Source: Verrucomicrobiales bacterium
GTDB lineage: Bacteria; Verrucomicrobiota; Verrucomicrobiia; Limisphaerales; CANJXF01
Length of the DNA stretch: 44,633 bases
Direction of reading: 5' to 3'
Assembly (NCBI GenBank): GCA_947478865.1
Contig: CANJXF010000035.1
Coordinates: 1 to 44,633, forward strand
Shown here: positions 1 to 44,633 of the stretch, in pieces
How the letters are laid out: each line of letters begins with the position of its first letter
Position numbering within the stretch: position 1 is the stretch's first letter
Position numbers and translations under genes: made by a program
The notes under the pieces: generated by a model
What the model was told of the DNA's origin: nothing
Databases searched by the model: none
Seen by the model: only the letters and a program-made list of their open reading frames with translations

Positions 1-91
1 CTCGATCGAGTTTTTCCAGGAAATCATTGGTCAATGTCGAAGGCATCAAGCTGTCCAGAAGTCCCAGCTGTGGATTGGTCGTGGTTTGCAT
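1..91 (-). CDS. Start of an outward-reading ORF, possible IS5-like transposase (partial)
   Basis: An ATG at 91-89 opens a frame that stays open to the window edge for 30 codons (MQTTTNPQLGLL...FLEKLDR). A purine-rich stretch (gaaagag on the minus strand) sits directly upstream as a possible ribosome site. The ORF begins about 55 bases beyond the point where the neighbouring prepilin-like gene loses its homology, so it probably belongs to the sequence that interrupted that gene. The FLEKLDR stretch is reminiscent of the segment before the first conserved region of IS5/IS1182-type transposases, but 30 residues are too few to assign a family. It could equally be an unrelated host gene. Confidence 0.4.
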   Translation of the reverse strand, partial: MQTTTNPQLGLLDSLMPSTLTNDFLEKLDR

Positions 92-148
92 CTCTTTCAG
101 ACTTCTATTCACGCGCTATATTCACGCCGAGTTTTTCAGAGGTCTCAA
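1..148 (-). mobile_element. Possible end of an insertion sequence (IS5-like), truncated by window edge
   Basis: Sequence to the left of about 148 no longer matches the prepilin-like gene it interrupts. Read on the minus strand it begins near gagacctctgaaaaact, which resembles the terminal inverted repeats of some IS5-family elements, and carries an ORF start 55 bases in. Only one end is visible, so neither the paired inverted repeat nor a target duplication can be checked. The call rests on the abrupt end of the host gene and is tentative. Confidence 0.35.
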
Positions 149-711
149 TAAGTAGAAAACCAATGGGATCCGCCGGATGGATCGTTATAGGCACCGCCTT
201 CGATAAAAGCGTTCATGGAAATGCTGCGAACGCGCGGCATCTTGGTGGTCCTCCCCACAGTGACCAGCAAGGAGTCCGCCGGGCACTTGTAAATGCCCAG
301 ATTCCGCGTATATGAGCCGATTTTTCCGTTCAGGAGTTTTTGGGTATTCGTATTGTCCGGGTTTCCCGGAATCCAATCCAGCCAGCCTTCCACCCACCCA
401 CCCGTTGAATTACGCCCATCGTTGTTCGGAGGAAAAGATCCCTTGTTATCATCGGCATACAAGGTCACGGCAAGGCCGACCTGCCTTAGATTGCTCAAGC
501 AAGAAATGCCTTGGGCCTTTATCTTTGCCTTGGACAAAGCAGGCAAGAGCAAACCGGCGAGAATGGCAATAATTGCTATAACGACGAGCAGTTCGATCAG
601 CGTAAACCCAGCTCTCCAGTTTTTTGAGGCCAAAGCGTTCACCGCAGACTCAGTCTTCTCCCAGTCTTGATGGACTAATGATAAATTGTTCACGTTGCAA
701 AATCCCGCCAA
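145..711 (-). pseudogene. Prepilin-like (type II secretion/pseudopilin N-terminal domain) protein, 3' truncated
   Basis: The product has the class III-type prepilin signature [18 protein letters not shown] followed by LLPALSKAK, i.e. a leader cleaved before Phe and one transmembrane helix that anchors it in the inner membrane or packs into a pseudopilus. The globular part follows the family up to SHWFSTY and then hits a TGA at 145-147. Family members continue about 60-90 residues to a conserved H-X9-DG element, which is missing here, so the gene is broken where the possible insertion sequence begins. There is no ATG start: the frame opens at a TTG (711), with in-frame GTG codons at about 693 and 642 as alternatives. 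It is related to the prepilin-like genes at 8146, 22113 and 30214. Any remaining function is doubtful. Confidence 0.75.
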
Positions 712-833
712 TTTTAAGGGGCCGCCGCGTCACGGGTCGAACAACGCATTGACCAATATTATTTGTCGGGAACAATCAAAAAATGGCTCACGCCAGGGAT
801 TTCTGTCAAGATTTACCACTCCAAATACTCGCC

Positions 834-1211
834 TCACACCTCGAAATAATCGTCCTCCGCAATATCCGGGACGCCGACGACCAATACGCGCATTTTCCCA
901 CGGGCACCATGAATAGTTCCTGGCGGAATATGAACGAGGGAACCTTTCGAAACCGCGTGTTCGACTCCGTCGAGAACCACGCTGCCGGCACCTTCGATAA
1001 CGTAGTAAAGCTCCGTCGAGCGCTTGTGGTAATGGAGCTTCGTGCCGTCAATATCTACCGCATGAACCCATGCCGCTGGCTTCAGAAGAACGTCCTCGCG
1101 GCTAATGAGGCGATCACGCCAACCACAAGTGCTGCGCTCCCGGGCGGTGTGGCCCTCGTGCCGAATCAGGAGCGGGCCGGGAATCTGGTCAGATTGATGA
1201 ATGCTATTCAT
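834..1211 (-). CDS. Small cupin-domain protein
   Basis: The 125-residue product is a single cupin beta-barrel. Cupin motif 1 is visible as GTKLHYHKRSTELYYVIEG (G-X5-H-X-H-X3-4-E-X6-G), giving a two-His, one-Glu metal site, and motif 2 as PPGTIHGARG, which supplies a further histidine. Such single-domain cupins bind a metal and act as dioxygenases, isomerases or sugar-binding proteins; the sequence does not say which. I chose the ATG at 1211; a TTG at 1262 would add 17 residues of no evident domain. It is cytoplasmic, with no signal peptide. Neighbours are the truncated prepilin-like gene downstream on the same strand and the divergent acyl-CoA dehydrogenase, with no clear functional link to either. 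Confidence 0.8.
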   Translation of the reverse strand: MNSIHQSDQIPGPLLIRHEGHTARERSTCGWRDRLISREDVLLKPAAWVHAVDIDGTKLHYHKRSTELYYVIEGAGSVVLDGVEHAVSKGSLVHIPPGTIHGARGKMRVLVVGVPDIAEDDYFEV

Positions 1212-1463
1212 TGAACTTTTTGTCTCATGGTACGCGTGGGAATGAATAACTGGACCGCGCAAAATTTGTCAATCAATCAGGCTGCTTTGATTTCTTAAAA
1301 TTAGATTTGTCATCTTGCCTCAGGTTTTCTCCTAGTCCTAGCTAGCTCGTAAATCTGCAATTTATGGGTAATGTTATCCAGCGATTCAGAGAACACATAA
1401 AAAAGAGCGCCTTCTTTGAGAATCTGTTTGTCAAACGTAGCGGAAACATAACAGAATTTAATT

Positions 1464-3257
1464 ATGCCTGACCTAAAACAACTCCCCGCTCATCTTATTG
1501 GTGGAAATTTTCTCCTGACAGAAACGGATCCCTGCCTCGTCTTTACGCCAGAGGAATTGTCATCAGAACAACGTCTCATGGCGCAAACGGCGGAAAAGTT
1601 CATGGAGAAGGATGTTCTGCCCAATATCGAAGCGCTGGAGCATCAGGAAGAAGGATTAGCACTAAAACTTTTCCGCCAAGCCGGTGAATTAGGCTTTCTC
1701 GCGATGGGCGTGCCCGCAGAATATGACGGCCTTGGCCTAGGCAGAACCAGCACGGTGGCCGTGGAGGAGCAGTTGACCCGGCTCGGTGGATTTGGGGTCA
1801 CCTGCGGCGCGCATCGCGGCATCGGCACCATGCCACTGCACTACTTCGGGACTGAGGCGCAAAAGAAAAGGTATTTATCCAAGCTGGCCAGCGGTGAGTG
1901 GATGGCGGCTTACGCATTGAGCGAAACCGGCTCCGGTTCCGATGCGCTCGGCCTCCGCACCAAGGCCACCCTTTCCCCTGACGGCAAGCACTACTTGCTC
2001 AATGGCACCAAGATGTGGATATCGAACGCCGGCTGGGCAGACTTGTTCACGGTCTTCGCCAAGGTGGACGGACAGGTGACCGCATTTCTCGTCGAGCGCA
2101 ATTTCCCCGGCGTCTCCTTCGGCAAGGAAGAACACAAGTTGGGAATCAAAACCTCATCCACGCGTCGGGTCATTCTCGAGGATGCCAAAGTGCCCGTCGA
2201 AAATCTTTTGGGCGCAGTCGGCAAAGGCGCTTACATCGCGTTCAACATTTTAAACATCGGACGGTTCGGCCTCGGGGCTGGCGCAATTGGCGGCGCCAAG
2301 GAATCACTGAAGGTCGCAACCCGTTATGCGCTGGAACGCTCCCAATTCGGCCGGCCCATCGCCTCGTTCGGTTTGATCCAGCAAAAGCTGGCGGATATGG
2401 CGACGAGAATCTTTGCCGCCGAAAGCGCCGTCTACCGAACCGCATCCATGATGGACGCCGTGCAGGAAACAGGTGAAATGATGGATTCGACCCCTCCTTT
2501 TCCGCGGAGCCTGGATGAATTCGCGCTGGAATGTTCCATCATCAAGGTGGCGTGCAGCGAAGTTCTCGACGACGTCGCGGACGAAACGTTGCAGATTCAT
2601 GGCGGCTACGGCTACACCGAAGAATTTCCGGCCGCACGCTCCTATCGCGATTCACGCATCAACCGGATTTTCGAGGGCACAAACGAAATCAATCGCTTGT
2701 TCATTCCCGGATTGCTGATGCGCCGGGCGCAACGCGGACGTTTTCCGCTCGTGCAAGCGATCACTAAAGTCAGCAAGGAGCTATTGGATATGCCGCCGCT
2801 GGAGGAAAGTTCCTCCGATGAACTGGTCAACGCGCAAAAGCTTTTGGCCAATGCGAAAAAACTGGTACTCTTTGTTTCCGGCGTGGCTTTCCAAAAGTAT
2901 GGCGAAAAAATGGGGGACGAACAGGAAGTCATGGCCAGCCTCAGCGATATGATCATCGAGGTTTATCTGGGCGAAAGCGCTTTGCTGAGGACGCAAAAAA
3001 ACCGCAAGCTGAACGGCGGTTCTTCGGCAATGTCCGACTTGACGATGCTCTTTGTGAATGAGTCAGTTGGCAAATTGGAATTGCTATCGAAATCGGCTTT
3101 GGCTGCGATTTCGGATGGCGACGAGTTGCGGGCGCAACTGGGAATTGTGCGGCGCCTGTTGCGGTGGTCGCCCTTGAATGCAGTCGCGTTGCGTCGGAAG
3201 ATCGCAAAACGTTTGTGCGAAGTCGGGACCTTTTCTGCATTAGTGACCGTAAAATAA
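1464..3257 (+). CDS. fadE: Acyl-CoA dehydrogenase, FadE/VLCAD-like, with C-terminal extension
   Basis: This FAD enzyme oxidises acyl-CoA to trans-2-enoyl-CoA, the first step of beta-oxidation, passing electrons to ETF. The 597 residues comprise the alpha-helical N domain (about 30-145), the beta middle domain with YALSETGSGSDA and GTKMWISNAG (about 150-245) and the C domain with RSQFGRPI and IHGGYGYTEEFP. The catalytic base is Glu404 in RIFEGTNEI. A further C-terminal region of about 170 residues matches the long bacterial FadE of Bacillus type and mitochondrial VLCAD/ACAD9, not the 380-residue short-chain enzymes. The ATG at 1464 has no clear Shine-Dalgarno. The ligase starts 58 bases downstream on the same strand, so the two probably form an operon. 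EtfBA, the expected electron acceptor, is encoded at 18231-19962. Confidence 0.92.
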   Translation: MPDLKQLPAHLIGGNFLLTETDPCLVFTPEELSSEQRLMAQTAEKFMEKDVLPNIEALEHQEEGLALKLFRQAGELGFLAMGVPAEYDGLGLGRTSTVAVEEQLTRLGGFGVTCGAHRGIGTMPLHYFGTEAQKKRYLSKLASGEWMAAYALSETGSGSDALGLRTKATLSPDGKHYLLNGTKMWISNAGWADLFTVFAKVDGQVTAFLVERNFPGVSFGKEEHKLGIKTSSTRRVILEDAKVPVENLLGAVGKGAYIAFNILNIGRFGLGAGAIGGAKESLKVATRYALERSQFGRPIASFGLIQQKLADMATRIFAAESAVYRTASMMDAVQETGEMMDSTPPFPRSLDEFALECSIIKVACSEVLDDVADETLQIHGGYGYTEEFPAARSYRDSRINRIFEGTNEINRLFIPGLLMRRAQRGRFPLVQAITKVSKELLDMPPLEESSSDELVNAQKLLANAKKLVLFVSGVAFQKYGEKMGDEQEVMASLSDMIIEVYLGESALLRTQKNRKLNGGSSAMSDLTMLFVNESVGKLELLSKSALAAISDGDELRAQLGIVRRLLRWSPLNAVALRRKIAKRLCEVGTFSALVTVK

Positions 3258-3315
3258 ATCGAGGTTTTAAAAAATGGAGCGCGACGTTTGGTCAGGTTGA
3301 ACGTCAAATCAAGGA

Positions 3316-4932
3316 ATGAGCTATCCAAAGACAACTTTACCTGAGCTGTTGGAGCAAACGGCGGCGAAGTCGCCGGGTCACACGGCGCTGATTTATTTCG
3401 GCGCGAAGATCTCCTACGCGCAGCTCTTGAATCACGTCAATCGTTTGGCCGCCGGTTTGCAGGCGATTGGTGTCAAAAAGGGCGATCGCGTCGCATTGAT
3501 GATGCCGAATTGTCCGCAGTTCGTGATCAGCTATTTCGGCGCGCTGAGGGCGGGCGCGATTGTGACCGCGACCAGCTCGATGTACACGTCGCGCGAGATT
3601 GCTCATCAATGGAATGACGCAGGCGCAACCGTCGTCATTGCGGACCGCCGTTTGTATCCCACGATTAAAGCCGCGCTCCCGCAGTTGAAGTCCGTTCGCC
3701 ACATTGTTCTTACCGGCTTGCGCCAGTATTATCCGCACCATTTGGAGGAGCTTTACCAGACACTGGACGCTGGCTCGATTCAAACGAAGGAACCCATTCG
3801 CGCGAGCCACGGGGTTCCAATCATTCATGAGTTTGAAGACCTTCTCAGAATCTCGCATACTCCTGAACCGAGCGGGTTGGTTCAGTCGGACATTGCCTGT
3901 TTGCAATACACCGGGGGTACGACGGGAACTTCAAAAGGGGCGATGCTCACGCATGCCAACCTGGTAATTAATTCCTGGCAGGCGAACTCGTGGATGACCC
4001 TCAGCGAGGATCGCCCGGAAGTCTTGGTTGCTGCCCTGCCCCTGTTCCACATTTTCGCGATGACCTGCGTGATGATTTCTGCGGTGTCGATCAGCGCCAC
4101 CGTGATCATCCTGCCGCGATTCGAACTTCACGCGGCGCTAAACATTATTCGCAAATATCGCCCCACCTTTTTCCATGGCGTCCCGACGATGTACGTCGGA
4201 TTCAACAGCGCGCCGAACGTCGAGAAATACGGGTTCAAGTCACTCCGGATGTGCATGAGTGGCGGCGCGGCCATGCCGGCCGACGTGCGGCAAAAGTTCG
4301 AAGCGTTGACGGGCGGAAAACTGGTCGAAGGCTACGGCTTGACGGAAACATCCCCGGTCACCCATGTAAATCCGCCAACCGGCTCGCCAAAAATCGCGAG
4401 CATTGGATTGCCGATCACGGATACGGAAGCACGGATCGTCGATCTTGAAACCGGCGCCTGCGAAGTGCCCTTAGGCCAGATCGGCGAGATCATCATTCGC
4501 GGCCCGCAAGTCATGCAAGGTTACTGGAACAAGCCCGAGGAAACCGCACTCGTTCTGCGCAATGGCTGGCTTTACACCGGCGATGTGGCCAAGAAAGACG
4601 AGGATGGGTTCTTCTACATCGTCGATCGCAAGAAAGACATGATCATCGCCGGCGGATTCAACATTTATCCACGCGAAGTCGAGGAGGTTTTGTTCGAATG
4701 TCCGAAGGTCAAGGAAGCTGCCGTCATCGGTGTTCCTGATTCCTACCGCGGCGAAACGGTGAAGGCATTTGTCGTTTTGAAAGATGGAGTGACCGCAACG
4801 CCGGAAGAGATTCAGGCTTTTTGCCGCGAGCGAATGGCTTCCTACAAAGTTCCGCGCCAGGTGGTCTTTCGCGATTCAATTCCGAAATCCGGCGTCGGAA
4901 AATATCTTCGACGCGAGCTACGCAACCTCTAG
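3316..4932 (+). CDS. fadD: Long-chain fatty-acid--CoA ligase (AMP-forming)
   Basis: This adenylate-forming enzyme activates fatty acids to acyl-CoA with ATP. The 538-residue length is normal for the family. The ATP/AMP signature YTGGTTGTSKG is at about residues 198-208, followed by the A5 motif GYGLTETSP, the hinge region GWLYTGDVAKKDEDGFFYIV and DRKKDMIIAGGFNIYPREVEE typical of FadD-type enzymes. The A10 lysine lies in the final PKSGVGKYLRRELR. The start is the ATG at 3316 after an aagga stretch that lies unusually close. It probably shares a transcript with the upstream acyl-CoA dehydrogenase and supplies its substrate. Long- versus medium-chain preference cannot be read from the sequence. 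Confidence 0.92.
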   Translation: MSYPKTTLPELLEQTAAKSPGHTALIYFGAKISYAQLLNHVNRLAAGLQAIGVKKGDRVALMMPNCPQFVISYFGALRAGAIVTATSSMYTSREIAHQWNDAGATVVIADRRLYPTIKAALPQLKSVRHIVLTGLRQYYPHHLEELYQTLDAGSIQTKEPIRASHGVPIIHEFEDLLRISHTPEPSGLVQSDIACLQYTGGTTGTSKGAMLTHANLVINSWQANSWMTLSEDRPEVLVAALPLFHIFAMTCVMISAVSISATVIILPRFELHAALNIIRKYRPTFFHGVPTMYVGFNSAPNVEKYGFKSLRMCMSGGAAMPADVRQKFEALTGGKLVEGYGLTETSPVTHVNPPTGSPKIASIGLPITDTEARIVDLETGACEVPLGQIGEIIIRGPQVMQGYWNKPEETALVLRNGWLYTGDVAKKDEDGFFYIVDRKKDMIIAGGFNIYPREVEEVLFECPKVKEAAVIGVPDSYRGETVKAFVVLKDGVTATPEEIQAFCRERMASYKVPRQVVFRDSIPKSGVGKYLRRELRNL

Positions 4933-4936
4933 CTCG

Positions 4937-4954
4937 GAGAATTAATTCTCTTTT
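4937..4954 (+). terminator. Weak terminator-like palindrome after the ligase gene
   Basis: A perfect 14-base palindrome (gagaattaattctc, 4937-4950) lies 5 bases after the ligase stop and is followed by tttt. It could fold as a 5-bp stem with a TTAA loop. The stem is short and AT-rich, so it may be a weak terminator or a protein-binding palindrome. Confidence 0.3.
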
Positions 4955-5011
4955 ATCCAGCTTCGGGTGTTGGCGTAATCGCCGCCCGATGAAGCCAACG
5001 ATCAATCGAAT

Positions 5012-6823
5012 ATGAAAACCAGACCACGCTCAGGAATACAGCTCCCGAAAATCAGCCGCACTTCAGTGCGATGGACGATCCGGTTAACCTTGTGCGCGTT
5101 GACTTTTGTCACAGCAGCAAGCGACTTGGCCGCCGTGACCATTGCCGACAAGGGGAAAAGCAAATATCGCATTGTCGTGTCAGCCAACGCGATCCCTTCC
5201 GAGCGTTATGCGGCCGAAGAATTGCAGCGCTACCTCGAAAAAATCAGCGGCGCAAAACTCCCCATTGTGACTGATGCCACCGTACCCATCTGGCATGAGA
5301 TCCTGCTCGGCAACAATTCTCACCTTGCGAAACTGCGGAGAAAAGTTGATTTCGCGAAACTCGGCCCAGATGGATTCGTGCTGCGCGAAGATGGCAATCG
5401 ATTAATCATTGCTGGAGGAAAACCGCGCGGCACCTTGAATGGCGTTTATACTTTGCTGGAAGAGAAGATCGGCGTCCGATGGTTCACCCCGGACTTGGAA
5501 ACGGTGCCCAAGCTGGAAAGGATCACGCTGCCAAAGCTTAATGAAACCAGGATCCCCGCGCTCGAAAACCGCGATGTTTTCTGGAGCGAACCGATGCACA
5601 ACGCTGACTTCGCCGCGCGCCATCGCATCAATGGACAACATTACGGTTTGAAGGAGAAACACGGCGGCGCGTTTGCCGTTTATCATCCGTTCGTCCACAG
5701 TTTCGACGCGCTTGTCCCGCCAGAACTCTACAAGGATCACCCGGAATATTTCCCGCTGATCGAAGGCAAACGCAAAGACGGATACGTTCAGCGATGCCTC
5801 TCCAACCCGGACGTCCTGAAAATGTCCATCGAACGCGTGCACCAATGGATCAAGGACCATCCCGAGGCGACAATCATCAGCGTCTCCCAGAACGACACCT
5901 TCAACAATTGCCAATGCCATCAATGCAAAGCCATCGATGATGCCGAAGGCAGTCCGGCGGGTTCGCTCATGAAATTCGTCAACGCCATTGCCGAGTCGAT
6001 TGAAAAAGATCATCCCAACGTCCGCATCGACACGCTCGCTTACCAATACACACGCAAACCGCCCAAGACCATTCGCCCGAGGAAAAACGTCATTATCCGG
6101 CTCTGCTCGATCGAATGTTGTTTTTCGCATCCGCTCGAGACCTGTCCCGAGGAAAAAAACCGCCGTTTCCGCGACGATATTGTCGCCTGGGAACCGGTCG
6201 CACCGTTGCTCTACATTTGGGATTACACGACCGACTTCGGCCACTACCAACAGCCGTTTCCAAATTTTGATTCTCTGCAATCAAACGTGAAGTTTTTCGT
6301 CAGGCACGGCGTCAAAAGTTTATTCGAGCAAGGCAACTACTCCAGCGGCGGCAGCGGTGAGATGGAACCGTTGCGCGCGTATGTTCTTGCGAAGCTGCTC
6401 TGGAATCCAGAAACCGACGTGCAAAAACACATTAATGAATTCGTGAATGCCTACTACGGAAAGGCCGCGCCGAAAATTTTTACGTACATCGAAACCATCC
6501 ATCGCCCAGTGCGCGAGAAAGGTCTTCACATCCATATCTTCGACAAACCGAATTCCGCCTATTTGAGCGAGGATGTGATGAATGCCGGCGAAAAAATATT
6601 AAACGAGGCTGAGGGGTTGGCGGAGAACGACGACATTCGCTTTCGCGTGCAAGTCGCGCGATTGCCGGTGTGGTATGTGAAAATTGCCAACGACCGCGTG
6701 ACCGGCGACGCCAAAACAGACTTGGTCAAGCGCTTCGTTGCGATCGCACGTAAAGAAGGTGTCTCGAACGTCAGCGAGTCCAAAACTCTGGATGAATGGG
6801 CCAAGAAGCTGGGCGTCGATTGA
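5012..6823 (+). CDS. Secreted DUF4838 protein (alpha-glucuronidase-like)
   Basis: A long Sec-type signal segment (basic start, then LTLCALTFVTAASDLAA) precedes a GH20b/GH67N-like zincin-fold domain (about residues 45-150; AAEELQRYLEKISGA and PRGTLNGVYTLLEEKIGVRW). It is followed by a DUF4838 domain (about 165-440) with the characteristic cysteine cluster NNCQCHQCKAIDDAEGSPAG. The family is related to alpha-glucuronidases and other TIM-barrel glycosidases and is common in Verrucomicrobiota and Bacteroidota, but the substrate is mostly unknown. The start is the ATG at 5012, 79 bases after the ligase gene. The next gene begins only about 20 bases after its stop, suggesting co-transcription with a polysaccharide-related cluster. 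It shares its N-terminal domain type with the protein at 36251-38713. Confidence 0.8.
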   Translation: MKTRPRSGIQLPKISRTSVRWTIRLTLCALTFVTAASDLAAVTIADKGKSKYRIVVSANAIPSERYAAEELQRYLEKISGAKLPIVTDATVPIWHEILLGNNSHLAKLRRKVDFAKLGPDGFVLREDGNRLIIAGGKPRGTLNGVYTLLEEKIGVRWFTPDLETVPKLERITLPKLNETRIPALENRDVFWSEPMHNADFAARHRINGQHYGLKEKHGGAFAVYHPFVHSFDALVPPELYKDHPEYFPLIEGKRKDGYVQRCLSNPDVLKMSIERVHQWIKDHPEATIISVSQNDTFNNCQCHQCKAIDDAEGSPAGSLMKFVNAIAESIEKDHPNVRIDTLAYQYTRKPPKTIRPRKNVIIRLCSIECCFSHPLETCPEEKNRRFRDDIVAWEPVAPLLYIWDYTTDFGHYQQPFPNFDSLQSNVKFFVRHGVKSLFEQGNYSSGGSGEMEPLRAYVLAKLLWNPETDVQKHINEFVNAYYGKAAPKIFTYIETIHRPVREKGLHIHIFDKPNSAYLSEDVMNAGEKILNEAEGLAENDDIRFRVQVARLPVWYVKIANDRVTGDAKTDLVKRFVAIARKEGVSNVSESKTLDEWAKKLGVD

Positions 6824-6844
6824 TGAAGATTGAACTACGCTTCC

Positions 6845-8098
6845 ATGAATTCAATTTTTACGAGAATCCAGTCAGCCATCCCGCGCTTGATGCCGCTCTT
6901 AATTCTGGGACTGTTCTTGAAGCTGGATCTCCGGGCGGCGGCGGAAGAGACAACCTTTCCGATTGAAGTCCTGCCCTCTGAGGCAACGCAGATGACGGAC
7001 AAGGAAACCGGCGCATCTCTATTATTCCTAACCACGAATCCCGCACTGGACCAGAACCTCTACTACGAACAGCGCTCATGGTTGGCCGATAGTTCAGTAA
7101 TCTTATTTCGGTCGTCACGGACCAATGGCGGTCTCATGGGATATGTGACAAAGACTGGGGAGTTGCTGCGGCTCTCTTCCCCGGAGGGCGGTTATGGAGG
7201 ATCAACGGGCGCAAATCTGAAAAACTCGTTCTATGCAATGCGCGGGAACAAAGTCGTCGAGGTGTTTCTCGATCTTAAATATGGCGCGAAAGACCTTTTG
7301 AAAGCCGCAGCCCGCGAGCGGGTCATCGCCAGTTTGCCCGAAGAATTCATGCCACCCAATACCGCCCTCACCGAAAACTCGGATGGCACCTTGCTAGCCT
7401 TCGGCGCAGGTGGACGGGGCGAGGCGAACACCGGAAAGGACGCGAAGGTCGTGATCGTCAACGCCAGCAGCGGGGATATAAGAGCCGTGCATCGCGTCCC
7501 GGGAAGTGCGTTTAGCGGTCACGTTGTCTTCAGCCGGACCAATCCAAACCTTGTTAGCTTTTGTGAAGAAGGCGGTTGGCTTTCCGTCGTCGATGTACAA
7601 ATTGCAAAACGTGTTTTTCAACACAAAAAAGTGGAAGGCGAATTCGCCACGCATCATTGCTGGTGGCTGGGCGATACGATCACGTTTACCGGAGGATTCC
7701 ACCCCCAGCCCACCGAAGACGCAGACGTCAAAGTGATCGACATCCACACTGGCGAAGTCCGGATTCTTGGGAAAGGAAGCTGGTGGCCGGGCGCAACACC
7801 CGCCGAACTCGCTCGCCAGAACTGGTGGCACGCCTGTGGTTCTGAGCAAGGACGTTGGCTCGCCGCCGATAATTGGCACGGCGACATAGGTCTCTTTCAT
7901 TCCAAGACCACCCGCACTTACTACCTGACCAAGAATCATCGCACCTACGGAAAGGGAACCCATCCCGAAGTCGGCTGGGATCGCAAGGGTGAACAAGTCA
8001 TTTTCGCTTCCTACAAGCTCGGGAATATTGATGTTTGCGTCGCCACCATTCCAAAACAGTGGCAGGAAGCCTGGAGCGGCCAACTGTCTATTCCCTGA
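6845..8098 (+). CDS. Secreted oligogalacturonate-lyase-like beta-propeller protein
   Basis: The 417-residue product has an N-terminal hydrophobic signal ([19 protein letters not shown]) and a TolB/WD-like propeller. Several features suggest the oligogalacturonate lyase family: an N-terminal blade with [17 protein letters not shown], then histidines in [15 protein letters not shown] and WWHACG, and a final [18 protein letters not shown] resembling the metal-binding blades of that enzyme, which cleaves unsaturated pectin fragments by Mn-dependent beta-elimination. Whether the full metal site is kept needs alignment. I chose the ATG at 6845; an in-frame TTG at 6830 is the alternative. It sits between the DUF4838 gene and a prepilin-like gene in what looks like one transcription unit. 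Confidence 0.65.
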
Positions 8099-8145
8099 CC
8101 CTCAATTGCATGCCACATGCTCCCAAATATTCTGCCGAAATCACG

Positions 8146-8838
8146 ATGAAACAGAGCAACTTTTCTTTTAAGCCCTCGCCGCGGTTTCCACGCGCCGAGC
8201 GTGCGTTCACATTGATTGAACTCCTGGTTGTGATCGCCATTATCGGCATCCTTGCCGGCTTGCTTTTGCCAGCCCTCTCGAAGGCGAAGGTCCGGGCGCA
8301 CAATGCGCAATGCCTATCCCAATTGCGCCAATGCAATGTGGCCATGCAGCTGTATTTGCAAGACTACGACGACCGCTTCTTCTGGGGAGATCCGCGCTCG
8401 GCAACCATTGGAACCGAAGGCATGGAATGGTTCGTCTGGGCTGGGCGCACGAATAACAACATCGAGGTCGGCCAGGGCAATATTTTCAACCGAATTGACC
8501 GGCCCCTCAACCATTACGGCTTGAACCAAAAGGTGGTAACCTGCCCCCTCGATCAGGGCCGAAGCGATACCTTGGGCAACCGATTGAGCGAATGGGTGGG
8601 CAACTCCTATATGTTCAATGCCGTTGGCCTGCCCCAGTCAACCAACGGCGGGCTCGCCGGACAGCGCTCGACCAGCGTTCGTATCCCTTCGAAGACTGTT
8701 CTCTTCGCGGACAACATCATTGTTTTCCCAACAGACCCGAAGGGATGGCATCGAGACCGCCCCTCGGGCAACACCATGCTGGCGGATGGCCACAACGAAT
8801 TTTTCACTGCGGCCAACGCAACCAATCTCGTCTGGTAA
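8146..8838 (+). CDS. Prepilin-like protein (type II secretion pseudopilin-type N-terminus)
   Basis: The 230-residue product has a basic leader, the cleavage/methylation site and membrane helix [19 protein letters not shown], then [12 protein letters not shown] and a globular domain with [21 protein letters not shown]. It ends in the family element [10 protein letters not shown]. Note Ala instead of the usual Gly before Phe at the cleavage site (AFTLIE). The predicted location is the inner membrane or periplasm, perhaps in a pseudopilus-like assembly; the role of this large family is not established. I chose the ATG at 8146, 47 bases after the previous stop; the frame is open upstream to 8035, but that would overlap the propeller gene. 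It lies inside the secreted-hydrolase cluster. Confidence 0.85.
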
Positions 8839-8951
8839 AACCCATCTCCATGCCTTTAGCCGAAAGCTCAGTCCACTCCACAAATTTACTGATCAGCGGC
8901 CCGCGGAATGTCATCCACTCCTCTGGATGTGGAACCCCGAAATCAAAACAA

Positions 8952-11129
8952 ATGCGCCTGTTCAGGCGAGCCCTCTTTTTCGCTGCCGGCCTGGTGTTAT
9001 TGATTACAGCAGCGCAGGCGAGTGCGGCGGAACAATACCCAATCGGACCTGTCGAAAGGACTGCCACCTATCTCATCGAACCTTCTCCCAACCCGCAACC
9101 CACCACACCTCAACGCCTGGTAATCCATCTTGGCCCAGTGGAGACCAGCGGCCCGACTCGGGTGCAATGGCTGGAGCTGGATGCAATAAGATTTAGCGGC
9201 GCAGGATTTCGTGTCTGGGTGCTGGCCGGGGCGTATCCACAAGCGTCACATTCGGCAGAAGCGAAAAACATTACCCGTTACGTTCTGCAAGAGGGCGACA
9301 GCCAGCCAAAAGAATTTGTCCACCGCTTCAACGGCACGCCAGTTTTGCCTCAGACAGGTGCTGGGGAGTTTCTTTGGCCGAGGCCGACCATGGGCTGCTT
9401 CAGCAACGGGATCACGTCTCAGTCAATTACCTGGCTGGGACACACCTACAATCTGGAAACCTCCGGTCGCAGCGCGCAAGTCGTTGTTCCACCTGCACCA
9501 CGTCGAGTCGAGCTGCTACCCGATGTGCTGGTGGGTGTTCCGAGCAACACGCGAACGGTTGACGATCGACGCCGCTATGACGGTTCAGATTATGAACTGG
9601 TTCGGCTCACCCGCGATGATTACGGCAAGATGATCCGCGCCGGGATGAACTGCTTCCGCGTGGATGCGGAACAAGCTGATTGGCTCGCGGAAGAACCGGT
9701 GTTTGTTTGGGGAACCGGCGGGAAAGACGTGCCATTCCCAGAATGCCTCTTCCGCAGCACATGGCTGGGTCCGGCCTTGTTCTTGGACGAGCCGGCTGTT
9801 CACACGCGAGATCAAGTCGTGCGCCCTCAGTTTGCAAAAGAGCCGGGCTTGAGAAAATCGATCACGCCACAAATTATGTTCCATGAGTTCACCAACGTGT
9901 TCCATGAAACGGTTGCCACTGGAGCGCCCTGGGCTTTGATCAAGGGTCTGCGCGCGCGCCCCGACGTGGATCTTGGCACGCTGAACTTCACGCAACGCAA
10001 CCTCTATTCATGGGAGACGATGATCGCTTCATCCGCATGGCAGTTAACCGCGGAACCAAATGGGCCATCAGCCCTCGTCTTCGAACCGCCCGGTCGGGTC
10101 GGCGCGCGCCGGACCTTGCCGGAAATGAACATGGCCTACGGTTGCCAGATTTCGCCGAACAACCCCACCTACCTGGCCGACATCATCATCGGCTTTCTAC
10201 GCGGAGCCGCGCGGGCTGCTGATAAAGATTGGGGCGTTAGCATCTACGGTGGCGTGGACCAGGCGGACGCACCGCTCCTGCTAACCCATTCCTACGACCT
10301 GGGGGCAAAATATTTTTTCTTCTGGGACAACTATCAGGCGGCCTGCGTCCCGTTCGGCGAATGCCTTTCTCTCGCGAAACACCTCCAGACACACACGCTC
10401 AGCCATCCCCACCGGAACACGACGAACCTTAAACTGGCGGCGGAAGTGGCGCTTCTCTTGCCGCCAGGTTACGATCTAGGTCACGTTCACATGGGCCGCG
10501 GAAATCTGTGGGGACTCGGCGAGTTAAACCTTGAACGGACGAACCGCAACGGCATTTCGTATCGCAAGGTCATGGGAAATTTTTTTATGGAGATTGAACG
10601 ATGCCTGCGCCTCGACATCGCTTTCGATCTACTCTGGGACCTCGAAGGATTGAAGCTCGGTGACTATCGCAAAATTGTGCGCGTGCGAGAAGATGGCCGC
10701 GTCGAAACCATCGCTGGCGGACATCGGAACATGCTCTCAAAACCTCGTATGCCAACTCGTCCAAACGGCGAACCACCTGCTCTATTCGTCCAACTGAGCG
10801 ACGGTGGCGAACAAGGTCCGCGAACAATCACGGCGCACGCAAAGGTTCAGGAGAAAGCGTCGCCTGTTTATTACACGACCGGGACTGACGATCAGGGCGT
10901 CTACCACAACGCCAGAGTGCTGTGGGAACTGTACGGTCCAGGTCCCGAGGATTACCGCTCCCTCCTTGCTATCGGGGTCAATCCGGAAACCAGAATCGAT
11001 GGCAAGATCGCCGAGATCGAGTTGAGGTTTCAAGTTACGCAGGCCGGACGTTACCGGTTGCGTGCCGCGACGACCGACCTAGCCGGACGATCCGCGGTAG
11101 TTTGGAAAGAGATTGTCGTGCGGAAGTAA
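8952..11129 (+). CDS. Large secreted protein of unrecognised family, TIM-barrel hydrolase-like
   Basis: I do not recognise this 725-residue protein. It has a clear signal peptide (MRLFRRALFFAAGLVLLITAAQASA), a beta-rich N-terminal part (about 30-190), and a central region containing LTRDDYGKMIRAGMNCFRVD, FRSTWLGPALFLDEPAVH, GWALIKGL-like stretches and KYFFFWDNYQ, in the style of the barrel strands of glycoside hydrolases. The C-terminal 100 residues look like a beta-sandwich (RFQVTQAGRYRLRAATTDLAGRSA). The acidic residues in LFLDEP and WDN are candidate catalytic residues but this is a guess. I chose the ATG at 8952 because the signal peptide begins there; the frame is open 360 bases further upstream but that stretch overlaps the prepilin-like gene. 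It is the last gene of the plus-strand cluster. Confidence 0.6.
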   Translation: MRLFRRALFFAAGLVLLITAAQASAAEQYPIGPVERTATYLIEPSPNPQPTTPQRLVIHLGPVETSGPTRVQWLELDAIRFSGAGFRVWVLAGAYPQASHSAEAKNITRYVLQEGDSQPKEFVHRFNGTPVLPQTGAGEFLWPRPTMGCFSNGITSQSITWLGHTYNLETSGRSAQVVVPPAPRRVELLPDVLVGVPSNTRTVDDRRRYDGSDYELVRLTRDDYGKMIRAGMNCFRVDAEQADWLAEEPVFVWGTGGKDVPFPECLFRSTWLGPALFLDEPAVHTRDQVVRPQFAKEPGLRKSITPQIMFHEFTNVFHETVATGAPWALIKGLRARPDVDLGTLNFTQRNLYSWETMIASSAWQLTAEPNGPSALVFEPPGRVGARRTLPEMNMAYGCQISPNNPTYLADIIIGFLRGAARAADKDWGVSIYGGVDQADAPLLLTHSYDLGAKYFFFWDNYQAACVPFGECLSLAKHLQTHTLSHPHRNTTNLKLAAEVALLLPPGYDLGHVHMGRGNLWGLGELNLERTNRNGISYRKVMGNFFMEIERCLRLDIAFDLLWDLEGLKLGDYRKIVRVREDGRVETIAGGHRNMLSKPRMPTRPNGEPPALFVQLSDGGEQGPRTITAHAKVQEKASPVYYTTGTDDQGVYHNARVLWELYGPGPEDYRSLLAIGVNPETRIDGKIAEIELRFQVTQAGRYRLRAATTDLAGRSAVVWKEIVVRK

Positions 11130-11136
11130 CCGGCTT

Positions 11137-14100
11137 TTACTCAGCGTTCAACGCGAGGGTAAGCCGGGCGATCTCCGCACGATGCCGATGGAACGTTTCC
11201 AGGTCCGTCCAAGTATGACCCAGGACGCGATCGCCTTCGCGCAGGAAATCGCGACTTTGCACGAAGGCTTCGTCGGACAGCTCCATGACGTCGTTGAGCC
11301 CGATGCGCAGCGCTTTCTCAGATTGCTCCACCAAATCCCGTTTCGTTGTGGATTGGCGCTGCCGGCGGACTGCGTCTTCCAGCAAGGTGATAGCGGAGAC
11401 ATCTTCCAACCCATCGCGCACGGCTTCCCACCGGACGCTGGGCACTGGCAATTCTCCGGGATAAACCAACGCGTACTCGTCATTGAACGTTTTGCCGGCA
11501 AACCAATGATCGACATCGGTGGTGCTGTGGGTCCAGAAACCGATTCCGCCCAGCCCGAAAAACTTCGCCCGCCAGGCATTGGCGCGGTTGTAACAGAGCG
11601 GTGAGAGCGATTTGACCTGGGAGAAACATTCATAAGACCACACCGTCTTAGCCTTCATGATCCGTTTGATCCGCGGGTCGCCGGAGAGCAAACCGGAAAC
11701 CAAATACATGTTCGGCGCCCAGACATCGACCAGCGGCTCGATGCGCTCAAAATCTTTCCAGGACAAGCCCGCGACCGGATCGGTGTAGGTGTGCAGCTTG
11801 GGATCGGCCTCGCGAAAGAGCCTGCCGACATCCAGAAGGATCGGGATATTCACCCCGTTATCGAGGCCGGGTTCATCGAGCAGGTAAAAGGCGTAATCAT
11901 CATATCCCCAGCCTCGCTCGCGCAAATGATCGCGAAAGGCCAAGATGTAGGCGATCTCCGCCGGACGCTTTTCCGCGTCGGATTTCTTCACGGCGAAATC
12001 GATCGGTGGATGGCTGAGGTGGAATAAGATCTTGCCGCGACCCTGCAATCGTTCCAGTTCCGCATCCAGGATCGCCCAGTCAATGGTCAGACGCCCCGCG
12101 CTATCCATTTGACCCGGAGGAATCGTCGTGCGTGGAAAAATATTTACCCCGTGCCGCGCCATGTCGTCGAGCACCTCCTTGGACCGGGTTGGAAACCAGC
12201 GGTTCGGCACGTAGTCCCAGGTGCAAAGTGTGAGCGGAAATTCCTTGGTCAAACGCAAGTTCAGGACTTCAACGGCTACCTGGAGTTCGACCCTGTTCGT
12301 CTCACTTTGCAGAGAAGCGATGACGACGCGTCCCGAGTATTTTCCAGGAGCTGCGCCATGCGTGGCGACACTCAGCCAAATTTTCGCCGATCGATGCCCC
12401 GGGATCGTCAACAACCCGTCGTCGCCCAGTTTTACCAAGGCGTCGGGGACCCGTTCGCCATTTACAGACCCGGTGAGGACCACCTCGCGTAGCGCCATCG
12501 TTCCGCCAAAGGCCACTCCATTGTTACTGATTAAGTTAGTCAGCGAGAGCCGGGCACGAACTGGTTCGCTGGAAGTTGACGCAATGATGAAGGCTCCCTG
12601 GTCTATCTCGTCCTGATAGAGATTTTGGAGCGCAACCTTCTGCTCCAATCCAGACTCGTCCTTGGAAGGGACAAGGCGGGTTTCATCGAAGGAGCCATAC
12701 GCTTCCGTGGGCCAGGCGCGGAGCAGTTCTGGACGGATCGGCGTAATCGCGCCTGGGGTAGATTCCGCCAACTTCCACGTTTTTTCATTCACCAGGCGGC
12801 CGGCCGAATCCTTTGCCGTCGCGCGCAGCGACCATGCACCGGTGCGAACCAAGCTGGGCAACGGAATCTCGAACGCCGAGCGGGTGGTCAGACTGCTCAC
12901 AATGCGCGTCCAACCATTGCTGTCGGTCATCCTTAGATTCACATTAATGAGCGCGCCGTTCGGGTTGCGCACTCCTAGCGCCGGGGCTTCATGCAGGTGA
13001 CTGCCGGGCATGGGCCCGAAACTCACTTCGCGCGAGTCGCCCGTTTTTCCGTAGGACGATTTTGGCGGTCCCGGATGCAATCGATAAGCAAGGAGCGTGG
13101 TGGTTGTGACTAGAAGGTCCGCTCGCCCATTAGTCGGATCAGCGATTTGAGTCAGGGCGGAAGGCATGATGCCCGAGAGATGAACGTCATCGAGCCGGTC
13201 ACCCTTGTCATCGAACGCATAGACGTGTTGGTGGAAAGTGGGAATGAAAATTTCCGCATGGCCATCGCCATCGGCGTCCAACAACACTGGCGTCGCACGC
13301 GTTTTGGCGCGGAACAGGTGTGTCCAAGCGAGGCGACCTTCAACATCGATCGCATGGAGATTGCCCCAGAGGCCGGGGCATAAGATCAACGGCAAGGCAT
13401 TGGGGCGTGCCAGAAAGGTAATGCTGTTGTTCAAGGTATCGCCCGTTGGACATTCCCAACGAATTTCTCCGTCAAGATTCAGGGCGAACAATGACCCTGA
13501 GCTGGTTCCACAAAAAATGATTTTATGATCGGACAAGGAAAGAACCTCCGGCCGGGTCAGAATTGCTTTACCTAGATCACGCTGCCAACGCACATGGCCG
13601 CCGTGATCAAGGCAGAATAAAGTCGAACCGCCCGGGACCAGAATATTCTCCTCAGCCTGGTTGCGCATGAAACTTTGGGGTGGTGCCTTGATCGGTCCGC
13701 CGCCCAAGGCGTTTGTCCACAGGATACCCCCGGTTGACCTGAGAGCCGTAACGACCCCCACTCCATCGCCGAATACGTAGGCCGAATCGGAACCGCTTCG
13801 AATACGAGCCGGCGTGGCACGACCCCAACCGGTTTCTCCCGGCAATTGATGCTGCCACACCGATTGAAACTTTTTGTCCAGTCCGACGACCAATCCTTCG
13901 GCGCTGGCTACCAGGAGGCGCGCGCCCGATGTTTCCTCAACGAGAGTCGGTGCGGTGGTCCAACGTCCGGCGGGCATTTGAAAGACAAGGCCGTCCTGGC
14001 CCGCGCCAATGGCCGTGCCATCGCTTTGCCAAAGCAGGAGCTGACCGCCGCGATTGATCACGAGGACTTCCGGCTTACCTCGTTGGGTAAATTCTGCGAC

Positions 14101-14247
14101 AAGCGGCGACGCTTCAACCGGCCACTGTCCAGCCATGCGCGTCCACTGAATCTCCATCGCGCGACTGACCCAGGGCGTCATCGCGACAGCGATCAAACAC
14201 GGCTTGAGTAATGTTCGAATTCCGCACCAACGAAATTTATTCTGCAT
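11137..14247 (-). CDS. Secreted beta-propeller / DUF4091 fusion protein
   Basis: The 1036-residue product has a signal segment (LLKPCLIAVAMTPWVSRA), then roughly 400 residues of PQQ/FG-GAP-like propeller blades (PVLLDADGDGHAEIFIP, VVTALRSTGGILWTNALGG, AIDVEGRLAWTHLFRAKTR). A beta-sandwich linker follows, and then a C-terminal DUF4091-type region (about 700-1000) with FYLLDEPG, WAPNMYLVSGLLSG, GIGFWTHSTTDVDHW and VRWEAVRDGLEDVSAI. DUF4091 proteins are glycoside-hydrolase-like; the Glu in LLDEP is the obvious acidic candidate. I chose the ATG at 14247 over a TTG at 14256. Its stop lies only 7 bases from the stop of the convergent gene at 8952-11129, so both share almost no terminator space. It is probably expressed from the long intergenic region shared with the fadN operon. 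Confidence 0.75.
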   Translation of the reverse strand: MQNKFRWCGIRTLLKPCLIAVAMTPWVSRAMEIQWTRMAGQWPVEASPLVAEFTQRGKPEVLVINRGGQLLLWQSDGTAIGAGQDGLVFQMPAGRWTTAPTLVEETSGARLLVASAEGLVVGLDKKFQSVWQHQLPGETGWGRATPARIRSGSDSAYVFGDGVGVVTALRSTGGILWTNALGGGPIKAPPQSFMRNQAEENILVPGGSTLFCLDHGGHVRWQRDLGKAILTRPEVLSLSDHKIIFCGTSSGSLFALNLDGEIRWECPTGDTLNNSITFLARPNALPLILCPGLWGNLHAIDVEGRLAWTHLFRAKTRATPVLLDADGDGHAEIFIPTFHQHVYAFDDKGDRLDDVHLSGIMPSALTQIADPTNGRADLLVTTTTLLAYRLHPGPPKSSYGKTGDSREVSFGPMPGSHLHEAPALGVRNPNGALINVNLRMTDSNGWTRIVSSLTTRSAFEIPLPSLVRTGAWSLRATAKDSAGRLVNEKTWKLAESTPGAITPIRPELLRAWPTEAYGSFDETRLVPSKDESGLEQKVALQNLYQDEIDQGAFIIASTSSEPVRARLSLTNLISNNGVAFGGTMALREVVLTGSVNGERVPDALVKLGDDGLLTIPGHRSAKIWLSVATHGAAPGKYSGRVVIASLQSETNRVELQVAVEVLNLRLTKEFPLTLCTWDYVPNRWFPTRSKEVLDDMARHGVNIFPRTTIPPGQMDSAGRLTIDWAILDAELERLQGRGKILFHLSHPPIDFAVKKSDAEKRPAEIAYILAFRDHLRERGWGYDDYAFYLLDEPGLDNGVNIPILLDVGRLFREADPKLHTYTDPVAGLSWKDFERIEPLVDVWAPNMYLVSGLLSGDPRIKRIMKAKTVWSYECFSQVKSLSPLCYNRANAWRAKFFGLGGIGFWTHSTTDVDHWFAGKTFNDEYALVYPGELPVPSVRWEAVRDGLEDVSAITLLEDAVRRQRQSTTKRDLVEQSEKALRIGLNDVMELSDEAFVQSRDFLREGDRVLGHTWTDLETFHRHRAEIARLTLALNAE

Positions 14248-14626
14248 AGGAATCAAGCTGCTATGTCACGAATCCGCGCTGTTCGCAACCTGCAACTGCA
14301 AGGCAATTTGAAATTACCGTGGAAGAAGGTCTGGAAAGGCAAACGTCGCGGTGGATGGCTGGAAGAGACCGCACCGGCAAACTCCATAATTTTGTGAATG
14401 CAATGAACTCGTTTTCCGAATGGAAAAAGTGAACCGGAGCGAAAAATGCAAAATAAGAGGTTCAGCCTTGTCTTAACTAGAAGCTGTCGCTTAAATTTTG
14501 AAAAATTCCTGCTCAACAAAAAACACGCAAGACGATCCAGATTTTTTGGCGAACTTGCAGGAATAATGCGACACCTAATGCGCCAAAACGCCGTCGCCTC
14601 TCAGCGGCAAAGGCTCAGGTAAAAAT
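14248..14626. other. Divergent intergenic region between the DUF4091 gene and the fadN operon
   Basis: These 379 bases separate two divergent transcription units and must hold at least one promoter for each. On the plus strand a TTGTCT (14468-14473) and TAAATT (14492-14497) pair with 18-base spacing is the best sigma-70-like match I see, but it is only 4 of 6 at each box. A minus-strand frame of 88 codons at 14253-14519 has no recognisable domain and I do not count it as a gene. I see no strong palindrome that would mark a fatty-acid regulator site. Confidence 0.4.
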
Positions 14627-17032
14627 ATGCTAACTATACGAAAAGCGGCGGTCATCGGGGCGGGTAATATGGGCGCGCAAATTGCCGCCCATCTCGCCAA
14701 TGTCGGAATTCCATCCCTGTTGATGGACATCGTTCCCACGGAACTCTTGCCCGATGAGCAGAAGCGCGGGCTTACCTTGCAATCACCCGAGGTGCGCAAT
14801 CGCGTCACAAGAACCCTTTTCGAGCGCGCGAAAAAACTTTCGCCCAACCCCCTCTTCGTTCCCGAAGCCGCGAAACTGGTTCGCATCGGCAACGTGGAAG
14901 ATAACCTCGCCGAAATCAAAGATGCCGACTGGGTCATCGAAGCGGTGTTGGAGCGCATGGATTTGAAGCAATCGATTCACGCCAGGATCGCCGCGCTCGC
15001 CCGACCGGATGCTCTCGTCACGACGAACACCTCCGGGCTTTCCATCGCCGGGATGACGACCGGATTGCCGCTCGATTATCGCAAGCGGTTTTTCGGCACG
15101 CACTTTTTCAATCCGCCGCGCTACATGCGGTTGCTCGAACTCATTCCCACGCCTGACACCGATCCCGCGTTGCTGAAATCCTTCGGCGAATTTGGCGAAG
15201 CCGTTTTGGGCAAAGGGATTGTCTGCGCAAAGGACACGCCCGGATTTGTCGCCAATCGCATTGGCTGTTTCGACATGCAAAAGGTGGCCGTGCTTATGGT
15301 GGAAGAAGGATTGTCCATCGACGAAGTGGACGCGATCACCGGCCCGGCGATTGGCCGTCCCAAGAGCGCGACCTTCCGCCTCGGCGACATTGTTGGCGTC
15401 GATCTCATGGCGCAAATGGGAAGCAACCTTCGCGGGCTGCTGAAGCACGATCCGCAAATCGATGTTTTCCGCTCGATTGATTTTATCGAAGACATGGTCA
15501 AGCGCGGTTGGTGGGGCGAGAAGAAGGGCCAAGGCTTTTATCAACGCGTTAAAACCGACAAGGGCAGCGCGATCCTGACCTTGGATTACAAGACGATGGA
15601 ATATCGTCCACAGGAAAAGCCGCAATTTGAGGCTCTGGCGACCGTGGCGAAAATTTCGGACCGCGCGGAACGCATTCGCACACTGTGCGCAGCGACCGAT
15701 AAAGCGGGCGTTTTTGCCTGGAAACATCTGAGCTCGGTCCTTTGCTACGCCGCTGATCGGCTGACGGAAATCGCCGACGACGTCGTCACGGTCGATAACG
15801 CAATGAAGTGGGGTTACAACTGGGAACTCGGCCCATTCGAAATCTGGGACGCGCTCGGCGTGTGCCAAACCGTGGAGCGCCTGACGAAAGAAGGCCGCGA
15901 AGTTCCGGCGGTGGTTCGCGATTTAATTTCTTCAGGGAAGAATTCCTTTTACGAAGAGAGCAACGGGCAGCGCTTCTTTTTTGATATTGCGAAGCGCAAA
16001 CACATTCAGGAAATCGAGGCGCCCAAAGTCGTTCATCTTCCGCGCTTGCACAAAAACAACAAAGTCGTGCGCAGCAAACCAGGCGCGAGCCTGGTCGATC
16101 TCGGCGACGGCGTGGCTTGTCTCGAATTCCATGTGAAGATGAACGTGATCGGCAGCGATCAGCTTGGAATGTTGAAGGAATCGCTGGAAGAAGTGCGCAA
16201 GAATTTCGTCGGCCTCGTCATGGGAAATCAAGGCCAGCACTTTTCCGCTGGCGCGAACTTGATGCTGTTGACGACGCAAATTCAAAATCAGGAATGGGAC
16301 GAAATTGAGTTGATGACTCGCACGTTTCAGCAAGCGACGAGCACGATCCGCCAATTCGAAAAACCGGTCGTCGCGGCTTGTCACGGTTACACTCTGGGCG
16401 GAGGTTGCGAGCTGGCGCTGGGCTGTGATCACATCGTGATCGCTGCGGAAACCTACATGGGCCTGCCCGAAGCCGGCGTCGGACTCATTCCCGGCGCACA
16501 TGGCACGAAGGAAATGCTGATCCGCTGCACCGAGCAAGTCATTCGCGGCGATGACGCAGACTACTTTCCCGGAGTTCGCCATGCCTGGGAGACGATTGGA
16601 CTCGCCAAGGTTTCGACGAGCGCCGCTGAGGCCGCGAAATTGCGTTACCTGCGCAGCGGCGAAACCACAGTCGTGCTGAACAAAGATTGGTTGATTGGCG
16701 AAGCCAAGGCGAAAGTGTTGCAGATGAGCGATGGCTATCGCCCGCGCCCCCAGCGCACTGATATTCCCGCGATTGGCGCGAGCGGCTTGTCACTGTTCAA
16801 AATGATGTTGCAACAAATGCGCGCCGCCGGGCAGATCAGCGAACACGACCAAAAGATCGGCACCAAGCTCGCCTACATTCTTTGCGGAGGCGATTTGACG
16901 TCGCTGAATTTTGTTACCGAGCAATACATCATGGATTTGGAGCGCGAAGTTTTCGTGAGCCTGTGCGGCGAACCTAAAACGATGGAGCGGATCAAACACA
17001 CGCTCAAGACGGGCAAACCTTTGAGGAATTAA
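14627..17032 (+). CDS. fadN: 3-hydroxyacyl-CoA dehydrogenase / enoyl-CoA hydratase, FadN type
   Basis: This bifunctional beta-oxidation enzyme hydrates trans-2-enoyl-CoA and oxidises the 3-hydroxy product with NAD. The 801 residues begin with a Rossmann fold (GAGNMG, about 11-16), then the hydroxyacyl-CoA dehydrogenase motifs NTSGLSIAGMT and FFGTHFFNPPRYMRLLELIP and the C-terminal helical repeats. The crotonase domain (about 490-700) comes last, with VVAACHGYTLGGGCELALGC and YMGLPEAGVGLIPG carrying the two catalytic glutamates. Dehydrogenase first and hydratase second is the order of Bacillus FadN, opposite to E. coli FadB. The start is the ATG at 14627 with aggt 10 bases upstream. The thiolase begins one base after its stop, so the two are translationally close. 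Confidence 0.92.
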   Translation: MLTIRKAAVIGAGNMGAQIAAHLANVGIPSLLMDIVPTELLPDEQKRGLTLQSPEVRNRVTRTLFERAKKLSPNPLFVPEAAKLVRIGNVEDNLAEIKDADWVIEAVLERMDLKQSIHARIAALARPDALVTTNTSGLSIAGMTTGLPLDYRKRFFGTHFFNPPRYMRLLELIPTPDTDPALLKSFGEFGEAVLGKGIVCAKDTPGFVANRIGCFDMQKVAVLMVEEGLSIDEVDAITGPAIGRPKSATFRLGDIVGVDLMAQMGSNLRGLLKHDPQIDVFRSIDFIEDMVKRGWWGEKKGQGFYQRVKTDKGSAILTLDYKTMEYRPQEKPQFEALATVAKISDRAERIRTLCAATDKAGVFAWKHLSSVLCYAADRLTEIADDVVTVDNAMKWGYNWELGPFEIWDALGVCQTVERLTKEGREVPAVVRDLISSGKNSFYEESNGQRFFFDIAKRKHIQEIEAPKVVHLPRLHKNNKVVRSKPGASLVDLGDGVACLEFHVKMNVIGSDQLGMLKESLEEVRKNFVGLVMGNQGQHFSAGANLMLLTTQIQNQEWDEIELMTRTFQQATSTIRQFEKPVVAACHGYTLGGGCELALGCDHIVIAAETYMGLPEAGVGLIPGAHGTKEMLIRCTEQVIRGDDADYFPGVRHAWETIGLAKVSTSAAEAAKLRYLRSGETTVVLNKDWLIGEAKAKVLQMSDGYRPRPQRTDIPAIGASGLSLFKMMLQQMRAAGQISEHDQKIGTKLAYILCGGDLTSLNFVTEQYIMDLEREVFVSLCGEPKTMERIKHTLKTGKPLRN

Positions 17033-17033
17033 T

Positions 17034-18215
17034 ATGAAAGAAGTTTTTATTGTTTCAGCAGCACGCACGCCGGTGGGCAAAGCTCCAAATGGCAGGCTCA
17101 AGACTGTTCACCCCGCCGATCTCGGTGCGCTCGTGATCAAGGAGGTTCTCAAACGGGCGCCGCAAGTTGCTCCCGAACAGGTCGACGATGTCATCGTCGG
17201 CTGCGCCATGCCGGAAGGCGCGCAAGGCATGAACCTGGCGCGGATCTCATGCCAGCGCGCTGGTTTGCCGGAGACGGTTCCCGGCGTCACGATCAACCGC
17301 TTTTGCGCCTCGGGCCTGGAAGCAATTGCGATGGGCGCACAGCGAATTTTGAGCGGAATGGCGGACATCATTATTGCCGGCGGAACCGAAAGCATGAGCC
17401 AGGTGCCGATGGGCGGATTCAAAATGGCGCCCAATCCTTGTCTCGTGGACGAAATGCCGGACGCCTATCTCGCGATGGGATTCACCGCGGAAAATGTGGC
17501 GAACCAGTTTAAAGTTTCGCGCCAGGACCAGGACGCCTTCGCGTATGAAAGCCATCAAAAAGCGATTGCCGCAATCGACGCAGGAAAATTTAAAGAGGAA
17601 TGCGTTTCGGTCAGCGGCCGCGAAGTGACGCTCGACCAGAACTGCAAACGCAAAGTCATTGAATTTGCTCTCGAAACCGACGAAGGCCCGCGCCGCGATA
17701 CGTCTCTCGAAAAGCTCGGAACGCTGCGTCCTGCCTTCAATCCGAAAGGCACCGTGACGGCCGGAAACGCCTCACAACGCAGCGATGGCGCCGCAGCGGT
17801 TCTCTTGATGTCCGGAGAAAAGGTGAAGGAGCTTGGGCTAAAGCCGCTCGCGCGATTCGTGACGTATGCCGTCGGCGGCGTTGCGCCGGGCATCATGGGC
17901 ATTGGCCCCGTGGCGGCGATTCCGAAAGCGTTGAAAAAGGCGGGCTTGAAAATTTCCGACATGGATTTGATTGAACTCAATGAGGCCTTCGCGAGCCAGG
18001 CGTTGTCGGTGATTCGGCAATGCGAAATCCCGAGCGACCGAGTGAACGTCAACGGTGGCGCCATTGCCCTCGGCCATGCGCTCGGTGCAACGGGCGCGAA
18101 ATTGACCGTCAGCATCATTCACGAATTGAAGCGTCGCAACGGGCGCTACGGTTTGGTGACCATGTGCATTGGCGGCGGAATGGGTGGCGCTGGAATTTTT
18201 GAACTCTGCCACTGA
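17034..18215 (+). CDS. fadA: Acetyl-CoA acyltransferase (thiolase)
   Basis: This thiolase cleaves 3-ketoacyl-CoA with CoA to release acetyl-CoA, the last step of each beta-oxidation turn. The 393-residue length is typical. The nucleophile is Cys91 in NRFCASGLEAI. The other conserved elements are NEAFASQ, the His in NGGAIALGHALGATGAK and the second cysteine in TMCIGGGMGG. The start ATG at 17034 follows the fadN stop by one base and uses a gagg site inside the end of fadN. It is the second gene of the fadN-fadA-etfB-etfA-fadF run. A biosynthetic acetoacetyl-CoA thiolase is possible from sequence alone, but the operon makes the degradative role likely. Confidence 0.92.
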   Translation: MKEVFIVSAARTPVGKAPNGRLKTVHPADLGALVIKEVLKRAPQVAPEQVDDVIVGCAMPEGAQGMNLARISCQRAGLPETVPGVTINRFCASGLEAIAMGAQRILSGMADIIIAGGTESMSQVPMGGFKMAPNPCLVDEMPDAYLAMGFTAENVANQFKVSRQDQDAFAYESHQKAIAAIDAGKFKEECVSVSGREVTLDQNCKRKVIEFALETDEGPRRDTSLEKLGTLRPAFNPKGTVTAGNASQRSDGAAAVLLMSGEKVKELGLKPLARFVTYAVGGVAPGIMGIGPVAAIPKALKKAGLKISDMDLIELNEAFASQALSVIRQCEIPSDRVNVNGGAIALGHALGATGAKLTVSIIHELKRRNGRYGLVTMCIGGGMGGAGIFELCH

Positions 18216-18217
18216 TC

Positions 18218-18223
18218 AAGGAG
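18218..18223 (+). promoter_or_regulatory. Shine-Dalgarno site that fixes the TTG start of etfB
   Basis: An aaggag stretch lies 7 bases before the TTG at 18231, in the 15-base gap after the thiolase stop. It supports initiation at TTG, as no in-frame ATG is near. Confidence 0.7.
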
Positions 18224-18230
18224 CAATTAT

Positions 18231-18986
18231 TTGAAAATATTAGTCCCTCTCAAACGCGTTCCCGATCCTGATACAAAAATCCGGATCAAAGCTGATGGTT
18301 CCGGCGTTGATTTCGACGGTGTGAAATTTGCCGTCAATCCTTTCGATGCAATCGCGCTGGAAGAAGCATTGCGGATCAAGGAAAACCTTGGCGACGCTGA
18401 AATTGTCGTGGTCAGCATCGGCAACGACGATTGCGTGGAACAACTGCGCAACGGACTCGCGATGGGCGCGGATCGCGCGGTGTTGATCAAGGCTGCCGAC
18501 GAACTCGATTCACTCGCGATCGCTAAAATTCTTGCAGCCGTTTACAAACGTGAGCAACCAAGCTTCGTCCTGATGGGAAAACAAGCGATCGACGATGACT
18601 CCAATCAAGCCGGGCAAATGCTGGCCGCGCTCCTGGGACTCGGACAAGCGACGTTCGTTTCGAAATTGGAATTGATTGAGAACAATTCCAAGGCGCGTTG
18701 CGGACGTGAAACGGATGCAGGCATTGAAACGGTTGCGGTAAAATTTCCCGCAATCATCACCACCGACTTGCGGTTGAACGAACCGCGCTACGTTTCCTTG
18801 CCCGGCATCATGAAGGCAAAGAAAAAACCGTTGGAAGAAATCGCGTTGTCCGATCTTGGAGTGAGCGCCATGTCGCGAACAAAAATTCTCGCTCTCGAAC
18901 CGCCGCCAAAACGCAAAGCCGGCGTGCGCGTGAAAACCGTGGATGAACTCGTGGATAAATTGCGGAACGAAGCAAAGATTATTTAG
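18231..18986 (+). CDS. etfB: Electron transfer flavoprotein beta subunit
   Basis: EtfB pairs with EtfA to carry electrons from acyl-CoA dehydrogenases toward the quinone pool; this subunit binds AMP structurally. The 251-residue protein begins MKILVPLKRVPDPDTKIRI and shows the family landmarks FAVNPFDAIALEEALRIKE, IGNDDCVEQLRNGLAMGADRA and the signature KQAIDDDSNQAGQMLAALLG, then NEPRYVSLPGIMKAKKKPLE. Translation starts at a TTG backed by a strong Shine-Dalgarno. It follows the thiolase by 15 bases and precedes etfA by 4 bases, so it is in the middle of the operon. Confidence 0.93.
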   Translation: MKILVPLKRVPDPDTKIRIKADGSGVDFDGVKFAVNPFDAIALEEALRIKENLGDAEIVVVSIGNDDCVEQLRNGLAMGADRAVLIKAADELDSLAIAKILAAVYKREQPSFVLMGKQAIDDDSNQAGQMLAALLGLGQATFVSKLELIENNSKARCGRETDAGIETVAVKFPAIITTDLRLNEPRYVSLPGIMKAKKKPLEEIALSDLGVSAMSRTKILALEPPPKRKAGVRVKTVDELVDKLRNEAKII

Positions 18987-18990
18987 CGCC

Positions 18991-19962
18991 ATGTCAAAAA
19001 TTCTCGTCATTGCCGAACACGACGCCGGCCAACTGAAACTCGCGACCCTTTCCGCGATGGGTTTTGCGCACAAAGTTTGTGCCGCTACGGGCGGCTCCTA
19101 CGCCGTTCTCATCGTTGGCCATGGAATCGCAGCTGCAGCCGAAACCTTGCGCAGTTACGCCGCCGGTTGCGTGCTGGTTGCCGATCATTCCGCGCTCAAG
19201 GAACCGCTCGCGGATCGCTACGCCCACGTCATCAATGATGTCGCGCGCTCGCAACAGGCAACGATGGTCGTCGGCGCTGCGTCAACCTTCAGCAAAGACG
19301 TTTTGCCGCGAGCTGCTGCGCTGCTAGATGCGGGAATGATCAGTGACGTGATCGACGTGAACCCTGACGGCAATGATTTCATTTTCAAACGAGTGATGTT
19401 CGCCGGAAATGTGATCGCCACGGTGAAACTGGAAGGTGCTTTAAAATTTCTCACCGTCCGTTCAGCTGCTTTCATGCCTCCGCAAAAAGTGGCGGCCCTT
19501 TCTCCCGTTACTTCGGTCACCGTCGACGCCGGCAGCCTGCCGGCGCAAATCGAATTCCTAGGCAGCGAAGCTAAAGTTGCAGGAAGACCCGATTCCACCG
19601 AGGCACGCGTCGTGATTTCTGGAGGTCGCGCGATCAAAAACTCCGAGGATTTTGAACGCTTGATCGGCGGCCTGGCTGACGTGATGGGCGGGGCAGTGGG
19701 TTCGTCTCGCGCGCTGGTCGATTCAGGCATCACGCCCAATTCGTTGCAAGTCGGACAGACTGGGAAAGTGGTTGCACCCGACCTCTACGTCGCCGTCGGG
19801 ATTTCCGGCGCGATTCAACACATGGCTGGAATGAAAGACACGAAGGTTATCGTGGCGATCAACAAAGATGCTGAGGCGCCGATTTTCGAGGTGGCCGATT
19901 ACGGTCTGGTCGGAGATGTTTATCAGGTCGTGCCGGAGTTGATGGAGAAGCTGCGAAAATAA
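18991..19962 (+). CDS. etfA: Electron transfer flavoprotein alpha subunit
   Basis: EtfA holds the redox FAD of the ETF dimer. The 323 residues begin MSKILVIAEHDAGQL. They end in the FAD domain with VISGGRAIKNSEDFERLIGG, GAVGSSRALVDSG, the motif QVGQTGKVVAPDLYVAVGIS and AINKDAEAPIFEVADYGLVGD, all typical. I chose the ATG at 18991, 4 bases after etfB, because family similarity begins there; the frame is open 48 bases further upstream inside etfB. Its partner in electron output is probably the FadF-like protein that begins 18 bases downstream. Confidence 0.93.
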   Translation: MSKILVIAEHDAGQLKLATLSAMGFAHKVCAATGGSYAVLIVGHGIAAAAETLRSYAAGCVLVADHSALKEPLADRYAHVINDVARSQQATMVVGAASTFSKDVLPRAAALLDAGMISDVIDVNPDGNDFIFKRVMFAGNVIATVKLEGALKFLTVRSAAFMPPQKVAALSPVTSVTVDAGSLPAQIEFLGSEAKVAGRPDSTEARVVISGGRAIKNSEDFERLIGGLADVMGGAVGSSRALVDSGITPNSLQVGQTGKVVAPDLYVAVGISGAIQHMAGMKDTKVIVAINKDAEAPIFEVADYGLVGDVYQVVPELMEKLRK

Positions 19963-19980
19963 TTTCGGCCGACCTCAATC

Positions 19981-22041
19981 ATGCAACCAACCCGCGAAAC
20001 GTTCGGCAACATCCCGCATTCTTCGCAGATCATTTTTTACCTCCTCACGGTGGTCACGATGGCGGTCTTCGGTTATGGCGTCTGGCGTCGTTTCAAAATG
20101 TGGCGACAAGGAACGCCGGTCGGGATCAAGGAATTAATCGTTGGAAATGCTCAACAAATCTTCGCCAAACTAAGACCGGGTCTCGGCCGCTTGTTGGTCG
20201 AGGGACTGGGACAAAAACGCGTGCGCGGCCGCGGTTTGCCGAGCTATGCGCACATCGTAATGTTCGCAGGTTTCATGATGTTGTTTCTCGGAACCACGCT
20301 GCTCGAAATCGATCATCTTTCCGCGGGAATTTCCGACGCGCTGAAATTTCATAAAGGAACCTATTACGTCATCTACGAATTCACGCTGGATATCTTTGGG
20401 CTCTTGTTTCTCGCGGGCTGCATTTTCTTTTTGTGGCGGCGGACGCGACGACCTTCAAGTATCGGCCACAAAGCCACCGATTGGTACGTGCTCGGTTCGT
20501 TCATCGCGATCGGCATTACCGGTTACTTGCTCGAAGGATTGCGCTTGGCGTGGCAACAGCCGACCGGGATTGCGGCGCACTGTTCGCCCGTTGGATTTCT
20601 AATCGCGAAAAGTTTTTCTGGTTTAAGCAACGACTCTGCGCGCGGCGCCCATTTGGGAGTGTGGTGGCTTCATGCCCTTCTGGTTTTTGCCTTCATCGCG
20701 GCGATTCCCTACACGCGTCTTCTGCACATGATTGTGGGACCGATCAATCTTTTCTTGGCTCAACCGGTCCTTGGCAAACTCGTGCCGGTCTCGATGGAAG
20801 AGGTCGAAAAAACCGAGCGCATCGGCATCAGCGCCATCACGCATTTCAATCAGCAACAACTCACGAGCCTCGATGCCTGCATGGAATGCGGTCGTTGCGA
20901 AGAAGCCTGTCCAGCCTTTGCAACCGACAAGCCGCTCTCCCCGAAACGAGTCGTGCAGGATTTAAAAGGTTTGATGACCTTGTCTCTGGGAACTCGCACA
21001 AAGACGGCTGGCTTCCCGATTCCCGGGCTGCACAATGACACCATCCGACCGGAAACGCTTTGGTCCTGCACGGGATGCAGCGCTTGCGTGAAGGTTTGTC
21101 CGGTGCGCATCGACCCGCTCACGTTGATCACCGACATGCGGCGAAATCGCGTCGGCGAAGGCGAATTGAGCGGCACGGCGGCAACCGCGTTGCGCAGGAT
21201 GCAATCCAGCTCTAATCCATGGGGCCTTCCTGCAGCGGAGCGAGCAAATTGGTCGGAAGAACTGGGCGCGCCCACCGCCAAGGATAACCCGAATTTCGAA
21301 GTGCTCTACTGGGTTGGCTGCGCCGGATCTTACGATCGCCGTGCTCAGCGTGTGGCACGCTCGGTCGTAAAACTATTAAAGTCTGCCGGCGTTAACTTCG
21401 CAATTCTCGGTCGAGAAGAAAAATGCACGGGCGAATCCGCGCGCCGACTGGGCGACGAATTTCTTTTCCAGGAATTAGCCCAGGCGAACATTGCCACTCT
21501 CGCAAAATATAATGTGCGCAAGATTCTCGCGCACTGCCCGCATTGCTTGAACAGCTTGCTCAAAGATTACTCCCAATTTGGCGGCGAATACGAGGTGATT
21601 CACCACACTCAGTTCATTTCCGATTTGATCCAGACCGGACGCCTGAAAATCCCGGCTTCCGACGGACAAGGCAATGGAGACGCGGTCACTTATCATGACC
21701 CGTGCTACCTGGCGCGGGTCAATGGCATCCACGAAGCGCCGCGCGATGTGCTGCGCACAGCTTTGGGCGCAACCTCGAAACCCGATTTTCGCGAGATGTT
21801 GCGCAGCCGCGAAAAGACATTCTGCTGCGGAGCGGGCGGTGGCCGCATGTGGATGGAAGAGGAACCCAAAAAACGCGTATCCACCGTGCGCGCCAAAGAA
21901 GCCTTGGAGACGGGCGCCAAAACGGTGGCCGTCGGCTGTCCATTTTGCCTGACGATGATGACAGACGGAGTAGCCGCCCAAAACGGTGAAGCGCGAGTGA
22001 TGGACGTCGCAGAGCTGTTGGTGGAGCGATTGAAGATTTAA
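19981..22041 (+). CDS. fadF: FadF-type membrane Fe-S oxidoreductase (ETF to quinone)
   Basis: This probably re-oxidises reduced ETF and passes electrons through heme to the membrane quinone, replacing the usual ETF:quinone oxidoreductase. The 686 residues start with a nitrate-reductase-gamma-like part with about five membrane helices (about 17-37, 88-105, 130-155, 165-190, 225-250). Two 4Fe-4S clusters follow, CMECGRCEEACP at about residue 300 and CTGCSACVKVCP at about 364. Two CCG (heterodisulfide reductase-type) domains come last, with WVGCAGSYD, HCPHCLNSL, HDPCYLARVNG and FCCGAGGGRMW. This architecture matches Bacillus FadF, which is encoded with fatty-acid and ETF genes. The ATG at 19981 has no clear Shine-Dalgarno. 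It is the last gene of the operon. Confidence 0.85.
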   Translation: MQPTRETFGNIPHSSQIIFYLLTVVTMAVFGYGVWRRFKMWRQGTPVGIKELIVGNAQQIFAKLRPGLGRLLVEGLGQKRVRGRGLPSYAHIVMFAGFMMLFLGTTLLEIDHLSAGISDALKFHKGTYYVIYEFTLDIFGLLFLAGCIFFLWRRTRRPSSIGHKATDWYVLGSFIAIGITGYLLEGLRLAWQQPTGIAAHCSPVGFLIAKSFSGLSNDSARGAHLGVWWLHALLVFAFIAAIPYTRLLHMIVGPINLFLAQPVLGKLVPVSMEEVEKTERIGISAITHFNQQQLTSLDACMECGRCEEACPAFATDKPLSPKRVVQDLKGLMTLSLGTRTKTAGFPIPGLHNDTIRPETLWSCTGCSACVKVCPVRIDPLTLITDMRRNRVGEGELSGTAATALRRMQSSSNPWGLPAAERANWSEELGAPTAKDNPNFEVLYWVGCAGSYDRRAQRVARSVVKLLKSAGVNFAILGREEKCTGESARRLGDEFLFQELAQANIATLAKYNVRKILAHCPHCLNSLLKDYSQFGGEYEVIHHTQFISDLIQTGRLKIPASDGQGNGDAVTYHDPCYLARVNGIHEAPRDVLRTALGATSKPDFREMLRSREKTFCCGAGGGRMWMEEEPKKRVSTVRAKEALETGAKTVAVGCPFCLTMMTDGVAAQNGEARVMDVAELLVERLKI

Positions 22042-22112
22042 TCTCCGTCAGTAATCGCGGGAGAGCAGAAATTTTTCACCGCATTTTTTTAAAATCGGCC
22101 GGACAAGATAAG

Positions 22113-22868
22113 TTAATCACCCGTGGTTGTACCGGGATTACACCAGAGCAATCCCGGTTTATTGGCGGCTTCCTTTGCAAATTTTTCCAAGGTGATGAAA
22201 TGAGCGCGGGCATCAAACCCCATGACTACCGCGCCCTTTTTATGTCGCTTGCCAATGCCTTCCGCCTCGTTGGGATATTGTGAAGCGTCGCCGGCCGGAT
22301 TAAAATTCCAAATGCCACCATAGTCTTTCTCTTCCGGTTCCCACTGGGCATAAGCCGCCGGGTTAAACTGCGTGAGCTTATAGGTCTTATTGAAAAACCG
22401 GCCGAAGTTACACACGGCCCCGTTCATGACGTAACTTGATATTTTTTGTCCGCGTTTTATAAAAGACACGACGTTCGTACGATCCAATGGGCAGTAGTAG
22501 ACGGGCCGCTGGCGCACATATTGATAATAAAGCCCCTGCTCGATATTGGGAATGTCGCTCGCCTTGTTCGGATCGGGAGCGGTGCTAAGGCGAATAGGAT
22601 TATAGAGCCAGCCCGGGCCGAAGTTCTGATTCCAGTTCGGCCAGGCCATGAAGTCCCGGTTGTCGTGCGTGTACATCGTCATGGCGAGAGCCAGCTGGCG
22701 AACATTATTCACGCAAGCCGTGCGACTGGCCTTTTCCTTGGCTCCAGCCAGCGCAGGGAGAAGCATGGCGGCAAGGATCGCGATAATTGCAATTACCACA
22801 AGCAATTCGATCAATGTAAAACCATCACTGGAGTTATCATTTTTGCTGCTCAAAGTTGGCGCTTTCAT
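22113..22868 (-). CDS. Prepilin-like protein (pseudopilin-type N-terminus)
   Basis: The 251-residue product has a short leader, [32 protein letters not shown], then [19 protein letters not shown] and a globular domain with YYCPLDRTN. Near the end, [16 protein letters not shown] is the H-X9-DG element with Ala in place of Gly, and it closes with the family-typical LWCNPGT. I chose the ATG at 22868; a TTG at 22910 would extend the leader. Its stop faces the fadF stop 71 bases away, and its start is divergent from the MFS transporter. Membrane or pseudopilus location is inferred from the N-terminus; function is unknown. Confidence 0.85.
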
Positions 22869-23061
22869 GCGGGAATAAAAACAAGTTAAGCCGATTACAT
22901 GCGCGGTCAATTGGAATCCATGAGGCTTAGCCAGATTGATCTTTTTCGGTCGCCAGAGTTGACGACAAAATCATTGCACGCCAATCTCTCAGCGATTCCA
23001 CACCTATGACCCATAGTGTTTCTACAACCAGATTCCATGTCTTATCCGCGAGTTTTTCTTT

Positions 23062-24414
23062 ATGAGCGAAGATAACAAAAATACGAAGTTCGCCCTGTGG
23101 GTTCTCTTCGGGATCAATGCGATTAATTTCTACGATCGCCAAATACTTGCGGCAGTGACCGAACCGATTCGGAAAGAGTGGGCGCTGAGCGATACCGCCA
23201 TCGGCACGCTCGGGATGGCGTTTACGTTAGTTTACGCCGCTATAGGTCTGCCGCTAGGGCGTTTGGCGGATTCATCCAGCCGTAAAAAGATTCTCAGTAT
23301 CGGCGTGGCGACATGGAGCGTTTTGACCGCCGTCTCTGGCTTTGCATGGAATTACGCAGCGCTTTTTGCGACCCGGCTGGGCGTCGGCGTCGGCGAAGCC
23401 AGCTGCGCTCCCGCCGCCAACTCACTAATCGGCGATTTGTATCCACCGCGAAAACGGGCGGTGGCATTATCCATCTTCATGCTTGGATTGCCGGTTGGGA
23501 TATTCTTCAGCTATCGAGTCAGCGGGATCATTGCGGCCCATTATAGCTGGCGCGAAGCCTTCTATTTTGCGGCGGTACCAGGATTGGCGTTGGCCTTTCT
23601 GGCTCTAAAGATTAAGGAACCACAGCGCGGCGCTTCGGAAGGACATTCGTCGACACCTCGGCAACGAGCCGGATCGCCCTATTTGGTCGTGCTCGGCATT
23701 CCGACGATTATGTGGATCATTCTTTCTGGCGCGCTGCACAATTTTAATATGTATGCGGTCAACTCGTTCCTGCCCGCCTTTCTCATGCGCTCTCACTTGA
23801 TGAAGCTAAAGGATGCCACCAACGTTTCTTCGATCGTGCTGGGAGCCGTGGGAATCGTCGGCCTGCTGGGCGGCGGCTGGGCGGCGGATCGCCTGAGCCG
23901 AACACGGCCGGACGGGCGGCTCTTGCTATCGGCGGTCACGATGCTGATTGCCGCTCCGTGCATTTACTTTGCGCTGAGGCAACCTCCCGGCGCCACCGCG
24001 GCATTTATCGTGTGGATGGGCACGGGTTCAATGATGATGTTCGTTTATTACTCCGGAGTTTACGCAGCCATTCAGGATGTGATCGAACCCTCGTTACGTG
24101 GAACAGCGATGGCACTCTATTTCTTTGCCATGTATATCCTCGGCGCAAGCCTTGGTCCCGTGGGCACGGGCATGTTAAGCGATCATTTCGCAAAGAAGGC
24201 AATGGCTGCGGCCGGTGCTACCGCCATGACCGAACAGTTTAAAGCCACCGGTCTCCATAGCGCGATGTATGTGATCCCTCTACTCTGCGCCATTCTTGCT
24301 TTTGTCCTGTTTGCCGCCTCACGCACCGTGGCCGGGGACATGCAAAAATTACGCACCTGGTTGAAAGGGCAGGATCAAGGCGCCTCCTGCCCAGATGACC
24401 AAAAGGTTCCTTAA
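23062..24414 (+). CDS. Major facilitator superfamily transporter, Spinster-like
   Basis: A 450-residue inner-membrane transporter with about 12 predicted helices. The first helix carries NAINFYDRQILAAV, followed by the MFS loop motif GRLADSSSRKKIL and by RLGVGVGEASCAPAANSLIGD, which is characteristic of Spinster-like and related MFS proteins. A second half with GGGWAADRLSRTRPDGR repeats the loop motif. The substrate cannot be read; a small organic acid or sugar released by the exported enzymes encoded next is a reasonable guess. The ATG at 23062 has no strong Shine-Dalgarno. The next gene starts 49 bases after its stop. Confidence 0.88.
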   Translation: MSEDNKNTKFALWVLFGINAINFYDRQILAAVTEPIRKEWALSDTAIGTLGMAFTLVYAAIGLPLGRLADSSSRKKILSIGVATWSVLTAVSGFAWNYAALFATRLGVGVGEASCAPAANSLIGDLYPPRKRAVALSIFMLGLPVGIFFSYRVSGIIAAHYSWREAFYFAAVPGLALAFLALKIKEPQRGASEGHSSTPRQRAGSPYLVVLGIPTIMWIILSGALHNFNMYAVNSFLPAFLMRSHLMKLKDATNVSSIVLGAVGIVGLLGGGWAADRLSRTRPDGRLLLSAVTMLIAAPCIYFALRQPPGATAAFIVWMGTGSMMMFVYYSGVYAAIQDVIEPSLRGTAMALYFFAMYILGASLGPVGTGMLSDHFAKKAMAAAGATAMTEQFKATGLHSAMYVIPLLCAILAFVLFAASRTVAGDMQKLRTWLKGQDQGASCPDDQKVP

Positions 24415-24463
24415 GCAGCTGAACACCTTGACGCTTCAACTCTGAAACAGGCACGTTCGAGAA

Positions 24464-27277
24464 ATGCACGCTTTGCAATCGAGATTTCTGATCATTCTGT
24501 TTTCTGCCCTGGCGGCGACAGCTTTCGCCAAATCGACCAGCACAGTTTCATTTGAGAGCGCTGACTTCCGCTATGTCATTTCGAGCGAGGCAAAAAACGT
24601 CGCGTTAATTGATCGGGCGACCGGCACCAATTACCTCCGAACGATAAATTCCCCCTGCGCTATCGTGCGAGTAAAGGGCAAGGATCAAAACGCCACTTCA
24701 GCAACCTTGGACCAGGACCGGCTTACACTGCATTTCAGAAAAGCAGGAACCACCGTAACGATCAAAACGGAAACACATCCAACCTTCATCACGTTCACAG
24801 TGGAGTCGGTGGACGGAGGCGAAATCGATGCCCTGACTTTCCTGAATGTTCCGCTCACGTTGAAAGGCACACCCCAAGAGCCTTTCGGCGCGTGTGCGCT
24901 TTCGATGAATTTGTTCACGCGGGTCGATGCATTGCCCGCCCTGAATACGGACCTGCGCGCCTCGTGCGAAAAGAAGTTCGGCATTGTCGGAGCAAAGGTC
25001 ACCATCGTTGGCGAGCCAATGGGCAAGTTGCTCCCGGCGCTGCAGAATTGCTTGAGCCAGGCGAGCGAATTGCCGGTCTGCAAGGTCGCCGGACCGTGGG
25101 CGCACGAGATTCCATTCAATCATGGCTCTTACCTTTTCAACTTCGGTTCGCTCACCCAGACCAACGTGGAGAGCTGGATCGATATGGCCAAGAGCCTCGG
25201 CTTCACGCAAATCGACAATCATGGCGGCGGGGAATTTTTCCGTTTCGGCGACATGGAATTAAATCGCAAAAAGTGGCCGGATGGCTGGGATTCCTATCAA
25301 AGAATTGTGGACCGCTTGCACGCAGCCGGGATCAGTTCCATTTTTCATAGTTACGCTTTCTTCATCGACAAGCGGTCGAAGTACGTGACTCCAGTGCCCG
25401 ATGCGCGGCTGGATTCGTTCCGCAGTTTCACGCTCGCCGAGCCGCTCGCCGCCGATACCACCGAGATCACGGTCAACGAGTCCACTGAGAAAATGAGCAC
25501 CGTCACCGGCTTCTTCGAACACAACAGCATCGTGCTGCACATCGGAGACGAGTTGGTCACTTTCGGCGGGGCGAGCAAAAAAGCTCCGTGGCGTTTCACC
25601 GGAGTGAAGCGGGGAGCATTTAACACGAAAGCGAGCACGCACGCCGCCGGAGCCAAAGCGCGCCACTTGAAGGAGTGTTTTGGCCTGTTCGTTCCGAACG
25701 TCGAAACTTCGCTCTTTGAAGAGATTGCAGCCAACCACGCTGACGTTGTCAACAAATGCGGCTTCGATGGAATTTACCTCGATGCCATTGACGGAAGCTC
25801 CATCCTGCGCGGCGACAAGGAGAACTGGTACTGGGCGGATAAGTTCGTGGTTGAAATTCAGAAGCGCCTGAAGAAACCCGTCGGCATGGAGATGAGTTCG
25901 ATGGGGCATCACTTCTGGCAATACCGAACCCGCTGGCAGGCCTGGGACCTTCCGCAACGCGGCCACAAGCGTTTCATTGACCTTCATGCGCAAGGCGTGA
26001 ACGGCGGCCTGCTTCTCCCGCTTCATCTTGGCTGGTGGGGCTTTCAATCGTTCAACCCGCCTCAAATCGAGCCAAGCTATCCCGACGTGATGGAAAATCT
26101 GGGCGCGAAACTCATCGGCTGGGACGCGGGCATCTCCCTGACCGCCGGGGTGGACCGCGAGACGCTGCGCAACACGCCACTTTTTCGTCGTGCAGCGGAA
26201 ATCCTTCGCACGAGTGAGGAACTTCGCCATGCCGGGACATTTGATGAAACCACGCGGGCAAAGTTGCGCGAATCCGGAAAAGAATTCGCCCTCGGCAAAG
26301 ATGCCGCCGGCAAGCCGCGATTCCATCGAGTCCAGTCACAATCCCAGACCATCGCAATCGCTGAACCCTGGACAACTTCCTGGCGCGCCACCAACTCCTT
26401 TGATGAACAGCCCATTAAATTTCGCCTCGAAGCGCTGACCTCTGCCTCGCCGCCCTCAGAAACTAATTCCATTGTGCTCGCCGATTTCTCTCGGGCAAAT
26501 GCGCAAGAGTGGAAACGAACCAGCGCCACCGGGGTCACTTTCAGCGTCTCAGCGGCAAAGAAGGCGGGCGACGGGTTTTCTACCCTGGCCGCAACAGCGA
26601 GCAAAAACGTTGCGCGGAAAGGAGCTTGGGCGCGTCTTGAAAAACGCTTTGAACCGACCCTGAATCTGAAAACCAACCAGGCGCTGGCTATCGAAATCGA
26701 AGGCGATGGTTCCGGCGCGTTGCTGGCCATTCGGCTGGAAAGTCCGCAGCACATTTCCTACGGAGCGGTGGCGGATCGCTACGTAACATTGGACTTCACG
26801 GGACGCCGATCTTTCACGCTGGTCGAAACCGAATCCACGCGCTGGAGCGACTACGTTTGGAACGACGGCAAAGGTCTCTACAACGTTTATCGCGAGACGA
26901 TTGATTTTGGCGCGGTCGAAAAAGTCAGCGTCTGGCTGCAAAACCTTCAACCTGGCCGCAAAACGAAATGCCGCATCGGAGCCATCCGCGCTCTGCCCTT
27001 GCGCCCGGCTGCGGTGAAAAATCCAAAAATTATGATTGCCGGAAAAGTAATCGAGTTCCCCGTCGAATTGGCCGCTGGAAGCTGGATTGAATGCAATGGT
27101 CCGGACGACTGCGCGATCTATGGCTCAAAAGGTGAATCGTTGGGCAAAGTGATTCCGCGCGGCGATTGGCCAGCGATTTCCGCTGGCTCGAATGCTCTGG
27201 AGTTCTCCTGCGAATCAGGCAGCGACTCCAAGCCGCGCGCGCGGGTGACGATTTTCAATTCGGGCGAAGAACTGTGA
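24464..27277 (+). CDS. Large secreted TIM-barrel hydrolase-like protein, unrecognised family
   Basis: The 937-residue protein has a signal peptide (RFLIILFSALAATAFA) and a beta-sandwich N-terminal domain (about 25-200). A barrel-like region (about 210-590) follows, with FTQIDNHGGGEFFRFGD, AAGISSIFHSYAFFID, CGFDGIYLDAIDGSS, VGMEMSSMGHHFW and GWDAGISLTAGVD. The YLDAID stretch has the form of a catalytic aspartate on a barrel strand as in alpha-galactosidase-type (clan GH-D) or GH31-like enzymes. An inserted beta-rich segment (about 325-400) breaks the barrel. The C-terminal 300 residues look like carbohydrate-binding beta-sandwiches. The ATG at 24464 gives the signal peptide directly. It is probably co-transcribed with the upstream transporter. 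The exact activity is unknown. Confidence 0.65.
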   Translation: MHALQSRFLIILFSALAATAFAKSTSTVSFESADFRYVISSEAKNVALIDRATGTNYLRTINSPCAIVRVKGKDQNATSATLDQDRLTLHFRKAGTTVTIKTETHPTFITFTVESVDGGEIDALTFLNVPLTLKGTPQEPFGACALSMNLFTRVDALPALNTDLRASCEKKFGIVGAKVTIVGEPMGKLLPALQNCLSQASELPVCKVAGPWAHEIPFNHGSYLFNFGSLTQTNVESWIDMAKSLGFTQIDNHGGGEFFRFGDMELNRKKWPDGWDSYQRIVDRLHAAGISSIFHSYAFFIDKRSKYVTPVPDARLDSFRSFTLAEPLAADTTEITVNESTEKMSTVTGFFEHNSIVLHIGDELVTFGGASKKAPWRFTGVKRGAFNTKASTHAAGAKARHLKECFGLFVPNVETSLFEEIAANHADVVNKCGFDGIYLDAIDGSSILRGDKENWYWADKFVVEIQKRLKKPVGMEMSSMGHHFWQYRTRWQAWDLPQRGHKRFIDLHAQGVNGGLLLPLHLGWWGFQSFNPPQIEPSYPDVMENLGAKLIGWDAGISLTAGVDRETLRNTPLFRRAAEILRTSEELRHAGTFDETTRAKLRESGKEFALGKDAAGKPRFHRVQSQSQTIAIAEPWTTSWRATNSFDEQPIKFRLEALTSASPPSETNSIVLADFSRANAQEWKRTSATGVTFSVSAAKKAGDGFSTLAATASKNVARKGAWARLEKRFEPTLNLKTNQALAIEIEGDGSGALLAIRLESPQHISYGAVADRYVTLDFTGRRSFTLVETESTRWSDYVWNDGKGLYNVYRETIDFGAVEKVSVWLQNLQPGRKTKCRIGAIRALPLRPAAVKNPKIMIAGKVIEFPVELAAGSWIECNGPDDCAIYGSKGESLGKVIPRGDWPAISAGSNALEFSCESGSDSKPRARVTIFNSGEEL

Positions 27278-27373
27278 TTCACTGCGGCCATTGGAGGCAA
27301 AAAGGGTCAGGCGAAAGTTAAAAAGCTTGGCCTCACTCCCACGCAACTCTATAAAGCAGGACTCCTCAAAAAT

Positions 27374-28681
27374 ATGAACGTCCGAAAATATTACGCGCTG
27401 TTTTTCACCCTGTTTTTTGCTTCCTGCATCTGGCTTCAAGCCGAAGAAGCTCCCGCCGTTTTCAAGGCAGGGGTGGGCAAGCGCGACATCACGCCCAAGG
27501 AACCCGTGCCCATGTGGGGTTACGGCGCGCGTCACGCGGCGCTTTCAACCGGGGCAACGGATCCGCTCTATGCCAGCGCGGTGGTGATTCAAGCCGGGGA
27601 TAAGAAACTGGCCATCGTCGGGCTGGATCTCGGTCGCTCCCCTGCGGAAAAAACCATTCAGAACATTCGCACCCGGATCAAGGAGAAGGCTGGGATTGAA
27701 TACTCCTTTATTGCCGGATCGCATTCACACCACGGACCGGTGCTGGAATTGAGCGATGAAGAGGGCAAAGGCAAAGGCAAATTCGACGCCGCCTTGCGCT
27801 ACTACAAAGAGCTGGAAGATGGAATTGTCGCCGCCATCGTTGAGGCCGATTCCAAACTCGCCCCCGCCAAAATGGCGACCGGCGTAACGAAGCTGGATGG
27901 CTTCAATCGCAATCGCCAGACCAAGATCGAACCGAAGTCGGCCGACCGCGATTTGGGCGTGATTCGAATTGATGACGTGAATGGGAAACCGATGGCGGTG
28001 ATCGTAAATTTCACCGGACATCCCACGATGATTTCCGCGGGTGTGCTGCAATTCTCGGCGGATTTCGTAGGCGCGATGAAGGCCACGGTCGAAAAGGAAT
28101 TCGGCGGGCAAGCGATTTTCATGCAAGGCGCGGCGGGTGATATGTCGGTTAATGCCGGCGAGAACAAAGGCCACGAAGCGTTTGGGAAAGCCTTGGGCGC
28201 GGAAGTCATCAAGCTCGCCTCCAGCCTGAAACCTGAGGAGGTAGCCAGACCTTCGCTCAAAGTGAAGGAAGACCGGTTCAAGTTCAATTCGCGCACGGAC
28301 TGGAGCAACCCGGCAATCAAAGCAGCTTATGGAATGGCGTTCTTCCCGGAACTGATTCCCAACTTCATGGATGAATACTCGGAGGGAATTCGTCCGCGCC
28401 TCACCGTCGCCCTGCTCAACGGCGAGATCGCGCTCGTAGGCGCGTCGGGGGAATTCTTCTGCAACCATGCCGTGCGGCTGAAAGAACGGGCTCGCGTCAA
28501 ACAGGTTTTCTTTTTCGGCTACTGCAACGGCTATCATCAATATTTCCCGACCATCGAAGCGGTGGCTGAAGGCGGCTACGGCGCCGATGCCCAGGTTTCG
28601 CCGGTGGAAGTTGGCGCGGGTGAAAAGTTGATGAATACTTCGTTAACCTGGATTTACCAGATGTTGGGAAAAATTAAGTAA
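27374..28681 (+). CDS. Secreted neutral/alkaline ceramidase N-terminal-domain protein
   Basis: The 435-residue product has a signal peptide (YALFFTLFFASCIWLQAEE) and the ceramidase N-terminal fold beginning FKAGVGKRDITPKEPVPMWGYGARH. A histidine cluster, IAGSHSHHGP, corresponds to the zinc-binding SHTHSGP of neutral ceramidases; FTGHPTMIS and GAAGDMSVNAG correspond to the second metal ligand and the nucleophilic serine region. The protein is much shorter than true ceramidases (about 650-780) and lacks their C-terminal domain, so the substrate may not be ceramide; this short form is common in Verrucomicrobiota and Planctomycetes. It starts at an ATG (27374), 96 bases after the previous gene, and the PHP gene begins 5 bases after its stop. 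Confidence 0.8.
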   Translation: MNVRKYYALFFTLFFASCIWLQAEEAPAVFKAGVGKRDITPKEPVPMWGYGARHAALSTGATDPLYASAVVIQAGDKKLAIVGLDLGRSPAEKTIQNIRTRIKEKAGIEYSFIAGSHSHHGPVLELSDEEGKGKGKFDAALRYYKELEDGIVAAIVEADSKLAPAKMATGVTKLDGFNRNRQTKIEPKSADRDLGVIRIDDVNGKPMAVIVNFTGHPTMISAGVLQFSADFVGAMKATVEKEFGGQAIFMQGAAGDMSVNAGENKGHEAFGKALGAEVIKLASSLKPEEVARPSLKVKEDRFKFNSRTDWSNPAIKAAYGMAFFPELIPNFMDEYSEGIRPRLTVALLNGEIALVGASGEFFCNHAVRLKERARVKQVFFFGYCNGYHQYFPTIEAVAEGGYGADAQVSPVEVGAGEKLMNTSLTWIYQMLGKIK

Positions 28682-28686
28682 GCACT

Positions 28687-30099
28687 ATGCAAAACTTCCG
28701 TTGTCTGAATTCTGCGGCGATCATTTCTTTCGGATTTTTTTTAGCCGCAACACCTTTGTTCGCCGAGGAAAACAAGCCCGAGCCGCCGTTGAAACGGAGG
28801 TCTATCGAGCGCATGGCTCTTCCGCGGCTTGCGGCCACGCACGAGGACGTGCTGAAGTTGAAAGCATTGCGTCAAGCCGTTCCTCCCCTGCCCGGCTTCA
28901 ACGACTACCGCTCGATTCTTCACGCGCACGCTGAAGATTCCACCCACACCGGCGGCACGCGCCCTGAAATGCTGGCCGACGCGAAAAAAGCCGACGTGAA
29001 GGTCATCATGCTCACCGACCATTTCCGTCCGCCGCGCGATTTCATGGATAGCTGGCGCGGGATGAAGGAAGGGGTGTTGTTTGTGCCTGGTTCGGAGATT
29101 CGCGGGTTCCTGATTTATCCGACAAATTCGATCCTGGCCAAAATGGATTCGCCGTTGCCGGAATTCATTCCCACCGTCAGTGCCGGGGAAGGATTGATAT
29201 TTCTTTCGCACATTGAAGAACGCTCCGATCACTCAATGGAAGGATTGACCGGACAGGAAATTTATAACCGCCACGCCGATGCCAAGAAAGACATGACCTC
29301 CCTGATTGCGCTGGCGATGCGTCTGACGGATCCGAAACAAACCAAGGAGCTGCATGAATCGCTGCGGCTTTACCCGGAGGAAATGCTTGCCTTCCAGGTG
29401 GATTATCCAAAGGACTACCTCGACAAATGGGACCATGAAACCCAGAAGCGCCGGTTGACCGGAGTCGCTGCAAACGATTGCCATCACAACCAGGTTTTCG
29501 TGGTTAAGATGGTGGACGAAAACAGCATTCGCATCGGGACGATTGTGGACAAAGACGACGGAATGCGTCTTGTTACAGCCGCTTCGCGACCCGGCATCAA
29601 GGAGATGACCAAGGATCACAAACCCGGCGACACGCTCGTAAGCATCGACCTTGATCCTTACTACCGCTCATTCTGGAACGTCAGCACCCACATTCTAGCC
29701 TCGGAACAAACCGAGAAAACCATTCGCGCCGCTCTGAAGTCAGGCCACGCTTACGTCAGCCATGACTGGATGTGCGATCCAACCGGATTCCGGTTCGAAG
29801 CGCTCGCCAAATCCGCGCCAAAAATAAATCCCGCCGCAAAACCAGCGAAACCTTCAAAATCTCCCGGCGCGATCATGGGTGACGAAATCCCGTTTGCCCA
29901 AGGAATGCGATTGGCCGCCCAGTTCCCGCTGCAGACGAAGATTCGGTTGATCAAAGACGGCAAAGTCGTCCATGAAGAAACCCAATCGTTCATGGACAAA
30001 GGCATTGAAGGTCCGGGGGTGTATCGCGTGGAAGGCTGGCTGACGCTCGATGGAGAAGATCGCGGATGGATTTATTCCAACCCGATTTACGTGAGGTAA
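28687..30099 (+). CDS. Secreted PHP-domain metal-dependent hydrolase
   Basis: The 470-residue protein has a signal peptide (AAIISFGFFLAATPLFAEE) and then a PHP domain (about 70-300). Its metal-binding motifs are visible: ILHAHAEDSTHTGG (His-X-His), VIMLTDHFRPP (Asp-His), FVPGSEIRG (Glu) and VAANDCHHNQ (Asp-X-His). PHP enzymes hydrolyse phosphoesters, and exported relatives (CehA/McbA type) hydrolyse other esters. The C-terminal part (about 330-470) is a beta-rich domain with KIRLIKDGKVVHEETQ. It starts 5 bases after the ceramidase-like gene, so the pair is almost certainly co-translated and may act on the same substrate. Confidence 0.82.
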   Translation: MQNFRCLNSAAIISFGFFLAATPLFAEENKPEPPLKRRSIERMALPRLAATHEDVLKLKALRQAVPPLPGFNDYRSILHAHAEDSTHTGGTRPEMLADAKKADVKVIMLTDHFRPPRDFMDSWRGMKEGVLFVPGSEIRGFLIYPTNSILAKMDSPLPEFIPTVSAGEGLIFLSHIEERSDHSMEGLTGQEIYNRHADAKKDMTSLIALAMRLTDPKQTKELHESLRLYPEEMLAFQVDYPKDYLDKWDHETQKRRLTGVAANDCHHNQVFVVKMVDENSIRIGTIVDKDDGMRLVTAASRPGIKEMTKDHKPGDTLVSIDLDPYYRSFWNVSTHILASEQTEKTIRAALKSGHAYVSHDWMCDPTGFRFEALAKSAPKINPAAKPAKPSKSPGAIMGDEIPFAQGMRLAAQFPLQTKIRLIKDGKVVHEETQSFMDKGIEGPGVYRVEGWLTLDGEDRGWIYSNPIYVR

Positions 30100-30213
30100 A
30101 ACCAGGATTTTTTCGCGGGGAGGGACGGCGTAAATGCGATACTTTTGACAAGCTGCTATTGCTAAATTGGACGGTTCGGCAAACCCTGCTGTTAGATCCC
30201 GTCCGAACGACGA

Positions 30214-31032
30214 ATGAAAACATTGCCTCATTTTCCCTGCAAACGCGGATCGATAACGGCGTTGAGAAATCCCGCGCCCTCAGTCGGGTTCACCTTGATT
30301 GAACTGCTGGTGGTTATCGCCATTATCGCGATTCTGGCCGGAATGCTTCTTCCTGCGTTGGCGAAGGCCAAGGACAAGGCGCTGACCACAAAATGCCTCA
30401 ATAATCTCAAGCAGTTGCAGATGTGCTGGATGATGTACCTGGGCGACAACAACGATTTCATGGTGCAAAACAAAAGAACTGGCAACAGCTTTTCATATCA
30501 AGGCTCGGCAGGCTCATGGATTCTTGGGAATGCCAAAGAGGATTTGAATACGCTGAACATTGAGCAGGGCGTTTTGTTTCCTTACAACCGTTCGGTTGCT
30601 ATCTACGTCTGTCCCTCAGATCTTTCGAAAGCGACGAATAAACGCATTTATGTCCCACGGACGCGCAGTTACTCGTTGAGCGGTTACCTCGGCGGCCATC
30701 CGTATGAAGATTACGTCACGACCCGCGTAAAATATAAATATTCCGAATTGAATAAGCCGGGACACTCAAAGGTTTTCACCTTTATCGACGAGCACGAAGA
30801 TAGCATCGACGATGGACACTTTGGCTTTCTGCCTGCGCCCGATAACTCCTGGTACAACCTTCCTTCCAGCCGGCACAATCGAGGTTGCAACCTTGCCTTC
30901 GCTGACGGCCACGCAGAACACTGGCGCTGGAAGGCTGCGGCACCGTATAAATTTGTCAGCGTGTGGCAGAATGCCCTGGCGGATCAAATTCCCGACCTGC
31001 GCAGACTGCAAGGCGCCATTCCTGATCCTTGA
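30214..31032 (+). CDS. Prepilin-like protein with H-X9-DG element
   Basis: The 272-residue product has a 24-residue leader, [19 protein letters not shown] with the usual Gly before Phe, then [26 protein letters not shown] and a globular domain with [10 protein letters not shown] and [17 protein letters not shown]. It contains a full H-X9-DG element in [19 protein letters not shown], the best preserved of the four copies here. The start is the ATG at 30214, 114 bases after the PHP gene and on the same strand; a TTGACA box at 30145-30150 lies in that gap but has no good partner -10 box. The predicted site is the inner membrane with a periplasmic domain. Confidence 0.88.
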
Positions 31033-31135
31033 GTTCTGCGGGTGGGTTCCAAGTCGTTTTGAAATTTCCTCTTTGTCATCTAGATTTTGGGCGGCAGCGC
31101 ACCGGCAGAAATCGGAACTCCCAGAGCAACTCCTC

Positions 31136-31169
31136 GGGCTGAAGTTATTTTCCAAACGGATTTCAGCCC
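31136..31169. terminator. Hairpin between convergent genes, possible terminator
   Basis: An 8-bp perfect inverted repeat (gggctgaa at 31136-31143 and ttcagccc at 31162-31169) lies in the 156-base gap between the convergent prepilin-like gene and the PQQ-like gene. The 18-base loop and lack of a T-run on either side make it a weak candidate. Confidence 0.3.
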
Positions 31170-31188
31170 AGCTGGCATTGCTCGACAC

Positions 31189-32526
31189 TCATTTAGTGCC
31201 TTTAGCATCCGCATTCTTGATTCGATACAACTTCGATGCGGTTCGGATCACCAGGCTATCGCGCGCAATCGCCGGCGTGGCCATGCACATTTCGCCGAGC
31301 GTGTTCTTTCCGAGCACTTTGAATTCCGGGCCCGGCTGAAAAACGAACGTGTCACCATCTTCGCTCAGCGCAAAAATTCTATTCGCATAAGCCCAGGGTG
31401 AGGCAGTAAAGCTCGTAATCCCTTCCGGCCGCACCCGCTGTTTTTCGTAAACCTCTTTTCCGGTTTTCGCATCACGGCAACCGAGAAATCCAAAGTCAAA
31501 CAGCACATAAAAATAGTCTAGGTAAACCAGCGGCGAGGTGTTGTAAGGCGAAGCGGTTTTTTCACACCACGCGATGAAGGCATTGTTCGTTTCGCCCTCC
31601 TTCAATGTGATGTCGCCGGTTGCTCCGGGACGAATCGCGTAAACGGGACGAACAGCATCCATCACGTAGCCGGCTCCAACGTAAAGCAGCCCATGGCTCG
31701 CGAACGGAGTCGGGATGACGATGGACGACATGCCGCCCAATTCCCAAAGGACTTTGCCCTCGAGATCGTAGGAACGGACTTTGGCGCGACCGGGCACGAC
31801 CAGCTCGGTTCGCTTCGCATTTTGCCAGACGTAGGGCGTGGCCCAGTTGCTCTTTTCTTCGCGCTCGACGCGCCAGCGTTCTTTTCCGGTTTTCTTATCC
31901 AAGGCGACAAGAAATGATTTCTCTTCATTGTCGTTCACAACGAAAAGCACGTCCTTGTGCAGAACCGGGGAAGCAGCCGTGCCCCAACCGTAACGGGTGT
32001 TGGCGTGGCCCCACTTTTGCGACCAGAGTTCATTGCCGTTCATATCCATACAGAACAGGCCGAGGTTTCCGAAATAGGCATAGACGCATTTGCCGTCCGT
32101 CACGGGCGTCTCGGAGGCATAGGTGTTTTTCAAATGAATCGAGGAACTGGGCGAGCCTTCATGAACCTGTTTCGCCCAAAGTTTTTTGCCGGATTTCCAG
32201 TCGTAACAATAAACCATCCAGTGATGCGTGTCTTTGGAAGGGGTCTTTCGCTCGCCGCCGAAATAGAGCCCTTTTTTAGGCGCCTCCACCTCGCCATCCT
32301 TGATCACGGAGGTGACGAAAATCTTTTCACCCCAAACGATCGGTGACGACCAACCATTACCGGGAACAGGAACGCTCCAAGCCACATTCTCGTTCGTGCT
32401 CCAGGTCGTCGGAAGGTTCTTATTTTCCGCGACGCCGAGAGAATGTTCTCCACGGAACTGCGGCCAATTGTCTTGCGCGATGGCTGAGCTGAGGGCCAGC
32501 AGCGTGAGAACGAATATATTTTTCAT
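31189..32526 (-). CDS. Secreted PQQ-like beta-propeller protein
   Basis: The 445-residue protein has a signal peptide (MKNIFVLTLLALSSAIAQ) and opens with NWPQFRGEHSLGVAENKNLPTTW, the hallmark start of the outer-membrane/periplasmic PQQ-like propeller family abundant in this phylum. Blades with W-docking style repeats follow (MVYCYDWKSGKKLWAKQ, LVALDKKTGKERWRVE, VRSYDLEGKVLWELGG, CRDAKTGKEVYEK). These proteins look like quinoprotein dehydrogenases but usually lack evidence of cofactor use, so it may be a scaffold or ligand-binding protein. I chose the ATG at 32526, where the signal peptide begins, 4 bases after the SMP-30 gene. It is the last gene of the six-gene minus-strand operon. Confidence 0.82.
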   Translation of the reverse strand: MKNIFVLTLLALSSAIAQDNWPQFRGEHSLGVAENKNLPTTWSTNENVAWSVPVPGNGWSSPIVWGEKIFVTSVIKDGEVEAPKKGLYFGGERKTPSKDTHHWMVYCYDWKSGKKLWAKQVHEGSPSSSIHLKNTYASETPVTDGKCVYAYFGNLGLFCMDMNGNELWSQKWGHANTRYGWGTAASPVLHKDVLFVVNDNEEKSFLVALDKKTGKERWRVEREEKSNWATPYVWQNAKRTELVVPGRAKVRSYDLEGKVLWELGGMSSIVIPTPFASHGLLYVGAGYVMDAVRPVYAIRPGATGDITLKEGETNNAFIAWCEKTASPYNTSPLVYLDYFYVLFDFGFLGCRDAKTGKEVYEKQRVRPEGITSFTASPWAYANRIFALSEDGDTFVFQPGPEFKVLGKNTLGEMCMATPAIARDSLVIRTASKLYRIKNADAKGTK

Positions 32527-32530
32527 AAAC

Positions 32531-33553
32531 TTAAAAACCTTTTGCACGAGTGCTCGTCCTGATGCGGCAGAGATAATGGTTCGCCGTGATGTAGAGTGTC
32601 GATCCATCATTGCCCCAGGCGCAATTCCCGGTCGGCTCGCCGGTGTTGATGGTGCCAAGGTGTTTGCCGTCGCGATTGAAAACGAGAATCCCGCCCGGGC
32701 CGGTCGCGAAAAGATTTCCGGCCTTATCCACTTTCATTCCATCGGGATAGCCCGGAAGTTTTTTGGTCTTCGCGGTCGCATCGAAAAAAATTCGGCCATT
32801 GGCAATCGTTCCATCGCGCTTCACGTCGTAAGCCATCCAAACGGCTTTGGCATCGGACACCGCCACATACAAGGTTTTTTCGTCGGGTGAAAAAGCAATC
32901 CCGTTTGGATAAGGCAGCTCGCTGGTCAGCAAAGTGACGTCGCCGTTTTTCGCCACGCGATACACGCCGTTGTGGGCAAGCTCCTTGACGGGACTTTTGT
33001 TTCCTCCTTCCAATCCGTAGGGCGGATCGGTGAAATAAATATCGCCATTTGATTTGATCACCAAATCGTTCGGGCTGTTGAAACGTTTGCCCAAATACCG
33101 GTCGGCCAAGGTTGTTTTCGTTCCATTCTTTTCCAGGCGTGCGATGCGACGGTCGCCGTGTTCGCACAAAACCAGCCGGCCTTTTCCATCCACGGTCAGC
33201 CCGTTGGAACCTGGCTCGCCACCACGGGGTGTCGCGCCGGTATAACCGCTCGGCTTCATGAATTCAGTAATCCCCTCTCCTTCCTTCCATTTGAAAATGG
33301 TGTTCTTGGGAACATCAGAAAAAAGAAGGTAGCCGCCGCCGCGTATCCAGACCGGGCCTTCGGACCATGTGAAGCCTTCCGCGAGTTTCTCCAGCTTGGC
33401 ATCGGCTGGAATGAGCTTGTCGAGGGCGGGATCCAGCCGCTCGATTTTTCCGAAGGTCGGATATTTGGCCGGCTCCGCCACGGCGGCACCGGCGCTGATG
33501 AAAAGAACCGCCAGGGCTGTCGTGGCGCCTTGAAAAAGAAATCCTGTTTTCAT
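32531..33553 (-). CDS. SMP-30/gluconolactonase-like lactonase, exported
   Basis: The 340-residue six-blade propeller belongs to the SMP-30/gluconolactonase/LRE family, which opens sugar lactones with a divalent metal. The metal ligands are visible as the Glu in FTWSEGPVWI, the Asn in RFNSPNDLVI and the Asp in FSPDEKTLYVAVSD; GDIYFTDPPYGLEGG is a family landmark. A signal peptide (GATTALAVLFISAGAAVAEP) puts it in the periplasm. I chose the ATG at 33553 over 14 further upstream codons. It lies 47 bases after the metallophosphoesterase gene and 4 bases before the propeller gene. In this operon it would supply an aldonic acid for the aldolase route, which is an inference. Confidence 0.85.
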   Translation of the reverse strand: MKTGFLFQGATTALAVLFISAGAAVAEPAKYPTFGKIERLDPALDKLIPADAKLEKLAEGFTWSEGPVWIRGGGYLLFSDVPKNTIFKWKEGEGITEFMKPSGYTGATPRGGEPGSNGLTVDGKGRLVLCEHGDRRIARLEKNGTKTTLADRYLGKRFNSPNDLVIKSNGDIYFTDPPYGLEGGNKSPVKELAHNGVYRVAKNGDVTLLTSELPYPNGIAFSPDEKTLYVAVSDAKAVWMAYDVKRDGTIANGRIFFDATAKTKKLPGYPDGMKVDKAGNLFATGPGGILVFNRDGKHLGTINTGEPTGNCAWGNDGSTLYITANHYLCRIRTSTRAKGF

Positions 33554-33600
33554 TTTAGAATCGGAATCGCTGTCGCCCGCCGGGCATGGTTTCACTTGAT

Positions 33601-35394
33601 CTATTTTTCGATCACAAATTCATCGCGCACTTTTCCATCCAGATCATGCGCTCGATAGACGAGGCGGTTTCCAACTATTTGGATATCCAAAACCTGATAC
33701 GTGGAAACCTTCATCATGCCAACCTCGGTGTAATCGTGCGGCGCCTGTTCGTAATGTTTTACGCCGGAAACGGAGATGACGTAGACGGTTCCATCCTTCG
33801 TCGTCGCGGCCCGTTTCTGTCCGCGCATCGGATAGGTGCGCAGATAGGCGTGGTCGTGACCCTGCAGCGCGAGGTCGACGTGGTATTTATCGAACAACGG
33901 CGTCCACAGCTCGCGCACGTCGGTGTTATCGCGGTTTCCGCCGGATGAGTAGGCGGGGTGATGATAGCTCACGAACTTCCAAACCGCCTTGGTGTTGGCG
34001 AGCTGTTTCTCGAGCCACGCGGACTGTTTTGCCACGCTGAGATTGGAATCGAGAATGATGAATTTTGCGTTGCTGTATTCAAAGGCGTAAGCGCGTTGGT
34101 CGGGAATGGTTTTCGGACCATTGTGCGGCAATGCGAAATGCGCGTGGTAAAGGACCGGTTCGGGCGCTTGATATTCGTGATTGCCGAGCACCGGAACAAT
34201 CGGGCGACGATCGAACACGTCCTTGGAATATTCAAAAAAGCTATCCCAATCCCAACGCTCGGCGCCGCGATTTACGAGGTCGCCCGCCATGAGGTAAAAC
34301 GCGGCGTCGGGGCGGGCGCGATAGGCGTTGTGCAGCAGCACGCCCCATTTATCGAGCCCATTTTGCGCGTCGCCCATGTAGATGAATGAGAACGGAACTG
34401 CCCCCGCCGGAGCTGTGGTGAATTCCACTGGCTCCGTCCAACCCTTTTCCGAGCCGTCGCTGACTGAATAGCTGTAAGTCCCGCCCGCCTTTAACCCGCG
34501 CAACTCGACCGTGTGCCGGTTATTCACCGCATCGTTAAGAATCGTCGGCGTCGACAGCAGTTGGGTTTTGGCGCGTTTTGTCTTCGCCGATTTTGCATCG
34601 CCTGACTTCAATTGATAACGGACCGAGCCGCTGGTGATATTCGTCGCCGTGCGCCACTGAATCGCCTGGCTGGTGCGCGGGTCTTCGCTCCAGGTGAGAA
34701 CCACATGGTCCACTTTATTCGGCGCGGGAAATTGGGTCTTGCTGAACAAGCTCACCAGGCGCGCGTCGTCTTCGCTGTCGCTCGCCGTTTGCACGAGCAG
34801 TTGTCCTTCCAGCGATGCCGGCACGGCGGGAAAGCGGGTCGCCTGGTCAACGTATGGCTCGACGCCCGCAGTGAATTTGGCGGTGCGCAGTTGCGCTGGA
34901 TAAAGATCGGTGACCTTCACCGCGCCGCCAGGCTGCTGCGGTTTGAGCAGCACGATGTAATGCTTGCCGCGCCCGGTGAAATTATGAATTCCCAAGCCGA
35001 TTTCACCTGCCGGAAATTGCTTTTCCCAAATGCTGCAGTCGCGGCCCAGCAAAGAAACTTTTTCTCCTCGCTTGAAACCCCGCTCGAGCAGCCAGAACGG
35101 AACTTCCGCGCTTCCATCATCGACGATGGTCACCACCACGGGAACGTTGACGTGGAAATGCACATGACCGGTGCCAAGGATCTCCCGCTCGGCGGGCGTC
35201 AGAAAGGCCTCGACCTGCGACGCGGTCAATTCGACCAGGCTGTCCTGTTTCAGCTCGCGTTTCATCCGCAAAATAATGGCGGCAACCGTGTCGTGGACGG
35301 ACGGCTGGCTGCCGGTATGCGCGAAAGCGGATGGCGCGGCGAAAGCGACCAAGCCGGATAAAATCAATCTGAGAGCTAAGGAATTTCGTTTCAT
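33601..35394 (-). CDS. Secreted metallophosphoesterase with FN3-like domain and unknown N-terminal domain
   Basis: The 597-residue protein has a signal peptide (LRLILSGLVAFAAPSAFA), about 200 residues I do not recognise, a purple-acid-phosphatase-like N-terminal fibronectin domain (about 220-325, ending ELRGLKAGGTYSYSVSDG) and a calcineurin-like phosphoesterase domain (about 335-590). The metal-binding motifs are all there: FIYMGDAQ, MAGDLVNRG, LGNHEYQ, SYHHPAYS and QGHDHAYLRTYP. It would hydrolyse a phosphomonoester or diester in the periplasm with two metals. I chose the ATG at 35394; 36 more codons upstream would overlap the aldolase gene end. It is the fourth gene of the operon, 13 bases after the aldolase. 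Confidence 0.83.
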   Translation of the reverse strand: MKRNSLALRLILSGLVAFAAPSAFAHTGSQPSVHDTVAAIILRMKRELKQDSLVELTASQVEAFLTPAEREILGTGHVHFHVNVPVVVTIVDDGSAEVPFWLLERGFKRGEKVSLLGRDCSIWEKQFPAGEIGLGIHNFTGRGKHYIVLLKPQQPGGAVKVTDLYPAQLRTAKFTAGVEPYVDQATRFPAVPASLEGQLLVQTASDSEDDARLVSLFSKTQFPAPNKVDHVVLTWSEDPRTSQAIQWRTATNITSGSVRYQLKSGDAKSAKTKRAKTQLLSTPTILNDAVNNRHTVELRGLKAGGTYSYSVSDGSEKGWTEPVEFTTAPAGAVPFSFIYMGDAQNGLDKWGVLLHNAYRARPDAAFYLMAGDLVNRGAERWDWDSFFEYSKDVFDRRPIVPVLGNHEYQAPEPVLYHAHFALPHNGPKTIPDQRAYAFEYSNAKFIILDSNLSVAKQSAWLEKQLANTKAVWKFVSYHHPAYSSGGNRDNTDVRELWTPLFDKYHVDLALQGHDHAYLRTYPMRGQKRAATTKDGTVYVISVSGVKHYEQAPHDYTEVGMMKVSTYQVLDIQIVGNRLVYRAHDLDGKVRDEFVIEK

Positions 35395-35407
35395 AAAAAA
35401 TTTCCGT

Positions 35408-36229
35408 TCAGAGCCCAACGGTGGAGAGGGCTCGTTGCGATTTGCCAAAAGGTTCGAGCAATTGCGCCGCGCCGCGCGCCATGAATTCCGTGTCGGTCGC
35501 ACTCATGAAAAAGAGAAACCCTTGCTTCTTAAATTTATTAATCTGTTCAACCGTGAGCGCAGGCCGACCGAGGGCTTTGCCATGTTTCTTTCCGGCGGCG
35601 ACAATTTTTGCGACGGCGGCGTCGAGCTTGGGATGATCTTGTTCGCCTCGCAATCCCAGGGAGAACGACAAATCGCTCGTGCCGATGAAGATGACATCAA
35701 TGCCCGGTGTCGCGGCAATTTCGTCAATGTGCGACAGCGCGGTGGTGTCCTCGACGACCGCAACGACTAAAACATTTTTATCGGCAAAGTCGTAATAACC
35801 TTCCGGAGCGGGCCAGCGGAAATGCGCGAGATCCGCTCCGGAACCGCGCAAACCCATCGGTGGATAATGGCAGGCATCCGCGGCGCGCTTGGCCAACTCG
35901 GGCGTGCTCGTGAACGGGAAAATCACGCCGAGCACTCCGCAATCGAGCAATCGCTTGGCGGTCCAAAGTTCATTGACCGGCGGGCGGGCGATCGGCACGG
36001 CATGCAATCCACGCGTGGCGAGAACCACGTTGCGCACCGTCTCCAAAGAAATCGGGGTGTGCTCCATTTCCAGCCAGAGAAAATCGAAACCCATGTTGGC
36101 CGCCTGCGCAGCGACTTCGACGCTATTCACGCTGATGACGATGCCGATGACCGGCTCACCTCGTTTGAGTTTGGCTTTGACGGGATTTTCCCATTTGGAT
36201 TTTGGGGCTGCTGATTTTTTTGATGCCAT
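35408..36229 (-). CDS. HpcH/HpaI-type 2-keto acid aldolase
   Basis: This 273-residue cytoplasmic enzyme is a class II pyruvate aldolase of the HpcH/HpaI/citrate-lyase family, which splits 2-keto-3-deoxy sugar acids or 4-hydroxy-2-ketoacids. Landmarks are MGFDFLWLEMEHTPISLETV, ARPPVNE (substrate arginine), GVIFPFTSTPELAKRAADAC, YPPMGLRGSG, VVAVVEDTTALSHIDEIA with the metal-ligand Glu, and the end motif DVIFIGTSDLSFSLG. The N-terminus is rich in lysine and alanine before the fold. No signal peptide. It sits between a secreted GH-like gene and the phosphoesterase, the only clearly cytoplasmic enzyme of the operon. The natural substrate, possibly a deoxy sugar acid, is not determined. Confidence 0.88.
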   Translation of the reverse strand: MASKKSAAPKSKWENPVKAKLKRGEPVIGIVISVNSVEVAAQAANMGFDFLWLEMEHTPISLETVRNVVLATRGLHAVPIARPPVNELWTAKRLLDCGVLGVIFPFTSTPELAKRAADACHYPPMGLRGSGADLAHFRWPAPEGYYDFADKNVLVVAVVEDTTALSHIDEIAATPGIDVIFIGTSDLSFSLGLRGEQDHPKLDAAVAKIVAAGKKHGKALGRPALTVEQINKFKKQGFLFFMSATDTEFMARGAAQLLEPFGKSQRALSTVGL

Positions 36230-36250
36230 AAAATTAAAAATGTTTCACGC

Positions 36251-38713
36251 TCAGTTTGCGGGCGTTGCTTCCTTAATCAACCAAACTTCTGCCAGTTGGC
36301 AGCCGCGACCGTTGCCGCCGAGGCCGGATTCCACTGACCAGGTTAAAGTCAGTTCGCCGGATTTGGTTTCCGCAGGCGGAATCGCAAATTCCAAGGGCGC
36401 AAAGGGAAATGGCTTCGTGATGAACGAATGGATTTCACTCCGCTCATTGGCGACCAGGTGGATTTTTTTCCGCGGACTGTCGCCTCCGTAAAGAATGCGG
36501 ATTTTATAACGCGCCTTGGGATCGAGATCGGAATAGCGCAGGCGCATCGGCGTGTCGTAAAGACTTTCGGCGTGGTCCATCCAGGACATGCGCCGAGGCA
36601 AGCCAGCGGCTTCGATGGGTTCGTCGTAAATCAAATCTTCCTCGAAACCATTGCGCGTGGATTTCATTCGACCGGGATCGTCTGCGAAGCTTAGCCCCTG
36701 AATGAGATGCGGTTGCCGCGCGACATTTCCTAAATCGTCGTAGAATCCGCCCGGCCCCGGATTGGTCCAGTCCACGGTTTCCTGAATGGCTTTGAGGCGC
36801 TCGGCTTCCGCTGAGAGCTTGCGGATTTTCGCGAAACGATCTTCCAGCCAAAAACGGTTGTTCAACGGAAAATCAATCGTGTCGAGGCTGGCTCCGCGAT
36901 CGACGGCGATGGCTTTATATTTATCGACGCTCAATTGCATGCTGATGCTCTGGAATAGCTGGGCGGCCAATTCGTGCAGGCGCAGGCGCAAGTCCCGGCT
37001 GACGGTTTCGCCCGCAGCGCGCGCCAAAACTTTTTCCGCGGACACCATCGCATTCGAACTGCCGGACTGCGGGGCCTTTCGGAGAAGCTCCATTGCTTGC
37101 GCTTCAATGTCGGTCTCGTGAATGAAACGGCGGCGCACGTAAGCGTCGTAGTTGGCGCGATACAATCCTTGTTGAAATCGCCAGTTCTTCAGCAGTGCGG
37201 GGGAAGCAGCCCGCTCCATCGATTGAAACTGTGCGAGGGTTGTTTCCACCCCTTCATTCGCCAAAAGCGGGCCGCGCCAATTGCGTTCGAGCGCGAGCAA
37301 GCCTTGCGCGAAATCATCGGTGAATTTTTCGCCGATGAAGTAGCGGCTGTAACTGCGGAGAATTCCGGACACTTTCATTTCCGGATCCCAACCGAGGGCG
37401 CTCCAAACGGCTTTGTTCACATCGTCGTTGCAGCCTTCGGAGTAGGTCAGGAAACCGATCGTGTCCGGTTGGGTTTTTCGGAAAATGGCGGCTTCGGCTT
37501 CGGGCCGGGGATTGATGCATTCGCGCGCTTCGGTCACGGCAAACGCCACGTCCCAATCCTGCACGGGAAACTGGCACTGGCGCGTGTGGGTGATGTCGGG
37601 ATAATGGCGGATTGGGTATTGCTTCGGCACGGCGGCGCGGAGCTGCGGAAGATCCATGCGCACTTGCGGGCCGAAGACCAAACCGTTGAGCCAAGCCGGC
37701 TGCTCGCGTTTCAAATCGGCCAGAAATTCATCCATCCAGATTTGATTGAAGCCTTGGGGCGAAAGCCACATCTGCGCCTTGGGATGGAAGCGATGGAGGC
37801 TCTCCGTTTGTTTCTGCAACAACGCCATGAGCGGCTTCGGCGGAGTGTGGCCGGGATCGCCGCCCGGGACATAGACCGCGTCGAGACGTGGCATTTTCGA
37901 AAAAACTTCGGCCCATTCCCGCAACGCAAACTCAACCAGTTTTGGGTCGGCGTAATCTTTGTCCAACGCGGGATACCAGACCCATACATCAAGGCCGTAG
38001 GAATCAGCCAGCCGTGACATGCCGATCATCATCTCCATCGGCGGCAACGGGAAGTGCGGGCTGTCGGCGTCGTCGTCGGAACGCGGCGGAATTAATTCAA
38101 CCGCATTGCAGCCGAAGACGATCAGGTCGCGAAAGTATTGTTCCCACGTCGGCAAATCCCATGCGTCGTAGGAATGGGTTTTGGGACGGTAGCCGAGCTG
38201 ATGGCCGCGCAACGGATACTTCGGCGAGGTGGCGATTTCCAAATTGTCTTCGCTGCTGACGCTGCCGGGTTCCAGGCGAAGTTCGCGCAACAAACGGCCA
38301 ACGCCGAACAAGACTCCACGCGGATCGTCGCCGATGACAAAGACCGCCGGATTCGCCGCGCCACGTTTTGACACGAGGCGATAACCTTCGGGACCGTTGG
38401 CGCGAGATTCGGCCAACTCCTTCGAGTAGGGCCCGGCGAACTGTTTCAGCGTAGAACGGCTCCCGACGGCAATTACCGGAACGTTGGCCTCAGGCCAGGC
38501 GTTGGTCACGGCCCAGCGAACGCGCGTTCGTTTTTCGACTTCCTCGACCAGCATCATTACCGCTTTCTTCTCGCGCCCGGAAAGGTCGGAGGGCGAAACG
38601 ATCACGCCGGTCTTCAGGTCCAATGCTGATCCGCGATTGGCGGCCGCTAACAGGGTAAACACAGAAAGTGTCGTGACGACGAACGATCGACCGGTTGATA
38701 ATTTTTTCATCAT
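36251..38713 (-). CDS. Secreted GH20/GH67-N-like protein with altered active-site motif
   Basis: The 820-residue protein has a signal peptide (FVVTTLSVFTLLAAANRGSA), a zincin-fold domain like the N-terminus of GH20 and GH67 enzymes (about 35-170; LVEEVEKRTRVRW and FVIGDDPRGVLFGVGRLLREL), then a barrel (about 175-500) with YPLRGHQLGYRPKTHSYDAW, ADSYGLDVWVWYPALDKDY and LDAVYVPGGDPGHTPP. GH20 enzymes have H-X-GGDE at that last place; here it reads PGGDP, so the catalytic Glu would be missing. The helical and C-terminal sandwich part follows to ANERSEIHSFITKPF. An ATG pair (38713, 38710) can start it. It lies 6 bases after the membrane-protein gene and 21 bases before the aldolase gene. Confidence 0.68.
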   Translation of the reverse strand: MMKKLSTGRSFVVTTLSVFTLLAAANRGSALDLKTGVIVSPSDLSGREKKAVMMLVEEVEKRTRVRWAVTNAWPEANVPVIAVGSRSTLKQFAGPYSKELAESRANGPEGYRLVSKRGAANPAVFVIGDDPRGVLFGVGRLLRELRLEPGSVSSEDNLEIATSPKYPLRGHQLGYRPKTHSYDAWDLPTWEQYFRDLIVFGCNAVELIPPRSDDDADSPHFPLPPMEMMIGMSRLADSYGLDVWVWYPALDKDYADPKLVEFALREWAEVFSKMPRLDAVYVPGGDPGHTPPKPLMALLQKQTESLHRFHPKAQMWLSPQGFNQIWMDEFLADLKREQPAWLNGLVFGPQVRMDLPQLRAAVPKQYPIRHYPDITHTRQCQFPVQDWDVAFAVTEARECINPRPEAEAAIFRKTQPDTIGFLTYSEGCNDDVNKAVWSALGWDPEMKVSGILRSYSRYFIGEKFTDDFAQGLLALERNWRGPLLANEGVETTLAQFQSMERAASPALLKNWRFQQGLYRANYDAYVRRRFIHETDIEAQAMELLRKAPQSGSSNAMVSAEKVLARAAGETVSRDLRLRLHELAAQLFQSISMQLSVDKYKAIAVDRGASLDTIDFPLNNRFWLEDRFAKIRKLSAEAERLKAIQETVDWTNPGPGGFYDDLGNVARQPHLIQGLSFADDPGRMKSTRNGFEEDLIYDEPIEAAGLPRRMSWMDHAESLYDTPMRLRYSDLDPKARYKIRILYGGDSPRKKIHLVANERSEIHSFITKPFPFAPLEFAIPPAETKSGELTLTWSVESGLGGNGRGCQLAEVWLIKEATPAN

Positions 38714-38719
38714 GAATTT

Positions 38720-40357
38720 TCAGGGGTGAGGTGCGCCGGCTTTTGGCTTTTCTTTCGTGGCCGTTGCATCGGGACCGAAGCGAATATGTTTCGAGGCATT
38801 GCCGACAGGGCGGTCCCCAAACAGCCCACGAATGACCGCCCAATCCCCCAGCACCGAGAGCGCGGCGGCGAGGGAGCCGAACAAAATGGTTTTCCGCAAC
38901 AGCGGCGGCCACGCAAATCCAGGCGCAGGAAGGGCGCGGTTTGCCGACGGCGCACTCAGGAAAATTCCGACGGTGCAAAGTGCGGCGTTGAGAAAGATGA
39001 CCGCTTCGGTCACGAGCCGCTGTTCGGCGAACGAAACCAAAGCGCGCTCGAAATTTCCGATGACCATGACCCAAAGAAAGGCGAGATAGACCAGTTGACT
39101 TCGAGCCAGCCAACCCGCGCCGAGCAGCGGCAACGGCCGGCGTTGATGCACGCAAAGGAGCGCGAGAAAAACCGCGGTCAGCACAAGGTAGGCGAGGTTG
39201 AACCAGGTTCCCGCCGAAAGGCCGTATAAGATTTGCGGCATCGCTTTGGCGCTGACCCATTCCTCGGGATTCTTGACGAGGTTGATGTAGGTCAGCACGA
39301 GCAGAACGAAGCCGGCAGCATAGGGCTCGGTCCATTTGCGCACGCGCGGTTCGTCGCTGATTTTGGGCGCATGCTTTGCCACCCAGAAAAGTGCGAGCGC
39401 CAGGCCGAGGCCGTTGATGAAGCCGTAGGATTGCTCGAGAATGCTGTGCCAGTTCGTCTTCCAACCGGTTGAGATGCCGAGCAATTTCAGCAGGTTGCCA
39501 GACGCAAAACCAAAACCGCCGACGAGGCCGGCGACGACGGAAGCGAAGGTTAATCCCGTCAAACCGTTGCGCTGCAAGTAAACCCACATCCCGATCACCA
39601 TCCCGACACAGCCAGACCAGTTGTCGCCGCGCGGCGGGGTCATGCGCCAGCCGAGGAGATTGACGAGAATCAGGAATCCAAGCCACCAGCCGACGGCCAT
39701 GTGCAGGATGAGCGACGAGGCGGAGTCGAAGCGGCGGCGCACGGCGGCAAGGCCAAGCACGGCGACGATGGCGATCAGGGCCGCGAGCCAATCGGTGTCA
39801 TACCAATAGAAAACGCTCTGGTGGCGAAACGCGGGATTCTCGGGGAACCATTTTTCCAAAACGAAATCCTGGAAATGCCACGCCACAAAAATGACGGTAA
39901 GCGGCGCGAAGAATTCGGTCAGCCGTTCGCGGCTCAGAAAAGCCGGGAGTGCTGCCCCTGCCCCTCCAACTGCGGCCCAGAGAAAACCGATCACGAACAG
40001 GCAGGCGAAACCGTAGAGCGCCGAACTGGAGTAACCGGAATGCGTGTAGGCGATGACCTGCATGTAGGAGATGCTCCCGCCAAAGGACCAACCGAGCGCG
40101 CCGAAGAAGGCGAAGTAAACCCCGCGCCGATGCCAATCGCTGCGGCCGGAGAGAAGCACTGCGGCGAGGGTCGCGAGCATGCCGGGAATCATCGCGCCGT
40201 ATTCGTGCCCGAAATTTCCGCGAATGCCCCAACCGATGGAGAGCGATAGAGCGACCCAGAGGACGGTGAGCAGACCCGGCTGGGTTGAACGGGTTGCGGC
40301 TGATGGAGATTGGCCGCGGTTTCGCGCGGCGCCGGTATTTTCAACTGAACCTGTCAT
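38720..40357 (-). CDS. Polytopic membrane protein of unrecognised family
   Basis: I do not recognise this 545-residue protein. It has a basic cytoplasmic N-terminus of about 30 residues and then roughly 12-14 hydrophobic stretches, for example LLTVLWVALSLSIGWGIRG, MIPGMLATLAAVLL, ALYGFACLFVIGFLWAAVGG and LVYLAFLWVMVIGNFERAL. The GWGIRGNFGHEYGAMIPG segment after the first helix looks strongly constrained and may line a site. It could be a transporter or a membrane enzyme. I chose the ATG at 40357; a TTG at 40408 is the alternative. It is the first gene of the six-gene operon, so its role is probably tied to uptake or processing of the product of the secreted enzymes. Confidence 0.7.
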   Translation of the reverse strand: MTGSVENTGAARNRGQSPSAATRSTQPGLLTVLWVALSLSIGWGIRGNFGHEYGAMIPGMLATLAAVLLSGRSDWHRRGVYFAFFGALGWSFGGSISYMQVIAYTHSGYSSSALYGFACLFVIGFLWAAVGGAGAALPAFLSRERLTEFFAPLTVIFVAWHFQDFVLEKWFPENPAFRHQSVFYWYDTDWLAALIAIVAVLGLAAVRRRFDSASSLILHMAVGWWLGFLILVNLLGWRMTPPRGDNWSGCVGMVIGMWVYLQRNGLTGLTFASVVAGLVGGFGFASGNLLKLLGISTGWKTNWHSILEQSYGFINGLGLALALFWVAKHAPKISDEPRVRKWTEPYAAGFVLLVLTYINLVKNPEEWVSAKAMPQILYGLSAGTWFNLAYLVLTAVFLALLCVHQRRPLPLLGAGWLARSQLVYLAFLWVMVIGNFERALVSFAEQRLVTEAVIFLNAALCTVGIFLSAPSANRALPAPGFAWPPLLRKTILFGSLAAALSVLGDWAVIRGLFGDRPVGNASKHIRFGPDATATKEKPKAGAPHP

Positions 40358-40551
40358 CGGGTATTGATCGTTGGATTTTTCAGAACCTAGGGCTGTTGGA
40401 CCAGGCAAGGATCGCGATAGGTGGCGTTCATTTTTTTTGGTTGATGATGCCAGACTATGAACAGAGAATTGGTTTCATGCCTAGCGGAAATCACAGTTCA
40501 TCGCCGGAAATTTGCCTCCGGGCGCGGCCACCGGGCGCAAACTGGCGAGTT

Positions 40552-41967
40552 ATGTTTCGACTTCAAAATCTAATCAAACCGTTGCTAATCACTTTCATCA
40601 TGAGCCAATCAGGATGCCAAACCACCGAACTCGAGAAACCCTCTGCGTCATCGGCAGCGGAGGCTGGATTTTCTCCGGAGCGACAACTGACGCGCGGCCC
40701 CGGCGGACGCGTCTTGACGAATACCGGAGTGTGGTCGCCGGACGGACAGTGGATCGTTTACGACACGCGCGAAGTTGATTTCGACGGGAACTCGATTCGC
40801 ATGGTCAACGTGAAAACCGGCGAGGTGCGCGAGGTTTACCGGTCAAAGAACGGCGCCCATTGCGGCGTGGTGACGTTTCATCCCCGCGAAGAAAAAGTCG
40901 TTTTCATTCTTGGCCCGGAAAATCCCACGCCGGATTGGCAATACGAAATGTATCATCGCCAGGGTTTGATCGTCTCGACGGGCGGAGCATCGGTGGGCAA
41001 GACCTACAACCTCGACGCATGCGACGTCACGCCGCCGTTTACGCCAGGCGCTCTGCGCGGCGGCTCGCACGTGCATGTCTGGGATTCGGCTGGCGACTGG
41101 GTGAGCTTTACCTATGAAGATCACGTCATGGCGCAATTCAAGGAAGCGACGCCAGCCAACGACATCAACCTGCGCAACATCGGCGTGAGTGTGCCGGGTC
41201 GACCGGTAAAGGCGAGCAAAGCAAATGTGCGCAATCACGACGGCGAGTATTTCACCGCGCTGGTCACTCGCACCAAAGCGAATCCAACTCCCGGCTCGGA
41301 CGAGATCAAGAAGGCGTTCGAAGAAGGTTGGGTCGGAGCGCATGGCTACCTTCATCCGGATGGAACGCGTCAGCGTCGCGCGCTGGCCTTTCAAGGCCAC
41401 CTGGTCACAGCGAAAGGGCAAACCATTGCGGAAGTGTTCATCGTCGATTTGCCGGAAGATTTGACGCAGCCCGGTGACGGTCCTTTGGCGGGCACGGAAA
41501 CGCGGCTGCCATCGCCGCCGAAAGGTTGCGTGCAACGGCGCTTAACCTTCACCGCGGATAAAAAATTTCCAGGAATTGACGGCCCGCGTCATTGGTTGAG
41601 ATCTTCGCCAGACGGCTCGCAGATCGCATTCTTGATGAAGGACGACAACGGCATCGTGCAACTGTGGACCCTCTCTCCCAACGGCGGAACTCCACGGCAG
41701 GTTTCCCGCAACGCTTGGAATATTGCATCTGCGTTTACCTGGAGTCCCGATGGAAAATTTCTTGGGCACGCGATGGATCGCAGCATCTGCGTCACGGAAG
41801 TTGCCACGGGCAAAACGCGCCGGCTCACCGCACGGGCCGACGAAGCCACCGCGCCGAAATCCGAAGCGTGCGTCTTTTCGCCCGATGGAAAGGAGCTGGC
41901 TTACCTCCGACCCGTGGCTGACTCAGGCCGGTTCTACAACCAGATCTTTGTCACCAGCCTGAAGTAG
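40552..41967 (+). CDS. YidR/DUF3748 propeller protein, possible lipoprotein
   Basis: The 471-residue protein matches E. coli YidR (DUF3748) along its length: LTNTGVWSPDGQWIVYDTR, GAHCGVVTFHPREEKVVFI, the Asp-rich NLDACDVTPPFTPGALRGGS, HVHVWDSAGDWVSFTYEDHV and FLMKDDNGIVQLWTLSPNGG. The fold is a TolB/WD-like propeller. Unlike YidR as I recall it, this one has an N-terminal hydrophobic segment ending in SQSGC at residue 22, which could be an atypical lipobox. YidR's function is not established. I chose the ATG at 40552; the frame stays open upstream across the start region of the divergent membrane-protein gene. Its start faces that gene 194 bases away. Confidence 0.82.
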   Translation: MFRLQNLIKPLLITFIMSQSGCQTTELEKPSASSAAEAGFSPERQLTRGPGGRVLTNTGVWSPDGQWIVYDTREVDFDGNSIRMVNVKTGEVREVYRSKNGAHCGVVTFHPREEKVVFILGPENPTPDWQYEMYHRQGLIVSTGGASVGKTYNLDACDVTPPFTPGALRGGSHVHVWDSAGDWVSFTYEDHVMAQFKEATPANDINLRNIGVSVPGRPVKASKANVRNHDGEYFTALVTRTKANPTPGSDEIKKAFEEGWVGAHGYLHPDGTRQRRALAFQGHLVTAKGQTIAEVFIVDLPEDLTQPGDGPLAGTETRLPSPPKGCVQRRLTFTADKKFPGIDGPRHWLRSSPDGSQIAFLMKDDNGIVQLWTLSPNGGTPRQVSRNAWNIASAFTWSPDGKFLGHAMDRSICVTEVATGKTRRLTARADEATAPKSEACVFSPDGKELAYLRPVADSGRFYNQIFVTSLK

Positions 41968-42078
41968 AGACGATAACCGTTTCATCGGCCATGAAAACTG
42001 ATCGGCAACACATTGATTCCAACGGATCGATTTCCCCTCGCCCGGCTCAACAAGCCCAGTGAAAGCGAACCAAATCTA

Positions 42079-42900
42079 ATGTCTCGGTTTCGATTCTTAT
42101 TAGGAGGGGTGGTGATGGCTTTGGCCGGTTTGATTCTTATTGCGCCGGCGCACGGACAAACGTCAACAAACCGGTTTGCCTTCGACGATTTTTTTCTGTC
42201 GCCGGTGCGCGTGCATCTCTTGTCGGCCAAGGATTCGCCTGCGATTCACACTACTCTCAGGGAGGAAGACATCACCCGGATCCTGCAAAAAGTGAATAAC
42301 GTGTGGTCGCAGGCCGGCTTGCACTTTTATCTCGAATCACTCGTGCGGGAGGAGGCCCAGGGGCAGGAATCCTACACGCCGGCTGCGGAGGGAACCTACC
42401 ACCTTGCGCTGCTCGGGTTGCGCCCGATGGAATCGCGGTCAACGAACCTGTTTCACATTTATTACCTGAGAGAAATGCCGAACAACGGCATCTATTTTCC
42501 CGCAGCCCTTTTCGTGAAGGACACCGCGTCGCTGCGAAAAGTGGAAGGGGGCATTGACGAGCCGTTGCCCAGGGTCACATCGCACGAGCTGGGACATGCT
42601 TTCAGCCTTTCGCACCGGCAAGACAACACCAATCTGATGGCGTCCGGCACCACCGGCACCCGCCTCAACGAAGCAGAAATCAGCCAGGCCCGCCAAGCCG
42701 CCCGCAAATTCAATTGGGTTCAAACCGCACCCGACCTCATGGAAAAAGCGGATGCGTTGTTCCGCGAGGGCAAACTGACCAACGCCGCGATCTTATATTC
42801 GAGGGTGGCTATGATTCCGCTGGGGTTTGAACAGGTGAAATTGGCCAAGAAACGGATGGCTCAGGCGGCGCTACCCCATTCAAATTCACTCGCCAAATAA
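42079..42900 (+). CDS. Secreted metzincin-like zinc protease
   Basis: The 273-residue protein has a signal peptide (FLLGGVVMALAGLILIAPAHG). It carries a zinc-binding motif HELGHAFSLSH at residues 169-179 and a following NLMASG that fits the Met-turn of metzincins. The classic metzincin Gly (HEXXHXXGXXH) is Ser here. A matrixin- or archaemetzincin-type fold is likely, with the preceding 110 residues forming the upper subdomain (ITRILQKVNNVWSQAGLHFY). The last 50 residues look like a single helical repeat (DLMEKADALFREGKLTNAAI). I chose the ATG at 42079; upstream codons to 42013 lack a signal. It is 111 bases after the YidR-like gene, same strand. Substrate unknown. Confidence 0.75.
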   Translation: MSRFRFLLGGVVMALAGLILIAPAHGQTSTNRFAFDDFFLSPVRVHLLSAKDSPAIHTTLREEDITRILQKVNNVWSQAGLHFYLESLVREEAQGQESYTPAAEGTYHLALLGLRPMESRSTNLFHIYYLREMPNNGIYFPAALFVKDTASLRKVEGGIDEPLPRVTSHELGHAFSLSHRQDNTNLMASGTTGTRLNEAEISQARQAARKFNWVQTAPDLMEKADALFREGKLTNAAILYSRVAMIPLGFEQVKLAKKRMAQAALPHSNSLAK

Positions 42901-42917
42901 AAATCTCCCAATCCCGG

Positions 42918-42936
42918 CGGCGAGATTTCCTCGCCG
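42918..42936. terminator. GC-rich hairpin between convergent genes
   Basis: A perfect 7-bp inverted repeat (cggcgag, loop attTC-type of 5, ctcgccg) lies in the 48-base gap between the protease gene and the convergent response regulator gene. It could serve both directions, but no T-run follows. Confidence 0.35.
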
Positions 42937-42948
42937 GCCGCCGCGCCC

Positions 42949-43605
42949 TTATTCCAACATCAGGTGTTTCTCGCTGAACCGCGCGTAGAGCAGCGCCGCC
43001 TCCGTTCGCGTATGCACGTTGAGCTTCGCAAAAATCCGGCCCAGATAATTCCGGGCCGTCTTGTTGGTCAACCCCAGGTCTAGGGCCACCTCCTTGTCCG
43101 TCTTGCCCTTGGCTACCTCCGCCAGAATGCGCCGCTCCTGGCCCGTCAAGGCTTCGAGCGGGTTGACCCCACCAAGCCTCAAATTGTGCATGACTTCGCG
43201 CGTGACGACGGGATCGAAAACCGTCCCGCCCCTCAAAATGGCCTGGATGGCATCCACAATCCTCTGTGTGCCGCTCTCTTTGAGCAAATAGCCGTCGGCA
43301 CCGGCTTCCATGGACGCCAGGACAAACCGGTTGTCGGCATAGGAGGTCAGAAACAGGATATGGGTCTCGGACCGCAGCGCTTTGATCTGTCGGCAGGCTT
43401 CGATGCCGTCGCCGTCGGGCAGGCGGACATCCATCAAAACCAGGTCCGGTTCGAGCCGGACGGCCGCCTCCACCGCGGACAGCATCGTGGCCGCCTCACC
43501 TACAATCAAGATGCGCGGATCCAGTTCCTGTATTCGCCGCAGACCATCGCGCACGACCGGATGGTCATCCACGAGCAACACTTTGATGGGATCTTCAGGT
43601 TTCAC
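42949..43605 (-). CDS. NarL/FixJ-family response regulator
   Basis: The 218-residue protein has a receiver domain (about 7-125) with the acidic pocket VDDH (Asp13, Asp14), phosphoacceptor Asp59 in LVLMDVRLPDGDG, Thr in LFLTSYAD and Lys in YLLKES. A LuxR-type helix-turn-helix follows (about 150-210; LTGQERRILAEVAKGKTDKEVALDLGLTNKTARNYLGRIF). The start is a GTG whose bases overlap the kinase stop (GTGA, 43602-43605), so the pair is translationally coupled. Targets are unknown. With the kinase truncated, it may not be phosphorylated by its own partner. Confidence 0.9.
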   Translation of the reverse strand: MKPEDPIKVLLVDDHPVVRDGLRRIQELDPRILIVGEAATMLSAVEAAVRLEPDLVLMDVRLPDGDGIEACRQIKALRSETHILFLTSYADNRFVLASMEAGADGYLLKESGTQRIVDAIQAILRGGTVFDPVVTREVMHNLRLGGVNPLEALTGQERRILAEVAKGKTDKEVALDLGLTNKTARNYLGRIFAKLNVHTRTEAALLYARFSEKHLMLE

Positions 43606-44504
43606 GTTTCATCGGATTCAGCCGCGGGCCATTCTGCCCCGGCAAGTTCCAGAGGAGAAGCCGGAACTCGAATTACGACGCTGGTTCCGCGGCCCGGCGA
43701 CGATTGAAGGTTGAGTGTCGCGTGCATTTCCTGCGCCCGCGCGGCCATGCTAGCCAGTCCGACTCCCAGCCGGGCCGGGGCGCTTGGATCAAAGCCCGCT
43801 CCATCGTCGGAAATCTCCAGACAAACGGCTTCGCGCTCCGGCCGTAGCGCGATCACCACTCGCTGAGGTTTCGCGTGGCGGAGACTGTTGCTCAGGGCCT
43901 CGCGGACGATGTTGGCCAGTTGCACGGCCTGTGCGCCGGTCAGACGATCGGAAGCGCTGGAATCACATTGCAACTCGATTTGCGCCGACGCGCCTGTGCG
44001 CGCGCGTTGCACCAGGGCGCGCAACACCCCGCTGAAATCAACCGGTTGGTTGACGCTGCCTTCCGCCGTAAAGAACTGGCGGATCTCGGCAATCACAGCA
44101 TCCAGTTCATCGCGCACTGCGGACAATTCGCGCCTGGCATTGGCCGGCTCGGCCTCCAGCTTCTGGACGGTGTGGCCCAGACCGAGTTGAACGGCATAAA
44201 GCGACTGGATGGTGCCGTCGTGCAAATCACGGCTGAACCTCTCCCGCTCCTGCTGCGCGGCGGCCAGCGCATCGCGCGCCTCGCAAATCTGATCGGTTAA
44301 AAGTTCCTGGCGATTGCGGGCGCGCAGCCCAACACCCACCAGCGCAGTCGCCAGCAACGTCATTCCCATCCCGCCGCCCAACAAAAGCCAGCCGCGTTGC
44401 CGCGAAGACTCGGCTTCGAAAAACGGCGTGCTGACAAACTCCAGACACCAGCGCCGACCATACCACGGCTGAACCAGGATGCGCCGATGCTGGGCTTGTA
44501 TATT
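43602..44504 (-). pseudogene. CHASE-type sensor histidine kinase, N-terminally truncated
   Basis: The reading frame encodes a HisKA_3-type kinase: phospho-His in FSRDLHDGTIQSLY, the N box in NIVREALSNSLRHAKP, and G boxes DDGAGFDP and GVGLASMAARAQEM. Upstream of the first start codon in frame (TTG at 44384) the frame stays open to a TAA at 44507-44505 and encodes ILVQPWYGRRWCLEFVSTPF and then a transmembrane helix (WLLLGGGMGMTLLATALVGVG). That is what the end of a periplasmic CHASE sensor domain followed by the second membrane helix looks like. The rest of the sensor and the first helix are absent, so the gene appears cut at about 44500 by unrelated sequence. A short cytoplasmic kinase from 44384 could still be made. 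It is coupled to the response regulator by a GTGA overlap. Confidence 0.75.
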
Positions 44505-44633
44505 TTACAAACGCATGGACGGCCAATGTCCAAGGGGATGGTTTAGGCTCGTCGGCATGAAAATTTCTAAGATTGAGGCGGGAGAGCCGGTTTTGCAGCA
44601 ATTGGCACAGGCGTATGGCAATGAAGCCAGGGC
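44505..44633 (+). mobile_element. Possible foreign insertion boundary at right end
   Basis: Beyond about 44505 the sequence no longer continues the kinase gene. It contains a small inverted repeat (tggac/gtcca around 44516-44532) and the start of an outward-reading ORF. This may be the end of an insertion element; only one end is visible and I do not recognise the terminal sequence. It differs from the possible element at the left edge. Confidence 0.25.
44557..44633 (+). CDS. Start of an outward-reading ORF, unknown (partial)
   Basis: An ATG at 44557 opens a frame that continues to the window edge for 25 codons (MKISKIEAGEPVLQQLAQAY...). It lies about 50 bases beyond the point where the histidine kinase loses its homology, divergent from it. 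No clear Shine-Dalgarno is present. I do not recognise it; the setting suggests a mobile-element ORF, but it may be an ordinary gene. Confidence 0.35.
   Translation, partial: MKISKIEAGEPVLQQLAQAYGNEAR

Follow-up and report, generated by a model that had tools for sequence, protein, structure and literature searches.

A membrane-protein gene at positions 38720-40357 (minus strand) of the window, by which we mean the whole 44,633-nucleotide stretch of DNA analysed here, encodes a member of a family that is new to the standard databases searched. The reading frame gives 545 amino acids from ATG according to the ORF list and its translation, and a TTG start at 40408 gives an alternative longer reading. 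Our preferred but tentative reading, to which we allow somewhat less than an even chance, is that the protein belongs to an undescribed family of secondary permeases of the inner membrane and would import an acidic sugar freed by a glycosidase encoded next to it. The features used in the analysis are listed below, with "outer" referring to the predicted topology.

38720..40357, minus strand: membrane protein of subfamily A with 15 membrane-length helices (ORF and translation; AlphaFold2 pLDDT 91.5, pTM 0.91)
40196..40234, minus strand: GWGIRGNFGHEYG, residues 42-54, predicted outer end of helix 1 (alignment counts and model; R46 common to all four subfamilies)
39617..39637, minus strand: PPRGDNW, residues 241-247, predicted outer loop preceding helix 8 (subfamilies A-C share R243 and W247)
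39431..39457, minus strand: TNWHSILEQ, residues 301-309, predicted outer start of helix 10 (E308 in all four subfamilies)
39005..39019, minus strand: RLVTE, residues 447-451, predicted outer start of helix 14 (R447, T450 and E451 in 81/81 A sequences)
38774..38788, minus strand: HIRFG, residues 524-528, C-terminal tail (R526 and F527 in 81/81 A sequences)
36251..38713, minus strand: GH20/84/67-like glycosidase, secreted, 820 aa; a conserved neighbour (weak Pfam GH20b/GH67N match; profile of relatives)
35408..36229, minus strand: HpcH/HpaI-type pyruvate aldolase, 273 aa (Pfam HpcH_HpaI, 5e-30)
33601..35394, minus strand: purple-acid-phosphatase-like protein (metallophosphatase), next in the same-strand run (an internal ATG was used as start)
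32531..33595, minus strand: SMP-30/gluconolactonase-like protein (Pfam SGL, 3.9e-46)
31189..32658, minus strand: PQQ-type beta-propeller protein (Pfam PQQ_2, 5e-24)

The first-pass annotation had described an unrecognised polytopic membrane protein that matches no transporter family, and both statements held. The ORF is exact, and no Pfam or NCBIfam family matched the protein at E up to 1. No match was found in PHROGs, PADLOC, viral contigs or plasmids, and PDB sequences gave none by single sequence or by two profiles, so the search by sequence profiles for a clear match to a known transporter came back empty. Members scanned from the other subfamilies had no Pfam match reaching cut-off and no NCBIfam match, and searches of the open-access literature with family and motif words found no description of the family at listing level.

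Structure prediction, which had been proposed as a check, gave a confident AlphaFold2 model from a 44-row alignment, and the core (residues 27-334) modelled alone reached pLDDT 93.9 and pTM 0.92. The full model has 15 membrane-length helices, so the earlier estimate of about 12-14 was too low. Foldseek found no match in the PDB at E 1e-3 for the full model or the core, and BFVD had no match to the full model at 1e-3; query TM-scores were at most 0.26 with rmsd above 13 A, and the top rows were unrelated folds. In VIA, Z was 5 or more in 0/1000 for the full model (best 4.5) and in 4/1000 for the core (best 5.5, to a GPCR segment), and these best VIA-align values lie below the tool's noise guide for helical models. 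The comparisons would allow for a fold that no solved structure shows, although absence of a match is no proof of a new fold. An internal repeat of TM1-4 (RG..GHE, FGGS..Y, W127) and TM7-10 (PPRGD, GGFGFA, NWHS..E) had been suspected by eye, but it was dropped, as hhalign of non-overlapping segments gave P of 0.01 to 0.4 and no convincing match.

The scan of GTDB species genomes yielded 431 candidate stretches, of which 396 were confirmed as relatives by tblastn, and the detailed counts cover the best 80 of these 396. The best 80 span seven phyla and are mostly Poribacteria (47), with Planctomycetota (9), Verrucomicrobiota (7), Armatimonadota (6), Acidobacteriota (4), Gemmatimonadota (3), Omnitrophota (1) and 3 of no group, as read from the titles. 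In a tree of the best 80 plus the window, the window falls in a starred six-row clade with four Verrucomicrobiota rows and the ungrouped L019. The window protein is placed in subfamily A by full-length homology with RGNFGHE, PPRGD-W, NWHSxLEQ, R447/E451 and HIRFG. A full-length A protein was present in 5/192 genomes of its own order, which means a patchy spread, and the single-sequence search found one copy in the window genome (one 100% match) and hit 1/288 genomes of a phylum sample, the window's own. By profile search, the window genome also has a distant paralogue on another contig, and a superfamily member was present in 60/196 own-order genomes, mostly of subfamily B. Subfamilies B, C and D are equally unclassified and more distant than A: B reads RGQYGHETG (about 490 aa), C reads RGFIGGG (about 445 aa) and includes the window genome's paralogue, and D was found in 12/146 genomes, one of them a weak cross-hit. 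A longer form with an insertion, A', has a 728-aa frame in G024.

Several members stood out individually. The C-type paralogue of the window genome (L129:3867-5201 on contig 109; WGLRGFIGGG, 444 aa) lies directly downstream of a propeller-type protein. Subfamily D (L131:1465-2550 and L143-L153) reads WAIRGCSGYG, and in the alignment it has no PPRGD loop motif and keeps the E308 position. The member at L141:8087-9628 reads GWGIGASYGG, so the otherwise universal RG is lost; its neighbours, named by eye, are an M13-like peptidase gene on one side and an NRAMP-like gene on the other. In genome G015, a 93-aa frame (L013:1501-1779) matches residues 175-207 and then 506-545 and looks like a decayed membrane-gene copy with a large internal deletion; this genome still has a GH20-like gene.

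Conservation was mapped on 44 diverse subfamily-A sequences (the window plus 43 of the 80 loci, chosen at <82% identity), and 45 columns were invariant. With the match in its own genome and the 396 relatives, this lifts the gene well beyond what chance would give. The segment GWGIRGNFGHEYG is among the most conserved parts of the protein, as its first description had suggested, with H51 in 81/81 and E52 in 78/81 subfamily-A sequences. In an alignment of all subfamilies (A, 44 sequences; B, 30; C, 2; D, 9), R46 and E308 were present in all 85 sequences and were the charged residues common to all four; W43, R46 and G47 were part of the scan patterns and regular expressions, so their invariance is partly by selection, and E308, R243 and H51 lay outside these patterns, except that D rows were picked with W..E..GG, which favours E308. 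W247 was kept in A-C, as was R243, which is K in three of the A sequences. H51 was found in 44/44 A and 29/30 B and is not listed in C or D. E52 was found in 41/44 A, 30/30 B and 1/2 C, and the common residues of D do not include it. The idea that this Gly/Arg/His/Glu-rich segment might form an active site keeps some likelihood, but a His/Glu active site is partly disfavoured because subfamilies C and D lack H51 and do not conserve E52.

To orient the model, helices were taken in turn and the even loops, being richer in K+R, were assigned to the inside (variable K+R of 13.2 inside against 8.1 outside per sequence, 30/44 sequences, p 4e-5). On this basis the N-terminus is probably inside, which would place every named motif on the outer side. 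Of the columns with at least 95% conservation, 53/72 fell in the outer half (background 51%, p 9e-5), and so did 15/19 conserved R/K/H/D/E/N/Q columns (p 0.049), the inner-half exceptions being R72, D74, R207 and Q421. The K+R bias thus points to a conserved polar face turned to the periplasm, and the topology suggests that the conserved residues may be grouped in space. Such a face would fit an outward-open binding site and a periplasm-facing enzyme alike.

The main rival, which we consider rather unlikely, is an enzyme embedded in the membrane whose active site faces the periplasm; it might be a transferase or hydrolase with a released sugar or a lipid-linked glycan as substrate. The outer-half bias, taken with the N-in orientation, would suit such an enzyme, and so would the very strong conservation of loop residues that are charged or aromatic. 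But Pfam and NCBIfam gave no enzyme family, the fold searches gave no convincing match, subfamilies C and D do not keep H51 and E52, and clustering with a secreted glycosidase and a leaderless aldolase is better explained by transport. Among known membrane enzymes, prolipoprotein diacylglyceryl transferase (Lgt) works at the periplasmic face and has a signature of Arg followed by G-N-F-x-N-x-E-x-x-G, to which GIRGNFGHEYG of the window protein bears a superficial likeness; Lgt has about half as many helices as the window protein, and no Lgt profile matched in Pfam or NCBIfam at E up to 1. Of the GT-C fold, ArnT (Z 3.3) and AftA (Z 4.2) were both at noise level.

The permease reading comes from the gene neighbourhood. 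The membrane gene is followed on the same strand by the GH20-like, HpaI-type, metallophosphatase, SMP-30 and PQQ-propeller genes, with gaps of 6 nt between the membrane and GH20-like genes and 21 nt between the GH20-like and aldolase genes. It had been said to head an operon, and it is the first gene of the run, but terminator-like sites numbered 15 against 16.0 expected and promoter-like sites 6 against 3.8 expected, so no operon boundary is claimed. Rfam gave 0 matches within 30000-44633. The divergent genes at 40285-42900 (plus strand) encode a DUF3748/TolB-propeller protein and a protein that is small and metalloprotease-like, and in L218 a DUF3748 homologue (62%) adjoins a GH20-like gene. 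In addition to the weak Pfam match of the glycosidase itself, a profile of 16 relatives matched GH84 O-GlcNAcase (2.3e-7) and GH67 alpha-glucuronidase (1.1e-6), both in the N-terminal domain, and DUF4838 was found in 3/16 relatives. The aldolase matched the NCBIfam models HpaI (3e-47) and GarL (6.5e-42), both below equivalog cut-offs, as well as HpaI, YfaU and DDG-aldolase structures. By eye, the N-terminus of the glycosidase is leader-like and the aldolase has no evident signal sequence. A second GH20-like paralogue, about 43% identical, was seen in the window genome (L219:4738-7206, contig 81).

The window's other genes were searched by tblastn against the 80 loci and 14 more. A GH20-like and/or HpaI gene lay beside the membrane gene in 5 of the best 80 relatives, the GH20-like gene at L019, L020 and L021 and the HpaI gene at L020, L021, L023 and L026 (L021 and L140 are one and the same place, as are L020 and L185). 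The gene order is membrane-GH-HpaI in the window, membrane-GH in L019, GH-HpaI-membrane in L020 and HpaI-membrane in L023 and L026, and in L021 the membrane gene is divergent from GH-HpaI. Within these loci the adjacency was found nowhere outside Verrucomicrobia-type loci, and the purple-acid-phosphatase-like gene had no conserved link to the membrane protein. The GH-HpaI pair is wider than the trio, since HpaI was beside or next but one to GH in 9/39 GH loci fetched. In one of these 39 (L192, genome G383) the gene immediately upstream of the GH20-like gene, in the same orientation, codes for an MFS carrier whose best model is that of the D-galactonate subfamily, at E 6e-42 and short of the cut-off; other carriers were sought by eye only. 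Neighbours of other members include GH28, BNR sialidase-like, Gfo/Idh/MocA, GHL6 and nucleoside hydrolase genes. A conserved neighbour in Poribacteria was set aside as evidence, because the flanking families that recur do so in close relatives and usually lie on the other strand; the membrane gene was called in 73/80 loci for that table, and the other neighbour listings use all 80.

Co-occurrence with the GH20-like gene was then counted genome by genome. In the own order the gene was present in 37/192 genomes, namely in 5/5 with A, 5/6 with A' and 8/42 with B/C, and A plus A' together had it in 10/11 against 27/181 of the others (p 2e-7); two genomes with membrane-gene fragments only, both GH20-like positive, were set apart from A. 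The base rate in the own phylum sample was 6/288 genomes, two above 400 bits. In 198 Planctomycetia genomes (the class name taken from the Aquisphaera locus used as centre), 35/56 superfamily carriers had the GH20-like gene against 8/142 (OR 27.9, p 7e-17), and by our own split on bit score it was present with A in 12/17, A' in 9/11, B/C in 14/20 and A'' in 0/8. Subfamily B/C as a negative control therefore worked in the own order but failed in Planctomycetia, which puts the link there at superfamily level. Among A genomes reached through loci, the gene was present in 18/30 overall and 18/22 outside Poribacteria and Gemmatimonadota, where none was positive (0/7 and 0/1 A genomes searched). Large sugar-eating genomes could be part of the cause of the co-occurrence. 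Eight of 11 D genomes were also in the GH20-like list, the weak cross-hit G020 being left out.

We propose that the secreted GH20/84/67-like glycosidase would free an acidic or deoxy sugar, a uronate-type sugar being the best guess, and that the membrane protein would bind it in a periplasm-facing cleft and carry it into the cytoplasm. The putative cleft would be lined by R46, H51, Y98, R243, W247, N302, W303, H304, E308 and a C-terminal group of R447, E451 and R526. After intermediate steps encoded elsewhere, the HpaI-type aldolase would split a 2-keto-3-deoxy acid into pyruvate and an aldehyde. Because the glycosidase is leader-like and the aldolase leaderless, the product would have to cross the inner membrane, and the membrane protein is the only polytopic member of the trio. 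Uptake of the freed sugar acid is the simplest account, since the three travel together in shuffled order. The gene neighbourhood thus makes a carrier a likelier reading than an active site formed by the GWGIRGNFGHEYG segment.

For a permease we count the adjacency in 5/80, the GH20-like co-occurrence, the MFS gene of L192 and the sugar-related neighbours elsewhere. Against it, Poribacteria make up 47/80 of the best relatives, yet none of the seven searched has the glycosidase; A'' is at 0/8 in Planctomycetia, B is unlinked in the own order (8/42), the adjacency is confined to Verrucomicrobia-type loci among those searched, MFS replacement was seen in 1/39 loci, the one-sided conserved polar residues (15/19) are also expected of an enzyme, and hhalign gave no repeat. 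The pairing with the glycosidase is therefore not universal, and the Poribacteria would call for a broader substrate class, or for the pairing being one use of a more general carrier.

MFS sugar-acid transporters (ACS-type, for hexuronate and galactonate) are like it in the inferred role of sugar-acid import beside a glycosidase and a pyruvate aldolase, and one adjoins the GH20-like gene as described, but the window protein has 15 helices and no MFS profile match (Pfam/NCBIfam, E up to 1), and the MFS fold of two six-helix bundles is represented by SLC15-type rows that do not rise above noise (E 0.18 in Foldseek for SLC15A4, Z 3.5 for SLC15A3). The APC/LeuT-fold carriers AdiC, ApcT and GadC were the top Foldseek rows for the full model, but they were non-significant (AdiC E 3.2e-3, TM-score 0.17, rmsd 21.8 A; GadC VIA Z 3.2) and probably not a real match, with no family profile match in Pfam, NCBIfam or PDB sequences. 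Man-PTS IIC/IID was among the few rows spanning the whole core (Z 5.0, rmsd 4.5, 117 aligned), at a Z that is noise level for helical models, and the window protein has no PTS sequence match. That the protein belongs, as a highly diverged member, to some known fold of transporters or membrane enzymes and was missed by profile and structure searches is improbable in our view: the scattered weak matches to AdiC, Man-PTS and AftA point that way, and structure comparison covered solved structures and BFVD, but the low TM-scores, high rmsd, best Z values and unrelated top rows given above argue against it. A role as sensor, receptor or assembly factor in glycan breakdown outside the cytoplasm would suit the periplasm-facing conserved residues and the varied Poribacteria neighbours, but it is quite improbable, as the AlphaFold2 model has no cytoplasmic signalling domain and no constant regulatory partner was found among the called neighbours (73/80 loci).

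Beyond the permease reading of the window protein, the A-D superfamily is possibly, though with clearly less than even confidence, one with a fold absent from solved structures and a new class of sugar-acid permeases or of periplasm-facing membrane enzymes in glycan-degrading Planctomycetota, Verrucomicrobiota, Armatimonadota and Poribacteria. If so, the profile databases searched would lack an entire family of transporters (or membrane enzymes), one whose conservation spans seven phyla of environmental bacteria. The glycosidase-aldolase cluster offers a concrete, testable substrate class, and a confident model with no structural match makes the protein a good target for structure determination. 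The unclassified family proteins in Poribacteria and planctomycete genomes would then become nameable.
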